Of a stretch of DNA of 64,000 nucleotides, positions 1 through 64,000 are shown piece after piece (position 1 is the stretch's first letter; each line of letters opens with the position of its first letter). The notes below the pieces were generated by a model that saw nothing but the letters and a program-made list of their open reading frames with translations, had not been told where the DNA came from and ran no database searches. Made by a program: the position numbers and the translations under genes. This DNA comes from Bradyrhizobium xenonodulans (lineage in GTDB: Bacteria > Pseudomonadota > Alphaproteobacteria > Rhizobiales > Xanthobacteraceae), in the NCBI RefSeq assembly GCF_027594865.1, contig NZ_CP089391.1, positions 5,548,501 through 5,612,500 of the forward strand, read 5' to 3'.

Positions 1-1161
1 ACGATGGCCGCAGCCGCGTTGCTGCTCGGCACCGCGGTGAGCCCTGCCCTCGCCCAGGAGAAAATCAAGCTGGGCGTGATCGTGACCCTGTCGGGACCCG
101 CCGCCGCACTTGGCCAGCAGGTCCGCGACGGTTTTGCGCTCGCAGTGAAGGACCTTGGCGGCAAGATGGGCGGCCGCGATGTCGAAGTGATCGTTGCGGA
201 TGACGAACTGAAGCCGGATGCCGCGGTCACCAAGGTCAAGGGCCTTCTGGAGCGTGACAAGGTCGACTTCGTCGTCGGTCCGATCTTCTCCAACATCCTC
301 CAGGCCATCCACCGGCCCGTCACGGAGTCGAAGACCTTTCTGATCAGCCCAAATGCCGGCCCGTCGACCTTTGCCGGCAAGGACTGCAACCCGTTCTTCT
401 ATGTGACCTCGTACCAGAACGACCAGGTGCACGAGATCCTCGGCAAGGTCGCGCAGGATCGCGGCTACAAGCGCATGTACCTGATGGTGCCGAACTATCA
501 GGCCGGCAAGGATTCGGTGGCGGGATTCAAGCTCGACTACAAGGGCGAGATCGTCGAGGAATCCTACATGCCGCTCAACACGCTGGACTTCCAGCCGGAG
601 CTGTCCAAGATCTCGTCACAGAAGCCGGATGCTCTGTTCACGTTCATGCCGGGCGGCCTCGGTGTCAATCTCGTCAAGCAGTACCGGCAGGCCGGCCTTG
701 CCGACAGCATTCCGGTGCTCTCGGCTTTCACGGTGGACGAATCGACGCTGCCGGCGCAGCAGGATGCGGCGGTCGGCATGTTCGGCGGCGCGAACTGGGC
801 GCCCAATCTCGACAATCCCCAGAACAAGAAGTTCGTCGCGGCCTATGAGGCCGCCTACAATGTCGTGCCCGGCACCTACGCCTTCCAGGCGTATGACGCT
901 GCCATGTTGATCGACAGCGCGGTCAAGGCCGTGAAGGGCGACCTCTCGATCAAGGATGCAGTCGGGACCGCACTGAAGAAGGCCGACTTCACCTCGCTTC
1001 GCGGCGCCTTCAAGTTCAACACCAACGGCTATCCAATCCAGGATTTTTATCTGACCAAGGTCGCCAAGCGTCCGGACGGCAAATTCCAGACCGAAATCGT
1101 CCAGAAAGTCTTCGAGAATTACGGCGACCGCTACGCCAAGGACTGCAAAGCGGCGAACTAA
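1..1161 (+). CDS. Liv-type ABC transporter substrate-binding protein (5' end cut by window)
   Basis: Periplasmic binding protein of the branched-chain amino acid/aromatic acid class (Peripla_BP_6, LivK-like), which would deliver a small ligand to a Liv-type ABC importer. The visible N-terminus is a signal-peptide core ending in SPALAQ, without the usual basic n-region, so the true start probably lies upstream; the first in-frame ATG is at 4. The mature protein opens with KLGVIVTLSGPAAALGQ, as is usual for the family, and is otherwise full length (about 385 residues). No permease or ATPase gene of this type is in view. A cupin gene follows 30 bases after the stop on the same strand. The ligand cannot be read from the sequence. 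Confidence 0.9.
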   Translation, partial: TMAAAALLLGTAVSPALAQEKIKLGVIVTLSGPAAALGQQVRDGFALAVKDLGGKMGGRDVEVIVADDELKPDAAVTKVKGLLERDKVDFVVGPIFSNILQAIHRPVTESKTFLISPNAGPSTFAGKDCNPFFYVTSYQNDQVHEILGKVAQDRGYKRMYLMVPNYQAGKDSVAGFKLDYKGEIVEESYMPLNTLDFQPELSKISSQKPDALFTFMPGGLGVNLVKQYRQAGLADSIPVLSAFTVDESTLPAQQDAAVGMFGGANWAPNLDNPQNKKFVAAYEAAYNVVPGTYAFQAYDAAMLIDSAVKAVKGDLSIKDAVGTALKKADFTSLRGAFKFNTNGYPIQDFYLTKVAKRPDGKFQTEIVQKVFENYGDRYAKDCKAAN

Positions 1162-1191
1162 GCCGCCTGTCGCGTTTAAGGGAGGACTTCA

Positions 1192-1650
1192 ATGAGCAGC
1201 GAAATCACCGGCATCACGCGGGCCAATGAGGGGATTCAGGGCATTTCCTGGAACATTCTCGGCCAAACTTATGTGCCGAAGAGCAACACCGAGCACAGCT
1301 TCTCCTGGCACGCGACGTTGCCGCCGGGCACCTTCGTGCCGCCGCACATCCATCCCGACCAGGATGAGTATCTCTACATGCTGGAGGGCAAGCTCGACTT
1401 CATGCTCGGCAATTCGGAAGCGCAAGCGACCGCGGGCGATCTGATCCGGCTCGGCATGGGCGTGCCGCACGGCATCTTCAACAAGTCGGAGCAGACCGCA
1501 AAAGTGTTGTTCTGGGTCTCGCCGAGCCGCAAGTTGTTCGACCTGTTCTGGGGCCTTCACAACATGAAGGAACAGAAGCCGGAGGACGTGGTGGCGATGG
1601 CCGCCGAGTTCAACATCCACTTTCTGCCGCCGCCTCCCGGCGCCGGCTAG
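1192..1650 (+). CDS. Small cupin-domain protein
   Basis: A 152-residue single-domain cupin. The metal-binding motif is visible around residues 52-66 (PPHIHPDQDEYLYMLEGK: two His, then Glu), with the second-motif His near 94 (GVPHGI). Such proteins bind a divalent metal and can be dioxygenases, isomerases or ligand sensors. A clear RBS (GGGAGG) precedes the ATG. It follows the ABC binding-protein gene and converges with the FAD monooxygenase gene on the other strand, 9 bases away. The reaction is unknown; a role in the surrounding catabolic locus is inferred from position only. Confidence 0.85.
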   Translation: MSSEITGITRANEGIQGISWNILGQTYVPKSNTEHSFSWHATLPPGTFVPPHIHPDQDEYLYMLEGKLDFMLGNSEAQATAGDLIRLGMGVPHGIFNKSEQTAKVLFWVSPSRKLFDLFWGLHNMKEQKPEDVVAMAAEFNIHFLPPPPGAG

Positions 1651-1659
1651 CTGCAGGTC

Positions 1660-2910
1660 TTAAGCGCGCACAGCCGCAAGTCCCGGCACTGCGGCGAAGC
1701 CTGCCTTGGTGGCATAGCCGCGCACGATCGCCTCGCGCTGAGAATAGCTCAGCACATTGTCGATATTGTCGAAGCCATCGGGCGCGAGCTGCTCGACGGC
1801 GTCGATGACACCCTCGGGGCCGCCGCGGCGGTTGGAGCGGACGATGTCCGCAGTCATCGGCAGGCGCTTCTTCTCGTATTCAAGCAGCGCCTGGCGCGGA
1901 TGCTCGGCGCGCACCAGCGCGTCGGCAAGACAGCGCGCATCGAGGATGGCCTGCGAGGCGCCATTGGATCCGACAGGATACATGGGATGGGCGGCATCAC
2001 CGAGCAGCGTGACGCGCCCGGACGACCAGTACGGCAAGGGATCGCGGTCGCAGGTCGGATATTCGTAGAATTCGGGCGTTGCCGAGATCAGGCTCTTGAC
2101 GTCGATGTAGGGCACCGAGAAGCGCGCAACGTGCGGCATCAGATCCTCACGACGGCCGGGCCGCGACCAGTCTTCCTTCCGCGGCGGCGGGGCGTTGCCC
2201 TCGCCGACCTTCACCAGCACCGCCCAATTGGTGAGACGGCTCGCCGGGCTCGATCCCTCCGCGATCGGATAGATCACCACCTTGGCATTGAGGCCGCCGG
2301 CAACGATCATCGACTTGCCCGTGAGGAACAGCGGCCAGTCGCGCGCACCGCGCCACAACATCAGGCCGTTCCAGCACGGCGGCCCCTCGCTCGGGAACAG
2401 CGTGTCGCGAACGCGTGAATGGATGCCGTCAGCGCCGATCAAGATATCGCCGCGCGCGGTGTGGATATGCGCGCCGGCACGGTCGAAGAAGTAAGCGGTG
2501 ACACCGCCCTCGTCCTGCGTGAAAGCGCCGAGCCGGCAGCCGGTGCGGATTGCCTCGTGCCCGAGCCGCTCCTCGACGGCGCGATGAATGACGCCCTGAA
2601 GGCGGCCACGGTGAATCGAGAATTGCGGCACATCGTGGCCGGCGTCGATGCCCCGGGCTTCGCGCCAGACTTCCTGGCCATGGCGGTTGAGGTAATAGAG
2701 CTGATCGGTGCGGATCGCGACGTCGTCGAGCTTCTGGAGCAGGCCGAGGCCGGCAAGCTCGCGCATCGCATGCGGCAACGTGTTGATGCCGACGCCAAGC
2801 TCGCGAATGGTGTCGGCCTGCTCGAAGATCTCGCAAGCCAGGCCGCGCGAGCGCAGCATCAACGCCGTGGTGAGACCACCGATACCGCCACCGACGATAA
2901 TCGCCTTCAT
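1660..2910 (-). CDS. FAD-dependent monooxygenase (aromatic hydroxylase family)
   Basis: Single-component class A flavoprotein monooxygenase of 416 residues. The start is set at MKAIIVGGGIGG, which places the Rossmann GxGxxG at residues 6-11; a longer frame upstream has no family resemblance. The DG motif (LIGADGIHSRVRD) and the FAD-ribose GD motif (VTLLGDAAHPMYPVGSNG) are both present. It resembles salicylate, 6-hydroxynicotinate and PhzS-type hydroxylases, which use NAD(P)H and O2 to hydroxylate an aromatic or heteroaromatic ring. It heads a minus-strand group that continues away from an enoyl-CoA hydratase and an SDR gene. Ring hydroxylation in the pathway of this locus is likely; the substrate is unknown. 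Confidence 0.88.
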   Translation of the reverse strand: MKAIIVGGGIGGLTTALMLRSRGLACEIFEQADTIRELGVGINTLPHAMRELAGLGLLQKLDDVAIRTDQLYYLNRHGQEVWREARGIDAGHDVPQFSIHRGRLQGVIHRAVEERLGHEAIRTGCRLGAFTQDEGGVTAYFFDRAGAHIHTARGDILIGADGIHSRVRDTLFPSEGPPCWNGLMLWRGARDWPLFLTGKSMIVAGGLNAKVVIYPIAEGSSPASRLTNWAVLVKVGEGNAPPPRKEDWSRPGRREDLMPHVARFSVPYIDVKSLISATPEFYEYPTCDRDPLPYWSSGRVTLLGDAAHPMYPVGSNGASQAILDARCLADALVRAEHPRQALLEYEKKRLPMTADIVRSNRRGGPEGVIDAVEQLAPDGFDNIDNVLSYSQREAIVRGYATKAGFAAVPGLAAVRA

Positions 2911-3049
2911 CGCCTCAACTCCACTCAATACACAGGCAACGGGGTTAACGTCGCACGGGCGGTCACTCCGCCGCAAGCGGCTTTGTCGCCTCCGCCTTGA
3001 GCTCGGCCCGGGTCTTGGGCTTAGCCTTAATCGGGCGCAAAGCCGGGGT

Positions 3050-3886
3050 TCAGTCGCCCCGGAAGACCGGCTTGACCTTGTTGGCAAAGGCCTCGAAAGC
3101 CCGCTCGAAATCCGCTGTGGTCATGCAGAGGGCTTGAGCAACCGCCTCAGCTTCGATGGCTTCCTCCACCGACATCGCCCATTCCATCGCCAGCATCCGC
3201 TTGGTCATGGTGTTGCCGAAGGTCGGCCCTTCCGCGACCTGTTTGGCCAGGAGCTGCGCCTGAGGCAGCACCTGTTCCGGCGTGACGATGCGGCTGAAGA
3301 AACCCCAGCGCTCGCCCTCCTCCGCGGTCATGAACCGGCCGGTAAAGAGCAGCTCCGAGGCGCGGGATTGCCCGATGATCCGCGGCAGGATCGCGCAGGC
3401 GCCCATGTCGCAGCCGCCAAGGCCGACCTTATTGAACAGGAACGCCACCTTGGCGCCGCTCGCGGCAAGCCGCATGTCAGATGCCATGGCGATGATCGCG
3501 CCGGCGCCGGCGCAGATGCCCTCGACCGCGGCCACGATCGGCTGCGGGCAGGCTCGCATCGCCTTGACGAGATCGCCGGTCATCCGCGTGAAGGCGGTCA
3601 GCCCCTTGGTGTTCATCTTCACGAGCGGGCCGATGATCTCGAACACATCGCCACCGGACGAAAAATTTCCGCCGGCGCCCGTGACGACGATGGATTTGAC
3701 TGCATCATCGAAAGCGCAGGCGCGGAAGAAGTCGGTCAGCTCGCGGTAGCTCTCGAAGGTCAGCGGATTCTTCCGCTCAGGACGGTTGAGCGTCACGGTG
3801 GCAACACCGTCGACCACGGCCAGCAGAAAATGCTGCGGCGAGTAATCTGCGAGCGGCACGGTCACGGGATTGGCTGGTCTGCTCAT
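3050..3886 (-). CDS. Enoyl-CoA hydratase/isomerase family protein
   Basis: A 278-residue crotonase-fold protein. The CoA-binding and oxyanion-hole segments are visible: [17 protein letters not shown], then [18 protein letters not shown]. The segment that usually carries the catalytic Glu reads [15 protein letters not shown], with Asp where the standard hydratase has Glu, so it could be a hydratase, an isomerase or a ring hydrolase acting on an acyl-CoA. It lies between the FAD monooxygenase and SDR genes on the same strand (gaps 139 and 43 bases), in keeping with CoA-thioester chemistry encoded nearby by an acyl-CoA ligase and dehydrogenases. Confidence 0.9.
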
Positions 3887-3929
3887 GCGATCTCCTTAAA
3901 TTGCTTGTTCCGCGCCTGCGCTACACACG

Positions 3930-4691
3930 CTAGATCTCGCCACCGGCCACGGCAATCGCCTGCCCGGTGATCGCGCCGGCGCCCTCACCGCATAACCAGA
4001 GCACGGTGTCCGCCACTTCCTGGGGCGTGATCAGTCGTCCCTGCGGATTGTGCTTTGCCAGCTCGGCGATCGCCTGCTCCCGGCTTCGGCCGGTCTTCTT
4101 CATGATGTTTTCGATGCTGCCTGCGACCAGATCGGTGTCGGTGAAGCCCGGACACACCGCATTCACCGTCACGTTGCTTCCGGCCATCTCCAGAGCGAGC
4201 GAACGCACGAGACCGACCACGGCATGCTTGGCAGCCGCATAGGCGCTGACATAAGCATAACCCTTGAGCCCGGCCGTCGATGCGATCGCAACGATGCGGC
4301 CATAGGGTCGATCCTTCATTCCCGGCAGCACGCCGCCGATGGCATGAACCACGCCCATGAAATTGACGTCCATCATGCGTGTGAACAGGGCGCTATCGGA
4401 TTTCGAGAACGGCGCGGATTCGGCGCTGCCTGCATTGGCGATCAAGATATCGATCGGTTTTCGTGCATGAGCTTCAGCGATCGTGGCCTTTAGACCGGCC
4501 TCGTCCGAGACGTCGGCGACGGCAACAAAATGCGCGGCTCCTGCACTGACGGCCTCTTGGAGAATCGCGGCGTTCCGGCCAAGGACGGTCACCGTTGCAC
4601 CTGCCTCGACGAGAGCTGCTGCGATGGCGCGGCCGATGCCGCGGCCGCCGCCGGTCACGAGCGCGTGTGGCGAATGCGGCAATCCGGACAT
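3930..4691 (-). CDS. SDR family NAD(P)-dependent oxidoreductase
   Basis: Classical short-chain dehydrogenase of 253 residues. The cofactor motif TGGGRGIGRA is near residues 13-22, NAG follows the fourth strand, and the catalytic Ser-Tyr-Lys set is in ASTAGLKGYAYVSAYAAAK. It most resembles 3-oxoacyl-reductase or 3-hydroxyacyl-type members that oxidise a secondary alcohol. It is first in the minus-strand group (SDR, enoyl-CoA hydratase, monooxygenase) and divergent from the alpha/beta hydrolase gene, with a 196-base gap between them that must hold promoters for both directions. Substrate unknown. Confidence 0.9.
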   Translation of the reverse strand: MSGLPHSPHALVTGGGRGIGRAIAAALVEAGATVTVLGRNAAILQEAVSAGAAHFVAVADVSDEAGLKATIAEAHARKPIDILIANAGSAESAPFSKSDSALFTRMMDVNFMGVVHAIGGVLPGMKDRPYGRIVAIASTAGLKGYAYVSAYAAAKHAVVGLVRSLALEMAGSNVTVNAVCPGFTDTDLVAGSIENIMKKTGRSREQAIAELAKHNPQGRLITPQEVADTVLWLCGEGAGAITGQAIAVAGGEI

Positions 4692-4887
4692 GCGCTGGCT
4701 CCCTTGCGTTCTGCTGATCGCTCTCTCGATATATTTTAACCTTCAAACTTTTGCAAACAAAGGGGGCACAGCATTGCGAATGGCTGCACGCCGAGGACCG
4801 GCCCGAAAATTGCTTTAAGTATAAAATTATCGCTTCCCATCCCCCGCAGGCCTGTTAGCATCAAAGGGCCAAGCAAAAGGATGTCGC

Positions 4888-5703
4888 GTGCCGCAGCCTG
4901 CGCCAATGATAACAACGGACGGCCGCTTCGCCTATGAAGCCGCAGGCGACCCGAGCGCGATACCCCTGATTTTCCTGCATGGCATCGGCGGCGCGGCGCG
5001 GGCCTGGCGACAGCAACTCGCCACGTTCGGCAACCAGTTCCGCGCGATTGCGTGGGACATGCCGGGCTACGGCGGATCGGCGCCGCTCGCCAGCGTCAGC
5101 ATCACTGCCCTGGCAGAGGCACTCCAGCAATTCATCGAGCAGATCGGTGCAAGCAGGCCCATTCTGGTTGGCCATTCGATCGGCGGCATGATCGTCCAGA
5201 AATGGCTGGTGCAGTTCCCAAAGCTGGCGCGCGCGGTGGTGCTGGCGCAGACCAGCCCGGCCTTCGGCAAGGCTGACGGCGACTGGCAGAAATCGTTCAT
5301 CGCGGCGCGGCTCGGGCCACTCGATCGCGGTGAGACAATGAAGTCGCTGGCGCCCTCGCTGGTGACGGAACTGGTCGGCGACGATCCGGATCCGAAGGGA
5401 ATGGAGCTTGCACGCGAATGCATGGCAAGCGTGCCGGAGGCAAGCTATCGCGCCATGATGCTGGCTCTCATCGGGTTCGATCAGCGCAGCGCACTCAAGG
5501 ATATTTCCGTCCCGACACTGCTGCTGTCGGGCTCCAGGGACAACAACGCGCCTGCGCCGATGATGGCGAAGACGGCGACCTACATTGCTGCGGCCGACTA
5601 TGTCGAGCTCGCCGGCGTCGGCCATCTCGCCAACCTTGAACGTCCCGATGCCTTCAACGAGGCCCTCGGCCGGTTCCTGAACTCTCTTGCGACCAAAGCG
5701 TAA
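4888..5703 (+). CDS. Alpha/beta hydrolase
   Basis: A 271-residue alpha/beta-hydrolase-fold enzyme. The oxyanion HG motif is FLHGIGG, the nucleophile elbow is GHSIGGM (Ser near residue 97), and the late His is in GVGHLANLERP. The GTG start is preceded by AAAGGA; an ATG six codons in is an alternative. It is the first gene of a tight plus-strand run with the acyl-CoA dehydrogenase, acyl-CoA ligase, octopine-dehydrogenase-like and hydroxyacyl-CoA dehydrogenase genes. The family includes enol-lactonases and N-formylmaleamate deformylase (NicD); given the NicX-like gene downstream, a deformylase or ring-opening hydrolase is an attractive but unproven guess. Confidence 0.88.
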   Translation: MPQPAPMITTDGRFAYEAAGDPSAIPLIFLHGIGGAARAWRQQLATFGNQFRAIAWDMPGYGGSAPLASVSITALAEALQQFIEQIGASRPILVGHSIGGMIVQKWLVQFPKLARAVVLAQTSPAFGKADGDWQKSFIAARLGPLDRGETMKSLAPSLVTELVGDDPDPKGMELARECMASVPEASYRAMMLALIGFDQRSALKDISVPTLLLSGSRDNNAPAPMMAKTATYIAAADYVELAGVGHLANLERPDAFNEALGRFLNSLATKA

Positions 5704-5715
5704 GGTGACTGCGCA

Positions 5716-7005
5716 ATGATCATGCAAGTCAGCAAGACGATCGGCACGACCGACAAGGTGGTGCTGGATACGCCGATCTTCGATCCCGTCGCATTCCGCC
5801 TGAGCGACGAGCAGGCCGGCATCATCGCGCGCGCCCGCGAGATCGGCCAGAGCGTATTTGCAGGTCGCGCCGCCACTTACGATCGCGAGGCGACCTTCCC
5901 GACCGAGAATTATCGCGACCTGCATCGAGTCGGCCTGCTCGGCATTGCCGTGCCGAAGAAGCACGGCGGCCTCGGCGCGAACTACCAGACTTATGCCTTG
6001 GCGGCGGCCGAGATCGGCCGCTATTGCGGCGCGACCGCGCTCACCTGGAACATGCACGTCTGCTCGACCCTGTGGTCAGGTCCGCTGGCCGACGATCTCG
6101 ACATGGACGCGGAGACCCGCGCCGAGCACGAGCGGCGGCGCGCGGTTCATTACAAGCGCATCGTCGAGGACGGCGCGATCTACTCGCAACCCTTCTCCGA
6201 GGGCGGCGCTGCGGCCGCAGGCGGCGTCGCGTTCGGGACGGAGGCAAAGCCCGTGAAGGGCGGCTGGATCGTCAACGGCAAAAAGATTTTTGCATCGCTC
6301 TCCGGCCACGCCGACTATTACGGCGTGCTTTGCACCGAGATTGAAGAAGGCGAGAAGGCTTCGCGTCGGAACACGCTTTACCTCGCCATCTCCGCGAAAT
6401 CGGAAGGCGTCTCGGTCGTCGGCGACTGGGATCCGCTCGGCATGCGCGGAACGGTCTCGCGGACGCTGTTATTCAAGGACGTGTTCGTGCCGGAGGATTC
6501 TGCGCTGATGCCGCGCGGCGTCTATTTCCAGGCCGCGATGCGCTGGCCGCACATGTTCCTGACGCTGTCGCCGACCTATATGGGCCTCGCGCAAGCGTCC
6601 TACGATTTCACCGTGCGGTACTTGCGCGGCGAAGTGCCGGGCATGCCGCCGGTCAAGCGCCGGATGTACCCGACCAAGCAGATTGCGGTCGCGCAGATGC
6701 AGATCAAGCTCGAGCAGATCAAGACGATCTGGTTCCAGGCCGTCACCGAAGCCTGCGCCAATCCGAGCAAGGAGCAGGTGCTGCGCGCCTATGCGGCGCA
6801 ATATTCGGTGATGGAAGGCGCCAATGAGCTCGCGGCCCTCGCGATCCGCACCTGCGGTGGTCAGGCCATGCTCCGGTCGCTGCCGCTGGAGCGGATCTAT
6901 CGCGACAGCCGCTGCGGCTCGCTGATGCTGCCCTGGACGGCCGAGCTTTGCCTCGACCGGATCGGGCGCGAGGCGCTGTACGAGGCCGGCGAAACGGATG
7001 ACTAA
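5716..7005 (+). CDS. Acyl-CoA dehydrogenase family flavoprotein
   Basis: A 429-residue acyl-CoA dehydrogenase-fold protein. The N-terminal helical domain is followed by the middle FAD-contacting segment (YSQPFSEGGAAAAGG) and the C-terminal helical domain with GGQAMLRSLPLERIYRDSR. After that, where many dehydrogenases carry YEGT, this one reads GSLMLPWTAELC, so the usual base and FAD-tail contacts differ. It may dehydrogenate an unusual acyl-CoA or act as a flavin monooxygenase of the same fold. It starts 12 bases after the hydrolase stop and ends 2 bases before the ligase start, so it is co-transcribed. Confidence 0.88.
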   Translation: MIMQVSKTIGTTDKVVLDTPIFDPVAFRLSDEQAGIIARAREIGQSVFAGRAATYDREATFPTENYRDLHRVGLLGIAVPKKHGGLGANYQTYALAAAEIGRYCGATALTWNMHVCSTLWSGPLADDLDMDAETRAEHERRRAVHYKRIVEDGAIYSQPFSEGGAAAAGGVAFGTEAKPVKGGWIVNGKKIFASLSGHADYYGVLCTEIEEGEKASRRNTLYLAISAKSEGVSVVGDWDPLGMRGTVSRTLLFKDVFVPEDSALMPRGVYFQAAMRWPHMFLTLSPTYMGLAQASYDFTVRYLRGEVPGMPPVKRRMYPTKQIAVAQMQIKLEQIKTIWFQAVTEACANPSKEQVLRAYAAQYSVMEGANELAALAIRTCGGQAMLRSLPLERIYRDSRCGSLMLPWTAELCLDRIGREALYEAGETDD

Positions 7006-7007
7006 CG

Positions 7008-8534
7008 GTGGACCTCTGTAGTCTGATCGATCGCAACGCGGCGTTCTCGCCAGACAAGACAGCCATTGCCTTTGAAGGGGAGCGGCTGAGCTATGCCGCA
7101 TTTGCGACACGGATCGAGCAGGCGGCGATCGCGTTGAAGCAGGAGCTCGGCGTCGGCCGCGGCGACCGCGTCGCAATTCTGAGCCTGAACCGGCCGGATT
7201 TCCTCGTCCTGCTCTACGCATGCGCGCGGCTCGGCGCGATGCTGGTGCCGCTGAACTGGCGGCTGGCCATCGCCGAGCAGCTCTTCATTCTCGCCGACGC
7301 GGGCGCCAAGGTGCTGGTGCTCGAGCAGGCGTTCGAAAGCGTGCTTCCCGAACTTGCGCCGGGGACTGCGGTGGTCGGCTTCGATTTCGAGCCGCCGTGC
7401 GGCACGGCCTTCGAAAGCCTGCTGGCTCGCAGCGAAGGCAACGGGAGCAACCCGCACACCGATCTCTCCTGCCCGCTGTTGATCGTCTACACCTCCGGAA
7501 CGACCGGACGGCCCAAAGGCGCCGTGCTCCGCCAGGAGGCCCTGTTCTGGAACGGCGTCATGAGCCAGCACATGCACAACATGACGTCCGACGATCATGT
7601 TCTGACGGTGCTGCCGTTCTTCCATGTCGGCGGCCTCAACATCCAGACCACGCCAGCGCTCCAGCTTGGCGCGACCGTCACGATCCATGCCCGCTTTGCG
7701 CCGGATACCGCACTTGCGGCCATCGAGCGGGAGCAGCCGACACTGACAGTGATGGTGCCGACGATCATCCAGGCCGTGAGCGAGCATCCCGCCTGGGACG
7801 CCGCCGATCTCTCGTCGCTGAAAGCAGTCGCCACCGGCTCGACCATCGTGCCGCCGCACCTGATCGACCGCTTTGTCGCCCGCGGCGTGCCCGTGCTTCA
7901 GGTCTACGGCTCGACGGAAACCTGCCCCATCGCAATCTACACCCGGCTTGGCGGCGATCTATCGCGCGCGGGATCGACGGGACTTGCCGGCCTGTGCTGC
8001 GAAGCCAAAGTGATCGATCAGGCTGGCAACGAGGCCTCGCCGGGCACGCCGGGGGAGATCGCGGTGCGCGGCCCCAACGTGTTCTTTGAATATTGGGGCA
8101 ATGCGGACGCCACGCGCGAGGCGCTGCACGACGGCTGGTATCGCACCGGCGATATCGGCCTGTGCGACGCCGACGGCTATTTCTGGGTGCGCGACCGCAA
8201 GAAGAACATGATCATTTCCGGCGGAGAGAATATCTACCCAGCAGAGGTCGAGCGCGTCCTGCTCGAACATCCCGATGTCAGCGAATGCGCCGTGATCGGC
8301 CGCTCGGACCCGCGCTGGGACGAGGTGCCGATCGCCTATGTTATCCGCCGATCGGACAGCCGGCTGGAAGCGGCGGAACTGAGAGCGCATGCTCAGACAC
8401 AGCTCGCCCGCTACAAGGTTCCGCGCGACATCGTCTTCGTCACCGACCTGCCGCGCACCGCGCTGGGCAAGGTCCAGCATTTCCTGCTGAAGCAGGTTGA
8501 CGCTCAGTCACGCGCGCAGGGAGAGGCATCTTGA
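7008..8534 (+). CDS. Acyl-CoA synthetase (AMP-forming ligase)
   Basis: ANL-superfamily adenylate-forming ligase of 508 residues that would activate a carboxylic acid with ATP and CoA. The P-loop-like motif is YTSGTTGRPKGA, the A5 motif is VYGSTETCP, the A7 motif is GWYRTGDIG, and the hinge is RDRKKNMIISGGENIYP. The C-terminal catalytic Lys region is LPRTALGKVQH. It starts with GTG two bases after the previous stop and overlaps the next gene by four bases, so translation is probably coupled. It gives the CoA entry point for the acyl-CoA dehydrogenase, hydratase and hydroxyacyl-CoA dehydrogenase of this locus. Confidence 0.92.
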   Translation: MDLCSLIDRNAAFSPDKTAIAFEGERLSYAAFATRIEQAAIALKQELGVGRGDRVAILSLNRPDFLVLLYACARLGAMLVPLNWRLAIAEQLFILADAGAKVLVLEQAFESVLPELAPGTAVVGFDFEPPCGTAFESLLARSEGNGSNPHTDLSCPLLIVYTSGTTGRPKGAVLRQEALFWNGVMSQHMHNMTSDDHVLTVLPFFHVGGLNIQTTPALQLGATVTIHARFAPDTALAAIEREQPTLTVMVPTIIQAVSEHPAWDAADLSSLKAVATGSTIVPPHLIDRFVARGVPVLQVYGSTETCPIAIYTRLGGDLSRAGSTGLAGLCCEAKVIDQAGNEASPGTPGEIAVRGPNVFFEYWGNADATREALHDGWYRTGDIGLCDADGYFWVRDRKKNMIISGGENIYPAEVERVLLEHPDVSECAVIGRSDPRWDEVPIAYVIRRSDSRLEAAELRAHAQTQLARYKVPRDIVFVTDLPRTALGKVQHFLLKQVDAQSRAQGEAS

Positions 8535-9619
8535 AGATTGCGGTTCTGGGTGGAGGAAACGGCTCTTTTGCGGCCGCCGGCGATTTTGCGCTGTCGGGAC
8601 ATGAGGTCCGGCTCTGGCGCCGCGACGCAGACCACGTTGCAGCCCATCGCTCTGCCGGCTCGCGCATCCTGGTCAAGGATCATAATGGCGCTCACGACGT
8701 GGAGCTCGCGCTGGTCACGACCGACATCGCCGAAGCGGTCAACGGCACGGAGCTGATCCTGGGCCCAGCCCCAGCCTTCGCACAGCCGGACATTGCCCGC
8801 CTGCTCGCCCCGCATTTGCGGGACGGTCAGGTCGTATTTCTGCCGCCGGCGACATTTGGCTCGATGATCTTCGCGCAAGCCGCGCACGACGCAGGCAACC
8901 GTGCTCAGGCCAGCTTTGCCGAAACCGGCACGCTGCCCTGGCTCACCCGCAAACATGGGCCGTTCGAAGTCGCGATCACCATCCGTGCCAAGCGGCTGCC
9001 GGTCGGCGTGTTTCCGCTCGATCGGGCGCCGCACGCACTCGAGGTGATTGGACGGGCTTTCCCCGGCGTGATCGAACCGTGCGGAGATGCTCTGTCCGGC
9101 TCGCTGATGAACGCAGGCCCGATCATCCATCCGCCGCTGATCGTGATGAACGCCGGCCCGATCGAGCACTTTGAGCGATGGGACATCCACAAGGAAGGCA
9201 CGCAGGCCGCGATCAGGCGGGTCACCGACGCGCTTGACGCCGAGCGGATCGCGGTGCGCGAGGCGCTTGGATACGGCGCGCCACATTTTCCGCTCGCTCA
9301 CCACTACGCGAAGGAAGGTGAGATCTGGATGTATGGCCGTGGCTCGCATGACCGGTTGACCGATTCAGGCGACTGGCGCGAGCGGATCGCGCTGACCGAG
9401 CACCGCTACATGAGGGAAGATTTGCGGCTTGGGCTATCGCTGCTCGTCTCCGTCGCCGCCCTGGCGGGTGTACCCACGCCGCTGGCAAGAGCATTCCTGG
9501 CCATTGGTGGCGCCGTCTGCGGGGAGGATTTTGCACGAGGTGGGCGGACGCTCGAAACGCTCGGACTTGGCAAGCTCGGCAAGGCCGAACTGCTCACACT
9601 TCTTCGCACGGGATTTTGA
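8531..9619 (+). CDS. NAD/NADP octopine/nopaline dehydrogenase family protein
   Basis: A 362-residue two-domain dehydrogenase. The N-terminal Rossmann motif is VLGGGNGSFAAAGD, and the C-terminal helical octopine-dehydrogenase domain is recognisable from NAGPIIHPPLIVMNAGPIEH and GYGAPHFPLAHHY. Members reductively join or oxidatively split an amino acid and a 2-oxo acid, or act on related compounds. The start is TTG overlapping the stop of the ligase gene by four bases. Finding this family inside an acyl-CoA catabolic operon is unusual and suggests an N-substituted amino acid or an amine-containing intermediate. Substrate unknown. Confidence 0.88.
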   Translation: MKIAVLGGGNGSFAAAGDFALSGHEVRLWRRDADHVAAHRSAGSRILVKDHNGAHDVELALVTTDIAEAVNGTELILGPAPAFAQPDIARLLAPHLRDGQVVFLPPATFGSMIFAQAAHDAGNRAQASFAETGTLPWLTRKHGPFEVAITIRAKRLPVGVFPLDRAPHALEVIGRAFPGVIEPCGDALSGSLMNAGPIIHPPLIVMNAGPIEHFERWDIHKEGTQAAIRRVTDALDAERIAVREALGYGAPHFPLAHHYAKEGEIWMYGRGSHDRLTDSGDWRERIALTEHRYMREDLRLGLSLLVSVAALAGVPTPLARAFLAIGGAVCGEDFARGGRTLETLGLGKLGKAELLTLLRTGF

Positions 9620-9622
9620 CCG

Positions 9623-10615
9623 ATGACCAACCGCGCCAACATTGCCTGTCTCGGGGCCGGCCGCATGGGACGCGGCATCGCCGTCGCATTCGCCTATGCG
9701 GGCCATACAGTCACGATGATCGACATCAAGGCCCGTTCCGCAGAAGATTTCACCAAGCTTGAGGCGGACGCGCTCGGCGAAGTCAGAAAGACCTTTGCCA
9801 GCCTGTCGAGGCTGGGGTTGCTGACCGAGGCAGATGTCGCCCCGCTCATCGCTCGGGTCTCGGTGGTACCGGCGAACCAGAGCGGCGCAGCGCTGTCGAA
9901 AGCCGGAATGGTCTTCGAGGGCGTTCCCGAAGTCGTCGAGCTCAAGCGCGAGGTGCTGGAGGCGGCCTCAAAACAGGTCGGTCCGGACACGATCATTGCC
10001 TCGACGACGTCGACCATCCTCGTCGACGATCTCTCAGGTGCGATTGTGAATCCTCGCCGCTTCCTGAATGTGCACTGGCTCAATCCAGCCTATCTGATCC
10101 CGCTGGTGGAAGTCTCGCCCGGCAAAGCCACCGATCCCGCCATCATCGACGAAGTCAAGGCGCTGCTCGAGGGCATCGGCAAGGTGCCGGTGGTCTGCGC
10201 GGCGACGCCCGGCTTCATCGTGCCGCGCATCCAGGCGCTGGCGATGAACGAAGCCGCACGCATGGTCGAGGAAGGTGTCGCTAGCGCCGAGGAGATCGAC
10301 AAAGCGATCCGCTACGGTTTCGGCTTCCGCTATGCCGTGCTCGGGCTGCTCGAATTCATCGACTGGGGCGGCGGCGACATCCTGTACTACGCCAGCCGGT
10401 ATCTCGAGGGTGCGCTCGGCAGCGACCGCTATCGCGCACCAGACGTCATCTCACGCAATATGCATGAAGGCCGGATCGGCCTGCGTACAGGCGCAGGCTT
10501 CCTCGATTATTCGGGCCTTGATGTCGATGCCTATCGCGTGAAGCGTCTCCAGGCCATGGTGGACCTGCTCCGGCACTTCGACCTGGCACGCCCACCCGTA
10601 CTCGACCGTAACTAG
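9623..10615 (+). CDS. 3-hydroxyacyl-CoA dehydrogenase family protein
   Basis: A 330-residue NAD-dependent dehydrogenase. The Rossmann motif is CLGAGRMGRGIA near residue 9, with the adenine-binding Asp in MIDIKAR. The catalytic His segment NVHWLNPAYLIPLVEV corresponds to the family's HFFNPP region. The C-terminal 3HCDH helical domain ends at GLRTGAGFLDYSG. It would oxidise a 3-hydroxyacyl-CoA made by the hydratase of this locus. It begins 3 bases after the previous stop and is the last gene of the plus-strand run. Its stop codon overlaps the stop of the converging NicX-like gene by four bases. Confidence 0.9.
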   Translation: MTNRANIACLGAGRMGRGIAVAFAYAGHTVTMIDIKARSAEDFTKLEADALGEVRKTFASLSRLGLLTEADVAPLIARVSVVPANQSGAALSKAGMVFEGVPEVVELKREVLEAASKQVGPDTIIASTTSTILVDDLSGAIVNPRRFLNVHWLNPAYLIPLVEVSPGKATDPAIIDEVKALLEGIGKVPVVCAATPGFIVPRIQALAMNEAARMVEEGVASAEEIDKAIRYGFGFRYAVLGLLEFIDWGGGDILYYASRYLEGALGSDRYRAPDVISRNMHEGRIGLRTGAGFLDYSGLDVDAYRVKRLQAMVDLLRHFDLARPPVLDRN

Positions 10616-11658
10616 CCGAAGACGTCCTGAAGCACACCGTCGCGAACGACCGCGACACCATCGAGCTCGATCGTCGTTCCCATCATTGGCAGATCGAAAT
10701 GCCCCGCCGTGTAGCGGCCGGCGAATTCGTTCGCACCGGTCGAGAACAGGAAATTGCCCGACACCGCGCGAATTTCGGTGCCGTTGGTGTCGCGCTGATC
10801 GTACATCGACAGCGCCTCGTAGCGCGCCGCCGGGTTCATGCCGAAGCCGACATGCGAGACCGCATAGGCCTCCCGATCGCCCCAGGCCGCGAGATAGGCG
10901 CGCATCATCGCGGCATCCGTCCCCTCGCCTTCCAGCTCGACGACGTAGTCGTCCTTCAAAGTCATTATCACAGGCGACGTCAGGTAGCGCTTGAAGGTCA
11001 AATTGATGTCCCCGGGCGCCATCACCAGCGTGCCGTTGATCGTCCCGCTCTTGGGAAAGCTGACGACGATGCCACCGGGCCAATGCGCCAGCGTGCCGGG
11101 CTTGTCGGTCCAGCCCCACACCCCGACCGTGGACGCTCCGACCATGTCGACGTCCAACGCAGTGCCCGCTTTCGAGGTGACACGCATCCGCTTGGTCCCG
11201 CGCAGCATCTTTGCCGCCGCGCGAACGCGCTTCTCGAGCGCGGGATCCGGCACCATGCGCTCTAGCGCCTCGGGATGCTCGTTGGAAATCACCAGGATGC
11301 GCGCACCGGCCTTCAGGATCTCGGGCGTCTCCACGGCGTGCATCAGGCCCTCGATGGTGCAATCCACCACAAAGCCGGCCTGCTGAAGTGCGGTGATGAC
11401 CGGGCCAAGCCGCTGGATCGCCTCGCTCGCACCTGTCGAGCGAACCGGCACGATATTGCGATTGCGCGGCGTCGGCATCACCACATGAAATGGCCGCGCG
11501 CCCATCCGCAACAGGGCGAGCTCCGCCAGATGAACATTCAACGCACGCGACTGAGTTTCCGAGAGGATCGCGGCGGTATCGCCAGCCTTGACGGCGCAAC
11601 GCTCAAAGATCTCGCAGAATGCCTCGATCCATTTTGCCTCGATGCGATCAGCCAGCAT
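10612..11658 (-). CDS. 2,5-dihydroxypyridine 5,6-dioxygenase-like protein (NicX/M29-like fold)
   Basis: A 348-residue protein related to NicX, the Fe(II) extradiol-type dioxygenase that opens 2,5-dihydroxypyridine to N-formylmaleamate in nicotinate breakdown, and more distantly to M29 aminopeptidases. From memory of the family, the three metal ligands are His, His and Asp; here the matching residues are His269 (VSHVGFG), His320 and Asp322 (GHFDLP). Other shared blocks are HWPGGIVVSFP, GDINLTFKRY and GNFLFSTGANE. It converges with the hydroxyacyl-CoA dehydrogenase gene and follows the ABC permease genes on the same strand. Ring cleavage of a hydroxylated pyridine or a related ring is inferred; identity to true NicX looks moderate, so the substrate may differ. 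Confidence 0.75.
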   Translation of the reverse strand: MLADRIEAKWIEAFCEIFERCAVKAGDTAAILSETQSRALNVHLAELALLRMGARPFHVVMPTPRNRNIVPVRSTGASEAIQRLGPVITALQQAGFVVDCTIEGLMHAVETPEILKAGARILVISNEHPEALERMVPDPALEKRVRAAAKMLRGTKRMRVTSKAGTALDVDMVGASTVGVWGWTDKPGTLAHWPGGIVVSFPKSGTINGTLVMAPGDINLTFKRYLTSPVIMTLKDDYVVELEGEGTDAAMMRAYLAAWGDREAYAVSHVGFGMNPAARYEALSMYDQRDTNGTEIRAVSGNFLFSTGANEFAGRYTAGHFDLPMMGTTIELDGVAVVRDGVLQDVFG

Positions 11659-11695
11659 GGTTCACTCCCGGTCTTCTGGTTTCGTGTTGATCAGT

Positions 11696-12463
11696 TCACG
11701 CTTCGGGGAAGCCCCGCAAGAGATAGGATCGCACAGCGCCCAACAGGCCGTTCAGGATCAACCCCAGCAGCGAGATCGTGATCAGCGGCACGAACATGTC
11801 GACGGCCTGAAAGGTCCGAGCCGCCGTGACGAGCACGTGGCCCAATCCGTCCGTCGAGGTGATCATTTCAGCCAGAAACACGACGATGCAGGAAATGACA
11901 AGGCCGATCCGGCATCCGGTCAGGATCGACGGCATCGCCGCCGGCAGCACCACCTTGAACAGGATCTCGTAGCGCGATGTCCCCGCCGCCATGGCCGACC
12001 AGATCAGCTTCTGCTCCACGGTTGATGCGCCGTAGTAGGTGGATAGCAGAATGGGAAAGAGTGCGTCCGCAGCGACCAATGTGATCTTCGAGCCATGACC
12101 GAAGCCAAGCAGCAGCAACAGCGCCGGATACAGCGCGACTTTTGGCAACGGCGCCAATACCCGTACGATCGGCCGAACCACAGCGTTGACCGCTGGACTA
12201 GCGGCAGCGGCGATTCCAATGCTGACACCGAGCACCACCGCAATCGCGAAGCCGGCAAACAGCCGGATCAGGGTCGCCGCGATCTCCTGCTGGAACGTCC
12301 ATGTCACGAGCTGCTGCAACAGCCGACCGAAGACGTATCCCGGCGGCGGCAGCAAGACCGCGGGCGCGAAGCCGAATGACACGAGGCCTTGCCACAGCCC
12401 GATCACCAGCACGATCGGCGTGAACCCGAGGACGACGTTTGTTGAGAGAAGGCGCGACATCAT
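11696..12463 (-). CDS. NitT/TauT-type ABC transporter permease (second)
   Basis: Inner-membrane permease of 255 residues, of the BPD_transp_1 class used by nitrate, sulfonate, taurine and pyrimidine-precursor importers. Several hydrophobic helices are visible. The ATPase-contacting loop is in the usual place (AAGTSRYEILFKVVLPAAMP, matching the EAA motif). Its start overlaps the stop of the preceding permease gene by four bases (ATGA), indicating coupled translation. Having two distinct permeases suggests a heterodimeric channel. It ends 37 bases before the NicX-like gene, so the ring-cleavage gene is probably in the same transcript. Confidence 0.9.
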   Translation of the reverse strand: MMSRLLSTNVVLGFTPIVLVIGLWQGLVSFGFAPAVLLPPPGYVFGRLLQQLVTWTFQQEIAATLIRLFAGFAIAVVLGVSIGIAAAASPAVNAVVRPIVRVLAPLPKVALYPALLLLLGFGHGSKITLVAADALFPILLSTYYGASTVEQKLIWSAMAAGTSRYEILFKVVLPAAMPSILTGCRIGLVISCIVVFLAEMITSTDGLGHVLVTAARTFQAVDMFVPLITISLLGLILNGLLGAVRSYLLRGFPEA

Positions 12464-13245
12464 GAGAAGCTCAGCGGCATGTCGAACTGAGGCTCAGACC
12501 AGCGCACCAGCCGCGCGCGGACCCGCTCGAAGATCGCGTCCAGGCAGATTCCCATCGCGCCTACGATGATGATCATCGCAAAGACGGTGTCGTACTGTCC
12601 CATGTCGAGCGCGTTGAACAGGATGTTGCCGGCGCCGGACTGGCGGGCGATCATCTCGCTGGTGATCATCGTGATGAGCGCCAGCACGAGCCCCGTACGG
12701 CACCCGGTCAGGATCTCCGGCAGCGCCGCCGGCAGCACGATCCGCACCAGCTGTTGCACGGCCGAGAGGCCCATCGCTGCGCCCGACCACAGCATCTTCT
12801 CTTCGACCGCCTTGGCGCCTTCAAAGCTGTGATAGATCACGGGCAGGCTGACGCCGAGAAAGATCACCAGCGTCTTCGTGATGTCGCCGACGCCGAGCCA
12901 CAACATGATTATCGGCATCAAGGCCGCCTTCGGCACCGGGTAGATCACCATCAAGAGCGGATTGAAGAAGGCCGCGACGGCCCGGCTACGGCCCATCAAC
13001 AGACCGAGCGGAATCGAAACGAGCACGGCTATGCCGAACCCGATCGCCATGCGGCGGAGCGAGGCGAGGATGTTGATCAGGGATTCCTTGTCGCCAAGAA
13101 TGTCCGGAATTGCGCGGATCGCCTCGATCGCCGTCGGAAAGCTATCGTTCTTCAGGGCGAGCGACGCAACCTGCCACACTGCCAATAGCCCGATACAAGC
13201 CAGCACCGGCGCCGCGCGTCTGACCAAGGCAGCCGGCGACATCAT
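12460..13245 (-). CDS. NitT/TauT-type ABC transporter permease (first)
   Basis: A 261-residue inner-membrane permease related to the following one. The first helix is at about residues 10-30. The EAA-type loop is GAAMGLSAVQQLVRIVLPA, followed by LPEILTGCRTGLVLA. It overlaps the ATPase gene upstream and the second permease gene downstream by four bases each, giving a tightly coupled importer operon (ATPase, permease, permease). The substrate class cannot be set from the permease; the neighbouring dehydratase, NicX-like and monooxygenase genes suggest an organic acid of the local pathway. Confidence 0.9.
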   Translation of the reverse strand: MMSPAALVRRAAPVLACIGLLAVWQVASLALKNDSFPTAIEAIRAIPDILGDKESLINILASLRRMAIGFGIAVLVSIPLGLLMGRSRAVAAFFNPLLMVIYPVPKAALMPIIMLWLGVGDITKTLVIFLGVSLPVIYHSFEGAKAVEEKMLWSGAAMGLSAVQQLVRIVLPAALPEILTGCRTGLVLALITMITSEMIARQSGAGNILFNALDMGQYDTVFAMIIIVGAMGICLDAIFERVRARLVRWSEPQFDMPLSFS

Positions 13246-14087
13246 GAAGCAGATCCGGCTTCGTCGCTCTCGTCGAACATGCGCTCGATGTCGACGACGT
13301 ATTTCTGGTAGCGCGGATCGAGCAGCAGCTCGTTGCGCCGGCGCGGCCGCGGCAGATCGATATCGATGACCTGCCGGATGCGGCCTGGCGATTTCGACAT
13401 CATCACGACCTTGTCCGAGAGGAAGACAGCTTCGTCGACCGAATGGGTGACGAACAACACCGTCTTGCGGTCACGTTCCCAAATGTTCAGGAGATCGTTC
13501 TGCAGACGCGTCCGGGTGTGAGCATCGAGCGCGCCGAACGGCTCGTCCATCAGAAGGACTTCGGGATGGTAGGCGAGCGTTCGGGCCAGCGCCACGCGCT
13601 GCTTCATGCCGCCCGAAAGCTCCTTGGGATAGAAGTTCTCATAGCCCTTGAGGCCGACCATCTCGATCAAGGACCGGCTCTGCACTTCCGCCTCGGCGGT
13701 GCGCACACCCTGCTGGCGCGGGCCGTACATCACGTTGCCCAGCACGGTCTTCCATGGAAATAACGCGAACTCCTGGAAGACCGGACCGCGATCCGGCCCT
13801 GGGCCCGTAATCGCCCGTCCTTTCATCTTCGCTGCGCCACCAGTCGGGCTGACAAAACCGCCGACGATGTAAAGCAGAGTCGACTTGCCACAGCCGGACG
13901 GACCAAGGATGGAGACGAAGGCTCCTTCCTCGACCGTCAGCGAGATCTCCGATAACGCCAAATGATCCTTGCGCGCCGAGGTCTGGAAAACCTGCGAGAC
14001 GCGGTCGATCTCGATGATCGCAGAAGCCGGCTTTTGTGACGTCACCGGTCTCACCCATTCATTCGGTCTCGGAGGCGCTACCGTCAT
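13242..14087 (-). CDS. NitT/TauT-type ABC transporter ATP-binding protein
   Basis: A 281-residue ABC ATPase that powers import through the two permeases downstream. Walker A is GPSGCGKST (about residues 59-67), the signature is LSGGMKQR, Walker B is LLMDEPFGALD, and the switch His is in VTHSVDEAVF. The first 20 or so residues before IIEIDRVSQVF are an extension common in this class. It overlaps the first permease gene by four bases. The dehydratase gene lies 123 bases upstream on the same strand, and the binding-protein gene lies beyond it, so the importer genes are split around a catabolic enzyme. Confidence 0.93.
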   Translation of the reverse strand: MTVAPPRPNEWVRPVTSQKPASAIIEIDRVSQVFQTSARKDHLALSEISLTVEEGAFVSILGPSGCGKSTLLYIVGGFVSPTGGAAKMKGRAITGPGPDRGPVFQEFALFPWKTVLGNVMYGPRQQGVRTAEAEVQSRSLIEMVGLKGYENFYPKELSGGMKQRVALARTLAYHPEVLLMDEPFGALDAHTRTRLQNDLLNIWERDRKTVLFVTHSVDEAVFLSDKVVMMSKSPGRIRQVIDIDLPRPRRRNELLLDPRYQKYVVDIERMFDESDEAGSAS

Positions 14088-14210
14088 CCCAGCTCACTTC
14101 ACTTGCGCGCGAACGTCGCGCAGCCGATCTGCTGAATGTCCTCCATCAGCGGCACGAGCTTAGCAAGAAACTTGCCAGAGGGGCGGGCGTTTTCGCGCGA
14201 GTGCGGCGCG

Positions 14211-15905
14211 TCATTCGAACCACGGCCATTCCGCCGGGCCCTCGTGCGTGACAGCTCCGCCCGGCGCCTGTCCAACCAGTCGCGCGTACTTTGCGAGCGC
14301 ACCTGCACGATGGCGCGGCGGGCGTTGCTTCCAATCGCGTCGCCGCGAAGCGAGTTCGTGCTCGTCGAGCAGCACATCCATCCGCCGGTTCGCGGCATCG
14401 ATCCGAATCGCGTCGCCATCGCGAACGAGCGCCAGCGGACCGCCGACAAATGCCTCAGGAGACACGTAACCGATACACATGCCCCGGGTCGCGCCGGAGA
14501 AGCGCCCATCCGTGATCAGGGCCACCTTCTCGCCCATGCCCTGCCCGTAGATCAGCGCAGTGACGCCGAGCATCTCGCGCATGCCGGGACCGCCGACCGG
14601 CCCTTCATTGCGGATCACGAGAACCTCGCCCGCCTTGTAGCTGCGGTCCCGAACGGCTTTGACACAAGCTTCCTCATCTTCGAAGACGCGCGCAATGCCC
14701 TCGAAGAACTGGCTCTTCAAACCTGCAACCTTGATGACCGCACCGTCCGGACAGAGGTTGCCCTTCAGAACTGCCACGCCACCGTCGGGCATGATCGGCG
14801 CGCGGGACGCGTAGACGACCTCGCCATCAGGTGCATTGGCCGCCTCATATTCCTCAGCGAGCGTGCGACCCGTGATGGTGATGCAGCTGCCATCGACATG
14901 ACCGCTCTGGATCAGCTCGCGGATCACCACGGCAGCACCGCCAATATCGTAGACATCCTTGGCCGTGTATTTTCCGCCGGGTCGCAAATTTCCTATCAGC
15001 GGGGTCCTTGAAAAAACCTCGCCGACGTCATCGATCGTGAACGCAATACCGGCCTCGTTCGCGATTGCCGGCAGATGCAGCGCGGCATTGGTCGAGCCGC
15101 CGGTCGCAGCAACGATCGCCGCCCCGTTCTCCAGGGATTTCCGCGTCACGATGTCGCGCGGCAGCGGCCCGTCACGCTCCAGCATCTCCATGATCAGCCG
15201 CCCCGCGCGCCGCGAGATCTGCGCACGCTCAGCATAGACACCCGGCACCATCGAGACGTTGGGAATAGTGAGTCCCATCGCCTCCGACACCATTCCCATC
15301 GTATTCGCCGTGAACTGGCCGGCGCAGGCGCCGATGGTTGGCAGGCAGGCGCGCTCGATCCGCTCGAGCGTCGCGCTGTCGATCTCGCCGGTCATAAAGC
15401 TGCCGACAGCCTCGTAGGAATCGAGTACCGTCAGGGTCCGCCCGTCCACGCGACCCGGCAGCGAGCTGCCGCCGTAGATGAAAATCGACGGCACGTTGCA
15501 ACGAACCATGCCCATCATCACACCGGGGAGCGTCTTGTCGCAACCGCCGTAGCCGATCAGCGCATCGTAGGCCAGACCATGGACAACGGCCTCGATCGAG
15601 TCGGCGATCAGCTCGCGCGAAAACAGGGAGAACTTCATCCCTTCGTGGTTCATGCTGATGCCGTCGGACACCGACACGGTCGAGAATTCGCGCGGCGTGC
15701 CGCCGGCCTCCTCGATTCCCGTCTTGGCCGCGGCCACCTGGAAGTCGTGGGTCATGTTACAGGGAGTCTGCTCGCCCTTCATGCTGACGACGCCCACCAT
15801 CGGCCTCGCAATCGCAGCGTCATCGAGCCCCATTGCGCGCATGAAGGCTCGGTGCGGCGCCCGGTCGAGGCCGCCTGTCGTCACCCGTGATCGCAACTTC
15901 TTCAT
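14211..15905 (-). CDS. IlvD/Edd family dehydratase (dihydroxy-acid dehydratase-like)
   Basis: A 564-residue Fe-S dehydratase of the IlvD/Edd family, which removes water from 2,3-dihydroxy acids or sugar acids. The three cluster cysteines are in [17 protein letters not shown] and [26 protein letters not shown] and [11 protein letters not shown] are also family hallmarks. The start is set at MKKLRSRV, as is typical; an ATG ten codons upstream is possible. It sits between the ABC binding-protein gene and the ABC ATPase gene on the same strand, so it probably acts on an imported compound rather than in housekeeping branched-chain amino acid synthesis. True IlvD cannot be excluded. Confidence 0.85.
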
Positions 15906-15980
15906 AAGTGCATCTTCTTCATGCAACGTCCCCATGCGGGGCGCCGCGAACGTCTTGTTCGGGTGGATTCGCCCGGCCGC

Positions 15981-16964
15981 CTATTCCAACGGCGCGACGA
16001 TCGTCGGGTGCTTGAACTGCGCGGCGTCCAGCTTCGGCAGCATTCCGGTCTCCGCGTAGATGTCCAGCATCTTCTGGATCGCGGGGAAGTTCGGCGCGGC
16101 GCCCGGATCGCGGCCGAAATCGTTGTCCTTGAGCAGATAGGTCTCGAGCACCGGAATAGGCGCCTTCAGAACTTCATTGACGACTTTTAGCGTCTCTTCT
16201 CGATTAGCCAGCGCTTTCTTCATACCTGAGGTAATGTCACGCACGTAGGCCTTCACCGCATCGGGGTTCTTGTCGACGAAATCGGCACGGCAGGCTTCCA
16301 GGATGTGGACGATATTCGGCATCGCCTGCGATAGCGAGAACAGCTTGCGGGTGCCCCCCTTCGCCTCCGCGCGCGCGGCGAACGGCTGGTTCATGTTGAC
16401 CGCGTCGACACGGCCCTGGCGCAACGCGTCTTCGGAGACGGCAAAGCCGACCTCAACCAGCTTGATATCCTTGGCCGGATCGACGCCGTTCTGCTTCAGA
16501 AGCAGGTTGAACGGACCTTGCGTGCCGCCCCCGATCACGGAAATGCCGACCGTCTTGCCCTTGAGATCGGCAATCGTCTTGATCGGCGAGTCATCCATCA
16601 CAGCCCAATAGACCGAAAAACCGCCGGGCTTCTCGAAGACGTGCTGTGCCACGATGTAAGCCTTGAGATTACCGCCCACCACGCCGTTGGCGAGCGACAA
16701 CGGCGCCTGCGTCGCGCAATCGAGAGCGCCAGCTGCCAATGCCTGCGTCATCGGCGCGGTGCCCTGAAACTGGGTCCATTCGATGTTGTAGGCCTTGCCG
16801 ATATTGGGGAATTCGGCCGGCCTGCGCATCATCCAGTACTTGGATTCCTCGGCAGGGATCGTCCAACCGACGCGGATGGTCTGCTGGGCCCATGACGGAC
16901 CCGCTCCCGCGCTCAGGGCCGCTGCGGCCCCCAAAGCCAGGATCCACTTCGAAACGGTTCGCAT
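15981..16964 (-). CDS. NitT/TauT-type ABC transporter substrate-binding protein
   Basis: A 327-residue periplasmic binding protein of the NMT1/SsuA-like class, the ligand receptor for the ATPase and permeases encoded downstream. A signal peptide is clear (basic start, hydrophobic core, then PSWAQQTIRVGW). Internal blocks such as DLKGKTVGISVIGGGTQG and RQGRVDAVNMNQPFAAR are typical of the lobes around the ligand. The ATG is favoured over a GTG three codons upstream because GGAG lies nine bases before it. It is the first gene of the minus-strand importer group and divergent from the beta-hydroxyacid dehydrogenase gene. Ligand unknown. Confidence 0.9.
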   Translation of the reverse strand: MRTVSKWILALGAAAALSAGAGPSWAQQTIRVGWTIPAEESKYWMMRRPAEFPNIGKAYNIEWTQFQGTAPMTQALAAGALDCATQAPLSLANGVVGGNLKAYIVAQHVFEKPGGFSVYWAVMDDSPIKTIADLKGKTVGISVIGGGTQGPFNLLLKQNGVDPAKDIKLVEVGFAVSEDALRQGRVDAVNMNQPFAARAEAKGGTRKLFSLSQAMPNIVHILEACRADFVDKNPDAVKAYVRDITSGMKKALANREETLKVVNEVLKAPIPVLETYLLKDNDFGRDPGAAPNFPAIQKMLDIYAETGMLPKLDAAQFKHPTIVAPLE

Positions 16965-17129
16965 CGTGCCCACTCCGCTGCTCCAGCGCCGACCGGCGCC
17001 ACCAACCCGACCGCCGTAAATGTTTCATGGTTCAAACAATCAGGCAAGCCATGCGAGCCCGGCGGTGTCGCGGTTCGACCTACGATGTATGGTAAGGCCG
17101 CGTTGCGCTGCGACGGAAGGAGGCAACCT

Positions 17130-18038
17130 ATGGCTGATGCGAGCAAGATAAACCCGCCAGGCGTCGAGAGGCTTGGCTATCTCGGCCTTGGGCTGATGGG
17201 AACGCCGATGACCCGGCGCTTGCTCGACGCCGGTCATCAGGTCGCAGTCTGGAATCGTTCGGAGGGTAAGGTAGCCCCGCTCGTCGCGGTCGGCGCCAAA
17301 CACGCAGCCAAACCTCGTGACCTGTTGGCGGACTCAGATATCGTCTTCATGTGCGTGACGGATGCCGCCGCTGTCGAAGACGTGATCTTCGGGTCCGAAG
17401 GTCTTGCAGCGGCTCCAGGCGCAGGCAAGCTCGTGGTCGACTTCTCGTCGATCCATCCCGACGCTGCGCGCGACCTCGCAACGCGACTGAAAGCAGCGAA
17501 CGGCGCTGGCTGGATTGACGCGCCGGTGTCCGGCGGCACCAAGGGCGCCGAGGAAGGCACGCTTGCCATCATGGCCGGCGGAGACGCTGCCGACATCGAG
17601 CGGGTGCGGCCGTACGTCCTGGCGATGGCCCGGAGGCTCACCCACATGGGGCCCACCGGCGCGGGACAGACGACGAAGCTCTGCAACCAGGTGATCGTCG
17701 GATGTGCGATGGCCGTGCTTGCGGAAGCAACGCGCCTTGCGGTGAATGCCGGCATTGACGCCAACCGATTGCCCGAAGCCCTCGCCGGCGGCTTTGCGGA
17801 TTCCATTCCACTCCAGCTGTTCGTGCCGCGGATGGTCCAGGGCATTCACTCGCCGCCGCTCGGTCACATCGCCACGATGCTCAAGGACCTCGATACGGTC
17901 GCCGATGTCGCACAGACGACGTCGACGCCCGTACCAATGGCATCGCTTGCGGGACAACTTTTCAGGCTGGCCAAAGCCGCGCGCGGCCCGGACGCAGATG
18001 CGCTGGAGATCTACAAGCTTTCAGCAACACAGGGTTAA
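17130..18038 (+). CDS. NAD(P)-dependent beta-hydroxyacid dehydrogenase (3-hydroxyisobutyrate dehydrogenase family)
   Basis: A 302-residue beta-hydroxyacid dehydrogenase. The cofactor motif is LGYLGLGLMGTPM, the substrate motif is DAPVSGGTKGAEEGTLA, and the catalytic Lys is in GAGQTTKLCNQ. Family members oxidise 3-hydroxyisobutyrate, tartronate semialdehyde or related compounds. The ATG at 17130 is chosen because GGAAGGAGG lies just upstream; the frame is open further 5' without resemblance to the family. It is divergent from the ABC binding-protein gene and converges with the flavin reductase gene 25 bases away. The exact substrate is open. Confidence 0.9.
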   Translation: MADASKINPPGVERLGYLGLGLMGTPMTRRLLDAGHQVAVWNRSEGKVAPLVAVGAKHAAKPRDLLADSDIVFMCVTDAAAVEDVIFGSEGLAAAPGAGKLVVDFSSIHPDAARDLATRLKAANGAGWIDAPVSGGTKGAEEGTLAIMAGGDAADIERVRPYVLAMARRLTHMGPTGAGQTTKLCNQVIVGCAMAVLAEATRLAVNAGIDANRLPEALAGGFADSIPLQLFVPRMVQGIHSPPLGHIATMLKDLDTVADVAQTTSTPVPMASLAGQLFRLAKAARGPDADALEIYKLSATQG

Positions 18039-18063
18039 GCCGTCGAACGCGACCTGAAGTGCA

Positions 18064-18627
18064 CTACGGCGACTTCTTGCGCTCATCGTCAACCAGGAAC
18101 CGGCCATACGTCCCACGCGCAAACAGCAGTGGTTCCCCGGTATTGTAGGCATAAGCCTCGACCGCACCGAGAAAGATCACGTGATCGCCGCCATAATAGC
18201 GGTTGACGGAGCGACACTGAAAATTGGCGACGCTCTCAGCGAGCACCGGAGCGTCGCCAAGACCCGGTATCCAGTCGACGCCGGCGAACTTATCCTCGGA
18301 CGATTTTGCAAACTTGTTCGCAAGCGCCTGCTGTGAAGCGCCGAGTATGTGAACGGCGAAATGGCTGGCGTTCTGAAACACGGTCAGGCTCGAGGAATAG
18401 ATTCCGAGGCTCCAGAGGACCAGAGGGGGGTTCAGGGAGACCGATGCAAACGAATTGCAGGTGATACCGTAAGGCTTTCCATCAGCGGCCGTGGCGGTGA
18501 TGATCGTTACGCCCGTTCCGTATGCGCCGAGCGCGTTGCGAAAATCGCGGGGATCGATCGGCGAGCTGTCGCTCGCAAGCTCGTTGGCTGGATCGGGAAT
18601 GGCCGGATGCTTCGGCAGATCATTCAT
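18064..18627 (-). CDS. Flavin reductase (two-component monooxygenase partner)
   Basis: A 187-residue flavin reductase-like FMN-binding protein. The core begins at FRNALGAYGTGVTIIT, with the flavin-binding segment GITCNSFASVSLNPPLVLWS and the later His in ASHFAVHILGASQQ. Such proteins reduce free FMN or FAD with NAD(P)H for a separate oxygenase. The gene for an acyl-CoA dehydrogenase-fold (group D) monooxygenase ends 9 bases before this start on the same strand, which gives a clear partner. The pair would carry out a second hydroxylation in the locus. Confidence 0.9.
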   Translation of the reverse strand: MNDLPKHPAIPDPANELASDSSPIDPRDFRNALGAYGTGVTIITATAADGKPYGITCNSFASVSLNPPLVLWSLGIYSSSLTVFQNASHFAVHILGASQQALANKFAKSSEDKFAGVDWIPGLGDAPVLAESVANFQCRSVNRYYGGDHVIFLGAVEAYAYNTGEPLLFARGTYGRFLVDDERKKSP

Positions 18628-18636
18628 CAGCCGGCC

Positions 18637-19866
18637 TCACAGCGTGAGATTCTCGGACGGCAGGCCCAGAGCCACGCGTCCATAGTTGGTTCCAGCCGCA
18701 TCGAAATTGAACGCAAGATGCGAATTGATCGCGTGCGCATCGCGGAATTGCCGCTGCAACACCCCCGACGTGAACAGACCACGCGCCCCGCTCGCCGCAA
18801 ACAGCATCGACACAGCTTCAGTGCACAGATTGACCGAGAAAGCTCCATCACGCCGATACTTGGTCTTTCTGGCCATGTTTGGAATATGACCAAGGCACGC
18901 GTCCGCCATGGCCTCGATGCAGGCCGAACGCATGATCAGACGCGCAGCATCGATCTTGGCCGAAGCCTCCGCGATCTTGATCTGCGTGCTTTGAAAGTCA
19001 CTGAGCTTGGCGCGGTTGTAGGTCGATATGCGATGACGCGCGACATCCGCATAATCGTCGAGGCAGGCTTGCGCATTCCCGAGCGCGACGCCGGAGAGGA
19101 CGTAGGGAAACAGCGAAAACACCGGCAGCGTGTACGACGGGTTGGGATTGACTCTGCTTCCGGGCGTCGGGCCGCCGGCAAGATCGCCCACCGCGACCGT
19201 CATGTAGTCGGGTACGAAAGCATCCCTGACTTCCACGTCGCAAGAACCGGTACCGCGGAGTCCCGCGACATTCCAGGTGTCGAGCACCCTGTAGTCGCCT
19301 TTCGGCAGCAGAAAGATTCGATACTCGACGCCATCCGCCTCGTCGTCTGAGTAGACAACGCTCGCAAGCATGTTCCATTCGCAGGAGGCAACGCCGGAAG
19401 AAAAGGGCCAGCTGCCGTGCAACCGATATCCGCCCTCGATCCTCGTGGCGCGACCGGCCGGGAAAATAAACGAGGACGCAATCAGAGCATCCGGATCGCG
19501 GTCCCACACGAGATCCTGCGCCTGTTGCTCGAACATGGCGAGCATCCAGTGATGGCTTGCCAGATTGGCGAAATTCCACGCCACCGACGCGTCGGCCCGG
19601 CCGAGCAGCTCGGCGCAGTCGACAAGGGCGACGTAGTCAAGCTCGGCGCCGCCAATGCGCTTCGGCTGGAGCATCCGGAACAGTCCGGCGTCGTGCAGAT
19701 CCTGCTCGGTTTCGGGCGGAAGCTGCCGCAGCTCCTCCGTCCGCGCCGCCCGCTCGCGCAGCCGCGGCGCCAGCGCCCCGGCCTTCGCGATCATGGCCGC
19801 ATAGGCTCGTTCACCGGCTTCCTGCCCGGTGGGCTCGCCCATGCTTGGCTCTTGACCCGGCGCCAT
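18637..19866 (-). CDS. Group D flavin-dependent monooxygenase (acyl-CoA dehydrogenase fold)
   Basis: A protein of about 409 residues with acyl-CoA dehydrogenase-like N-terminal, middle and C-terminal (Acyl-CoA_dh_2) domains. Motifs include YRLHGSWPFSSGVASCEW and NVAGLRGTGSCDVEV, close to oxygenase components such as HsaA and DszC-like enzymes that use reduced flavin made by a partner reductase. That reductase is encoded directly downstream. The start is put at the ATG preceded by GAGGGA; two in-frame ATGs lie 7 and 17 codons further upstream. The CoA-transferase gene lies about 180 bases beyond on the same strand. Substrate unknown; an aromatic or N-containing compound is typical. Confidence 0.85.
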   Translation of the reverse strand: MAPGQEPSMGEPTGQEAGERAYAAMIAKAGALAPRLRERAARTEELRQLPPETEQDLHDAGLFRMLQPKRIGGAELDYVALVDCAELLGRADASVAWNFANLASHHWMLAMFEQQAQDLVWDRDPDALIASSFIFPAGRATRIEGGYRLHGSWPFSSGVASCEWNMLASVVYSDDEADGVEYRIFLLPKGDYRVLDTWNVAGLRGTGSCDVEVRDAFVPDYMTVAVGDLAGGPTPGSRVNPNPSYTLPVFSLFPYVLSGVALGNAQACLDDYADVARHRISTYNRAKLSDFQSTQIKIAEASAKIDAARLIMRSACIEAMADACLGHIPNMARKTKYRRDGAFSVNLCTEAVSMLFAASGARGLFTSGVLQRQFRDAHAINSHLAFNFDAAGTNYGRVALGLPSENLTL

Positions 19867-20048
19867 TGGTGTCCCTCGCTTCGACATAGTTATGCGGCGG
19901 GCAGTTCGCCAAATCAAGCCGAGCCAATGTCAACGGGAGCCAGTCGCCCGAGATCTTGGTTGCTCGAAAGATGCAATGCGGCGGACGCCGGCATCGCAAG
20001 GGAAGACCTGCAAGTCAGGCGACACCTCGTCCCATGGGCCAACCAGGT

Positions 20049-21311
20049 TCAAGCCGACGTCGAAGGCTTCCCAAAGACCCCCTTTTGCGTGAGCTCCGAG
20101 ATCCGACGCTCGTCGTAACCAAGCGTGTCACGCAGGACATCCTGCGTGTGCTCGCCTAACAGGGGGGCGGCAGCGGGATCGACCGGCCCGGTCAAGCTCA
20201 TGGTGATCGGCGGCTCGATGTTGGGGACCCATTCCGCCGTAGGATGTGGAATCTGGCTCAGGCGATGGCGCTCGCGGGCCTCGGGTGCATTAAACCCCTC
20301 TTCGACCGTCCGGAGATAGCCGACCGGGATATTGGCCAGCTTCATCTTTGCCATCCAGTTCTCGAGGGTATCGCTTGCGAAGACCTCTGCGATGGCTGCC
20401 CGCAGGAGCTCCTTGTTTTCGGAGCGCGATTTGCGCGACGCGAACTGCGGATCGGTGATCAGATCGGGCCGGTTCAGCACCTCGACCACCAGCCGGCGAT
20501 AGAGCCGATCGTTTGCGCAGGCCATGTAAAGCGGCCCATCGGAGGCTTCATAGACGCCGACGGTGGGGGACCCACTCGGCGAATTGCCGAACCGGCCGGG
20601 GTTCTCACCGTTGATCAGATAGGCCATACCGTAAAATCCGGTCATGCCCATCGCGACGTCGAACAGGGCGACCTCGACATGCTGCCCGCGGCCGAGCCGA
20701 TCGCGCGCCAAGAGTGCCAGCAGGATGGCGTTGCAGGCGGACATCCCGGTCGCCATGTCCACGATCGGCGGGCCGGTACGAACCGCCGGCCCATCTGCAA
20801 ACCCGTTGAGCGACATGAAGCCGCTTTCCGCCTGCGTGATGGGATCGAAGCCTGGGCGCGAGGCGAACGGTCCGGTGCGTCCGTAAGCCGAGATCGAGCA
20901 ATAGACGAGCCGCGAATTGAACGGCGCCACCGTCTCGTAGTCGAGGCCGAATTTCTTCATGACCCCGCTGGAAAAGTTCTCGACCACCACATCCGCCTTG
21001 CGGATCAAGTCCAGCGCGATCTCGCGCGCCTCCGGCATGGTCAGGTCGAGCGCAATGCCGTGCTTGTTGCGGTTCAGACTGAGATAGGCGGCGCTTTCGC
21101 CCCCGATTTCAGCGTGCTCATAGGCTCGCGTGTCGTCGCCGCCGTCCGGATTCTCGATCTTGATGACGCGCGCACCGAAATCGGCAAGTGTTTGTGTGCA
21201 GGCCGGCCCCGCCACAACGCGCGTAAAATCGACCACCAAAAGACCATCGAGCGCTGTAGGCCCGCCCTTCGCCCGCGACGAACGTTCCGGAAGTTGAGGC
21301 TTGGTGGGCAT
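20049..21311 (-). CDS. CaiB/BaiF family CoA transferase (class III)
   Basis: A 420-residue family III CoA transferase that would move CoA between an acyl-CoA donor and a carboxylic acid. The family N-terminal segment LLVVDFTRVVAGPACTQTLADFG is followed by the catalytic Asp region (ALDLTMPEAREIALDLI) and PGFDPITQAESGFMSLNG. Its length is normal. It is first in a minus-strand group with the two-component monooxygenase. Together with the ligase at 7.0-8.5 kb, it gives the locus two ways of making CoA thioesters, so there may be two substrates or a recycling step. Confidence 0.92.
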   Translation of the reverse strand: MPTKPQLPERSSRAKGGPTALDGLLVVDFTRVVAGPACTQTLADFGARVIKIENPDGGDDTRAYEHAEIGGESAAYLSLNRNKHGIALDLTMPEAREIALDLIRKADVVVENFSSGVMKKFGLDYETVAPFNSRLVYCSISAYGRTGPFASRPGFDPITQAESGFMSLNGFADGPAVRTGPPIVDMATGMSACNAILLALLARDRLGRGQHVEVALFDVAMGMTGFYGMAYLINGENPGRFGNSPSGSPTVGVYEASDGPLYMACANDRLYRRLVVEVLNRPDLITDPQFASRKSRSENKELLRAAIAEVFASDTLENWMAKMKLANIPVGYLRTVEEGFNAPEARERHRLSQIPHPTAEWVPNIEPPITMSLTGPVDPAAAPLLGEHTQDVLRDTLGYDERRISELTQKGVFGKPSTSA

Positions 21312-21430
21312 CGACGACGTTCTCCCTTACATCGGCTTATGGTTGCCGAATTTCCTGCAAGAGCAAACTTAAAGCCCGGCGCCGCCGACTTCGCAAGTGC
21401 TTCGGCCACATCGCTTCAATACGCGAAAAA

Positions 21431-21462
21431 GGGGCCCGGCAGCCATCAAGCTGCCGGGCCCC
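21431..21462 (-). terminator. Strong intrinsic terminator
   Basis: Perfect 13-bp inverted repeat GGGGCCCGGCAGC / GCTGCCGGGCCCC with a 6-base loop. Read on the minus strand the stem is followed by TTTTT, so it ends transcripts arriving from the GNAT gene at 21.6-22.0 kb. Confidence 0.85.
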
Positions 21463-21554
21463 TTGGAAATTTCGGTTGTACGAAGCCGCGCCGCGTCGAG
21501 CACAGGCCATGCTGTCTTGCGAAAGAGCACCTTCCGCGCCACGGGAAACCCAGC

Positions 21555-21983
21555 TTAACGCAGCCACTTTCGCCAATAAAGCGTATGCGACCAGGCCCAG
21601 GGCACTTGGGGCTCGAAGAGCCGATAGCCCGCCTGAATGAAATTATTGGCAGATATCGCATTGTCCGTCGTATCGGAGACGATGCTGTCCCATCCGAGAC
21701 ACCTTCCTCTCGCCTCGACGACCCGCATCAACCTGCGCTGAAGTCCCCGCCCCCAGTGCCGCTGTAACACACCGACCCTGGAGAAGTAGCCGCCATTCCG
21801 AACATGCGTCGACGGCACGACACCGGCAAACGCTACCGCCTCATCGCCGTGATAGGCGAGCCACCACGCCCCCAACTCGAATTGCGGCAAGGCAGCTGCA
21901 TCGAAGAACGTCAGCTGATGCAGATCGGCCAAGGTGTCAGCAACGTCGTCATCGGATACATCGACGATACGAATTCTGTACAT
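21555..21983 (-). CDS. GNAT family acetyltransferase
   Basis: A GCN5-type N-acetyltransferase of about 142 residues. The acetyl-CoA-binding segment is FSRVGVLQRHWGRGLQRRL (V, then RxxGxG/A-like spacing), followed by the usual helix and ISANNFIQAGYRLFEP, which matches the family's late Asn/aromatic segment. The ATG at MYRIRIVDV is chosen; a TTG twelve codons upstream is an alternative. It lies next to a truncated phage terminase on the same strand and ends about 90 bases before a strong terminator, so it may be a cargo gene of a decayed prophage. Substrate unknown. Confidence 0.8.
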   Translation of the reverse strand: MYRIRIVDVSDDDVADTLADLHQLTFFDAAALPQFELGAWWLAYHGDEAVAFAGVVPSTHVRNGGYFSRVGVLQRHWGRGLQRRLMRVVEARGRCLGWDSIVSDTTDNAISANNFIQAGYRLFEPQVPWAWSHTLYWRKWLR

Positions 21984-22046
21984 GAGACGGCCCGTCGATG
22001 AGGATTGACACGAGTGCAAACGCAGCGATCTCGCTGCAGTACAGGC

Positions 22047-22520
22047 CTACTTGCCCAGCACGACCTTGACGCCCAGCCAGACCGCTCCCATCAGACCGGT
22101 GGCGATCTTGTCGCTGAAAAATTTGAAGCCGTGGCCGAGGCCAAGGCCCGCGATCTTGCCTTCGATCAAACGCTTCGACGATTGCGCCAGCGTGCGCTGC
22201 GCCTCGCGAATGCAGACCGCGAGCGTGCCGCGCTCGGCCTGGCAGGTCTCGACCAGGAGCTCGCCGAAGAAATGCGATTTGCCCGAGCCGCGTCCGCCGT
22301 AAACGCCCTTGTAGCGCGCAGGCTTGAGCAGCGGCTCGAAAATCTTGGCGGTCGGGATTTTCAGGATCGACAATGGATACGCTCGCTCGCCCTCGGGCAG
22401 GCCGGTGCGCCTGCGCCACATCGCGGACCAGTCTTCGTTGTTTGGGGAGTCGGATTGTCCCTGCAGGGTTTGGCTCAGGTCAGGAGAGGCCGCATTTTCG
22501 GAGAATAACGGGCATTTCAC
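22047..22520 (-). pseudogene. Truncated phage terminase large subunit
   Basis: A 157-residue remnant of a phage terminase ATPase, the motor that packages DNA into heads. The N-terminal part is recognisable: KIFEPLLKPARYKGVYGG leads into Walker A GGRGSGKSHF (about residues 75-84), followed by the typical VCIREAQRTLAQSSKRLIE. A full terminase runs to 400 or more residues with Walker B and a nuclease domain. Here the match stops at SDKIAT, and a short unrelated hydrophobic tail (GLMGAVWLGVKVVLGK) runs into a stop, as expected after an internal deletion. It marks a decayed prophage and lies downstream of repeat copy 1. Confidence 0.8.
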
Positions 22521-22630
22521 CGGCGACGGGCGAGCGCTGTCCTATTGCAGCGACAAGGTGCAGCGCGCTTATGCCGCGCAACACCGGGCAAATAAGCAGA
22601 CCAGGAACTAGCCCAAGGATCATCGAAACA

Positions 22631-22718
22631 AAAACCCGCGGCCAATTGCTCGGCGCGGGCTGAACCAACTAAATCTCGATGATGGCATTCTGCCGGTGTT
22701 TTGCCCGACGTGTCAAAC
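22631..22718 (-). repeat. Interspersed hairpin-core repeat, copy 1
   Basis: Core 22676-22718 is the 43-bp sequence shared by the other copies (contains GTGTTTTGCCCGACGTGTCA on the plus strand). The adjoining GC hairpin (CCCGCG...CGCGGG) is at 22635-22659. On the minus strand the order is TTGACA, 18 bases, CAGAAT (variant base in this copy's leader), linker, hairpin, TTTTT. Confidence 0.85.
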
Positions 22719-22759
22719 GGCCAATCGCGGGCACCTCCAAAATCGACATCGCCGGCAAT

Positions 22760-23098
22760 TCAAGCGTCGGGAGCAACATCACCGCCTCCCGAGCTTCCCG
22801 GATACACGATGATGCGCTCGATCCGGTGAATCAATTCCAGCACGCCGTTTTCGTCGTTCTCGATCGGTTGCGCGGCCTTGCCCCAGCCGCGATCGAGGAT
22901 CGCGTTGGCCGCAGAGACACGGGCAGCGGGCGTTGCATCGTCGCTGCGCATGATGCCGACCAGCACCCTGAGTGCGGTCCTGGTGTGGCTGCGCGCAAGC
23001 GAGCGAATTTCGGTCAGGGTGCGGGCGCTGGACGTCTTCCTTCGCGCAGGGACGCGAACCGGCGCGCTGACGAGCGCGCATTCGATCTCATCGCTCAT
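22760..23098 (-). CDS. Prophage-type small helical protein (paralogue of 28006-28365)
   Basis: A 112-residue protein not matched to a named function. A basic N-terminal third is followed by a helical block (LARSHTRTALRVLVGIMRSD, then SAANAILDRGWGKAAQP) and an acidic linker before LIHRIERII. Proteins with this block often sit next to terminase genes in alphaproteobacterial prophages, and a small DNA-packaging or DUF5681-like role is a guess. A second copy lies at 28006-28365. Its ATG overlaps the stop of a 23-codon membrane peptide by four bases, so the two are translationally coupled. Confidence 0.7.
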   Translation of the reverse strand: MSDEIECALVSAPVRVPARRKTSSARTLTEIRSLARSHTRTALRVLVGIMRSDDATPAARVSAANAILDRGWGKAAQPIENDENGVLELIHRIERIIVYPGSSGGGDVAPDA

Positions 23099-23166
23099 GA
23101 AAAAGTCTCCCACAGCACGATCGCAACCAGGCCCGCGAGCGCGAGCGATATCAGATAAGCGGTCAT
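23095..23166 (-). CDS. Tiny single-span membrane peptide
   Basis: A 23-codon reading frame encoding MTAYLISLALAGLVAIVLW followed by four more residues, which is one hydrophobic helix. A strong RBS (CGAGGAG) lies five bases before the chosen ATG, with a second ATG directly upstream. The stop overlaps the start of the downstream prophage-type gene (ATGA). The RBS, the coupling and the transmembrane character argue that it is expressed; its role is unknown (holin-like or membrane regulator are guesses). Confidence 0.55.
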   Translation of the reverse strand: MTAYLISLALAGLVAIVLWETFS

Positions 23167-23420
23167 CATCTCTCCTCGAGAAAAAAATGCGCGGCAGATC
23201 GCGAGACGAAGCGCGATCGTTTCGGGCGCGAACCCTATCTCCGTGTCTCCCGGAGACCGCAGCGGCGTGGGCGAACAGCGCCCAGCGCCGCGAGGCCGGC
23301 ACGTTCGCGCGTGCACGGCCAGCAATGGTACGGACGACGGCGCGCCGATCGGCGCTCCAGGTTTGACGAGTGCGTGGCCGCAATGCGCCGCCGCCGTCCG
23401 ATTCTGGAATCGAGAACGAA

Positions 23421-23507
23421 AAAACCCGCGGCGGATGTCTCCGCGCGGGTGAACCAAACTCGTCTCGATGATGGCATTCTGCCGGTGTTTTGCCCGACGT
23501 GTCAAAC
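23421..23507 (-). repeat. Interspersed hairpin-core repeat, copy 2
   Basis: Core 23465-23507. Hairpin 23425-23449 has arms CCCGC(G)GCGGA and TCCGCGCGGG around a TGTC loop, with a T-run after it on the minus strand. It lies upstream of the membrane peptide and prophage-type gene on that strand. Confidence 0.88.
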
Positions 23508-23647
23508 GAACTTACGGGCCAGGCGAACGTTAGCCGATCAGAAGGATCGGCCAATGCCCCCTGAGACGACGTCACGAAAGACAAGCATGCCGAGAGCCAA
23601 ACCGCGCATCGACAAGACGCGCGACACGCACCGGCGGACGGCCCATG

Positions 23648-23690
23648 TCGATGATGCCATTCTGCCGGTGTTTTGCCCGACGTGTCAAAC
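23648..23690 (-). repeat. Interspersed repeat, copy 3 (core only)
   Basis: The 43-bp core is intact, including TTGACA on the minus strand, but no matching GC hairpin or T-run adjoins it. It lies about 80 bases upstream of the response-regulator gene. Confidence 0.85.
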
Positions 23691-23770
23691 ATCAGGGCAT
23701 GCGAGCAAGCCTTCGGAACTTACCCGAAGCGAGCTGCGTTTATTTCGACATCAGAAGGAACGTTCGCGCG

Positions 23771-24115
23771 ATGAGCCACACCGTCCTGGTTGTCGACGAC
23801 GACCCCGCTGTCCTCGGCGTGATCGTGGGCATGCTGGAAGATCTCGGCTGCCAAGTGGTCAGCGCCGAAAGCGGCCCGGATGCACTCGACCGGCTCGAGG
23901 AGAACCAGGACATCTCCATCCTGATCACGGACATCAACATGCCCGGCATGGACGGTCATGAACTGGCCGAGCTGGCAAAGCGCGTCCGCCCGGAGTTGAA
24001 GGTGCTCCAACTGTCGGGTCGCGAACCCCGGCGCGGCGGCCTGCCGATGATCAGAAAGCCGTTCTCGTTCGAGGAACTCGCCGACATCATGCAGCGAACC
24101 ACCGGCATTTGCTGA
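23771..24115 (+). CDS. Single-domain response regulator (CheY-like receiver)
   Basis: A 114-residue receiver domain with no output domain. The acidic pocket is VVDDDP (Asp9-Asp11), the phospho-acceptor is Asp54 in ITDINMPGMDG, the switch residue is Ser82 in LSGRE, and the conserved Lys is Lys96 in RKPF. It would be phosphorylated by a histidine kinase encoded elsewhere and pass the signal on by protein contact. A start further upstream is possible, but only the region from 23771 matches the family. It lies between repeat copies 3 and 4, each in reverse orientation, as a self-contained unit. Confidence 0.9.
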   Translation: MSHTVLVVDDDPAVLGVIVGMLEDLGCQVVSAESGPDALDRLEENQDISILITDINMPGMDGHELAELAKRVRPELKVLQLSGREPRRGGLPMIRKPFSFEELADIMQRTTGIC

Positions 24116-24131
24116 ACATCATGCCCAAAAG

Positions 24132-24219
24132 AAAACCCGCAGCGGGTTGCTCCCGCGCGGGCTGAACCAAACTCTTTCGATGATGCCATTCTGCCAGTGT
24201 TTTGCCCGACGTGTCAAAC
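24132..24219 (-). repeat. Interspersed hairpin-core repeat, copy 4
   Basis: Core 24177-24219, with one base change from copy 1 (CCAGTG for CCGGTG on the plus strand). Hairpin 24136-24161: CCCGC-A-GCGGG, loop TTGCT, CCCGC-GCGGG, followed on the minus strand by TTTTCTTTT. Just downstream of the response-regulator gene. Confidence 0.88.
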
Positions 24220-24345
24220 ACTGCCGGGCGCGAGACGAGGACATCCCTCCTCCCAGCTCAATATGTGGTGCGCGAGGGGCTTGCTTCAAGCCCCCGCTCC
24301 TGCCGTAGAACCCGCGACCCAGCCAACACATCGAGGGGTCACGAC

Positions 24346-25878
24346 ATGCCTGTATTGCTTCCGACGTCCCGTTCGCATCAGCAGGCTCGTCGCGCCGGCG
24401 CGAGCAACGCGGCGATGACCGATCAGTCCGTCGTGATCGCCGGCGGCGGTCCGACCGGCCTGATGCTTGCCGCCGAGCTGGCGCTCGCCAATGTCGACGT
24501 CGCCCTGGTCGAGCGCCGCGCCAACCAGGAGCTGGTCGAGACGCGCGCCGGCGGGTTGCACGCGCGGACCATCGAGATCCTCGATCAGCGCGGCGTCGCG
24601 GATCGCTTCCTGCGCGAAGGACAAATCGCCCAGCTTGCAGGCTTCGCCTGGACGCGGCTCGACATCAGCGACCTCCCGACCCGGCACCCCTACGGATTGG
24701 CGCTGCGGCAAAACCATATCGAGCGCATTCTGGCCGGCTGGGTCGAGGAGCTCGCGGTGCCGGTCCATCGGAGTTCCGAGGTCACGGGCTTCGCACAGGA
24801 CGAGACCGGCGTCGACGTGACGCTGTCGGGCGGCGAGACGTTGCGCGCCAATTATCTGGTCGGCTGCGACGGCGGCCGCAGCCTGGTGCGCAAGGCCGCG
24901 GGCATCGACTTCGCCGGCTTCGAGCCGACGCTGAGCAACCTCATGGCCGAGGTCGAGATGCGCGATGAGCCGGTCTTCGGTCTGCGCCACGACGCGCTCG
25001 GCTTTCACGGCCTCAGCAAGACCGAGAGCGGACGCGTGCTGGTGGTCGTGACGGAAGCAACGCTCGCGCGCGAGGGCGCACCGACCTTGCATGATCTCAG
25101 CGACGCGCTCGTCGCGGTCTACGGCACCGACTTCGGTGTGCAAAACTCCGCCTGGATCTCCCGCTTCACCGATGCGGCACGGCAGGCGGTCTCCTATCGC
25201 AGGGGACGCGTGCTGCTCGCCGGCGATGCCGCGCATATCCATCACTCCGTCGGCGGGCAAGGCCTCAACACCGGCGTGCAGGACGCCGTCAATCTCGGCT
25301 GGAAGCTGGCGCAGGTGGTCAAGGGCGTCTCGCCCGAGAGCCTGCTCGACACCTACCATTCCGAGCGTCATCCCGTCGCCGCGCGAGTGCTGCGCAACAC
25401 CATGGCGCAGATCGCCCTGCTCCGCCGCGGCGACGACGGCCTCAAGGCCGCGCGCGACAGCGTCGCCGAGCTGCTCGCCCTGGACGCGCCGCGACAGCGC
25501 TTCGGCGCGATGATGAGCGGGCTCGACATCCGCTACGATCTCGGCGAAGGCCACGCGCTGCTCGGCCGCCGCATGCCCGATCTCGATGTGATGGTCGAAG
25601 GACAGAAGCTAAAACTGTTCACGCTGCTGCATGGCGCGCGGGGCGTGCTGCTCAATTTCGGCAAGGCCGGCAGCATCGACGTCACACCCTGGGCCGATCG
25701 CATCGGCATCGTCGACGCCGCCTGTGACGAGGCATGGGCGCTTCCGGCCATCGGCGATGTCGCTGCGCCAGGCGCCGTGCTGGTGCGCCCCGACGGCCAC
25801 GTGGCATGGGTGGGCGACGAGAGCCAACACGGACTTGAGGATGCGCTGACGCGGTGGTTCGGACCCGCTGCAGCCTAG
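24346..25878 (+). CDS. FAD-dependent aromatic monooxygenase (PheA/TfdB family)
   Basis: A flavoprotein hydroxylase of about 510 residues related to phenol, polyketide and rifampicin monooxygenases. GxGxxG is in VVIAGGGPTGLML, DG in LVGCDGGRSLVRKAAG, and GD in VLLAGDAAHIHHSVGGQG. A C-terminal thioredoxin-like domain follows (DVMVEGQKLKLFTLLHG). The ATG at 24346 has GAGGGG nine bases upstream; the ATG at 24415, right before the Rossmann strand, is the alternative and has a weak RBS. It stands alone between repeat copies 4 and 5 inside the island, so it is probably an acquired detoxification or catabolic gene. Substrate unknown. Confidence 0.87.
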   Translation: MPVLLPTSRSHQQARRAGASNAAMTDQSVVIAGGGPTGLMLAAELALANVDVALVERRANQELVETRAGGLHARTIEILDQRGVADRFLREGQIAQLAGFAWTRLDISDLPTRHPYGLALRQNHIERILAGWVEELAVPVHRSSEVTGFAQDETGVDVTLSGGETLRANYLVGCDGGRSLVRKAAGIDFAGFEPTLSNLMAEVEMRDEPVFGLRHDALGFHGLSKTESGRVLVVVTEATLAREGAPTLHDLSDALVAVYGTDFGVQNSAWISRFTDAARQAVSYRRGRVLLAGDAAHIHHSVGGQGLNTGVQDAVNLGWKLAQVVKGVSPESLLDTYHSERHPVAARVLRNTMAQIALLRRGDDGLKAARDSVAELLALDAPRQRFGAMMSGLDIRYDLGEGHALLGRRMPDLDVMVEGQKLKLFTLLHGARGVLLNFGKAGSIDVTPWADRIGIVDAACDEAWALPAIGDVAAPGAVLVRPDGHVAWVGDESQHGLEDALTRWFGPAAA

Positions 25879-25909
25879 CACACGAATGTCTCACGCACCT
25901 CGAAACAAG

Positions 25910-25991
25910 AAGGCCCGCAGCATCCCGCGGGCTTGATCCAAACTTCTTTCGATGATGCCATTCTGCCGGTGTTTTGCCCGACGAGTCAAAC
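25910..25991 (-). repeat. Interspersed hairpin-core repeat, copy 5
   Basis: Core 25949-25991 with GAGTC in place of GTGTC on the plus strand, which changes TTGACA to TTGACT in the minus-strand promoter-like box. Hairpin GCCCGC/GCGGGC at 25913-25932, then CTTCTTGTTT on the minus strand. Just downstream of the FAD monooxygenase gene. Confidence 0.85.
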
Positions 25992-26068
25992 CTGCCCGCT
26001 GGACTTCCGCGTCGGATTCAACCAAACTGCAAGTTGTATTGTAGAAACAGTAAAATTTGAGTTTGCCC

Positions 26069-27013
26069 ATGATTATACCCGGCGCTCCTGTTCCTCCCCC
26101 TCTTCCTCCTGCCGATGCTCCCACTCCTGCTTCAAGCAGCATCTCTGGCGGCATGGTGGCTTTGGCGTTGGCCGTAGCTGTCTTACTTGTTAGCGGATTT
26201 ACGGCTGCTGTTTATTATGGGTCGGAAATTCAAGCGTGGCTAAATAAACACGGCTCGACGGAGTCGGCTTGGAACACCCCTGCTGGAGAAGAACTAATTA
26301 GAGCAAACCACCTGCACTTCCTAATTGCCTCAACAATCAGTCAATGCTTCCCCGGCGTTGATTTAGCTTGGGGCAGGGACGGCCCACCGTCCAACGTTTC
26401 AATTCCACTGATCCTGGGACTTCAGCCAAGCGGCGAGATTCAATGGCAATCAACGAAGTCGGTGGGTAAGACTGCCACAATTAAACTGACGAATTACCAG
26501 CGAACAGTACTCGCCCTAAGCAACGGGACAACATTGCTGCGTATGCAGTTGGCGAGCACGGCTGCAGACACTAAATTCACGAGAAACTTGCTTCAGACGC
26601 TGATCGTTGCTGTGAGTGCGCTTACGACGATCCTCGTCACGATGAAGTCAATAATTGACACGGCAGCGTCGAGCAGGACCAGGACCATGCTTGGCATCTT
26701 TGCAATAATCGTGGCCGCCGCTGGGACCGCTTTGGCGAGCCTCAATACGGCCGTGACTCCCGGTGAATCCTTCGCCAAAGCGCAACATGCCTTGACACAA
26801 GCACGACAGGTTCAACTCGATCTGAATCTTCTTGTCGCCAGCGACAAGAGAATTTGCAAAGAATTCGATCCGGACAAAGCCAACGACCCGCTGGCGAAGA
26901 AGATGGCGGAACTGTCCAACAAGGTGAAAGAAATTGTGGCCTCTTCGGAAACAACTGGCACAACTTCGGGAGGCGGATCTCAGACTGGGCAGTCATCTCC
27001 CTCTCACCCCTAA
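26069..27013 (+). CDS. Three-span membrane protein with SLATT-like C-terminal half
   Basis: A protein of about 314 residues that I do not recognise with certainty. A Pro-rich start is followed by a first membrane helix (about residues 29-50), a periplasmic or cytosolic segment of about 120 residues, and then two closely spaced helices (about 174-195 and 206-226) and a charged helical tail ending in a Gly/Ser/Thr-rich stretch. The paired helices plus coiled-coil-prone tail resemble SLATT/DUF4231 effectors, membrane proteins found in nucleotide-signalling defence loci, but no sensor or cyclase gene adjoins it. Base composition is more A/T-rich than the flanks, suggesting recent acquisition. A TTG four codons upstream is an alternative start. 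Confidence 0.6.
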   Translation: MIIPGAPVPPPLPPADAPTPASSSISGGMVALALAVAVLLVSGFTAAVYYGSEIQAWLNKHGSTESAWNTPAGEELIRANHLHFLIASTISQCFPGVDLAWGRDGPPSNVSIPLILGLQPSGEIQWQSTKSVGKTATIKLTNYQRTVLALSNGTTLLRMQLASTAADTKFTRNLLQTLIVAVSALTTILVTMKSIIDTAASSRTRTMLGIFAIIVAAAGTALASLNTAVTPGESFAKAQHALTQARQVQLDLNLLVASDKRICKEFDPDKANDPLAKKMAELSNKVKEIVASSETTGTTSGGGSQTGQSSPSHP

Positions 27014-27167
27014 ACTTCGTTCCGACTCTTCATGGGTCCACCGAAGCCAACGGGCCAAATCAGAGTCCCTCTTGGACGTACAGGCCCAAGAAGCCGCGAT
27101 TTCGTTGGAACGCTGCATCATGGCAATAATTGAGAAGGCGGGGCGAACTCTCTGGAGGAGGAAGGCG

Positions 27168-27446
27168 ATGCGTTCGATTTTGACGTTGAGCGTTTTGATA
27201 AGCCTGTGCGCGGTTGCGAACGCGGCAACCGTGCATCATGGGCACCACCGGCACGCGGTGCATCGTTCGCATCATCACATGATGTACCCATCAGGTCGAG
27301 CCTCGGGTTTTGCCTATGCGCCACGTCAATACTACCGGTCCGCACCATATTACCAAGGCTACAGCGAGCCATATTATGGTGCTTCGCAGGGCTACGCGCC
27401 TGGCGAGAAGCAGAGATTTCTTGAGAGCGTGCTCAACCCTTATTAG
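27168..27446 (+). CDS. Small secreted His/Tyr-rich protein
   Basis: A 92-residue protein with a clear signal peptide (MRSILTLSVLISLCAVANAA) after a strong RBS (GGAGGAGGAAGG). The mature part begins with a His-rich block (HHGHHRHAVHRSHHH), then a Tyr/Pro/Gly-rich stretch, and ends in LESVLNPY. It may bind metal through the His cluster or be a cell-surface protein; no known domain is seen. It stands alone between the SLATT-like gene and the CsbD gene. Confidence 0.7.
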   Translation: MRSILTLSVLISLCAVANAATVHHGHHRHAVHRSHHHMMYPSGRASGFAYAPRQYYRSAPYYQGYSEPYYGASQGYAPGEKQRFLESVLNPY

Positions 27447-27633
27447 GGCGCGTACTCATAAATCGTCGGCGATGTTCGCTTCGCGCCGCGGCCAACCAAA
27501 TTTGTGCAACTGCAACAAATGTCGCGATGGCCAAATTCAGAAATGCGTACGCCATGTCCGGATTTGGTCTCCGAGGAACGACTACGCTGGTCCTCTGTTG
27601 GTCAATTCATTCGGACAGCAAAGGAACACGATC

Positions 27634-27825
27634 ATGGACCGTGAACACGTTAAAGGCGCGGCCGACAAGGCCAAGGGCGCAATCAAAGAGGGCGCCGGTA
27701 AGCTTACTGGCGACAAAGATATGGAGGCCGAAGGCAAGATCGATAAAGCTAAAGGGGCCGCCCACAACGCGGCGGGCGACGTGAAGGATGCAGCACGGGA
27801 TGCCGCTGACGCCTTGAAAAAATAG
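27634..27825 (+). CDS. CsbD family stress protein
   Basis: A 63-residue hydrophilic protein with the CsbD signature: DREHVKGAADKAKGAIKEG, then TGDKDMEAEGKIDKAKG and Ala/Lys-rich heptads to the end. CsbD proteins are general stress-induced proteins of unknown mechanism, widespread in soil proteobacteria. A purine-rich RBS (AAAGGAA) lies upstream. The gene is monocistronic in appearance, with 190 bases of gene-free sequence on each side. Identity is firm; the function is not known for the family. Confidence 0.9.
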   Translation: MDREHVKGAADKAKGAIKEGAGKLTGDKDMEAEGKIDKAKGAAHNAAGDVKDAARDAADALKK

Positions 27826-28005
27826 CGAAGACGTAAGACCAAACTGCCGCCTCCGGGCGGCCATTTCTTTCGCATCGGGCTCTTTCACTGGGGTCCACGA
27901 CCTAGTTTGTGCGGCGGGATCGCATTCGGCTCGAACTCTTGTTCTCAAGCAATGCGTGATCGGGATTGTCAGGCGCCATTGAGGGCCCCGTCCCCGGCGG
28001 CAGCA

Positions 28006-28365
28006 TCACTTGTGAAGTCTCAGGAGGGTCGGTTGCGTCGTCTTCAACGGTGAACATCGGATCATCGGGTGCACGATCACGCGTTCGATTCGATGCAGCA
28101 ATTCGAGCGGCGCCTTGTCGGTTGCCAAGGGCTGCACCGGCTTGCCCCATCCTCTGTCGAGAATAGCGTTTGCTGCGGCAACGCAGGCAAACGCATTCGT
28201 TGTCTCTCGCTGCATGATCGAAACAAGCACATTGAGCGCGGCTTCGGTCTTGGTTCTCGCCAACAACTCAATGTCCGCCGTCGTGGGAGCTTTAACATCT
28301 TCGCTGGCCACGCGCTGTGCAATCGGCTGATACAACTCAACTCGTCTGTTCACCCTGCTGGTCAT
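28006..28365 (-). CDS. Prophage-type small helical protein (paralogue of 22760-23098)
   Basis: A 119-residue protein sharing its central block with the protein at 22760-23098: both have AANAILDRGWGK followed by a short linker and HRIERVIVHP or HRIERIIVYP. The N-terminus (MTSRVNRRVELYQPIAQRV) and the C-terminal tail differ. The function is unknown; prophage origin is inferred from the terminase fragment beside the paralogue. It lies directly downstream, on the minus strand, of repeat copy 6, in the same relative place as its paralogue behind copy 2, so repeat and gene may have been duplicated together. Confidence 0.7.
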   Translation of the reverse strand: MTSRVNRRVELYQPIAQRVASEDVKAPTTADIELLARTKTEAALNVLVSIMQRETTNAFACVAAANAILDRGWGKPVQPLATDKAPLELLHRIERVIVHPMIRCSPLKTTQPTLLRLHK

Positions 28366-28400
28366 TCTGCATTCTCCAAGTAAACGCAGAAATTCAGGAA

Positions 28401-28491
28401 ACAAAAAGCCCGGTGCGGATTGCTCCGCGCGGGCCGAACCAAACACTTTCGATGATGCCATTCCGCCGGTGTTTTGCCCGACGTGTCAAAC
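28401..28491 (-). repeat. Interspersed hairpin-core repeat, copy 6
   Basis: Core 28449-28491 with CCGCC for CTGCC on the plus strand. Hairpin 28408-28434 has arms GCCCGGTGCGGA and TCCGCGCGGGC around TTGC, followed on the minus strand by TTTTTGTTT. Confidence 0.88.
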
Positions 28492-28532
28492 GACTGGTCG
28501 CGAACGATACATGCACGGCGTGGCATTCAGTT

Positions 28533-30179
28533 TTACTCCGAACGAAGTAGTGGCCGTATCCAGCGCGAGAACCACTCCTCAACGTCATTGCGTGGACTGC
28601 CAGGACCATCCACTCCGAAGATCGGTGGCGGAACGAGGTAGCTCGGCTCATCCGCGAATATGCTTATCGGCTTGCTCGTCTGCGGTGGCCGACCGTCAGC
28701 GGTCGGCACGGTCCAGTTGCCAAACCGCTCGTTGAATTCCGTGGAAGGCAGATACGGCACTGGCGCGCTCCCCGATGTGAAGACGCTACCCGCGTTCGAC
28801 TCGTTGACGCGGGTAAGGCGCCGGGCCTCTTCGGGCGCGACTGCTCGAGGTGCAGGAGTGTCCGGCACTTTGTCCACGTTCGCGGGCTGGGCAGGCACAG
28901 TGCCAGTTGGCGTATCGGTCCAATTTCCGAAGCGATCGGTAAAGGTAAGGGCCCGCTCGGTTTTCGAGCCAAGAACCCTGCTCTCGCTTTGCGGTGATCC
29001 AGACTGTTCGAGAAAATTGCCCCAACCATTACCAAGGGGTTGAGCAGGAGGGCTAACCGCGAACGGGTTGTAAGGAGCCGCGCCGTTGAAAAATACGCTG
29101 CTGTCTGCAACCATGTTATTGCTGGAACTGGTTGCCGAGAAAGCGGGTCGGGTGAGGGCGGCAGTAGCCAAGCCTGAGAGCAAGGCAGCGCCAAGGCTTT
29201 GTGTTCCAGGTGCCATCATGGCGCCCACACCAAGCACACCTGCTCCCATCAGCAACGCAGAACCTTGATCAGGAGGTGCCTGCGGTCCAAGCACCTGCGA
29301 TCGATCAGAGAGATACGTGAGGGGCTGGCCTACCTCTGAATGGAATTGCGATACTTGTGGCTCCGGCGGCATGGCCACGCTCGGAGGCACTTGCATCAGA
29401 CCTTGCCAATCTGAGGGAGGGACCGGAAAGCCTGGCAGTCCATAGGTGAGAAGCGGATTACTTGGTGTAAACCCTTCCGGCTTGTTCAATCCCTCAAGAG
29501 AAGGCGGAATGAAACCGGGCAAGCGAGCGTCGACAAAGGGAGGAACGAGGCCCGGAAGTCCGGGAACAGGGCCGACAGGGGTGAATTGCAGCGAGATCGG
29601 GGAGCCGCCCTTCTTGAATCGGTTTAAAAGTTGGATCCTTTCTGCCATGCTGAGAACGCTGGTCGGTGACAGAAGAGGGAAATCCAAGGCCGCGTCCGGC
29701 TGGCCGGCGTTGGAGAACTGGTCGATCGTCTCCTGCATCTGCTGTATTTGCGTTTGATTGTCGGCGGCATATTTTCTCCAGTTTCCGAACCATTGCTCAT
29801 TCGCCGCATTTGCCTTTTCTAACGTCATCTCCCTAGGGGTGTTGGCAAATAGATGGCCGTTCGCCAACGCGTACTTGGCAGCAGCCACAAGTGCGTTCAC
29901 ATCCGAAGCTATCTCATCCCGCTCACGCGTATCACCAGCAAGAGCCGCAGCGTACCTTGGAGATTCTTGGACCTCCTTTAGATACTCGCAGAATCCCTTG
30001 TAGTACTTTCCGAGATGCCCACCCGTATGGGGGCTCGCACTTAGATCGGTTGCCAGCCTCTGAGTCGGGGGTAGAGACATACGATTCCTGATCGCGTCAA
30101 GATTGAACCTATCAGCCAAAAAATCGATGACCGGGTGGCCGGCGAAATGCTTGGGAAAGACGTGATGATTTGGAAACAT
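28533..30179 (-). CDS. AHH-nuclease toxin-like protein with Pro-rich body and FGNW repeats
   Basis: A 548-residue protein. Residues 1-70 look like an AHH-type HNH nuclease domain: NHHVFPKHFAGHP at the start, and HTGGHLGKYY at 51-60. The rest is Pro-rich (about 200-300) with a hydrophobic Gly/Ala stretch (about 307-342). An FGNW-type motif recurs: WFGNWR (130), GWGNF (385), DRFGNWT (415), ERFGNWT (484), WFSRW (536). In polymorphic toxins the nuclease is normally C-terminal, so the order is reversed here. AGGAAG lies ten bases before the ATG; the frame is open for about 38 codons upstream without a start. An Imm11-type gene lies just upstream on the same strand. Nuclease activity is inferred. 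Confidence 0.65.
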   Translation of the reverse strand: MFPNHHVFPKHFAGHPVIDFLADRFNLDAIRNRMSLPPTQRLATDLSASPHTGGHLGKYYKGFCEYLKEVQESPRYAAALAGDTRERDEIASDVNALVAAAKYALANGHLFANTPREMTLEKANAANEQWFGNWRKYAADNQTQIQQMQETIDQFSNAGQPDAALDFPLLSPTSVLSMAERIQLLNRFKKGGSPISLQFTPVGPVPGLPGLVPPFVDARLPGFIPPSLEGLNKPEGFTPSNPLLTYGLPGFPVPPSDWQGLMQVPPSVAMPPEPQVSQFHSEVGQPLTYLSDRSQVLGPQAPPDQGSALLMGAGVLGVGAMMAPGTQSLGAALLSGLATAALTRPAFSATSSSNNMVADSSVFFNGAAPYNPFAVSPPAQPLGNGWGNFLEQSGSPQSESRVLGSKTERALTFTDRFGNWTDTPTGTVPAQPANVDKVPDTPAPRAVAPEEARRLTRVNESNAGSVFTSGSAPVPYLPSTEFNERFGNWTVPTADGRPPQTSKPISIFADEPSYLVPPPIFGVDGPGSPRNDVEEWFSRWIRPLLRSE

Positions 30180-30532
30180 GAAACCGCTACTTCCTGCCGT
30201 ACGCCGGCATCCGAGCTGCTCCTGAGTTGCAGCCGGTGTTTCTGATTTTGAATGCTTTTGAGTGGCCAGCCGCGATTGAAGCCGGCGTGCTGCGCGTCAT
30301 ATCGGGACGGCCGAACCAGAAGACCTTGCTCCTCGGCACATATCCGCTGTCGACGTCGGCGTCTGCTGGACCACATCGGGACAGCAGCAATTTGGGCTAC
30401 AAATGAGATCAGGGATTCCACCGGCGCTGACGTCGCGCAAGCGGACTTCGAACGCGCAATTTTCGCCGCAGCGAATGGCTGAAGCCAACGCGACCTTAGA
30501 CGAGCCTCAACGCTAGACTGCTACGATCGGGA
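30180..30532. other. Gene-free stretch between toxin-like and Imm11-type genes
   Basis: About 350 bases with no convincing gene on either strand. On the minus strand the toxin frame stays open for about 38 codons upstream of its ATG but has no start codon, so this could be the eroded 5' end of a longer toxin gene. No repeat or hairpin stands out. Confidence 0.4.
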
Positions 30533-31156
30533 TCACCCCCAATTGACGTAGGGATTTCCGAATCTCAAACCTCTCAGCCCGGCAGCCTTACAGGCGTCCT
30601 TCATTGCTTGATCGCAAACAACTCGATTTAAAAAGCGGGCTCGGAAAATATGAGCCGAACCGATGGCCTCTTCTCGAAAGACGAAGCTGGAAGTCGCCAT
30701 GTTATCGTACCGCCTGAAATCTGTCCCATCATCCAGGATTACGACGTTCGACTTTTCCTCGTCGATGACATCGAGCTGGCGCACGATGTCGCAAAGCCAG
30801 TAAACAGGTGCACCCCCACTCAGTGACCGCGTTTCGCACCTCAGGAACGCCACACCGTCTCTATCGACGGCCTCCAGAACGTTCTTCATCCGATCAGACA
30901 CGAGCCAAAAGTCGTGAAACAGCTCCCAATCGACCGGCGGCCGCCCGAGAGATTTGTCGATCAGCAACCGTGGCGTTTCGGCGAGCGGAGGAAAGCTTCG
31001 CTTGCCCCGTGGTGAATGGAGGGGGACCCGGCCGGCGCCAAGGGCGACCAGATTCTCCATTTCCCAACCGGGGGGCTTGTGAATTCTGAAATCCAGTCCG
31101 ACTCTGTAGAGTTTCGGCGCCTTTTTCTTTCGCCTTTCATTACCGGACGCGGCCAT
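30533..31156 (-). CDS. Imm11-family (DUF1629) immunity-type protein
   Basis: A 207-residue protein resembling the imm11/DUF1629 family of immunity proteins, which bind and block a cognate polymorphic toxin. Family-like blocks are FHDFWLVSDRMKNVLEAVD, VYWLCDIVRQLDVIDEE and, near the C-terminus, IFRARFLNRVVCD followed by ACKAAGLRGLRFGNP. The gene is more A/T-rich than the flanks and lies upstream of the AHH-nuclease gene on the same strand, 353 bases away, which fits an immunity-toxin pair even though immunity genes usually follow the toxin. It lies downstream of repeat copy 7. A cytoplasmic role is expected because no signal peptide is seen. Confidence 0.75.
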   Translation of the reverse strand: MAASGNERRKKKAPKLYRVGLDFRIHKPPGWEMENLVALGAGRVPLHSPRGKRSFPPLAETPRLLIDKSLGRPPVDWELFHDFWLVSDRMKNVLEAVDRDGVAFLRCETRSLSGGAPVYWLCDIVRQLDVIDEEKSNVVILDDGTDFRRYDNMATSSFVFREEAIGSAHIFRARFLNRVVCDQAMKDACKAAGLRGLRFGNPYVNWG

Positions 31157-31235
31157 TGATTATCGCTCCCTTCGCCTATCCGCTCGGATCATCGCATTTA
31201 TCGCGCCGAAGGCAGAACCAATTCCAACGCCAACA

Positions 31236-31321
31236 ATAAAGCCCGCGGCATCCGCCGCGGGCTTTATCCGAACTGATCTCGATGATGCCATTCTGCCAGT
31301 GTTTTGCCCGACGTGTCAAAC
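31236..31321 (-). repeat. Interspersed hairpin-core repeat, copy 7
   Basis: Core 31279-31321. Hairpin 31236-31267 is a perfect 14-bp stem (ATAAAGCCCGCGGC / GCCGCGGGCTTTAT) with a 4-base loop. It lies between the DUF4261 gene and the Imm11-type gene, so on the minus strand it could also end DUF4261 transcripts. Confidence 0.88.
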
Positions 31322-31370
31322 AATCGATCTGAACGGAATGCTCGCAACCTCTTTCGAGATCCTCCCACGC

Positions 31371-32144
31371 TCACACCAGATCGTCGCTACAGAAAAACAC
31401 GGGCATGCCACCGAACTGATCGGAGTTCTTGTGTCGAACCGTGAAGCGCTCGCGCGCGCTGCCGCCAAACGTGTCACCGTTTTTGACCACAGGGCCGTGC
31501 TCGACCAGATAGACGGCTAGACCGTCCACCTTGCTGACGAGTGTTGGAAGGGGCAGCTTGTGGGTCTCGAACTGAATTTCACGTTCGCTGAAGGCCGAAA
31601 GTCCCATCGTCACTGCGCCAATGCCCGACTCTGATCGGAACGGGAGTATGTCGATCCACAGCGAGACGGGATAGTCGGGGTATGGCGCAAACGATCGGCT
31701 GGACAAGTCCAGCCAAAGATCCGCGGATCGTGCGACCTTGCCATTCCAGACCACGGCGCAACATTGCGGCATGGTCGCGATCAACGCGCCGATGACGGCC
31801 GTCGTCAGACGAGCGGTCGGCACTGCTTGCTGGTTTTGGCCGAGCACCGAAACGATCAGATGCCCCCGGTGGCGCGCCGCGACCGCCTTGGCCTGCGGCC
31901 ATATCGTGGACGCGCGCGACCACAGGCCGGGATCCTCCGGAATGGGTGCCGGCATCGACATCACCGCCACAAGTTCGTTGCCGCAACGAATGAGCGGCGA
32001 ACCCTGGCGAGCTCCTTCCTCGCCGCCTCCTTCCACCTCCATCGGCAGTTCGGGATCTCGCGCGCGGATAGCCGCGGCGAGCGCGACCATGTCGGGCGTT
32101 GCGGGAGATTCCAACAAGACCAGGGCGAGAAAAGACTTACTCAT
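31371..32144 (-). CDS. DUF4261 domain-containing protein
   Basis: A 257-residue cytoplasmic protein. The C-terminal part matches my recollection of DUF4261: LWIDILPFRSESGIGAVTMG, then LSAFSEREIQFE, and near the end a loop with GPVVKNGDTFGGS. The N-terminal half has alternating hydrophobic strands (FLALVLLESPATPD, ELVAVMSMPAPIPED) and a central segment WPQAKAVAARHRGHLIVSV. The function of the family is unknown; members occur near polymorphic toxin and immunity genes, as here, where the Imm11 and AHH genes follow on the same strand. A role as an accessory immunity protein is only a guess. Confidence 0.7.
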   Translation of the reverse strand: MSKSFLALVLLESPATPDMVALAAAIRARDPELPMEVEGGGEEGARQGSPLIRCGNELVAVMSMPAPIPEDPGLWSRASTIWPQAKAVAARHRGHLIVSVLGQNQQAVPTARLTTAVIGALIATMPQCCAVVWNGKVARSADLWLDLSSRSFAPYPDYPVSLWIDILPFRSESGIGAVTMGLSAFSEREIQFETHKLPLPTLVSKVDGLAVYLVEHGPVVKNGDTFGGSARERFTVRHKNSDQFGGMPVFFCSDDLV

Positions 32145-32330
32145 CGGTCGCCTCAGACGTTACAGGCGTGACTGATGATCAATCACGGCTCGCTCACAGG
32201 TTGAGCTTTTGCAGCATAGAACAAAACAGGAACAATGTCAACGCGCGTTCGCCGCGCACTTCGCTCTTCCGGCGTTCTCCAGATTGCGCGAAAGTCCCGC
32301 ATGCCCTGCCAATATCCCGAACCCACACCC

Positions 32331-32795
32331 ATGTTCTCAATCCACGTCGACGACCTCACCTCTGAGCCGACCCGCCGCCTGCTCGCGCTGCACCTCGCCG
32401 GCATGCACGCGAGCTCGCCGCCCGGCAGCGTGTTCGCGCTCGACCTCTCCGGGCTCACCGCGCCCGGCGTCACCGTCTGGTCGGTTCGCGAGGGAAGCGA
32501 GGTGGTCGGCATCGGCGCGCTGAAGGAGTTCGGCGACGGCAGCGCGGAGGTGAAGTCGATGCGGACCCATCCCGATCATCTGCGTCGCGGCGTCGCGGCG
32601 CTGCTGCTGGACCACATCGCGCGCGAGGCCCGCGCGCGCGGCCTGAAGCGCCTCAGTCTCGAGACCGGAAGCGGACCTGCGTTCGAGCCGGCGCTGGCGC
32701 TGTATCGCAAATATGGCTTCGTGAACGGCGACGCCTTCGCCGACTACCGGCCGAGTGCCTTCAACCAGTTTCTGCACCTGAAGCTCCCGGCTTGA
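32331..32795 (+). CDS. GNAT family N-acetyltransferase
   Basis: A 154-residue acetyltransferase. The acetyl-CoA pyrophosphate loop is VKSMRTHPDHLRRGVAALLL (the RxxGxA/G motif), followed by GLKRLSLETGSGPAFEPALALY and RKYGFVNGDAF, which are the usual late motifs of small GNAT enzymes of the YjgM/PhnO type. The ATG at MFSIHVDD is preferred; an upstream ATG at 32235 would add 32 residues without similarity. It appears monocistronic and marks the return to ordinary, GC-rich chromosome after the island. Substrate unknown. Confidence 0.88.
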   Translation: MFSIHVDDLTSEPTRRLLALHLAGMHASSPPGSVFALDLSGLTAPGVTVWSVREGSEVVGIGALKEFGDGSAEVKSMRTHPDHLRRGVAALLLDHIAREARARGLKRLSLETGSGPAFEPALALYRKYGFVNGDAFADYRPSAFNQFLHLKLPA

Positions 32796-33031
32796 TCGTA
32801 TCGCATGACCTCGTCGCGATCGCGCTCGGGGCAGGACATGAGTAATCGGCTCAAAAGGCTCAAGCCTCTCCCGGCCGGCCGCTGAAGGATTCTTCGAGGC
32901 ACCCAACAAATGATGGCGACTCGGCGCCGGCACAGGCGTAGGGTTCGATCATCACCGCAAGGTCCGTGGCATTCACCGGTGATGAGAACGCCGATTGCGC
33001 TCCCGCCCTGCTCGCATGAGGGAGTAGCGCC

Positions 33032-33232
33032 ATGCTGAAACGTCGTCGTTTCAAGCAAACCAAGACACTTCAGGAGCGGCTGGCCGACGAGGCCGCACGG
33101 CTTCGCACGGAAGCCGGCGCGCTGGCGCCCGGACGCCGCCGCGAGATATTGCTGCGCCGGGCGCGGCAGGACGAGACGGCCATGCAGATCGAGGCCTGGC
33201 TGCATTCGCCCGGCCTGAGGGCGCCGACATGA
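33032..33232 (+). CDS. Small basic helical protein
   Basis: A 66-residue Arg-rich helical protein (LQERLADEAARLRTEAG, then PGRRREILLRRARQDETAMQ) with a GGGAG RBS seven bases upstream. Its stop overlaps the start of the next small gene by four bases (ATGA), which supports translation of both. Proteins of this kind are common and uncharacterised in Bradyrhizobium. No function can be assigned. Confidence 0.75.
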   Translation: MLKRRRFKQTKTLQERLADEAARLRTEAGALAPGRRREILLRRARQDETAMQIEAWLHSPGLRAPT

Positions 33233-33423
33233 CCCAGCAATACCGCGCCTATCTGATCGGGCAGAACGGCGTCTTCCAGTCCGCCGAAGCGTTCGAGGCC
33301 CAGTCCGATGCATCCGCCCTCGAGGTCGCTCAGCAGTACACGCGCCGCGGCGATGTCGAGGTATGGCAGCTCAGCCGCAAGATCGGCCTCGTAAAACGCA
33401 ACGAGCGGACCGGCATCGCCTGA
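33229..33423 (+). CDS. Small conserved-type protein
   Basis: A 64-residue protein coupled to the previous gene by a four-base overlap. The pattern (YRAYLIGQNGVFQSAEAFEA, then ASALEVAQQY, then VEVWQLSRKIG) is that of short rhizobial proteins predicted to form a small alpha/beta fold; their role is unknown. The two-gene unit has no other partner in view. Confidence 0.75.
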   Translation: MTQQYRAYLIGQNGVFQSAEAFEAQSDASALEVAQQYTRRGDVEVWQLSRKIGLVKRNERTGIA

Positions 33424-33445
33424 CGGGCAATTGTGCAGCCCGCGC

Positions 33446-33706
33446 TTACGCCGCCTGCGGCACCTGCGCCGCCGTCCGCTCGACCCGTCCTTCCAGCATC
33501 GCGATCGAGGTGCGCAGATTGTCCCTGCGCGCGCGCAAGGTCAGGGCAAGCATGGAATAAGTGGGGCTGCCGGGATCGTCATTCCGGGCATTGCGCTCCT
33601 CGTCGGCGATGTCGCGCTCCAGCATCTGGAGCCGCCAGCGCAGGTCGGAAATCAGGGCATGGAGCTGCAAGGACGCGGACGCTTCGAAACGGGACGTTGA
33701 CTGCAT
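33446..33706 (-). CDS. Small coiled-coil protein
   Basis: An 86-residue protein, mostly helical with heptad-like spacing: LHALISDLRWRLQMLERDIA, then LRARRDNLRTSIAMLEGRV. It converges with the two-gene unit before it (23-base gap). No known domain; a structural or regulatory role through dimerisation is only an inference from the coiled coil. Confidence 0.65.
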   Translation of the reverse strand: MQSTSRFEASASLQLHALISDLRWRLQMLERDIADEERNARNDDPGSPTYSMLALTLRARRDNLRTSIAMLEGRVERTAAQVPQAA

Positions 33707-33829
33707 GGGATCGCCTCAATCTGGAGCAGCCCGAATGGCCGGGCCGGGATTGAAAAGCTGTGCAGCAAGAGGGATGCCAATCGGGTCGTACCACCGTTCG
33801 GGCGAACGAAGCGATACCAGGAACCAGCC

Positions 33830-34194
33830 TTACTCTTCCGCGAGCTTCGCCTCGATATAGGCATCCACCGTTTCGGCAAAGGAGCGCTGCACGCCGACCG
33901 CGGTGCCGTGCTGGTCGAGCGCGTCGCGCTGGAGCACGCGCAGGCCGCGCCCGCGGAAGCTGGCCGGCGCCGTGTTCAGATATTGATCGATGGCGCCCTT
34001 GGCGAGCGGGATGGCCTTCGGATCTCCCCTTGCGATCAACAGACGCAAGAGGCTCTGGCATTCGGCCAAGCCGGGCATGGGATCAGCCTTCAGCCGCGCG
34101 AGGATTTCGGCCTCGGCCGCTTGACCGGCTGGGTGTGGGTGCCGAACAGCGCCAGCAGAAACGCGACTTCTTCCTTCGAACCGATCTGGATCAT
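33830..34194 (-). pseudogene. Small gene interrupted by a probable frameshift
   Basis: With a good RBS (AAGGGAG) an ATG at 34194 opens a 34-codon frame (MIQIGSKEEVAFLLALFG...) that stops soon after PVKRPRPKSSRG. In the next frame, without a gap, a well-formed sequence continues (QAAEAEILARLKADP, then GLAECQSLLRLLIARGDP) to a stop at 33830. A single-base change near 34130 would join them into one protein of about 120 residues. Alternatively the second part starts on its own at 34078 (82 residues). No function assigned. Confidence 0.5.
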
Positions 34195-34322
34195 GATGAT
34201 CTCCCTTTCGCTCCGTTGGTCGGGACGAGCGGGCGCGCCGTTCAGGACAATCGGGTTTCAGGAGTGTTTCAGGCGTGTTTCGTCGGGGCGATGAAGCCGG
34301 CGCCGTCTTGGGACCCAGCATT

Positions 34323-34365
34323 CCGATACTGCCATCATGCCCCTGTTTTGCCCGACGCCGCAAAA
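34323..34365 (-). repeat. Diverged copy 8 of the interspersed repeat
   Basis: Keeps CTGTTTTGCCCGACG at 34342-34356 and a GCCATCATG-like block in place of the usual leader. TTGACA is changed to TTTGCGGC on the minus strand and no hairpin follows, so this copy is probably inactive. Confidence 0.6.
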
Positions 34366-34479
34366 TTTATTCAAATGCAGCAAGACGGATTCGGCGGAAC
34401 GAAATTCCTTCGCGCCATGCTGGGACATGTCCCTTGCGAGTCCATTGCGAGGACGCCTGGAGGAGTTGGAGAGACCACG

Positions 34480-34665
34480 ATGTACTACGTCGCCGCCGCA
34501 TTGCTGGTGCTGTCGGGACTGTTCTACTCGGCGAGCCATCACGAGCTCGGCCAGTTCGGCGTGAATGTCTGCTCCTATGGCAGCACGTTCTGCGACAGTC
34601 CGGTGATCGTCTTCACCGGCGGCGCGCTGGCCGCCGCCTGGGGCATGTTCGTCAGCATCAAGTAA
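34480..34665 (+). CDS. Small membrane protein
   Basis: A 61-residue protein with two hydrophobic helices (YYVAAALLVLSGLFYSA and VIVFTGGALAAAWGMFVSI) separated by a short loop that contains two Cys (NVCSYGSTFCDSP). Two helices with a Cys pair between them suggest a disulfide on the periplasmic side. GGAGAGA precedes the ATG. It is one of a run of tiny genes at 33-35.3 kb; function unknown. Confidence 0.7.
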   Translation: MYYVAAALLVLSGLFYSASHHELGQFGVNVCSYGSTFCDSPVIVFTGGALAAAWGMFVSIK

Positions 34666-34691
34666 CAGCCGCTGCTTGGAAACGCCGAGGC

Positions 34692-34841
34692 TTACGTCTC
34701 GTTGTTCTTGTAACGCTTGCGCACGATGCTGTCGGCGACGTGCCGCTCGGTGCGGCTGCGGTAGTGGTTGCGCAGCACGCCGTAGATCAGCGCCGCCAGC
34801 AGGATGAAGGCGCCGATGAAGAAGACTGCTTCCAGGCCCAT
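34692..34841 (-). CDS. Small single-span membrane protein
   Basis: A 49-residue protein: an N-terminal membrane helix (GLEAVFFIGAFILLAALIYG) followed by a basic tail (RNHYRSRTERHVADSIVRKR) that should stay in the cytoplasm. GGAGGGCATC lies upstream of the ATG. It has no homologue I can name. It converges with the two-helix membrane protein gene and follows a DUF3606 gene on the same strand. Confidence 0.65.
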   Translation of the reverse strand: MGLEAVFFIGAFILLAALIYGVLRNHYRSRTERHVADSIVRKRYKNNET

Positions 34842-34875
34842 GATGCCCTCCGTTTAAATCCCTCTGTTGAACGCG

Positions 34876-35049
34876 CTATGCCGACAATTCCTTGCGGACG
34901 GCCGCGGCCGAATTGCCGACCTTGTCGACGGCCTTCTGCAGCTCCTCCTTCGTTACGCCGAGCGCGTGCGTCCAGTACTTGACCTCGAAGGCCTCGTGCA
35001 TGTTGATCTTGCTGCGGTCCGGCTGCTCGCGCTTCGTCAGATTGTCCAT
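34876..35049 (-). CDS. DUF3606 family protein
   Basis: A 57-residue protein matching DUF3606: DRSKINMHEAFEVKYWTHAL, then GVTKEELQKAVDKVGNSAAA. Members are short, predicted helical proteins of unknown role, frequent in rhizobia and other soil proteobacteria. GGAGGAG lies seven bases before the ATG. It is part of the group of tiny genes here. Confidence 0.85.
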   Translation of the reverse strand: MDNLTKREQPDRSKINMHEAFEVKYWTHALGVTKEELQKAVDKVGNSAAAVRKELSA

Positions 35050-35117
35050 TGCGTCTCCTCCTCATCGAAGGCAAAACGCCGCGATGGACCGGCCGTTCCT
35101 AACCGGCCCGGCGAGGC

Positions 35118-35252
35118 TCACACGTTCAGCCACAGCATGGACGCGAGCACCGCGGAAAACAGAAACAGACAGACGATCGCGATTCGGAAAACCAGGTCGG
35201 CGACCAAGCCGTACCCCCATTGTGTGATCGGTGCAGATTCTTTGTCTGGCAT
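35118..35252 (-). CDS. Tiny membrane protein
   Basis: A 44-residue protein with one C-terminal hydrophobic helix (LVFRIAIVCLFLFSAVLASM) after a short polar start (MPDKESAPITQWG). GGGGGA lies upstream of this ATG; a further start at 35318 is possible but has no RBS. Small and unassigned, but the composition and RBS favour a real gene. Confidence 0.6.
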   Translation of the reverse strand: MPDKESAPITQWGYGLVADLVFRIAIVCLFLFSAVLASMLWLNV

Positions 35253-35357
35253 GACGTACGATCCCCCGCCTTGGGCGACGCAGGGGCTGCCCCGTGGCGC
35301 TGCTTGCGACGGCCGCAAACAGCCATCAAGCTGCCACCGTAACGCGCCAACTTCGCC

Positions 35358-36086
35358 TTAGTTCCAGGTTGGAAACCCGACGGACATCCGAGCTCCCCCA
35401 GCCGTTCGGGGGATGAACGTCTCGCTGATATCCATGCGCACGTTGCGAATGGCGCGACAGGCCTCCATGGTCGCCCGGTTGCCTTCCTGCATGAAGCTCA
35501 GCAGCAGCGAGCGCCGCCGCGCACCGGAGCGGTTGCAAGTCGCGCCATGCGGCAGGTCGGCGTCGAACACCAGGATGTCTCCGGCCTCACCGGCCGTGAT
35601 CAGGGACAACGTCTCGGCCGGCTCGCGATCGGCAAAGCCTTGATCGAGATGACGCGGCACGACGCGCGTTGCGCCATTGGTCGGCCCGTAAGGATCGAGG
35701 AAGACCAGCGCGGAGACGGCTTTCGTGCCCGCGCCGTCGCGGTGCAGAGGCTGATGGCCGCCGTCCTTCAGCGGTTCGCGGCCCTCCACCTGGGCGAAAA
35801 AGAACGGGCCGCCCAGCATCCGCGCCGTCGCCGCCAGCAGCAACGGCAGGCGGCAGGTCCGCTGCACCGTCGGATCGAGATCGACGAGCGCATGGCGCCA
35901 CCCGGCGCCTCGCGGTGCGGCCCATTGGTCGCCGGTCCCCACGCCCGCATCGAACGCGGTGCGCAACGCATCGCGCCATGCCGCGGGGACGGCGCCCCGC
36001 AGCAGCAGGTAGCCGTCGCGGTCGAGGGCGGCAGCTAGCTCCGTGTTCAGAGGATCGACCTTGGTGGGCTTCGGGCCGAGGTTCAT
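35358..36086 (-). CDS. Phytanoyl-CoA dioxygenase (PhyH) family protein
   Basis: A 242-residue Fe(II)/2-oxoglutarate-dependent oxygenase. The facial triad is visible: HxD in PLHRDGAGTKAVSALVFLD, and the second His in FDADLPHGATCNRSG; the oxoglutarate-binding Arg is in RRRSLLLSFM. GGGAG precedes the ATG. PhyH relatives hydroxylate acyl-CoAs, amino acids or natural products; the substrate here is unknown. It stands alone, divergent from the Nramp-like transporter gene. Confidence 0.88.
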   Translation of the reverse strand: MNLGPKPTKVDPLNTELAAALDRDGYLLLRGAVPAAWRDALRTAFDAGVGTGDQWAAPRGAGWRHALVDLDPTVQRTCRLPLLLAATARMLGGPFFFAQVEGREPLKDGGHQPLHRDGAGTKAVSALVFLDPYGPTNGATRVVPRHLDQGFADREPAETLSLITAGEAGDILVFDADLPHGATCNRSGARRRSLLLSFMQEGNRATMEACRAIRNVRMDISETFIPRTAGGARMSVGFPTWN

Positions 36087-36331
36087 GCCGCTCCCTACAA
36101 TCTAAACGTGCGGTCCGCAAGGGCGTCGCGCCGACGCGACGCTCGTTTCAAAAATGGAGGACGGCCCATTGCCTTCAACGGACAGCACGACGCCGGCCGC
36201 TGGAGGAACTTTGCGGCTATGATCGCGCTTAAGACCCAATTCGCAATTCCGGAAGGTGAGCCCTGTCGAACCGATCCAAACACCGTCCGGCCAGGCACGA
36301 CGGCGCCGAGGCGCCGGCACAGTCGGGGCCG

Positions 36332-37579
36332 ATGCTGCTCAAGCGGCTCGGCCCCGGCCTCATCACTGGAGCTGCCGACGACGATCCGTCGGGCATCGCG
36401 ACCTATTCGCAGGCCGGCGCGCAATTCGGCTACGGGCTGCTCTGGACCGTGTTTCTGACCCTGCCGTTCATGATCGCGATTCAGCTCGTCAGCGGGCAGA
36501 TCGGCCGGGTCACCGGCAAAGGTCTCGCCGCCAACGTCGTGCAACTCGCGCCGCGCTGGATCGTGCTGGGGCTCGTCTCGCTGCTCGTCATCGCCAACAC
36601 CATCAACATCGCCGCCGACATCGCCGCGATGGCGGAGGCGCTCTCGCTGGTCATCGGCGGGCTCAATCACGAGCACGCGCTGATCTTCGCGGCCGGCTCG
36701 ACGCTGCTCCAGGTGTTCGTGCCCTATCGCCGCTATTCGCCGGTGCTGAAATTCCTGACGCTGGCGCTGTTCGCCTATGTCGCCACCGCCTTCACGGTGA
36801 AGATCCCCTGGAGCACCGCGCTGCTCGCCGCGGTCTGGCCGAAGGCGAACATCAGCGCCGAGTATTTCCTGATGGTCGTCGCCGTACTCGGCACCACCAT
36901 CAGCCCCTATCTGTTCTTCTGGCAGGCCTCGCAGGAAGTCGAGGAGATGAACCAGGGCAAGCGCGACAGGCCGTTGCGCGACCTTCCGAGCGGCGGCGAC
37001 CCTGAAATCGCGCGCATCCGCTTCGACACCATCGTCGGCATGCTGCTCTCCAACTGCATCGCCTTCTTCATCATCCTGACCACGGCGTCCGTGCTGAACG
37101 CCAATGGCGTCACGAAGATCAACTCGGCAACCGAAGCCGCCGAAGCGCTGCGCCCGCTCGCCGGCGACTTCACCTTCGCGCTGTTCGCGATCGGCATCAT
37201 CGGCACCGGCCTGCTGGCGATCCCGGTGCTGGCGGGCTCGGCGGCTTACGGCGTCGCGGAGATCTTCGGCTGGCGCGCCACGCTGGAGGCGAAGCCGGAG
37301 AAAGCGGTCGGCTTCTATACGATCATTGCGGCCGCCACCATCATCGGCTTCGGCCTCGGCTTCACCGGTATCGACTCGATCCACATGCTGGTATGGAGCG
37401 CAGTGCTCAACGGCATCGTTGCCGTGCCGATCATGGCGATGATGATGCTGATCGTCTCGAGCCGCGCGATCATGGGCCGCTTCAAGGCCCGGCCATGGCT
37501 GGTCGCACTGGGCTGGCTCGGCACCGCGCTCATGGCGCTGGCCGTCCTCGCCCTGCTCGGCTCCTCATTGATCGGCTGA
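36332..37579 (+). CDS. Nramp-related divalent cation transporter
   Basis: A 415-residue, roughly 11-helix membrane protein of the Nramp family. The helix 1 motif is DDDPSG (residues 16-21), where classical Mn/Fe Nramps have DPGN; in helix 6 the classical Met-Pro-His is replaced (GTTISPYLFFWQ). The substitutions resemble Nramp-related Mg2+ transporters, so Mg2+ rather than Mn2+ may be the cargo. The ATG has no RBS, but a CTG 23 codons upstream (36263) has GGAAGG at good spacing and a continuous frame, so the true start may be that CTG. Proton coupling is not settled by sequence. Confidence 0.85.
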   Translation: MLLKRLGPGLITGAADDDPSGIATYSQAGAQFGYGLLWTVFLTLPFMIAIQLVSGQIGRVTGKGLAANVVQLAPRWIVLGLVSLLVIANTINIAADIAAMAEALSLVIGGLNHEHALIFAAGSTLLQVFVPYRRYSPVLKFLTLALFAYVATAFTVKIPWSTALLAAVWPKANISAEYFLMVVAVLGTTISPYLFFWQASQEVEEMNQGKRDRPLRDLPSGGDPEIARIRFDTIVGMLLSNCIAFFIILTTASVLNANGVTKINSATEAAEALRPLAGDFTFALFAIGIIGTGLLAIPVLAGSAAYGVAEIFGWRATLEAKPEKAVGFYTIIAAATIIGFGLGFTGIDSIHMLVWSAVLNGIVAVPIMAMMMLIVSSRAIMGRFKARPWLVALGWLGTALMALAVLALLGSSLIG

Positions 37580-37639
37580 CTGGACCGGCGACGCGATGAC
37601 GAAGGCCGCGACCACGGCCGGCACGCTGACGACCGCGTC

Positions 37640-37936
37640 TTACGGCGTCACGGGATTGACGGTCGGGGACGTCTTCGGCCCCGGCCGCTCCGGCTCGACC
37701 GGCGATTTGGGTTCGGTCGGAAGCACCTTGGCGCCGGCGGCGTGCGCGGCCTCGCCCGTGGTTGCATACATCGCAACGTGAGCCGGCTGCGTCTTGGCAC
37801 GATTCCAGGGCCCATGATCAACGATGAGCATCGCAGCAATCGTCACGCCGGCCACGATCAGCGCGATCACGCCGGGATGGCGAAACGCCGAGGACATGGA
37901 GTTTGTGAAGCGAGTGGTTGCCATCGAATGACCCAT
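37640..37936 (-). CDS. Small membrane-anchored protein
   Basis: A 98-residue protein with one membrane helix (VIALIVAGVTIAAMLIVD, about residues 23-40), then a periplasmic-type tail rich in Pro, Glu and Lys (PTEPKSPVEPERPGPK). GAGAGGA is seven bases before the ATG; a second ATG four codons on is an alternative. It converges with the transporter gene and has no recognised domain. Confidence 0.6.
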   Translation of the reverse strand: MGHSMATTRFTNSMSSAFRHPGVIALIVAGVTIAAMLIVDHGPWNRAKTQPAHVAMYATTGEAAHAAGAKVLPTEPKSPVEPERPGPKTSPTVNPVTP

Positions 37937-38039
37937 ACGTTTTTCCTCTCGCAGGTTAATTCAATTGCGCCCCGCGAGTTCCACCGTCTGCCTAAGCAAG
38001 TTCCGAGCCACTGGGTCGAACCTGATCGCCTCAGGGCAA

Positions 38040-38582
38040 TCACTTTTTCACATCCGGCCGCGCGTCGCCGACGAATCTGTCGCGGTTCGGCATTTTGACG
38101 GCGGCAAGCGATGTTGCATCGAGCGTCGCATCCGCTCCCACCAGCCCGTTCAGGTTCAAAACAAACGCGGACACCGCATACACGTCCTCGTCGCTCAGCG
38201 ACTGCGGCGCGTTCTGCGGCATGGCGCGGCGGATATAATCGAACAACGTGGGCGCATAAGGCCAATAGCTGCCGACGGTGCGGATCGGCTTTGGCGTCCC
38301 GATCGTGCCCTGACCTCCGGCGAGCCGATCGCCCAGTCCGCCCTCGCCTTTGTCGCCATGGCATGAGGCGCATTGCTGCGCAAACACCTCGCGCCCGTGG
38401 CTGACCGAGCCGCTTCCCTTCGGCAGATTGCTGCCGTCGCGTCCGATATCGATATTCCAGCCCGCGATCTCCGCAGCCGTCGCCGGGCGACCGATGCCAT
38501 ACGGGCTTTGTGCCAGCGCTTCGCTTGCGAAGGCACAGAGCACGATTGCGGCAGCGATGCCACAAGTCTCACGCCAGTGCAT
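38040..38582 (-). CDS. soxD: SoxD-like c-type cytochrome
   Basis: A 180-residue exported cytochrome c. A signal peptide (ending SEALAQ) is followed by PYGIGRPATAAEIAGWNIDI, the single haem motif CASCH at 71-75 and a later Met (RRAMPQNAP) as the likely axial ligand. Its gene overlaps the SoxC-like gene by 14 bases, and the pair forms sulfane (sulfur) dehydrogenase SoxCD, which oxidises the carrier-bound sulfur in thiosulfate oxidation in the periplasm. Many SoxD proteins have two haem domains; only one is present here, as in other rhizobial forms. SoxXYZAB are not in the window. Confidence 0.8.
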   Translation of the reverse strand: MHWRETCGIAAAIVLCAFASEALAQSPYGIGRPATAAEIAGWNIDIGRDGSNLPKGSGSVSHGREVFAQQCASCHGDKGEGGLGDRLAGGQGTIGTPKPIRTVGSYWPYAPTLFDYIRRAMPQNAPQSLSDEDVYAVSAFVLNLNGLVGADATLDATSLAAVKMPNRDRFVGDARPDVKK

Positions 38583-39840
38583 TGGTCACCTCGCCGTTCT
38601 CAGCGACGCGCCAGGGCCAGATCGCATTGTTGTGGTAGAAATAATTCTCGCCGCGCACCGCAAGCAACTCAGCCAGCGTCGGCTGCACATAGCCGGTCTC
38701 GTCGATCGCACGGCTCTGAATCACCGCAGGTCTGCCGTCCCATCGCCAGGGCAAGCGGAAGCGCGTCAAGGCACGCGTGAGCACCGGCTCCTGCAAGCGC
38801 GCGTCCTGCCAGCTCCTGCCGTCATCGATGGATATTTCGACGCGCGCGATCTTGCCATGCCCGCTCCAGGCGATGCCGGTGATCTCGTGAAAGCCGGGCG
38901 CGTTCAGGCGCTGGCCGCCCGAGGGGCGCGTGATGATCGACTTCGCCTCCATGTAGAAAGAAAACTCGCGCGCGGTGCCGTCGGGCAACAGATCCGTGTA
39001 TTTCGAGGTCTCCTCGCGCGAATAGACCGGCTCCGCGGTCACATGCAGGCGACGCAACCACTTCACGCTCATATTGCCCTCGAAGCCCGGCAGGAACAGC
39101 CGCAGCGGATAGCCCTGCTGCGGCCGCAGCCGCTCCCCGTTCTGGCTGTAGACCAGCATGGCGTCGTCGAGGCATTTCTCGATCGGAATACTGCGGGTCA
39201 GCGCAGCCGCGTCGGCACCCTCGGCGACGACCCATTTGGCCTCCGGCTTCAGCCCGGCTTCCTGGAGCACCAGCTTGAGGCTGACGCCGGTCCATTCTGC
39301 ACAACTCACAAGGCCGACCAGGTCCGATGCCGTCTTGCCGTAAGGTTTGCTGTAGCCGGGATTGCCGGAGCATTCGAGGAAGTGAATGCGCGACTCCGAC
39401 GGAAAGCGCCGCAGATCGTCAACGGTGAAGATCAGCGGCCGCTCGACCAGGCCATGCAGCATCAGCCGATGCTGCGCCGGATCAATGGTCGGAACCCCAC
39501 CATGATGCCGCTCGTAGAACAGTCCGTTCGGCGTGATGATGCCATCGAGCTCCTGCAATGGTGTCCGGCTGGAGGCAGAGATGTATTGCTTGAGAGACTT
39601 CGAGATGTTCTTGACGACCCCCTTCTCGAACGGTGACGGCGAGCCATAAGGCTGGCCTGCCGTCGGATCGCCCGGCGCCTTCATCCATTCGGGAATGTTG
39701 GGTGGAAGATTGTCGGTTTCAGCGGCGGCCGATGCGGTCGCGCCAAAAACGGTGCCGCCCGCCACGACGGCACTGCCGCGTAGAAAATGGCGGCGCGTCG
39801 TTTCTGCGGATTTGTCGTCGGAGCCGATCGTGCTGCTCAT
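38569..39840 (-). CDS. soxC: SoxC-like sulfane dehydrogenase, molybdopterin subunit
   Basis: A 423-residue sulfite-oxidase-family protein. A Tat signal with RRHFLRGSAVVAGG is followed by the molybdenum-cofactor domain, with the Mo-ligand Cys in HFLECSGNPG (about residue 157) and RRLHVT, and by a C-terminal dimerisation domain (SIITRPSGGQRL, then ITGIAWSGHGKIARVEIS). It is exported folded to the periplasm and works with the SoxD cytochrome encoded downstream. SorA-type sulfite dehydrogenase is the alternative; the length and SoxD partner favour SoxC. Confidence 0.85.
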   Translation of the reverse strand: MSSTIGSDDKSAETTRRHFLRGSAVVAGGTVFGATASAAAETDNLPPNIPEWMKAPGDPTAGQPYGSPSPFEKGVVKNISKSLKQYISASSRTPLQELDGIITPNGLFYERHHGGVPTIDPAQHRLMLHGLVERPLIFTVDDLRRFPSESRIHFLECSGNPGYSKPYGKTASDLVGLVSCAEWTGVSLKLVLQEAGLKPEAKWVVAEGADAAALTRSIPIEKCLDDAMLVYSQNGERLRPQQGYPLRLFLPGFEGNMSVKWLRRLHVTAEPVYSREETSKYTDLLPDGTAREFSFYMEAKSIITRPSGGQRLNAPGFHEITGIAWSGHGKIARVEISIDDGRSWQDARLQEPVLTRALTRFRLPWRWDGRPAVIQSRAIDETGYVQPTLAELLAVRGENYFYHNNAIWPWRVAENGEVTNALA

Positions 39841-40000
39841 TGCGGATCCTCGTCTGAAGCGCTCTCCGCATCAAACCTTCCGCGACGTGCATTTGCAATT
39901 CGCGCCTGTTTCAAAAACAGGCGATTTCGATCTGGACTGATCTAAATCGGCCAGCCGCGACAGCAGTTCCCTTCTTCGCAGCGCACAAACGGCTCGTGCG

Positions 40001-40978
40001 TCACTCGCCCGGCGCGATCGCGTTGCTCGGCGTCGGCCGGTCGGCGATCTGCTGGCCGAACAGGCTGCCGATCAACTCGACGGCCGTGCGCGCGGTTCGA
40101 CCGCGCTCGTCCAGGAACGGATTGAGCTCGACGATGTCGACCGACCCCACCACGCCGGAATCGTGCAGCAGCTCCATGATGAGATGCGCCTCGCGATAGG
40201 TCGCCCCGCCCGGCACCGTGGTGCCAACGCCCGGCGCCACGCACGGATCGAGGAAATCGACATCGAAGCTGACATGCAGCACCCCATTGCTCGCCTTGAC
40301 CCGCTCGATGACGCGCCGGATCAGCACGGCGACGCCGAACTCGTCGATCTGGCGCATGTCGACGACCCTGATCCGGCGCGTGCGCATCAGCTCCTTTTCG
40401 AGCTTGTCGATCGAACGCGCCCCGAACAGGTCGAGCCTGTCGGGATCGATCGAGGCGCGCGGATCATCGCCGAGCAGGCCGTCGAGGCCGGGTTCGCCGC
40501 ACAGGAACGCCGCCGACATGCCGTGCATGTTGGCGGTGATTGTCGTCTCCGGCGTATTGTAGTCGGCATGGGCATCGAGCCAGAGCACGAACAGCTCGCG
40601 TCCGCGCTCCTGCCAGTGGCGCGCCATCGCGTTCACCGACCCCATCGACAGCGTATGGTCGCCGCCGAGGAAGATCGGCAGCGCACCGGTCTTGGCGATC
40701 TCATGCCCTTTGCGGCTCAGCAGGCGCGTCCAGCGCTGGATCTCGCGGTAGTGATTGGCCTTCTCCGGCGGCCGGTCCGAGAGATCCCTGACCTCGGAGA
40801 CCGAGAGATCGCCGTAGTCGACGACCTCGAAGTCGAGGCTCTCCAGAAGTGTTGCAAGACCGGCGGTGCGCAGCGCCGCGGGGCCCATCAAGGTGCCGCG
40901 CTGCGAAGCTCCCATGTCGATGGGCGCGCCGAGCAAGGCGATGCGCCGGGGTCGATCCGTCACGGTCCGATCGGTCAC
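40001..40978 (-). CDS. rocF: Arginase
   Basis: A 325-residue ureohydrolase with the Mn-binding motifs in order: LGGDHTLSMGS, WLDAHADYNTP, and SFDVDFLDP, followed by ELNPFLDERG. The size and the GGDH-DAHAD-SFDVD pattern fit arginase rather than agmatinase, so it would split L-arginine into ornithine and urea in the cytoplasm. The GTG start has CAGGAG upstream. It is not in an arginine operon here; its neighbours are unrelated. Arginase feeds ornithine cyclodeaminase and proline use in many rhizobia. Confidence 0.93.
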   Translation of the reverse strand: MTDRTVTDRPRRIALLGAPIDMGASQRGTLMGPAALRTAGLATLLESLDFEVVDYGDLSVSEVRDLSDRPPEKANHYREIQRWTRLLSRKGHEIAKTGALPIFLGGDHTLSMGSVNAMARHWQERGRELFVLWLDAHADYNTPETTITANMHGMSAAFLCGEPGLDGLLGDDPRASIDPDRLDLFGARSIDKLEKELMRTRRIRVVDMRQIDEFGVAVLIRRVIERVKASNGVLHVSFDVDFLDPCVAPGVGTTVPGGATYREAHLIMELLHDSGVVGSVDIVELNPFLDERGRTARTAVELIGSLFGQQIADRPTPSNAIAPGE

Positions 40979-41110
40979 GGCAATCTCCTGAGATCAGCAA
41001 GGCTGCACCAGCCTAACAGAGATTCGCACCCGTCGTTTCACGGGGATTTATCGGCGAAAACGCTTCTTGGAACGAATTCCCGCAACCCGCATTTCCTTTG
41101 TAAGGCCGGC

Positions 41111-41200
41111 ACCCGCCGTTCAAAACGGCGCCTCTCGCGGATAGCCAAAGGTCTCCGGACCCGCTGTTCAAAACGAGCGCACGCGCGGATAGCCAAAGGT
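41111..41200. repeat. Two tandem 42-bp units at a 48-bp period
   Basis: Units 41111-41152 and 41159-41200 are alike at most positions, both ending GCGGATAGCCAAAGGT. They lie in the gap before the gene at 41241 and could be paired regulatory sites. Confidence 0.75.
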
Positions 41201-41240
41201 GCCGGTCTCAATTTCTTCGCCAACTCTGGAGGTCGCGAGC

Positions 41241-41501
41241 TTGAGCACGGAAATACCGCAGCCCAATCCCCAGCCCGGCGTGGCCGAGCGTGCCATCGAC
41301 GCAGCGTCCGACGTCTCCCACACCATCGGCGAGGTCGCAGGCGGTTTGCGCGCCGCCGTCGATCGCCTCACCTACGTGATCGATGAAGCGCGAAAGCCGG
41401 GACGGCCACTCTCGACAGTCGCCGCGATCACGCGCGAAGCGCCGCTCGCCAGCCTGTTCATCGCGTTCCTGTTTGGTGTCGCGATCGCGCGCCGACGCTA
41501 G
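41241..41501 (+). CDS. Small membrane-anchored protein
   Basis: An 86-residue protein. The TTG start is chosen because GGAGG lies eight bases upstream; an ATG 14 codons earlier lacks an RBS. A polar, Ala-rich N-terminal part (VAERAIDAASDVSHTIGEV) leads to a C-terminal membrane helix (LASLFIAFLFGVAIA) and an Arg tail. The layout is like ElaB/YqjD-type ribosome- or membrane-associated proteins, but the identity is not firm. Confidence 0.7.
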   Translation: MSTEIPQPNPQPGVAERAIDAASDVSHTIGEVAGGLRAAVDRLTYVIDEARKPGRPLSTVAAITREAPLASLFIAFLFGVAIARRR

Positions 41502-41520
41502 CGGTCAGGAATGAGGCGGT

Positions 41521-44262
41521 TCAGGCAGCGCTGACCGCCTCCAGCCGCGCCGCCAGGAACTGCTTCTCAAACGCCACGGCAGGCATCGGCCGGCCAAAGA
41601 AATATCCCTGCCCTTCCTCGCATCCCATGCTGACAAGGAAGTCGGCCGTCGCACGGTTCTCGATGCCCTCAGCCACGACCGTCAGTCCAAGCTGCTTGCT
41701 GAGGCCAATCGTCGAGCCGACGATCGCGGCGTCGTCGGAATCGGCGAGCAGGTCGAGCACGAACGACCGGTCGATCTTGAGCCCGTCCAGCGGAAACTTC
41801 TTCAGATAGCTCAGGCTCGCATATCCCGTGCCGAAATCGTCGAATAGGACGCGGACGCCGAGCTGCTGGATTCGCTTGAACATGTCGAGCACGCGGCTCT
41901 CGTCATGCAGCAGGATATCCTCGGTGACCTCGAGTTCGAGCAGCGACGGCGTGAGCCCCGTGGTTTTCAGCAGCGCCGCAACCGAATGCGCGAGATCTCC
42001 GGAGTCGAGCTGCGACGGCGACAGGTTGATCGCGACGCGCACGCCGTTGCCGGACAATTCCCAAGCGCGCGCCTGACGGCAGGCGGTCTCCATCACCCAG
42101 CTCGCGATCCGCTCCGACAGGGCCGAGGTGTTGACCACCGGCATGAACTCGCCGGGCGAGACGTAGCCGCGCGCAGGGTGCCGCCAGCGAATGAGTGCTT
42201 CGGCGCCGACCAGGCTGCCGTCGACCAGGCGAACCTGGGGCTGGTAGAACAGTTCGAACTCGCCGCGATCCGCGGCAAGCGCCAGTTCACTCTCCAGCGT
42301 CAGCCGGTTCTCCAGCTCCTGCCTGATCGCGCTTTCGAAGATCACATGGCTGCCGCGCCGGGTCATCTTTGCCCTGCTCAGCGCCAGGTGACCGTTGCCG
42401 AGGAGATCGTCGGCATTCTGTCCACCTTCGGGATAGACGGCGACGCCGATGCTGACCCTGACGCGGTGTTGGCGCGCGCCCGTTGCAAGCGGCGCTTCGA
42501 ATGCGCGCGCGATCCGCTCGGCGAATTCCACGATCGGCTCGCCGGTCTCTGTACAGTCAAGCGCGATGGCAAATTCGTCGCCGCTGAGCCGGGCGACGAT
42601 CGCCTTGCCATCAACTTCGGTCTTCAGACGCTCGGCAACGGCGCGCAGCACCAGGTCGCCGGCCGAATGGCCGAGCATGTCGTTGATCTGTTGGAAGCCG
42701 TCGAGCCCGAGCACGAGCAGTGCGACGTCGGAGGACCGCCGCTCCGCAGCAGTGATCAGGCAGGCAAGACTCGCATGCAACATGTTGCGATTGGCAAGAC
42801 CAGTCAGCGCGTCATGTTCGGCGAGATATCTGACGCGTTCGGCCTCGCGCTTGCGGACCGAGATGTCGCGCAGGATCGCCCCGTACTGAAAGCCATCCGT
42901 TCCCTGCCAGCCGGAGAAACTCGCCTCGACGGGGAAGGTTTCACCGTTCTTGCGCCGCCCTTCGAACTCGACGACGACGGCGCCGCCGGGGACCAGAAGC
43001 GCTTGGCGCGCGGCGTCGTGCATTGACGGCCTCGCGCCTCCGTCCGTCGGCACTGCGCACAGCGTTTCGAACGGGCGTCCGATCATCTCGGCCGGCATGT
43101 AGCCGAAGATCGCGCTCGCGCCGGGATTCCATACCGTAATCCGGTGATCCTCGTCGGTGCAGACCAGACCGTCGCCGAGCGACATCGCGATGCGATGAAA
43201 GCGGCTCTCGGCGATGCGACCCAGGAGACCGCGGAAATCGATCTCGTCGAGCGCAATCGCCGTCAGATAGGCAATGATCGCGATATGAAACAGCGACGTG
43301 TCGACGATGAGCGGCCAGCTTGCCTGCACAAGGACAGCAGCCAGCTCGGCGCCCACACCCGCTGCAATCAGGATCGCGACGCGAATACCCGATGCAAAGC
43401 GGCGCCACGCGTACATCATCAGCAGGCAGATCAGGCCGAGGCCCATGATCATGCCGGCATCGGACGTCCAGCGCAGCATCCGGTTCTGGAGGATCGATTC
43501 CGCCGCCAGCGCCTGGAGGACGGGCCCCGAGACGATCTTGCCATTGGGAACACTGAACCGGTCGCCCAGCTCGAGCGCCGTGGCACCGACGATGATCTTC
43601 TTGTCTCGCAGCTTGTCCAGCGTCGCAGTGTCGCCGCGCAGCACGTCAGAATAGGAAACACTTGGGATGGACGCCGCGCGAATGCCGAAATCGAGCAGGA
43701 AGGGCGGCCGCCGATTGGCATCCTGTCCGGCCAGCACGACAGCCATCGACGGCATCTGGGCATCGCCGAGCTTTTCGCCGACCGGATAGCGGCGGACGCG
43801 CCCGTCGGATTCGACGGCAACATTGACGACGGCCGGCCACGACTGGTTGCTGAACGGCTTCAGGGGACGATTGATGTGAGCCGTCCCCCCGTTCGGCGTC
43901 GGCTGCTTGAAAGACGGAAGGATCGTCGAACCGCCGACCTCCCGAAGCGCCTTGACAAAGGTCTCGTCGGAGGCCGGATCCGACGGCGTGCTGAAATCGA
44001 CGTCGAAGGCAACGTCCTGCGCGCCCGCGGCCTCGAGTCTGTGCAACAGCTCAGCGTGCAGCCGGCGCGGCCAGGGCCACACCCCGATCTGGTCGATCGA
44101 GGGCGCGTCGATGGCCACCACGACGACTTTGCCGGTGGCCGCACGCGATTGCCAGGCGAACCGCAGATCGGTGAGCGCGTTGCGAAGCGCGCCATGCCAT
44201 CCCGTGGACAGCACGACCGCCAGCGCGATCACGACCAGAATATGCGGCCGATAACGTTTCAC
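41521..44262 (-). CDS. CHASE2-PAS-GGDEF-EAL membrane signalling protein
   Basis: A protein of about 913 residues. After an N-terminal membrane helix, a periplasmic CHASE2 sensor domain (about 30-270) is followed by three more helices, a PAS domain (about 375-480), a GGDEF domain with motif SGDEF in LSGDEFAIAL, and an EAL domain with EALIRW and DDFGTGYASLSYLKKFPLDG. It would make or break cyclic-di-GMP in response to an external signal; both domains look intact. The GTG start is chosen for the GGGAGG five bases upstream; a longer ATG frame adds 14 residues. It is the neighbour of a FecR-domain protein and a TpsB gene, a combination met in many Bradyrhizobium genomes. Confidence 0.9.
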   Translation of the reverse strand: MKRYRPHILVVIALAVVLSTGWHGALRNALTDLRFAWQSRAATGKVVVVAIDAPSIDQIGVWPWPRRLHAELLHRLEAAGAQDVAFDVDFSTPSDPASDETFVKALREVGGSTILPSFKQPTPNGGTAHINRPLKPFSNQSWPAVVNVAVESDGRVRRYPVGEKLGDAQMPSMAVVLAGQDANRRPPFLLDFGIRAASIPSVSYSDVLRGDTATLDKLRDKKIIVGATALELGDRFSVPNGKIVSGPVLQALAAESILQNRMLRWTSDAGMIMGLGLICLLMMYAWRRFASGIRVAILIAAGVGAELAAVLVQASWPLIVDTSLFHIAIIAYLTAIALDEIDFRGLLGRIAESRFHRIAMSLGDGLVCTDEDHRITVWNPGASAIFGYMPAEMIGRPFETLCAVPTDGGARPSMHDAARQALLVPGGAVVVEFEGRRKNGETFPVEASFSGWQGTDGFQYGAILRDISVRKREAERVRYLAEHDALTGLANRNMLHASLACLITAAERRSSDVALLVLGLDGFQQINDMLGHSAGDLVLRAVAERLKTEVDGKAIVARLSGDEFAIALDCTETGEPIVEFAERIARAFEAPLATGARQHRVRVSIGVAVYPEGGQNADDLLGNGHLALSRAKMTRRGSHVIFESAIRQELENRLTLESELALAADRGEFELFYQPQVRLVDGSLVGAEALIRWRHPARGYVSPGEFMPVVNTSALSERIASWVMETACRQARAWELSGNGVRVAINLSPSQLDSGDLAHSVAALLKTTGLTPSLLELEVTEDILLHDESRVLDMFKRIQQLGVRVLFDDFGTGYASLSYLKKFPLDGLKIDRSFVLDLLADSDDAAIVGSTIGLSKQLGLTVVAEGIENRATADFLVSMGCEEGQGYFFGRPMPAVAFEKQFLAARLEAVSAA

Positions 44263-44320
44263 GTGATCCTCCCGCGCAGCCGCGTCCGCGGGTGCGCCCC
44301 TCATCCCCTAGGAAGTCGCT

Positions 44321-45556
44321 TCAGTGTCGGTTGTGGCCGTAGGCATTGCCGTGGCCGTTGCTGCCGTTACCGCCACCGTTCCCATTATTGCCCCTGCCGT
44401 TACCAGTGGCACCGCTGTTGCCGTTGTTGCCTTGGTTTCCGTTATTGCCGTTACCGTTATTGCCATTATTCCCGTTGCCATTATTGCCGCCGGACACGTC
44501 GCTGGTTGAACCAGCGGTGGTCGCGACAGTCGTGGTCGCACTTGACGACGTTGACGTGGCACTGGCCGCGGATGCACTGCTGCTCACGGTGACCGCCGTT
44601 ACATTGGAGCTGTTGGCGGCCGTGGTCGTCGTATTCGCCTTCGTATCGCTCCAGACCGTCCCGGTGCTGGCATTCGCATTCCGCACGCGGCCGCCTTCAA
44701 CGGCGCCGTGGGCGAGTCCGTTCGTGACTTTGTGGACGTTCAGCTTGACCTCGCCCAGCGAGCTCGATATCCGCACGATTCCGGCCTTCGGCGTGTGAAC
44801 CGCGGCTGCCTGATGCGATTGCTTCGGGGCGCCGACCGCCTTGGTCCCCTTGTCGATCGGACCAAGTGCGTGAATTGCATGGCCGTTCGCAGCGTTACGC
44901 GGTGCGGACAGGCCCGATTTCGGTACGGGGACGCGCTCGATATTGGACGCACGCGGCTTGCCAAGCTCGATCGGATTGAACGTGCCGGCACCGCTCAGGC
45001 TGAGGCCGGGTTTACCGTGCTCGAAGACGGTGGCCGCTTGTCCCGGCAATATCTGGGCGATCTGTCCGGTCTTGAAGTCGGAGACCTCGACCTGACCGCG
45101 AAGCACGCCGACCTTGGTGCTGCCCTGCCCCACGGTCACGCTGAACTGCGTCCCCTTGACCACGGCAGCGAGATAGGGCGTCTCGACCTCGAAATGCTTG
45201 ACGTTGCGCTTCTCGACCTCGAGCAGGATGGCACCCGCCTGCTGGATAATGGTGGTCGACAGCCCTTCCTTCTTCTCGGCCGGCAAGCCGACCACCGAGT
45301 TCGGAGAGATCAGAATCGTTTCCTCACCGCGGACGAGCAGCACACGTCCGTTGCGCCCGGTGCGAATGGTATCGCCCGGTTTCAGCGTCCCTTCCTGACT
45401 CAGCGACACCGGCTGCGCACCGTTGGCGGCGAGCCAGACGTCGCCCGAGGACTTGCTGACCGACCAGACGCCGTCATCCGTGGCGGATGCGCCGGAGGCC
45501 GTTCCCAGGATCAGCGCGGCCACGAAGGCGCACCGCATTCCAACTCTGCCCAGCAT
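44321..45556 (-). CDS. FecR-domain protein with Gly/Asn-rich C-terminal tail
   Basis: A 411-residue exported protein. A signal peptide (cleavage near TASGASA) is followed by a FecR-type domain (SLSQEGTLKPGDTIRTGRNG, GEETILISPNSVVGLP, then LRGQVEVSDFKTGQIAQ) usually seen in periplasmic sensors. The middle is Thr/Ser/Ala-rich, and the last 70 or so residues are almost only Gly and Asn with a few Gln and Ser. There is no membrane anchor, so it may be secreted or lodge in the periplasm. It starts divergently from the TpsB gene and lies just upstream of the CHASE2 gene on the same strand. Confidence 0.85.
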   Translation of the reverse strand: MLGRVGMRCAFVAALILGTASGASATDDGVWSVSKSSGDVWLAANGAQPVSLSQEGTLKPGDTIRTGRNGRVLLVRGEETILISPNSVVGLPAEKKEGLSTTIIQQAGAILLEVEKRNVKHFEVETPYLAAVVKGTQFSVTVGQGSTKVGVLRGQVEVSDFKTGQIAQILPGQAATVFEHGKPGLSLSGAGTFNPIELGKPRASNIERVPVPKSGLSAPRNAANGHAIHALGPIDKGTKAVGAPKQSHQAAAVHTPKAGIVRISSSLGEVKLNVHKVTNGLAHGAVEGGRVRNANASTGTVWSDTKANTTTTAANSSNVTAVTVSSSASAASATSTSSSATTTVATTAGSTSDVSGGNNGNGNNGNNGNGNNGNQGNNGNSGATGNGRGNNGNGGGNGSNGHGNAYGHNRH

Positions 45557-45686
45557 GACAATCCTCAGTCCGCGTTACAATCAGTCCTGAGGCGTATCCG
45601 AAATCACTCAACATAGACTTAGCGGGAAGCAGCGAGCGGAGCGGCCGCATTAACGTTTCATTGACCATAAAAACCTATGAAAAATC

Positions 45687-47483
45687 ATGCGGCTAACGAA
45701 CTCTTACCGGCTCATGGGCGCTTCTCCGTCAAACTACGGGGAGCGGCTCGTTGCGCGCGTTGAGAAGCGGCATCTCCTTACCGCGCTGGTGTTGGCAGCC
45801 CCGATTTTCACCGGCGTGCCGCAGGCGCTCGCGCAGCAGGCGAACCAGCCTGGCTTCGACCCTCGGCAGCCGGAGAAATACTTTGAAAACCAAACCGAGC
45901 GGGAATCGCTGACCCGTCCTCCGGTCAGGCTGCCGACGGTCGGCGAGCCCAGCACCGGCGGTGATACCAAGCCGCAATTCGTGCTCCGCGGCGTCGATGT
46001 CAGCGGCGCCCACGCCGTGGCCCACGATCGCATCGCCGCAGTCTATCAGGCTTATCTCGGCAAGAAGGTTTCGCAAGCCGACCTCGCGGCGATCGCAGGC
46101 GCGATCAGCGATCTCTACCGCGGAGCCGGCTTCCACTTAAGCCGCGCAATCGTGCCGCCGCAGGACATTGCCGACGGCCGCGTCCGGATCCAGTTGATCG
46201 AAGGCGCCATCGTGCAGGCCGAGCTGAAAGGCGACGGCGCCGAACAGTTCGGCGTGAGGCCGGTGCTCGGGCCGGTTCTGGCCGAGCAGCCATCGCGCCT
46301 GGCAACGCTCGAACGCCAGCTCTTCCTCATCAATGGCAGGCCCGGCGTCCGGATCACCGATACTGCGCTGGAAGAGATCGGCGGTACGACCGGTCGCTTC
46401 CGCCTTGTCGTCCATTTGAAGACCTGGCACGTGTTCTCGTCATTCGGCCTGGACAATCTCGGCTCGTCGTCAGTCGGCCCGTGGCAGACCTATGCGACCG
46501 GCGCGTTCAACTCCTACCTTGCGCCCGGCGACACGCTGGCGGTCAACCTGTCGACCATTGCCAACGACCCGCGCGAGCTCGGCTTTGCGCGGCTGTCCTA
46601 TGATGCGCCCGTCGGTGTCGACGGCGTGCGTCTCGGTGCCTCCGTCCTGTACAGCGCGGTGCGGCCTGGTGATGCCCGCCGCCTCGACAGCGACATCACC
46701 ACGACCGAGGCATTCGAGCTGCGTGCCAGCATCGTCCCGCTACAATCGCAATCCTCCTCGCTCACCCTGACGGCGGCGACGACCTTCAGCAACGTGTCCG
46801 AGCACGATCTCTATGGCCCCTGGTACAACGACCATATCAGGACCGCGAGCCTGACTGCCGACTACCGGCTCCAGGATCGCTTCGGCGGCACCAATTTCGC
46901 GACGCTGACCTACCGTCAGGGCCTCGACGTCTTCGGCGCCTCGCATTTCAACGACGATCTGCTGTCGCGCGACGGTGCCGCCTCGAACTTTTCGGTCCTG
47001 AACCTCTGGTTCACGCGCTACCAGACGCTCAACGACGCCTGGTCGCTCAAGCTCTCCGCGGCGAGCCAGACGGCATCCCGGCCGCTCTTCACCTCGCAGC
47101 AATTCTATCTCGGCGGCGCCGCCTTCGGCCGGGGCTATGGCGCAGCCGAGATCAGCGGCGACAACGGTCTGGCCGGCTCGCTCGAGCTGCGTTTCGACCA
47201 GAAGCTCAATTTCCGCTACTGGACCGGCTATCAGCTCTACGCCTTTGGCGACGCCGGCGCAGTCTGGAACGACGGCTATCGCCTGAGCGAAGGCCTGGCG
47301 CTGACCTCGGCCGGAGCCGGCGTGCGGTTCTTCCTGCCGGACGATCTCCAGGCCGATCTCGGCGTGGCCGTCCCATTGAGCTACCGGGCACCCGACAACG
47401 AGCGCCGCAGCCCGCGCTTCCTGCTCACCCTGTCGAGCGCGTTCCGGCTCTGTCCCGAACGCGGCAGAGGCGGCTGCCTCTAG
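45687..47483 (+). CDS. ShlB/FhaC/HecB-type outer-membrane secretion transporter (TpsB)
   Basis: A 598-residue TpsB protein. A signal peptide ends near QALAQQ, then a short proline-rich linker and POTRA domains (FVLRGVDVSGAHAVAHDRI, LYRGAGFHLSRAIVPPQ) precede the 16-strand barrel (VNLSTIANDPRELGFARL, AAFGRGYGAAEISGDNGLAGS, and a C-terminal aromatic-ending strand). Such proteins export one large TpsA exoprotein across the outer membrane. No filamentous-haemagglutinin-like TpsA gene is in view. The gene is divergent from the FecR-domain gene; a terminator follows. The partner may lie elsewhere, or the Gly/Asn-tailed FecR protein may itself be the cargo. Confidence 0.9.
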   Translation: MRLTNSYRLMGASPSNYGERLVARVEKRHLLTALVLAAPIFTGVPQALAQQANQPGFDPRQPEKYFENQTERESLTRPPVRLPTVGEPSTGGDTKPQFVLRGVDVSGAHAVAHDRIAAVYQAYLGKKVSQADLAAIAGAISDLYRGAGFHLSRAIVPPQDIADGRVRIQLIEGAIVQAELKGDGAEQFGVRPVLGPVLAEQPSRLATLERQLFLINGRPGVRITDTALEEIGGTTGRFRLVVHLKTWHVFSSFGLDNLGSSSVGPWQTYATGAFNSYLAPGDTLAVNLSTIANDPRELGFARLSYDAPVGVDGVRLGASVLYSAVRPGDARRLDSDITTTEAFELRASIVPLQSQSSSLTLTAATTFSNVSEHDLYGPWYNDHIRTASLTADYRLQDRFGGTNFATLTYRQGLDVFGASHFNDDLLSRDGAASNFSVLNLWFTRYQTLNDAWSLKLSAASQTASRPLFTSQQFYLGGAAFGRGYGAAEISGDNGLAGSLELRFDQKLNFRYWTGYQLYAFGDAGAVWNDGYRLSEGLALTSAGAGVRFFLPDDLQADLGVAVPLSYRAPDNERRSPRFLLTLSSAFRLCPERGRGGCL

Positions 47484-47495
47484 CTGCATGAACTT

Positions 47496-47526
47496 GGGCC
47501 ACCGCACGCCTTGATGCGGCCCTTTT
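47496..47526 (+). terminator. Intrinsic terminator after TpsB gene
   Basis: GGGCC-A-CCGCA and TGCGGCCC arms form a GC-rich stem with small imperfections, followed by TTTT at 47523-47526. Confidence 0.6.
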
Positions 47527-47637
47527 GCGACGCTTCTCACAGACTTGCCTAAATTTAATCTCGTAACCTGCTCACGATCGCTCGATCCGGGAGTTCCCGA
47601 TAGCCATGTTCAGCCAAAAGTGATTTGAGACCGATCC

Positions 47638-48468
47638 ATGAAAAGGGTGTTTGCAGTCCTGGCACTTCTCGGCGTCCTCGGCGTCGGCCAGTATTTCGTC
47701 GTCAGCCGGTTCGCGATCCGCCATGAGGTCTTGACCCTGTTCGATGCCTCGCGCCAGCGGCCGATCTCGGTCGAGCTCGCGGTGCGGCGCGACTACGAAA
47801 CCAAGGCCAATCTCGGCCTCTGGAAGTTGCCGCTCGCCATCATCAGCAACGGCAACACCGTCAAGGCCACCGAGTATTCCTTTCTCGCCAACTCGCTCGC
47901 CGCGCGCGGCTATCTCGTCGCCAGCATCCAGCAGGACCTGCCGAGCGATCCGCCGTTGATGACTCATGTCGGCCAGCAATATGTCGGGCGGCGCGAGGTC
48001 TATATCCGCTGCGAGGCCAACATCCTTTTCACGCTGGCCGAACTGAAGAGGCGGCAGGAAAACGTCGACTACGATCACATCACCCTCGTCGGCCATTCCA
48101 ATGGCGGCGACGTCTCCATGTATGTCGCCCATCAGCACCCGGAGATAGTGTCGAAGGTGATCACGCTCGACAATCTACGCGTGCCCTTCGTGCTCAGCGA
48201 CAACATGAAGATCCTGTCGTTCCGCTCCAAGGATCCGCACTTCCAGACCGACCCGGGCGTGCTGCCGACGCCGGAAGAGGCCAAGGCGCGCGGCATCGAC
48301 ATCGTCCATACCGGTGCACAGCACACGGAGATGAGCGATCGCGGTCCCGACGCGGTCAAGGCAAAGATCCAGGCGACACTCGACCGCTTCCTGCGTGACA
48401 GTGCCAGCAGCGCGCTCGCGCCGGCCGATACGCGGAGCCCGATGATCATGAACCCCGGCGACTATTAG
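47638..48468 (+). CDS. Alpha/beta hydrolase with N-terminal membrane anchor
   Basis: A 276-residue alpha/beta-hydrolase-like protein with an N-terminal hydrophobic helix (VFAVLALLGVLGVGQYFVV) that may anchor it or be a signal peptide. The nucleophile elbow is GHSNGGD, near residue 153, and the late His is likely in GAQHTEMSD. The oxyanion region is IISNGNTVKATEY. The pattern is like esterases and lipases of the CocE/NonD or platelet-activating-factor hydrolase groups. Substrate unknown; neighbours give no help. Confidence 0.82.
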   Translation: MKRVFAVLALLGVLGVGQYFVVSRFAIRHEVLTLFDASRQRPISVELAVRRDYETKANLGLWKLPLAIISNGNTVKATEYSFLANSLAARGYLVASIQQDLPSDPPLMTHVGQQYVGRREVYIRCEANILFTLAELKRRQENVDYDHITLVGHSNGGDVSMYVAHQHPEIVSKVITLDNLRVPFVLSDNMKILSFRSKDPHFQTDPGVLPTPEEAKARGIDIVHTGAQHTEMSDRGPDAVKAKIQATLDRFLRDSASSALAPADTRSPMIMNPGDY

Positions 48469-48759
48469 CCGGACGCGCTTTGCGGCAGATCAAGGCAGCG
48501 CCGGGCCAGCCACGCTAAAAAGGGCCTCCCCACCCGGAGAGGCACGTGTCGCACTCCATCGAAAGCCTTGATACGAAAAGTCTCGATACGGCGAGCTTTG
48601 GCCTGCCCGCGGCGAGGACACCGGCATTCGCGCGGCATCTCTACCGTTCGGCCCGCCGACTGCTACGGTCGATCGTCGCCCGCATCGATCTCTCGCAATT
48701 TCCAGGATCATGCTGCGGCTGAGCGTGGCGGCCGCAAGCAAGTGCATGAGGTGTGCCGG

Positions 48760-49077
48760 ATGCACCAGCGTTTGAGACGATTTTTCCTGCTGCTTGTCGT
48801 GGCCTCGAGCTTCAACGCCTCGACTGCTATCGCCGCAGATCCGGGTCACGGCGCCGACCTCGCCAAGCGCTGGTGTGCGAGCTGCCACGTCGTGGCGAAC
48901 GGCCAGGCCCAGGCGAGCGCGGACGTTCCCTCCTTTGCATCGGTTGCGCGCAGGCCCGACTTCAGCCCGGAGAGGCTCGCCTTCTTCCTGCTCGACCCGC
49001 ATCCGAAAATGCCGAATTTTCCCCTGAGCCGGATCGAAGCCGGCGACATCGCGGCCTATATCGGCTCGCTACGCTAA
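48760..49077 (+). CDS. Small c-type cytochrome
   Basis: A 105-residue exported cytochrome c. The signal peptide (FFLLLVVASSFNASTAIAA) precedes a single haem motif CASCH in AKRWCASCHVVANG, and the axial Met is in HPKMPNFPL. The ATG at MHQRLRRFF is chosen; the frame is open upstream but has no similarity and poor RBS. It is a typical class I, periplasmic electron carrier of unknown partner. It converges with the phasin gene across a hairpin. Confidence 0.88.
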   Translation: MHQRLRRFFLLLVVASSFNASTAIAADPGHGADLAKRWCASCHVVANGQAQASADVPSFASVARRPDFSPERLAFFLLDPHPKMPNFPLSRIEAGDIAAYIGSLR

Positions 49078-49127
49078 GGCGCGCTGGCCGGCCGCAACAT
49101 GCCATAAGACATGCCATAAAATGCAAA

Positions 49128-49151
49128 TCCCTGCCGGAGGACCGACAGGGA
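49128..49151 (-). terminator. Hairpin terminator after the phasin gene
   Basis: TCCCTG-c-CGG / CCG-a-CAGGGA stem around AGGA. On the minus strand a T-rich run (TTTGCATTTTA) follows, so it probably ends phasin transcripts that come from 49.6 kb. Confidence 0.55.
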
Positions 49152-49279
49152 TCAGCAGAAAGGATGATGGACGGCGAATGAAGCCATTCGGTGGCCCATC
49201 ATGGACCTGCGCCTGCATCGAAGTGCGGATCACCGCACGACGCAAGATCAATTTGTGGGCACGCGGCGCACGCCGGGAA

Positions 49280-49621
49280 TCAAGACTTCCCCTTGCCGGG
49301 CTGCATGAAGCTACCAGTCATCTGGCGCATGTGGTCTCCGGCGCTGGTGAACTGGCTGCGCAGGAAATCGGACTGGATCCGCATCGCCTCCTGAAGGTCG
49401 GTGGCATGAACGAGCTTGCGGGCATGCTCGAACGCCGACTTCATGTTCTGCTCGGTGAAAGCGAGCGCCTGCTTCGATACCTCCGTCCCCGCGCCCGGAA
49501 CGGTCGTCATCGATTTGGTGGCGGCTTCGAAAAACATGCCGAATGCCTTTTCCGCCTGGTCAATTGTCTTCTCGGCCAGGTCGCGCAGTTCGGCTGGAAC
49601 TTCGAGCTTCGGTTCGATCAT
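49280..49621 (-). CDS. Phasin family protein
   Basis: A 113-residue phasin, a protein that coats polyhydroxyalkanoate granules and controls their size. The helical core is recognisable: ELRDLAEKTIDQAEKAFGMF, then a second helix with NMKSAFEHARKLVHATDLQEAM and the late FLRSQFTSAGDHMRQM. The ATG at MIEPKLEV is chosen over an upstream start because GGAGGA precedes it. Bradyrhizobium carries several phasin genes; this one looks monocistronic. Confidence 0.9.
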   Translation of the reverse strand: MIEPKLEVPAELRDLAEKTIDQAEKAFGMFFEAATKSMTTVPGAGTEVSKQALAFTEQNMKSAFEHARKLVHATDLQEAMRIQSDFLRSQFTSAGDHMRQMTGSFMQPGKGKS

Positions 49622-49762
49622 GGTCGCACTCCTCCCTTTTTCCTGACTGAATACCACACTTGCCGGATCGGCTTCTAGCGGCCATCCCAAGGGCTAACGC
49701 CCCCGGCGGCCGGGCTCCAGCGGAAAAACGAGGGAGAAGGCGTAAGGCCGGCGCAGCCGGGC

Positions 49763-49948
49763 TCAGGACAGGGGATGCTCGGGAACGGTTTCTTCGGTGG
49801 CGAGGTCTTCGACGAGCTTGATGACCTCGAAACGCTGTCGAGGCGCGAGCTTCAGGAACGCATGAAGCAGGCGCAGACTTTCCACGGTGCTGCTTGAGGG
49901 CGCGCCGAGCTTCAGGTGCAGTTCAGCCGCGAAATTGAGGTTCTTCAT
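49763..49948 (-). CDS. Small helical protein
   Basis: A 61-residue acidic, helix-prone protein: a start of MKNLNFAAELHLKLG, then ESLRLLHAFLKLAPRQRFEV and KLVEDLATEE. AGGTGCGAG lies upstream of the ATG. It has no domain I can name, and resembles the many short conserved proteins of Bradyrhizobium. It lies between the phasin gene and a gene-poor gap. Confidence 0.6.
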   Translation of the reverse strand: MKNLNFAAELHLKLGAPSSSTVESLRLLHAFLKLAPRQRFEVIKLVEDLATEETVPEHPLS

Positions 49949-50551
49949 CTCGCACCTATGACAAGCATCGGCCTTCGCGATCAGACGTTGATGTCCCGCT
50001 CAAGAACCGGACGGCATCCGGCGGGTTAGCACGCTGAACCACGTATCCAGACGGACAGGCCCGACCGAACAGGTTGTAACTATGCCAAGGAACAACTCGC
50101 CCGGCAAGCCCAACCGTCGCCGCAGCGATGCTTCGTCTGCATCGCACCACGGCAATTCCGGATAACAGGAATATGGACCGCCGTCACCCACCTGCGTCAA
50201 GAAGCAGCATCACTCACGCACACTGCCTCGATCGCTGTCAATCGGCGCGGCATTTCAGCGTGTTTCCGATGTGAACGGAGATTGGCGAGGTCGAGTTTCT
50301 CCAGATTGTACACGCAATTGTTGAGTCCGAATTCGGCGGTTGTACCGCCTGCGAAATGAACGTCGATGTCGCAGCCGGTCTCCAGGGTCCTGGCCTCCTC
50401 GCATCGCGGTTCATTGCTCCCGAGCTGTTTCCGTCCATGAACCGCTATTCAAGCTCGAACGACCAAGCGATTGCGAAACAGCCACGCAGACCACGCGCGC
50501 CATGGCTGACGGACTCGATTCGGGCGCGCCTCAGCACCAAAGGACGACGAC
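49949..50551. other. Gene-poor stretch
   Basis: About 600 bases with no gene I can support. A minus-strand frame at about 50197-50440 reads like protein (HFAGGTTAEFGLNNCVYNLE) but has no start codon and stops on both sides, so it may be a gene remnant or chance. No repeat or strong hairpin was seen. Confidence 0.4.
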
Positions 50552-50908
50552 ATGCTTTCTCGCTGCGATCTCATCAGGGGCGCCGCGGTCGCGCTTCTCA
50601 CCCTCTCGACACAAGGCGCATGGGCGCAGGAGACCAGGATGAACTTGTTCAAGATCGTCACCATCAAGGACGAAATCGTCGTCGGATTGTCGACGGAGGA
50701 GCTTCAGGCGCTCGGCGGCAACGATGCGAGCGCGGTTGCTCACGCGCTGGCGCAGAAAGGCGATCTCACGGTTTGGCAATACAACGTGCATCGCGGCCCG
50801 AACGGCGAATTGCAGCAGGCGCCGACCGCCAAGATCGGGCTCCTGGCCAACGCCTCGCTCCGTGTCGAGCCCTATACGACGCCTTACCAGATCGTGCCGC
50901 ATCCCTGA
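50552..50908 (+). CDS. Small exported protein
   Basis: A 118-residue protein with a signal peptide (hydrophobic core AAVALLTLSTQGAWA, cleavage before QE). The mature part alternates short strands (LFKIVTIKDEIVVGLS, LTVWQYNVHRGPNGEL) and ends in TTPYQIVPHP. It looks like a periplasmic protein of unknown function. AAAGGA lies about ten bases before the ATG. It converges with the DUF6456 gene 46 bases later. Confidence 0.75.
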   Translation: MLSRCDLIRGAAVALLTLSTQGAWAQETRMNLFKIVTIKDEIVVGLSTEELQALGGNDASAVAHALAQKGDLTVWQYNVHRGPNGELQQAPTAKIGLLANASLRVEPYTTPYQIVPHP

Positions 50909-50954
50909 GGAGAGGACAGGCGCCCCTGCGGCCGAGTCCGCGGGGGCGCCGCCA

Positions 50955-51530
50955 TCATCGGCGCCGTTCTGCGCGCTGTGCCCCGCCTTCCGTTGCAAAA
51001 CCGTAGATCAGCGCCAGCCGGTCCAGGCATTCGCGAAAGCGCCGTGCGAAATAATCGTTCCAGCGCTGGGTCCGAACGGCACGGCGCTGACCGATCTCAT
51101 CCATGGTCAGCCCCAGCACCAGCACGTCGTGCACCAGCGCGGCGCCGTCAGTCCCCAATTCGCGCTCGACCCGGTTCAGGCGCAACACCGCCTGGCGCTG
51201 GACCTCGGTGACGGGCTCGCGCGAGCGCGCGCCATCGACATATTCACGCGTCGGGTCCACCGCCTGGGGCCCGCGCTCCGCCCTCTCCCAATCGTTCTGG
51301 AAGGCACGGCCGCCGCGATATTGCGCCTCGTCGATCTGGTGATGCGCGTGCAACCGGCCGAGCGGATCGCCGCGGACCGACCGGACGACCACGATCTTCT
51401 CGCCGGCATCAAGCGCCAGCGGATTGTCGACCTCGACCTCCGCCAACTCCGCATTGAACGGCAGCTCGCGCGACCGGCGGTCGTGGATTCCAGTCAATTT
51501 GTAGGACTTGCTGCGTTTGGCACGTGCCAC
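50955..51530 (-). CDS. DUF6456 domain-containing protein
   Basis: A 191-residue protein with a DUF6456-type helical core: PLGRLHAHHQIDEAQYRGGR, FQNDWERAERG, then LRLNRVERELGTDGAALVHD and a C-terminal CLDRLALIYG. The domain occurs in short alphaproteobacterial proteins, often near phage or replication genes, and its function is unknown. The GTG start has AAGGAG upstream. It follows the GcrA-like gene on the same strand with a gap of 46 bases, so the two may be co-transcribed. Confidence 0.8.
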   Translation of the reverse strand: MARAKRSKSYKLTGIHDRRSRELPFNAELAEVEVDNPLALDAGEKIVVVRSVRGDPLGRLHAHHQIDEAQYRGGRAFQNDWERAERGPQAVDPTREYVDGARSREPVTEVQRQAVLRLNRVERELGTDGAALVHDVLVLGLTMDEIGQRRAVRTQRWNDYFARRFRECLDRLALIYGFATEGGAQRAERRR

Positions 51531-51576
51531 TCGGATACTCCTTGCAAGCTTGACGATTGAGCGGATGGCGGCCCCG

Positions 51577-52110
51577 TCAGGCAGCAGAGACCAGCCTCAA
51601 CACGACGGGACCGGCGGCAGGGGTGGACGCAGCTCCAGACCGCCGCGTCAGGCTGGCATGCGGCGCGCAGTAGCTCGAGCCCGCCTGGCGCGGATGGCCG
51701 CAGAAAGCGATCTCCTCCCCGTCCCTGTCGCCGCCGTAGGGATAGCGGCAGTCCTCGCCCGCGAGCTCGACCAGCGGGATCAGGCGCGGCTGGACGCCGA
51801 CACAGCGCAGCTTGACCCGCGCTGCGGGTTTCATCGCGGACTTCGGCGGCACATTCAGATACGGCAACGCCAGCCGGCGTGGCGACGGTGGGCATGCCTC
51901 GCCCGGCAAAGACGGCACGATCGACGGGCTCGTCATCCACGCCGGCAGGATGAGCCCGAGCCGCTTGGCGCGGCCGATCACCGCGTTGCGCGTGTAAGCC
52001 GTTCCAAACCTTGCGTTTATGTCCCTTCCCATCTCCGCATAAGACATGCCCTTGAGAAAATAGTCGCGAAGCGCGTCGGAGTGCTCCGACGGCCAATGGC
52101 CCGGTTCCAT
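51577..52110 (-). CDS. GcrA family cell-cycle regulator-like protein
   Basis: A 177-residue protein resembling GcrA. The N-terminal helix-turn-helix is in place: HSDALRDYFLKGMSYAEMGR, then TRNAVIGRAKRLGL. GcrA binds sigma-70 RNA polymerase and methylated GANTC promoter sites to drive cell-cycle genes in alphaproteobacteria. The C-terminal part keeps the Cys-rich end (CRYPYGG, FCGHPRQAGSSYCAPH) that contacts RNA polymerase in the true protein. Because it is shorter and sits beside small accessory genes, it is probably one of several GcrA-like paralogues and not the master copy. Confidence 0.83.
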   Translation of the reverse strand: MEPGHWPSEHSDALRDYFLKGMSYAEMGRDINARFGTAYTRNAVIGRAKRLGLILPAWMTSPSIVPSLPGEACPPSPRRLALPYLNVPPKSAMKPAARVKLRCVGVQPRLIPLVELAGEDCRYPYGGDRDGEEIAFCGHPRQAGSSYCAPHASLTRRSGAASTPAAGPVVLRLVSAA

Positions 52111-52212
52111 TCTGCTGTCCTGTGAATATGCTGCCGATCACACGACCGGACGGCGAAACGCACATTCCGGTATTCCGAAGCTAGAGTCAAGCGATAATTC
52201 TGATATTCATAA

Positions 52213-52241
52213 TTGCATCAATTCCGAATTTCGGATTATAA
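52213..52241 (+). promoter_or_regulatory. Repressor promoter with operator O1 in the spacer
   Basis: TTGCAT (52213-52218), 17 bases, TTATAA (52236-52241). The spacer holds TTCCGAATTTCGGAT (52222-52236), a near-perfect TTCCG-N5-CGGA inverted repeat that the S24 protein would be expected to bind. Confidence 0.6.
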
Positions 52242-52275
52242 GAGGCGAGTCGATGCGCAATCGAGGGAATCACCA

Positions 52276-52884
52276 ATGTTGGACGTTGCAATGATCGAAC
52301 GAGGCCTGGAGAAGACGGGCAAGAGCAAGGGCGGCCTAGCGGCGGCCATGGGCGTGCGGCCCGGCGCGGTGTCCGAAATCCTCGGCGGCGAGCGCCTGGT
52401 GAAGGCCTCGGAAATCATTCCGATCATGGAATATCTCGAGCTCAATCTCGCGCCCATCATGGGTCGCGTTGGCGCCGGCGCCGTGATCGAGCCGGATTAC
52501 GAGCAGGTTCCCCCGGAAGGCCTCGGCGACATCGCACTGCCCTTCCCGATCATGGAAGAGACCGTCGCATTCGAGATCGTGGGCGATTCGATGTTGCCCA
52601 AATACGAAAGCGGCGATGTCATCGTGGTCTACAAGGACCAGCGTCATCCGCTGTCGAGCTTCTACGGCGAAGAGGCCGTGGTCCGGCTCAAGACCGGCGA
52701 GCGCTATTTGAAGACCATCGAGCGGGGCAAGTCGCCCTCCGTCGTCAACCTCACCAGCTTCAACGCCAAGCCGATCGTCGGCGTGAAGCTCGAATGGGTC
52801 GGTGAGATCTGCCTGTCCATGCCCAAGGGCCAACTCGAGCGGCTGCGCGCCAAGTCGGCGCGGCCTCGCAAGAAGGGAAAATAA
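52276..52884 (+). CDS. S24-type (LexA/CI-like) repressor
   Basis: A 202-residue protein with an N-terminal helix-turn-helix (GLAAAMGVRPGAVSEILGG, about 20-38) and a C-terminal S24 peptidase domain with the Ser105 motif GDSMLPKY and a likely Lys146 in GERYLKTI. An Ala-Gly pair (A67-G68, in VGAGAVIEP) is at the usual autocleavage place. It should bind as a dimer and be inactivated by self-cleavage under DNA damage or another signal. The ATG has GAGGGA upstream; a TTG frame 21 codons longer exists, but that TTG is part of the promoter. The operators inside both neighbouring promoters fit autoregulation and control of the next gene. Confidence 0.9.
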   Translation: MLDVAMIERGLEKTGKSKGGLAAAMGVRPGAVSEILGGERLVKASEIIPIMEYLELNLAPIMGRVGAGAVIEPDYEQVPPEGLGDIALPFPIMEETVAFEIVGDSMLPKYESGDVIVVYKDQRHPLSSFYGEEAVVRLKTGERYLKTIERGKSPSVVNLTSFNAKPIVGVKLEWVGEICLSMPKGQLERLRAKSARPRKKGK

Positions 52885-52887
52885 GGT

Positions 52888-52942
52888 CGATTTCCGATTT
52901 TTGGAAATCGCCCTTGACTTGATTCCGTTTTTCGGAAATACT
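52888..52942 (+). promoter_or_regulatory. Promoter of 52983-53258 gene with operators O2 and O3
   Basis: TTGACT (52914-52919), 17 bases, AATACT (52937-52942). O3 is TTCCGTTTTTCGGAA (52923-52937) inside the spacer; O2 is TTCCGATTTTTGGAA (52892-52906) just upstream, within a wider CGATTTCC/GGAAATCG inverted repeat (52888-52910). Confidence 0.65.
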
Positions 52943-52982
52943 CTGCCGCGCTCCCGGCCACGGGACGCGGCAGGATCGTTTC

Positions 52983-53258
52983 ATGCAGTATTTCGTCGTG
53001 ATGATCGACTACGGGCGGCGCGGCCGCGAGGCGGTCGTCGATCCCGAAATCACCCGGCGCGAGGTCATTTCCCGCGTCGCCTCGGGTGAATACCAGAACA
53101 TCTCGTTCATCCACGAGATCGCGGAAAGCTCGGTCGAAGACGTCACCGAAGCCATCCTGACCGAGGCCGCCCTCCCCCAGGTTCCGCCCGAGGAGGTCGA
53201 CCTCCAGGCCATCCGCCTCGATCACGCCCGCGATCTGCGCAGACACGAGCCGAAGTGA
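52983..53258 (+). CDS. Small protein under S24-repressor control
   Basis: A 91-residue acidic protein (YFVVMIDYGRRGREAVVDPE, then REVISRVASGEYQNISFIHE and VTEAILTEAA). I do not recognise a domain; the pattern is of a small cytoplasmic alpha/beta fold. The ATG at 52983 follows a consensus-like promoter carrying two copies of the repressor operator, so it is probably induced when the repressor is cleaved. It ends inside the arm of a bidirectional terminator. Confidence 0.75.
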   Translation: MQYFVVMIDYGRRGREAVVDPEITRREVISRVASGEYQNISFIHEIAESSVEDVTEAILTEAALPQVPPEEVDLQAIRLDHARDLRRHEPK

Positions 53259-53283
53259 CGCAGGCCCAAACGGCCTGCGTCAC
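53255..53283. terminator. Bidirectional terminator
   Basis: Perfect 12-bp stem GTGACGCAGGCC / GGCCTGCGTCAC around CAAAC, between the converging genes ending at 53258 (+) and 53295 (-). The first arm overlaps the stop codon of the 52983 gene. Confidence 0.75.
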
Positions 53284-53294
53284 TTGCTGGAGCA

Positions 53295-54269
53295 TCAAAC
53301 CGTAAGAACGGTCGATCCCGTGGTCTTGCGAGCGGCAAGATCAGCGTGTGCCTTGGCGGCGTCCTTCAGCGGGTAGGTCTGCCGCACTTCGATCTTGATC
53401 GCGCCGGACTTGACGACCTCGAACAGCTCGTTCGCCATTGCCACCAGGTTCTCGCGCTTGGCGGCGTAGGTGAACAGCGTCGGCCGGGTGACGTAGAGCG
53501 AGCCCTTCTGCGCGAGCAGGCCGAGATTGAGCGGCTCGACCGCACCGGAGGACGCACCAAACAGCGCGGCGACGCCAAGCGGCGCGAGGCAGTCCAGCGA
53601 CTTCAGGAACGTGTCCTTGCCGACGGAGTCATAGACCACCGGCACCTTCTTGCCGCCCGTGATTTCGTCCACGCGCTTCACGAAATCCTCGCGCGTGTAG
53701 ATGATGACGTGGTCGCAGCCATGCGCCTGGGCGAGCTTCGCCTTCTCGTCACTGCTGACGGTGCCGATCACAGTCGCCCCGAGATGCTTTGCCCATTGGC
53801 TCAGGATCAGGCCGACGCCGCCGGCCGCGGCATGGAGCAGGATGGTGTCGCCGGCCTTCACACGATAGGTCTGCCGGATCAGATATTGCGTGGTGAGCCC
53901 CTTCAGCATCATCGCCGCCGCAGTCGTGTCGTCGACGCCATCAGGCAACTTCAACAGCCGATCGGCCGGGATCAGCCGCGCCTCGGAATAGGCGCCGAGC
54001 GGCGAGGCACCATAGGCGACACGATCGCCCGGCTTCAGGTCGGCGACACCGGGCCCGACCTCCTCGACGATGCCGGCGCCCTCGCTGCCAAGTCCGCTCG
54101 GCAATTGCACCGGATACACACCGGAGCGATTGTAGATGTCGACGAAGTTGAGACCAACGGCCGTGTGGCGGATGCGTGCCTCGCCCGGACCGGGCTTGCC
54201 GACGCTGACCTCCTCCCAAACCAGGACTTCCGGACCGCCGGTGCTGTGAAAACGAATAGCATGCGTCAT
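53295..54269 (-). CDS. Quinone oxidoreductase (zinc-independent medium-chain reductase)
   Basis: A 324-residue NADPH:quinone reductase of the Qor type. The N-terminal GroES-like domain (GLGSEGAGIVEEVGPGV) is followed by the Rossmann motif AAAGGVGLILSQWAKHLG. Zn-binding Cys residues of alcohol dehydrogenases are absent. It would reduce quinones by one or two electrons to limit oxidative stress in the cytoplasm. The ATG at MTHAIRFHS is chosen; the frame runs open upstream without similarity. It appears monocistronic. Confidence 0.92.
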   Translation of the reverse strand: MTHAIRFHSTGGPEVLVWEEVSVGKPGPGEARIRHTAVGLNFVDIYNRSGVYPVQLPSGLGSEGAGIVEEVGPGVADLKPGDRVAYGASPLGAYSEARLIPADRLLKLPDGVDDTTAAAMMLKGLTTQYLIRQTYRVKAGDTILLHAAAGGVGLILSQWAKHLGATVIGTVSSDEKAKLAQAHGCDHVIIYTREDFVKRVDEITGGKKVPVVYDSVGKDTFLKSLDCLAPLGVAALFGASSGAVEPLNLGLLAQKGSLYVTRPTLFTYAAKRENLVAMANELFEVVKSGAIKIEVRQTYPLKDAAKAHADLAARKTTGSTVLTV

Positions 54270-54494
54270 GGGCGTTACTCCCTTATCGTTGCAGTGAAGG
54301 TCAGAGAACCTGATCGGCCGGAGAAATAGGCATTTGGCCCGCCCGTTACAGTAGAGAAGACGTAACAAGAATGTCACAGCGAACGACAAACGCCCGCCGT
54401 TCCGCCTCCGTTCGAAAGAGTTGATGACCGGCTTGCGGCAACCGGCGGTAGCCTTTGCGCGGGGTTTGGTGGTCGCCTGCGAAGGAGAGCCGAG

Positions 54495-54695
54495 ATGCCA
54501 GCTTATGTACAGCATCATCAGGACGTCGAAATCGCGCCTGTGAATTGCCCCACCTGCATGGGGTTCCTGCCGATGTATGTGCGCGAGGTCGAGCCGCATT
54601 GGAGTCTTGCCAAGATCGACTTCGTCTATGAATGCGCCGATTGCGGCGCCGAGGTCCGGCAGACCATCCGCAAGCCGGAGCTGCTGCGGCACTGA
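54495..54695 (+). CDS. Small zinc-ribbon-like protein
   Basis: A 66-residue protein with two Cys pairs, NCPTCMG and YECADCGAE, spaced about 25 residues apart, the usual layout of a zinc ribbon. A polar N-terminal segment and an acidic central segment (VREVEPHWSLAKIDFVY) complete it. GGAGAG precedes the ATG. Similar short Cys4 proteins are common in Bradyrhizobium; their role is unknown. No operon partner is evident. Confidence 0.75.
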   Translation: MPAYVQHHQDVEIAPVNCPTCMGFLPMYVREVEPHWSLAKIDFVYECADCGAEVRQTIRKPELLRH

Positions 54696-54842
54696 TCGCG
54701 CGATCGGCGAACCGCTCAACTATTTGCGTTCAGCGGAAAAAACGCCTCTCACGCGGGTCAGATGCCTCCCAAACGAGGCTTGTTCTTTGCCGGGAACGCA
54801 GGCAGAACAAGCCTCAAGCAAGACCTTTGGGAGCGCCCTTTC

Positions 54843-55790
54843 GTGGCTGATCAGAAGGCCTCGACGTCGATCGAGGCAGTGGAGAGCGGCCTCGCCGCGC
54901 AGGGCTACATCGCGAGCCGGCAGATCGCGACCGCAGTTTATTTGTCGCAGCAGATCGAGAAGCCGATCCTGGTCGAGGGCCCGGCGGGCGTCGGCAAGAC
55001 CGAGCTTGCCAAGGCGATTGCCGCCTGGCGCGGCATGAAGATGATCCGCCTGCAATGCTACGAAGGCCTCGACGAGGCCAAGGCGCTCTATGAGTGGAAA
55101 TACGCCAAGCAGCTTCTCTACACCCAGATCCTCAAGGACAAGCTCGGCGAAGTGCTCGGCGGCGCGCAGACGCTTCATGCCGCGCTCAACCAGCTCCATG
55201 ATTTCGGTGACGTGTTCTTCTCCAAGGAGTTCGTCGAGCCGCGGCCACTGCTCCAGGCGCTGGAGCAGCCGGGCGGCTGCGTGCTGCTGATCGACGAGAT
55301 CGACAAGTCGGACGCAGAGTTCGAATCGCTGCTGCTGGAGATCCTGTCGGATTTCCAGGTCACGATCCCCGAGCTCGGCACGGTTTCGGCGATCACGCCG
55401 CCGACCGTGATCCTGACCTCCAACAGCGAGCGCGACCTCGGCGACGCCCTGAAGCGGCGCTGCCTGCATCTGCATATCGGCTTCCCCGAGCAGCGGCTCG
55501 AGGAGCGCATCGTCGAGAGCCGCGTCCCCGGCATCTCGCAGACGCTGCGACGGCAGATGGTCGGCTTCATCCACGAAATCCGCTCGCTGGACTTGAAGAA
55601 GCTGCCCTCGGTGAGCGAGACCATCGACTGGGCGCGCGTGCTGGTGCTGCTGCAGGCCAGCGAGCTCGATACCGAGATCGTCAAGGACACGCTCAATGTG
55701 CTCCTGAAATACGAGGCCGACATCGAGGCAGCATCGCCGCAAGTGACGACCTTTATTGCCAAGGCGGCACGGTCCAACGTCTTCGGTTGA
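54843..55790 (+). CDS. MoxR-type AAA+ ATPase
   Basis: A 315-residue MoxR ATPase. Walker A is GPAGVGKTELAKA, Walker B is VLLIDEIDKSD, and sensor 1 is in VILTSNSERDLGDALKRRC. MoxR ATPases act as chaperones that mature or insert metal cofactors into a target enzyme, together with a von Willebrand-A protein. The GTG start (VADQKAS) has GGGAGC nine bases upstream; an ATG 27 codons earlier is the alternative. The VWA gene begins within 10 bases of the stop, so the pair is co-transcribed. Confidence 0.9.
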   Translation: MADQKASTSIEAVESGLAAQGYIASRQIATAVYLSQQIEKPILVEGPAGVGKTELAKAIAAWRGMKMIRLQCYEGLDEAKALYEWKYAKQLLYTQILKDKLGEVLGGAQTLHAALNQLHDFGDVFFSKEFVEPRPLLQALEQPGGCVLLIDEIDKSDAEFESLLLEILSDFQVTIPELGTVSAITPPTVILTSNSERDLGDALKRRCLHLHIGFPEQRLEERIVESRVPGISQTLRRQMVGFIHEIRSLDLKKLPSVSETIDWARVLVLLQASELDTEIVKDTLNVLLKYEADIEAASPQVTTFIAKAARSNVFG

Positions 55791-55795
55791 CGCCG

Positions 55796-57175
55796 ATGCG
55801 CGAGAACCTCCATCGTTTCTTTCGGGCGGCGCGCGGGGCCGGCGTCCACGTTTCGCCCGCCGAAAGCATCGATGCGATGCGCGCGGTCAAACAGGTCGGC
55901 TTTTCCGACCGCGCCGTCCTGCGCGACGCGCTGCTCCTGACGCTCGCCAAATCGCAGGACGAGAAGCTCGCGCTCGGCGACTGCTTTGATCTGTTCTTCA
56001 GCCAGCCGGAACAGCGCGATGATCAACCCGAGGCCGCCAGCGACGATGACGCCGCGCAGGACGCGGATCGGTCGCCCTCCTCCGGCGCGGCCAGCGAAGC
56101 GGGCCAAGGCCGGCCGCCGGAAGGCCTGGGCCCGCTTGCGCAGATGCTGTTGTCTCAGGATCGCAACGCGATCGCAGCCGCGATCGCCAGCGCTTCCGGT
56201 GCGGCCTCCTTGTCCGACATCCGCTACTCGACCCAGCGCGGCATCTTCTCCAGCCGCATTCTCGACGCCATGGGCCTCCAGCGCCTGCGCGACGATCTCG
56301 ACGAACTCACTGCGGCCAATCCGCCGCTGGCCGAGCGTCTCCGTGCCGCGCTGGACGCCTTGCGCGAGGCCGTGCGCGACACGGTCGCACAAGGGCTTGC
56401 GCTCTATGCCCGCGAGGAGGCTGAAAACCTCCGCAACGAGATTCTGCGCAACGCGCCGCTGGCCCGCATCGAGCGGCGCCAGGTCGCGGAGATGCGCACC
56501 CTGATTCGCCAGATCGCGCGCCGCCTGCGCGAGCGCTATTCGAAACCGCGCAAGCGCCAGCGCCGCGGCCATCTCGATGTCCGCCGCACGCTGCGACGCA
56601 ACGCGGCCTGGGGCGGCGTACCGTTCCTCACCGCCTGGAAGCGCAAGCATCGCGACCGCCCGAAGATCGTGGCGCTCTGCGACGTCTCCGGTTCGGTCGC
56701 ACAAGTCTCCGACTTCTTCCTGCTCCTGATCCACTCCCTGCACGAGGTGGTCGACGATGTCCGCTCCTTCGCCTTCTCGTCGCACCTGATCGAGGTCAGC
56801 GAGATCCTGGAAAAGAAATCGCCGGAAGAGGCGATGGCCGAGATCATGTCCAAGGTCGGCTTCGGCTCGTCCGACTACGGCTCTTCGCTCGTCGATTTCG
56901 AAAAAGAGTTCATGAGCACGCTGACACCGCAGACCACGGTGATCGTGCTCGGCGACGCCCGCAGCAACAATCTCGACCCGCGCGCCGACATCCTGCGCCG
57001 CATCTCCGAACGCTCGAAGCGGCTGGTCTGGCTCAATCCCGAAGGACGGCTCGCCTGGGGCTTTGGCGATTCCGAGATGCCGCGCTACGCGACCTTTTGC
57101 AGCGTTGTGCGCCAATGCGCGACCGCGCAGCAACTCGAGCGCGCGGTGTCCGATATCGTTGCAACCTATCAGTAG
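55796..57175 (+). CDS. CoxE-like von Willebrand A domain protein
   Basis: A 459-residue protein of the CoxE/VWA-MoxR partner type. A helical N-terminal region with an acidic, disordered stretch (about 80-110) precedes a basic segment (RRLRERYSKPRKRQRRG) and a C-terminal VWA domain with the MIDAS start ALCDVSGSVAQVSDFFLLL and a later Asp in VIVLGDARSNN. In CO dehydrogenase and related systems this protein and a MoxR ATPase mature a molybdenum enzyme. No Cox structural genes are in view, so the client is unknown. A TTG at 55787 overlapping the upstream stop is an alternative start. Confidence 0.88.
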   Translation: MRENLHRFFRAARGAGVHVSPAESIDAMRAVKQVGFSDRAVLRDALLLTLAKSQDEKLALGDCFDLFFSQPEQRDDQPEAASDDDAAQDADRSPSSGAASEAGQGRPPEGLGPLAQMLLSQDRNAIAAAIASASGAASLSDIRYSTQRGIFSSRILDAMGLQRLRDDLDELTAANPPLAERLRAALDALREAVRDTVAQGLALYAREEAENLRNEILRNAPLARIERRQVAEMRTLIRQIARRLRERYSKPRKRQRRGHLDVRRTLRRNAAWGGVPFLTAWKRKHRDRPKIVALCDVSGSVAQVSDFFLLLIHSLHEVVDDVRSFAFSSHLIEVSEILEKKSPEEAMAEIMSKVGFGSSDYGSSLVDFEKEFMSTLTPQTTVIVLGDARSNNLDPRADILRRISERSKRLVWLNPEGRLAWGFGDSEMPRYATFCSVVRQCATAQQLERAVSDIVATYQ

Positions 57176-57195
57176 GCCTCGAGCTCACGCAGACG

Positions 57196-57378
57196 TCAGC
57201 CTCGCGCAAGCTCCGCCTGAGCGATGTTGCACTCCCGGAAATGATAGGCGATTTCGTCGAGCGCCCGCTGCTCCCATTCCTGGGCTTGCGCGAGCCAGAA
57301 AACGCGGCGCTCCGAATCGAGCGCGGCACGCTCCCTGCACAGGGATTCCTGACCGCGAATTTCGACCAGTCTGTTCAT
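57196..57378 (-). CDS. Small helical protein
   Basis: A 60-residue protein, helix-rich with many charged residues (ESLCRERAALDSERRVFWLA, then QAQEWEQRALDEIAYHFREC). GGAGTGGAG precedes the ATG; a longer frame upstream lacks an RBS. It is converging with the CoxE-like gene. Short proteins with this pattern occur in several Bradyrhizobium genomes, function unknown. Confidence 0.65.
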   Translation of the reverse strand: MNRLVEIRGQESLCRERAALDSERRVFWLAQAQEWEQRALDEIAYHFRECNIAQAELARG

Positions 57379-57446
57379 GCACTCCACTCCTGCCCTGTGA
57401 AGCCATTCCCGAGGGATCAACGTAACAGAGTCCTGAGTCCGTCGCC

Positions 57447-57659
57447 TTATGATTCCTGTGCATACTGCGACGCAAAATGAGACAGCAACGCTTCCCCTGC
57501 ACTGCGATAGCCGAGGCGCACGTTCAAGAGCAGATCATCAATTAGTGATCGAAGATCGGAACGATGTTCGCGTCCGAAGGATCTTAACTCTTGTGACGCA
57601 ATGAAGTGCGGCAATTTGTGAAGAGATGTTCTAAACACCCCACCGAATTCCCGACTCAT
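57447..57659 (-). CDS. Possible small protein
   Basis: A 70-residue frame with a helix-like pattern (SLIDDLLLNVRLGYRSAGEA, then LLSHFASQYAQES). The composition is protein-like but no RBS or neighbour supports it, and no family is recognised. It fills an otherwise gene-free stretch of about 350 bases; it could be a real small gene or a chance frame. Confidence 0.4.
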   Translation of the reverse strand: MSREFGGVFRTSLHKLPHFIASQELRSFGREHRSDLRSLIDDLLLNVRLGYRSAGEALLSHFASQYAQES

Positions 57660-57730
57660 TGTCGTCGCACGGTTTTCATGCAGCGCCGCTAACAGGGGCG
57701 CGCGGAACGCGCATTACCGCTTGAGGCAAC

Positions 57731-57952
57731 ATGAACGACGATTTCGACTTCGACCTTTCGCCGGACCAGTGGGAAGCACTGAAGGCGCTTCGCAATCCCG
57801 TGTCGAACGGACGCCTCTCGAAGGCCTATCTCGTCGAAAGCCTCGTCAAGCTCGGCCTTGTCGTGGTCGAGGACGGCGTACCAGCGATGACGCCGGCCGG
57901 GCGCAAAGCGCTTGTGCGCGGATCGTGCAGGTTGCTGGACCTCGCAGCTTGA
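57731..57952 (+). CDS. Small winged-helix-like protein
   Basis: A 73-residue protein (FDFDLSPDQWEALKALRNP, then KAYLVESLVKLGLVVVEDGV and MTPAGRKALV). The order of helices and the final strand pair resembles a winged-helix domain of the kind seen in small regulators or in the C-terminal part of larger ones. It stands alone, and converges with the purine permease gene 8 bases away. DNA binding is possible but not shown. Confidence 0.7.
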   Translation: MNDDFDFDLSPDQWEALKALRNPVSNGRLSKAYLVESLVKLGLVVVEDGVPAMTPAGRKALVRGSCRLLDLAA

Positions 57953-57960
57953 CGCGCACG

Positions 57961-59352
57961 TCAAAAGATCTGTGCGATCACGATCGCGTAAGCGACGAAC
58001 ACGACGCCGAGTCCCCACACCATCGCCGGAATCTGTGACCGCCGCCCGACTGCCACTTCCAGGGCGATGTAGCTCAGCGTGCCCAGGGCCATTCCATTGA
58101 TGAGGTTATTGGTCAGCACCGTGACCAGCAGCGTCAGCACGATTGGAACCGCATTGCCGAGATCGGTCATGTCGGTGCGGGCAAGCCCCTGCATCATTAG
58201 CACACCAACGAGCACCAGCGCGGGCGCGGTCGCTTGCGGCGGGATGATGACGAAGATCGGCCAGAAGAACAGCGCGAGGAAGAAGAATCCCGCAACTGTC
58301 AGCGAGGTCAGGCCGGTGCGACCGCCGGCCTGCACGCCGGTGATGGATTCGATGTAGGCCGTGACGACGGACGTCCCGAGCAGCGGTCCCACGATCGAAG
58401 CCGTCGCATCGGTCGCAAATGCAGCGGTGGCATTCGGGATCGAGCCGTCCGGCTTGCGCAAATTGGCGGCACCCGTCACGCCGATCAGCGTGCCGAGCGT
58501 CGAAAAGAATTCGGCGCACAGGAAATAGAACAGCAACGGCAGCGCCACGACGAAATGGCTGAAGAGATAGCCGATGTCGAGTGCCATGAACGTGCCGGTC
58601 GGCCAGCGCGGCCACGACATGATGGCTGATGGCACCGACGTCACCATCTTGCCGTTGGCGCCGGGAACGAAGAATCCGATCACGGTCAGGGCCGCGATCG
58701 ACAGGATCAGCGCCGCGGGTACCCGACGCGCCACCAGCACCGGCGTGAGCAGGAGGCCAAACAGCGTCAGCAGCACCGGCGGGCTGCGCAGCGATCCCAT
58801 GGCGATGTAGGTCGAGGGGTTCTGGACCACGAAGCCGGCGCCGCGCAGCGCGATGAAGACGATGAGCGTGCCGACCGCCGCCTGGATGCCGATCTTCAGC
58901 GCTTCCGGGACGTCCTTCGCGACTTTCTCGCGCAGCTTCGACAGGCTGAGGATCAGGAACAGCACGCCGGTGAAGGCAACCATGGCGAGCGCCCCCTGCC
59001 AGGGCATGCCCATTTGCTTGACGATGACATAGGTGAAGATGACGTTCGATCCCATCGCCGGCGCAACGGCGAGCGGCAGATTGGCCCACAGCCCCATCAT
59101 CACCGAGCCGAGGATCGCGGCGAGCGCCGTGGCACTGACGAGATCGGCACGATCCATTCCGGCGTTGGACATGATCGCCGGGTTCACGGCGATGATATAG
59201 GCCATCGCCGCGAACGTCGTCGCTCCGGCCATCACCTCGCGGCCAACGCTCGTGCCACGCTCGGTGAGGCCAAAGATACGATCAAGCAAGCCCGAGGTTG
59301 CGCGCGACGCCGGCTCGGTGGAAGCGGCTTGCGGCTTCGTGATCTCGTCCAT
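57961..59352 (-). CDS. NCS2 purine permease (AzgA/GhxP-type)
   Basis: A 463-residue, about 13-helix permease of the nucleobase/cation symporter-2 group, AzgA branch, which imports adenine, guanine or hypoxanthine with protons. Typical blocks are AGATTFAAMAYIIAVNPAI, MGLWANLPLAVAPAMGSN, and later TSVVTAYIESITGVQAGGRT. The ATG at MDEITKPQ is chosen. It lies 13 bases downstream of the adenine deaminase gene on the same strand, which supports adenine or related purine as substrate. Confidence 0.92.
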   Translation of the reverse strand: MDEITKPQAASTEPASRATSGLLDRIFGLTERGTSVGREVMAGATTFAAMAYIIAVNPAIMSNAGMDRADLVSATALAAILGSVMMGLWANLPLAVAPAMGSNVIFTYVIVKQMGMPWQGALAMVAFTGVLFLILSLSKLREKVAKDVPEALKIGIQAAVGTLIVFIALRGAGFVVQNPSTYIAMGSLRSPPVLLTLFGLLLTPVLVARRVPAALILSIAALTVIGFFVPGANGKMVTSVPSAIMSWPRWPTGTFMALDIGYLFSHFVVALPLLFYFLCAEFFSTLGTLIGVTGAANLRKPDGSIPNATAAFATDATASIVGPLLGTSVVTAYIESITGVQAGGRTGLTSLTVAGFFFLALFFWPIFVIIPPQATAPALVLVGVLMMQGLARTDMTDLGNAVPIVLTLLVTVLTNNLINGMALGTLSYIALEVAVGRRSQIPAMVWGLGVVFVAYAIVIAQIF

Positions 59353-59365
59353 CCCAGTCCTCCCC

Positions 59366-61231
59366 CTACCAGACCACCGGGTGCGCTTCGCCGGTCTGCA
59401 CGTTGATGAAACCGAGCGGCGCTTGCTCGCACGGCGCAACCAGCACCCAGCTCCAGGGCGCGCAGGTCAGCGTCGCAAACATGAGCCTCTCCGGGAATCC
59501 CGGATACCAGCGTGGCCGGAACGTCGGCTCGTACATCCAGTCGATCTTGCGGCCTTCCGCATAAAGCGCCTGCATTTCGGCATCGAGCGCTTGCGCCGAA
59601 CGACAGCTCATCAGCCCGCCGACCTCGAAGCGCACGGTGGCAACGAGCTCGCCCTCGCGTACCAGGGCCCATCCGCCCTGAAGTTCGATCAGGGCGTTTA
59701 CCGCCTTTGCCATCGCCGCATCGGACGAACCGACCACCCAGATATTGTGCTTATCGTGCGCCACCGAACAGGCAACTGCCGTGTCCGGCGTGCGCGGCCC
59801 GCAGCCGCGCCAGAACATCTTTGCGACCCGCCCGTCGCCGGAAAAGCGATCGACGATGGCAAATTTGGTGATGGCCTCGCTCTCGTCACGCTGCACGGCA
59901 CCGTCACGCACCGGCAGTTCGAGCGTGTAGAATTCGGGATGCCAATGGAAGGGACGGATCACGGCCGCCTTCATCGTGGTACGGCCGGGCTCGGCCCGCA
60001 GCTCGAAATCCTGAGGCTTGATCGTGCGCTCGATGTTGACCGTCTTCGTGGCCCAATCCGGCCACCGGATCTCGGGCACCTGGCCGACGTACCGTTTGCC
60101 CTCGGAAACCTGCGCGCCATCGGCCCACACTTCACCGATCGTCAGCTTGGCAACATCCGAGAGCAGCACGACGTCGCCGAAACGCCCTGGAGCCAGACTG
60201 CCGACGAACGGCGTGAGGCGCATATGCCGCGCCGGATTGATGGTCAGGCACTGGATTGCGATTTCCGGCGCAAGACCGGCCTCGATCGCGACCCGCGCAT
60301 TGTGATCGCTGGCGCCGAGTTCGAGCGTGTGGCTGGCACTGCGGTCATCCGTCGTGAACGCGATCTGCGACCAGTCCTGCAAACCCTTTGCGAGCAGCCA
60401 TTTGACGATCTCGTCCATGGCATAGACACGCAGCTCGATGAACAAGCCGCGGGTGAGCTTGTCCCAGGTCTCCTCCGGAGTCTGCACTTCGTGATCGGAC
60501 GCGAGCCCGGCCGCGGCAAAGGCGTTGATGGAGGGCAGATCGCGCAAGCCGGAGGCGTGGCCTTCGACGACGCCGCGCGCTGCAAACGTCGCCTCGATCA
60601 TGCCCCAGAGCCGCTTGTAGGAGGGATTCTCGGGATTCCACACCGCCGGCCAGTCCATGACTTCGTCGAGCCCGGTGACCATCAGGCTCTCACCCATGAA
60701 GCGCGCCTGCTCATCGTGCCCGTACCAGCCGCCGCCCCATTCGTAAGCCGTCGGTGGCACGGCCGAACCGGGTTGCGGAAAGATCTTGAGCGGCGAACCG
60801 CGGCGGCGTGCCTCGAACCAGAATTCGAGATTGCGTGCACCGTTGACGTTGGAGAATTCGTGGCTCGCCTCGCAGGTCCAGGTATTGCCATGCGGCAGCA
60901 CCAGCGCCGCCTCCCATTCTGGCGTCAGATGCGAGCTTTCGATATGCTTGTGCACCTCGCCGAAGCCGGGCACGGCCGCGAGATCCGGCCGATGCACGCG
61001 CTCGCGGACCTCGCCGGGATAGGTTCCGGCCGGTCCCACCCACGCGATACGCCGGCCCTTGAAGACGATCTCCTGATCCTCGCTCCAGGTGCGGCTGTGC
61101 ACGTCGAGCAGCCTGCCGACACGCAAGGAGCGATCGGCCGGGCGGCGGCCGAGCGCCGTCAGCACCAGGTCCTGGCGGATGCGAACCTCATCGGGCGCGT
61201 TGATCAGGAGATCGTCGGGTATCGCATTCAT
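59366..61231 (-). CDS. ade: Adenine deaminase
   Basis: A 621-residue amidohydrolase of the adenine deaminase family, converting adenine to hypoxanthine and ammonia. The metal HxH motif is in PGFGEVHKHIESSHLTPE, then SLMVTGLDEVMDWPAVWNPE, and the late catalytic segment SDHNARVAIEAGLAPEIAIQ. Length is normal for the Ade family. The ATG at MNAIPDD is chosen; the frame is open upstream into the regulator gene but does not match. It is transcribed with the purine permease, downstream of the TetR gene, forming an adenine uptake and use unit. Confidence 0.88.
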   Translation of the reverse strand: MNAIPDDLLINAPDEVRIRQDLVLTALGRRPADRSLRVGRLLDVHSRTWSEDQEIVFKGRRIAWVGPAGTYPGEVRERVHRPDLAAVPGFGEVHKHIESSHLTPEWEAALVLPHGNTWTCEASHEFSNVNGARNLEFWFEARRRGSPLKIFPQPGSAVPPTAYEWGGGWYGHDEQARFMGESLMVTGLDEVMDWPAVWNPENPSYKRLWGMIEATFAARGVVEGHASGLRDLPSINAFAAAGLASDHEVQTPEETWDKLTRGLFIELRVYAMDEIVKWLLAKGLQDWSQIAFTTDDRSASHTLELGASDHNARVAIEAGLAPEIAIQCLTINPARHMRLTPFVGSLAPGRFGDVVLLSDVAKLTIGEVWADGAQVSEGKRYVGQVPEIRWPDWATKTVNIERTIKPQDFELRAEPGRTTMKAAVIRPFHWHPEFYTLELPVRDGAVQRDESEAITKFAIVDRFSGDGRVAKMFWRGCGPRTPDTAVACSVAHDKHNIWVVGSSDAAMAKAVNALIELQGGWALVREGELVATVRFEVGGLMSCRSAQALDAEMQALYAEGRKIDWMYEPTFRPRWYPGFPERLMFATLTCAPWSWVLVAPCEQAPLGFINVQTGEAHPVVW

Positions 61232-61244
61232 GGCCTGCCTCACT

Positions 61245-61907
61245 CTACGCCGGCTCTTTCGGAGCCGTGGTTCGCTTCCGCGGCGATTTTCCGACCTTGC
61301 CGCTGCGCGCCGCGACGGCATCGCGCTGCCGGACGTCCTTCAGGAGGGTCGTGAGCGCCCACTCAATCGTGTCGGCAATCTCGGCGCTGGACATGCCAAA
61401 GTCCTCGCGCATCGCGTTCCAGGCCAGCACGTTGTTGAGATAAGACGCGAGCGCCTCCGCCTGGCGAACCTCCTTCGCGGGCAGATGCTGCACCAGCGGT
61501 GCCATCGCCTTGCGATGCTGCTCGATCAGGTGGCGCCGGAAGCCCGCGCGCACCCTTCGGCCCGCTCGCGTCACTGCAATGGCCCGAGCCAAATGCGGAT
61601 GACGATCAAATCGCTTGCATAGCTTGCGGAAGATCTCGGGCAGTTCGTCGGGCGAAGTGAAAGGAATGTAGCTGAAGACGTTGTCCTCGATCCATTCGCC
61701 GGCCGCAGCAGACAGCTCCGCGCGGGTCTTGAAGTGCCGATAGATGGTTCGCTCGGCCACCTTCGCGCGCTTGGCCACCGCGGCCATGGAGATGTCGTCG
61801 GCCGCCTCGTCCTCCAGCGTCTCGACGAAGGCCGCTACGATGCGCTGCCGCGTCATCTCGGCATATTCGTCACGAAGGCTGGCGATATGTCGCTTTGCTG
61901 TACTCAT
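61245..61907 (-). CDS. TetR family transcriptional regulator
   Basis: A 220-residue regulator with an N-terminal HTH (about 20-65: RIVAAFVETLEDEAADDIS, then AVAKRAKVAERTIYRHFKTR) and a helical ligand-binding domain. A basic C-terminal tail (RSGKVGKSPRKRTTAPKEP) is present. It heads the minus-strand unit with adenine deaminase and the purine permease, 13 bases upstream of the former, and is divergent from the formamidase gene. An inverted repeat over its start codon suggests autoregulation; the inducer may be a purine or amide. Confidence 0.92.
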   Translation of the reverse strand: MSTAKRHIASLRDEYAEMTRQRIVAAFVETLEDEAADDISMAAVAKRAKVAERTIYRHFKTRAELSAAAGEWIEDNVFSYIPFTSPDELPEIFRKLCKRFDRHPHLARAIAVTRAGRRVRAGFRRHLIEQHRKAMAPLVQHLPAKEVRQAEALASYLNNVLAWNAMREDFGMSSAEIADTIEWALTTLLKDVRQRDAVAARSGKVGKSPRKRTTAPKEPA

Positions 61908-61923
61908 GTCATAAGCCTGACAT
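61906..61923. promoter_or_regulatory. Candidate TetR operator over the start codon
   Basis: Perfect inverted repeat ATGTCA-N6-TGACAT. Its left arm contains the ATG of the TetR gene, so bound repressor would block its own expression and perhaps the divergent formamidase gene about 210 bases away. Confidence 0.5.
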
Positions 61924-62130
61924 TGGACGGACGGGAGGGTCAAGCCGAGACTTGAGGCACGCCGCGCCGCATCAATGGGCGTCGGCACGCTCCGGCGACG
62001 GTTGGCGATCCTCACGAGCACGACTTTCGCCCGTCGCCTGAAAAATGGACTTTTGCGCGTCGCCAAAATCGGATTTGCTCTGCCGAGAACCGCGTGCAAC
62101 GGCGCCGCGCGGACGGCAAGGGAGCTGATC

Positions 62131-63144
62131 ATGAACGGACTTGGCGGGCTGAACAAATCTCCCAACGGTGTGGTCATCGGGCTGGTGCAGTTGCAACTGC
62201 CGAATGTCGTGACCCGCGCCGATCTGGCCAAGCAGACCGAGCGTATCGTCTGGATGGTCGGCAAGGCACGCCGTAATCTCTCCACCATGGATCTGGTGGT
62301 GTTCCCCGAATACTCGCTGCACGGCCTCTCGATGGACACCAATCCCGAGATCATGTGCCGGCTCGACGGGCCCGAGGTCGCCGCCTTCAAGAAAGCCTGC
62401 ATCGACAACAGGATCTGGGGCTGCTTCTCCATCATGGAGTTCAACCCGCACGGCAATCCCTATAATTCGGGCCTGATCATCGACGACCACGGCGAGATCA
62501 AGCTCTACTATCGCAAACTTCATCCGTGGATTCCGGTCGAGCCGTGGGAGCCCGGCGACGTCGGCATTCCCGTGATCGAGGGCCCGAACGGCGCGAAGAT
62601 CGCGCTGATCATCTGCCACGACGGCATGTTCCCGGAGATGGCGCGCGAATGCGCCTACAAGGGCGCGGAGATCATGATCCGTACCGCCGGCTATACCGCG
62701 CCGATTCGCGAAGCATGGCGCTTCACCAACCAGGCCAATTCGTTTCAGAATCTGATGGTGACCGCAAACGTCTGCATGTGCGGCAGCGATGGGTCATTCG
62801 ATTCCATGGGCGAAGGCATGATCGTCAATTTCGATGGCAACGTGCTGGCGCACGGCACCACCGGCCGTGCCGACGAGATCATCACGGCTGAGGTGCGGCC
62901 CGACCTCGTGCGCGAGGCGCGCATCAATTGGGGTGTCGAGAACAACATCTACCAGCTCTGGCACCGCGGCTATGTCGCGGTAAAAGGCGGCGCGATGGAC
63001 TGCCCCTATACCTTCATGCAGGACATGGTTGCAGGCAGCTATCGCCTGCCCTGGGAGGATCAGGTCAAGGTCACCGACGGCACCTCCTGCGGTTTCCCGG
63101 CGCCGACCCGAATGTTTGGCAAGATGGCGAAGGCCGCGGAATAG
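62131..63144 (+). CDS. amiF: Formamidase
   Basis: A 337-residue nitrilase-superfamily amidase very like AmiF. The catalytic residues by alignment to Helicobacter pylori AmiF are Glu60 (VVFPEYS), Lys129 (YYRKLHPW) and Cys162 (LIICHDGM). It would hydrolyse formamide to formate and ammonia in the cytoplasm. AAGGGAG lies seven bases before the ATG; a longer frame upstream has no similarity. Aliphatic amidase AmiE is the near alternative, but the length and the GFPAPTRMFGK end fit AmiF. It is divergent from the TetR/adenine deaminase unit. Confidence 0.88.
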   Translation: MNGLGGLNKSPNGVVIGLVQLQLPNVVTRADLAKQTERIVWMVGKARRNLSTMDLVVFPEYSLHGLSMDTNPEIMCRLDGPEVAAFKKACIDNRIWGCFSIMEFNPHGNPYNSGLIIDDHGEIKLYYRKLHPWIPVEPWEPGDVGIPVIEGPNGAKIALIICHDGMFPEMARECAYKGAEIMIRTAGYTAPIREAWRFTNQANSFQNLMVTANVCMCGSDGSFDSMGEGMIVNFDGNVLAHGTTGRADEIITAEVRPDLVREARINWGVENNIYQLWHRGYVAVKGGAMDCPYTFMQDMVAGSYRLPWEDQVKVTDGTSCGFPAPTRMFGKMAKAAE

Positions 63145-63232
63145 GCCCGCCTCCCGCCCGAGCCGCGGCAATCTGGCACGGTAGTTGCTCCTTCTTGGCG
63201 TCGAGGACGCGTCAAAACCGGGAGAGTTCACC

Positions 63233-64000
63233 ATGTCGACCATCACTGCGGCACCCGTCGCGGAGCCCAAGCCGCTCTACACCTCGCTGTTCGTCCAGGT
63301 GCTCGCCGCGCTGGTGCTTGGCGTCATCCTGGGGATGGTCACCCCGGATTTTGCCGTCAGCCTCAAGATCCTCAGCGATGCCTTCCTGAAGCTGATCTCG
63401 ATGATCGTGGCCCCGATCGTGTTCTGCGTCGTCGTGCACGGCATTGCCGGTGCCGGCGACCTCAAGAAGGTCGGCCGGGTCGGCGTCAAGGCTCTGGTCT
63501 ATTTCGAGGTGATGACGACCGTCGCACTCGTCGTTGGCCTGCTGCTCGCATACCTCTTCGGCCCCGGCCACGGCATGAACATCGATCCCTCGACGCTCGA
63601 TGCCAAGGCGCTCAACACCTACGCCGACAACGCCCATAAACTGTCCGGCGGCGGTATCGGCGCGTTCCTGATGAATGTTATCCCGACCACCTCCTTCGAC
63701 GCGCTGTCGCGCAACGATGTGCTCCAGGTGCTGTTCTTCGCGGTTCTGTTCGGAGTCGGCCTCGCGCTGGTCGGCGGCGAAAAGGGCAAGCTCGTGACGT
63801 CCTTCATCGATGCCGCCTCGACCGTGCTATTCCGCGTCATGGGGCTCATCGTTCGCGTGGCCCCGCTTGGCGTGCTCGGCGCTGTCGCCTACACCGTCGG
63901 CAAATACGGCGTCGGCTCGCTGAAGCAGCTCGTCTCGCTGGTGATGCTGTTCTACGTCTCGGTCGGCATCTTCGTACTGGGCGTGCTCGGCGGCGTGATG
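63233..64000 (+). CDS. C4-dicarboxylate/glutamate-type cation symporter, 5' part (DctA-like)
   Basis: The first 256 codons of a dicarboxylate/amino acid:cation (DAACS) symporter; the 3' end is beyond the window. It starts with a polar N-terminus and the first helices (SLFVQVLAALVLGVILGMV), then FLKLISMIVAPIVFCVVVHG, a hallmark of DctA, and NVIPTTSFDALSRNDVLQVL. DctA imports succinate, fumarate and malate, the carbon sources of bacteroids. GGGAGAG precedes the ATG. Family membership is firm; DctA rather than a glutamate transporter is likely but not certain. Confidence 0.9.
   Translation, partial: MSTITAAPVAEPKPLYTSLFVQVLAALVLGVILGMVTPDFAVSLKILSDAFLKLISMIVAPIVFCVVVHGIAGAGDLKKVGRVGVKALVYFEVMTTVALVVGLLLAYLFGPGHGMNIDPSTLDAKALNTYADNAHKLSGGGIGAFLMNVIPTTSFDALSRNDVLQVLFFAVLFGVGLALVGGEKGKLVTSFIDAASTVLFRVMGLIVRVAPLGVLGAVAYTVGKYGVGSLKQLVSLVMLFYVSVGIFVLGVLGGVM

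What the first reader, a model, noticed from the sequence alone, without database searches (positions are those of the whole stretch)
22631..34365. Eight-copy, one-orientation repeat spread across an accessory island
A 43-bp core recurs at 22676, 23465, 23648, 24177, 25949, 28449 and 31279, nearly identical apart from one- or two-base changes, plus a diverged copy at 34323. All point the same way and no copy was noticed outside this island. Copies lie between otherwise unrelated cargo: a prophage gene, response regulator, FAD monooxygenase, SLATT-like protein, toxin-like and Imm11 genes. A repeat marking module boundaries could be a recombination or insertion platform, or the remains of a mobile non-autonomous element.
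Basis: seen in the sequence. Interest (0 to 1): 0.82.

Follow-up and report, generated by a model that had tools for sequence, protein, structure and literature searches.

The report
Repeated promoter-terminator mini-genes in prophage scar
The repeat is the promoter half of what looks like a tiny gene for an RNA of about 50 letters, present in several same-facing copies at a changeable spot next to an old virus remnant in this soil bacterium and its relatives; what it does is not known.

Summary
In detail: seven near-identical copies and one diverged, all facing one way. Two corrections: the core is not island-only (its 14-bp heart occurs at 46 genome places, 38 outside the window), and six of the eight copies are ~90-bp units. 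Read on the minus strand, a unit is TTGACA-N18-CAGAAT, then ~50 nt ending at an intrinsic terminator.

A covariance model of the unit matches 59 of 60 Bradyrhizobium genomes, 47 of them at E<=1e-16, beyond what the core alone scores. In 33 multi-copy loci all 148 aligned units share one orientation per locus; the hairpin shows compensatory changes. The site is an eroded prophage late region: 30 of 31 terminase-small-like ORFs have a codirectional core upstream. Cargo lies between units; six relatives lack one 2.5-kb module and have a single hybrid unit there. Units persist where terminase genes are gone, and one is conserved at a host site in 16 genomes.

Best reading: a multicopy family of terminator-ended mini-genes whose copies also serve as recombination points. 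Main rival: an antitermination-controlled late promoter. No expression data here.

The parts
22626..22717 (-). unit c1: core promoter plus hairpin/T-run; its downstream gene is the truncated terminase-large-like ORF
   Evidence: repeat; R1 92.6 bits; fold z -4.11 for the transcribed part
23416..23506 (-). unit c2: -35 TTGACA from 23505, -10 CAGAAT ending 23476, hairpin and T-run; orthologue of the unit next to the terminase-small-like gene in many relatives
   Evidence: R1 109.2 bits; promoter-like site; fold z -4.97; shared block 23118-23506 in relatives
23608..23691 (-). copy c3: perfect core (23645-23691), weak irregular hairpin only
   Evidence: R1 53.3 bits; fold z -0.91; hairpin -10.3 kcal/mol, irregular
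24127..24218 (-). unit c4
   Evidence: R1 104.6 bits; promoter-like and terminator-like sites; fold z -2.61
25905..25990 (-). unit c5, low-coordinate border of the 2.5-kb variable module
   Evidence: R1 75.1 bits; promoter-like and terminator-like sites
   Evidence: ORFs; the CsbD name is recalled, from no call
28400..28490 (-). unit c6, high-coordinate border of the variable module
   Evidence: R1 101.5 bits; fold z -1.08. Not listed by the promoter scan (its -10 is CGGAAT)
31233..31320 (-). unit c7
   Evidence: R1 80.4 bits; promoter-like site; fold z -3.46
34320..34366 (-). diverged core c8, no terminator
   Evidence: 72% identity; R1 21.7 bits; no hairpin found
22760..23098 (-). terminase-small-subunit-like gene downstream of unit c2
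   Evidence: phrog_15261 1.2e-13 (function listed as unknown); a phage terminase small subunit (E 2e-3); core upstream in 30 of 31 homologues
22047..22520 (-). truncated terminase-large-like ORF fused to the C-terminal tail of a small late gene
   Evidence: PF04466 4.2e-07; phrog_3717 1e-11; separate pieces in L253
28006..28365 (-). second terminase-small-like gene, directly downstream of unit c6
   Evidence: similarity to the first by reading; tblastn totals

Best explanation
Each full copy is a mini transcription unit on the minus strand: a promoter (TTGACA, 18-bp spacer, CANANT) whose spacer carries a near-invariant 14-bp site (CGTCGGGCAAA[A/T]CA), then a transcript of about 50 nt that ends at an intrinsic terminator. 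The units form a Bradyrhizobium-wide multicopy family. In many genomes they stand as a one-way array at the edge of an old prophage late region (terminase genes). Copies multiply and cargo modules come and go by recombination between units, which are direct repeats. I take the short, terminator-ended RNA to be the product under selection (a family of sibling small RNAs under one shared regulator). Shown by computation: anatomy, conservation, orientation, the shared locus, a unit-bounded indel. Inferred: transcription, a protein on the spacer site, RNA function, and homologous recombination as the cause of the indel.
For: 6 of 10 promoter-like sites in 15 kb are copies, against 3.0 expected in all. 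A terminator follows 123 of 149 cores in array loci, against 7 of 146 and 0 of 148 at shifted points and 2 of 38 dispersed cores. Hairpin: 9 of 11 pairs with two-sided changes; 96 such cells in the whole structure against 28.2 in shuffles. Model hits in 59 of 60 genus genomes, 47 at E<=1e-16. One orientation per locus: 148 of 148 aligned units in 33 loci. L222 has five tandem units 166 bp apart with no gene between. Units stay intact where terminase genes are lost (L231, L089). At a host site without terminase, pairwise identity over 16 genomes is 0.96 (-35 and spacer), 0.89 (-10 to start), 0.69 (linker), 0.88 (hairpin), against 0.47 and 0.39 in nearby DNA. Unit-bounded indel in six of seven relatives examined.
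Against: No transcription data. Over the genus the unpaired part of the transcript is weakly conserved (0.56 bits per position against 1.76 and 1.32), so no fixed pairing seed is seen. In other clades the -10 often ends in C (CATATC, CATAAC), poor for sigma-70. The generic terminator scan is not enriched (17 found, 14.2 expected) and lists only 3 of the 6 hairpins. Fold z-scores of c5 and c6 are weak (-1.74, -1.08). 38 dispersed cores lack the terminator in 36 cases. Alignment A3 was fitted to the model, which favours its pairs. Genomes below E 1e-16 (13 of 60) may hold the core only.
Confidence: 0.5

Rival explanations
1. Antitermination-controlled late promoter. The unit is the start of the prophage packaging operon: RNA polymerase stops at the nearby terminator unless an antiterminator loads at the site between -35 and -10, as described for phage Q, AlpA and GafZ.
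For: Same anatomy: an element between -35 and -10 and a terminator just downstream (passages of PMC6606751, PMC7969949 and PMC11150451). 30 of 31 terminase-small-like ORFs in genus loci and 22 of 27 in viral contigs have the nearest core upstream and codirectional, none opposite; all 5 viral misses lie at contig edges. Codirectional units lie among terminase, portal and head genes in L264.
Against: The host-site unit has no conserved operon downstream: no downstream flank of L240 matches any of the 15 orthologues. Units persist without terminase genes (L231, L089). The terminase homologues are largely one orthologous locus, so the counts are not independent. 20 of 149 units have a convergent gene ending within 43 nt downstream. 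No PF06530 Q protein in this genome; other antiterminator families were not sought. A pause element at +2 to +7 is not evident by eye.
Confidence: 0.27
2. The repeat is primarily a recombination platform (cassette-type site) and its promoter and terminator look is incidental.
For: Unit-bounded indel; flanks of units joined less often than other intergenic points (13% against 28%); modules in other order in L091, L093 and L096.
Against: Conserved hexamer spacing and compensatory hairpin changes; conserved at a host site over 16 genomes; no PF00589 gene within about 760 kb. The joined/apart test uses related genomes and one hotspot, so its counts are not independent, and the RR module next to c3/c4 does not show a clean one-unit empty site.
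Confidence: 0.13
3. REP-like or MITE-like genomic repeat without function of its own.
For: 38 further cores over the chromosome, 34 of 38 core loci and others preceded by a second dispersed motif.
Against: Only 2 of 38 dispersed cores carry the terminator. Orthologous retention with sharp conservation borders over 16 genomes points to selection. The Br-REP1 and Br-REP2 consensus strings printed in PMC5082802 (section read) do not contain the core.
Confidence: 0.1

Closest known systems
Promoters of processive antiterminators: phage Q (PR'-tR'), Pseudomonas AlpA, Caulobacter GafZ
   Same: A conserved element between -35 and -10 and an intrinsic terminator close downstream; phage late, lysis or GTA genes beyond (passages of PMC6606751, PMC7969949, PMC11150451).
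   Different: Here the unit is repeated several times in one array, also exists without the operon, and no antiterminator gene is known; Q's PF06530 was not found in this genome.
Multicopy sibling small-RNA families (LhrC, Qrr: recalled); BjsR5, 6, 7 and 10 of B. japonicum, with 2 to 4 imperfect copies (PMC5082802, sections read)
   Same: Short genus-restricted RNAs in several similar copies with own promoters.
   Different: BjsR sequences are in supplements that I could not read, so identity with this family is neither shown nor excluded. The BjsR copies listed in its Table 1 are mostly far apart and on both strands.
Integron cassette arrays (recalled)
   Same: Same-facing repeats between changing gene modules.
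   Different: No PF00589 gene near; cargo genes lie in both directions; the repeat has promoter and terminator anatomy.
Gene transfer agents and domesticated prophages
   Same: A phage packaging and head gene cluster near the same host flank in several genomes.
   Different: Here mostly eroded: the head gene is in 10 of 60 genomes and not in this one; the RcGTA marker PF13547 is absent in this genome.

Membership tests
Q/AlpA/GafZ-type antitermination promoter | loading element between -35 and -10 | tested here: met
   14-bp spacer block at 1.8-2.0 bits at most positions over 67 array copies. By position only; binding is not shown.
Q/AlpA/GafZ-type antitermination promoter | intrinsic terminator just downstream | tested here: met
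   123 of 149 array cores; helix counts
Q/AlpA/GafZ-type antitermination promoter | operon downstream that needs read-through | tested here: inconclusive
   terminase-small-like ORF downstream in 30 of 31, but units persist without it and the host-site unit has no shared downstream gene
Q/AlpA/GafZ-type antitermination promoter | a cognate antiterminator | tested here: inconclusive
   PF06530 absent from this genome; no other family searched
small-RNA gene family | own promoter and terminator, conserved over species | tested here: met
small-RNA gene family | a detected transcript | not testable with these tools
   no expression data held
small-RNA gene family | conserved unpaired pairing region | tested here: inconclusive
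   0.56 bits per position over the genus; 0.69 identity against 0.47 and 0.39 nearby in one orthologue set
known Rfam family | match to a covariance model | tested here: not met
   none in the window at gathering score; none up to E=1 for 22500-24300
integron cassette array | linked integron-type integrase | tested here: not met
   11 PF00589 matches in the genome, none within about 760 kb
MITE | terminal inverted repeats and target-site duplication | not tested
   inverted repeats and duplications were not searched for
RcGTA-type gene transfer agent | GTA_TIM protein | tested here: not met
   PF13547: 0 matches in this genome

The most novel reading that the evidence does not exclude
The arrays are a further Q/AlpA/GafZ-like antitermination system in a new layout: many loading promoters in series feeding a fixed-locus phage packaging cluster of Bradyrhizobium, with the same spacer site reused at some 38 dispersed host promoters, so that one factor would switch on packaging genes, short RNAs and host genes together. 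After loss of the phage genes the units remain as RNA genes and as recombination joints for cargo.
Probability: 0.2. Interest if true: 0.82.

Novelty: new variant of a known kind. Interest (0 to 1): 0.6.

Why it matters
It turns an unexplained repeat into a testable transcription unit with a predicted start, end and regulatory site in a crop-symbiont genus, and it links a promoter-terminator array to the turnover of cargo (toxin-like, immunity and other genes) at one hotspot. If a factor binds the spacer site, it would expose either a new small-RNA regulon or a further case of processive antitermination. It would also help explain how prophage scars become gene-exchange sites.

Tried and rejected
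Island-only repeat: rejected for the core, kept in part for the full unit: the 7 own-genome matches with E below about 2e-16 are 6 in the island and 1 elsewhere.

The core read as a short peptide on the plus strand (the ORFs at 22679 and 23645 start in or at copies): considered only from the sequence and set aside, since the strongly conserved unit runs the other way with a terminator; no codon test was made.

Known RNA families: none; in 20 other own-genome loci only two tRNAs. The letters of the repeats in print: five strings gave no paper. Plasmid records: no match.

Leader or attenuator of the next gene: of 149 units the next downstream gene is codirectional in 104, opposite in 40 and not seen in 5, so a common leader role for all is unlikely.

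Orientation or spacing role of the second dispersed motif: spacing is not more even than chance (P 0.165), though the smallest gap is larger than chance (P 0.0002); sampled GC skew was too noisy to place replichores.

Module map by tblastx: useful for order, but the FAD and Nramp labels recur spuriously, so I rest the indel claim and the order changes on the blastn. Of seven relatives aligned, L089 does not show the clean hybrid (downstream 0.45 to c5, 0.32 to c6).
Full report
The observation. The repeat finder gives eight copies of a 47-nt core in one orientation at the stated places, seven at 91-100% and one at 72% to the reference. Shuffled sequence gives no such matches. In the window all eight lie in the island. 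In the whole genome (one contig of 8,276,659 bases) the exact 14-mer TGTTTTGCCCGACG occurs 46 times; the 24-mer around it with up to two mismatches occurs 22 times. It is not met for the full unit described next.

What the repeat is. Six copies and one more at C1:2548109-2548197 (L018) share a unit of about 90 bp. On the minus strand it begins TTTGACACGTCGGGCAAAACACYGGCAGAATGGCATCATCGA and goes on to a G+C-rich hairpin with a T-run. The promoter scan lists ten sites in 15 kb against 3.0 expected; six of the ten are copies. The terminator scan in the same call is not enriched (17 against 14.2) and lists only three of the six hairpins, so I tested termination directly: 123 of 149 cores in array loci have a hairpin and T-run within about 75 nt, against 7 of 146 and 0 of 148 at points shifted by +400 and -400, and 2 of 38 dispersed cores of this genome. 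That test counts 7 of 8 window copies, but the hit of c3 is weak and irregular, so I count six. Fold z-scores for the six are -4.11, -4.97, -2.61, -1.74, -1.08 and -3.46.

Conservation. A covariance model R1 built from 23 units has a match at E<=1e-5 in 59 of 60 genomes of the genus. Core-only copies reach up to 45 bits, so weak matches may be core only; 47 of the 60 have a best match at E<=1e-16 (counted from the genome table), a level that no core-only copy of this genome reaches. In this genome the seven matches above that level are six in the island and L018. The exact pattern TTGACNCGTCGGGCAAAWCA was found in 4 of 150 genomes drawn over the order: the four of this genus, none of the other 146. 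An exact 19-mer was found in 15 of 60 relatives, all among the 36 of the genus.

Structure and orientation. Over 36 loci R1 gives 156 matches. Of the 150 best, 148 lie in 33 multi-copy loci, and in each locus all have one strand; the six others listed agree. On 149 distinct rows, 9 of 11 pairs of the terminator helix show changes on both sides; the whole structure has 96 such cells against 28.2 in shuffles. The alignment was fitted to the model, which favours this result. Information per position is 1.76 bits for -35 and spacer, 1.32 for the rest of the core, 0.56 for the linker and 1.32 for the hairpin. Within the 67 array copies the 14-bp spacer block is near invariant. In some clades the -10 ends in C, which weakens a plain sigma-70 reading.

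Where the arrays sit. Every one of the 20 further loci L220-L239 shares blocks with the window, most often the terminase-like blocks, the block at 34478-34664, the CoA-transferase or the Nramp gene. In several viral-like contigs terminase, portal and head genes follow (PHROG matches: terminase large, portal and major head protein). The head gene is in 10 of 60 genus genomes and not in this one. The window's terminase-large-like ORF (22047-22520) is a truncated fusion: its two parts are separate in L253. Terminase-small-like ORFs have the nearest core upstream and codirectional in 30 of 31 cases in genus loci and 22 of 27 in viral contigs (the 5 misses lie at contig edges), none opposite. These are largely one orthologous locus, so the cases are not independent. 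L222 holds five units 166 bp apart with no gene between; I read it as near the state before cargo came in, an inference.

Modules. Between c5 and c6 the window has a 2.5-kb stretch (start to start). In L086, L092, L094, L232, L233 and L234 one unit stands there; its upstream flank resembles that of c6 (0.49-0.85 against 0.25-0.34 to c5) and its downstream flank that of c5 (0.67-0.86 against 0.25-0.31 to c6); a seventh, L089, is not clean. Such a hybrid is what a crossover between two direct repeats, or insertion at one, leaves. The toxin/Imm11/DUF4261 block stands before the FAD block in L091, L093 and L096 but after it in the window. Over pairs of genomes, flanks of units are joined in 256 of 1986 informative comparisons (13%), other intergenic points in 377 of 1361 (28%), random points in 603 of 1135 (53%). 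The genomes are related and the hotspot is one, so this is support and not proof. No tyrosine-recombinase gene is within about 760 kb.

Units without phage genes. L231 and L089 lack the terminase blocks yet have units of 86.9-110.5 and 59.0-106.7 bits among their best. Of 19 usable single-site regions fetched, 15 share the upstream flank of the L018 unit and none shares its downstream flank. Over these 16 genomes identity is 0.96, 0.89, 0.69 and 0.88 for spacer, start, linker and hairpin, against 0.47 just upstream and 0.39 downstream. The unit is thus kept at a host site with no shared gene after it. This is my main reason to prefer a mini-gene with its own product over a phage late promoter.

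Rivals. The anatomy equals that of Q, AlpA and GafZ promoters, where the loading element lies between -35 and -10 and terminators follow (passages of PMC6606751, PMC7969949, PMC11150451). AlpA's motif is printed as GGGACGN(5)GGTA; the core here reads GGGCAAN(6)GGCA, a likeness that I only note. PF06530 is absent from this genome; no other antiterminator family was searched.

Print. Searches for five strings of the repeats found no paper. PMC5082802 (abstract and sections 12, 15 and 18 read) describes BjsR1-10 and two REP elements of B. japonicum; its sequences are in supplements that I could not read, so BjsR5-7 may or may not be this family. PMC10127595 (passages) reports phage particles of a B. 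japonicum strain whose reads cover the host genome evenly, which its authors liken to gene transfer agents; no link to this locus was tested. The other papers were seen as listings only.

Noticed in passing
genome-wide; e.g. L009-L085, none in the window: A second dispersed element, CAACCCCATGCACAGTAG: 62 exact and 4 one-mismatch copies in this genome. It often stands shortly after a gene end and in about half of the cases 55-105 nt before the core. The strand is strongly biased near the contig ends (17 to 2 in the first 2 Mb, 0 to 9 in 7-8.3 Mb).
   Followed up: partly
L264, L314, L301, L252, L253: A prophage late region with a portal gene read as two ORFs in each, with 57 bp to over 1 kb between the parts.
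   Followed up: no
22047-22520: Terminase-large N-part fused to the tail of a small late gene; similar fusions occur in L222, L224, L237 and L232.
   Followed up: partly
34889-35049: A 161-bp block 93-94% identical in L087 and L236, higher than its surroundings; no tRNA or Rfam match there.
   Followed up: no
28533-31156: A 548-aa toxin-like ORF without a Pfam match beside an Imm11 immunity gene (PF07791, 1.3e-42).
   Followed up: no
L120, L121, L125, L151, L155: Records titled Frankia sp. RB7 carry the exact Bradyrhizobium-type core; the label or the assembly may be wrong.
   Followed up: no
L012 and L013: tRNA genes within about 250 bp of dispersed cores.
   Followed up: no
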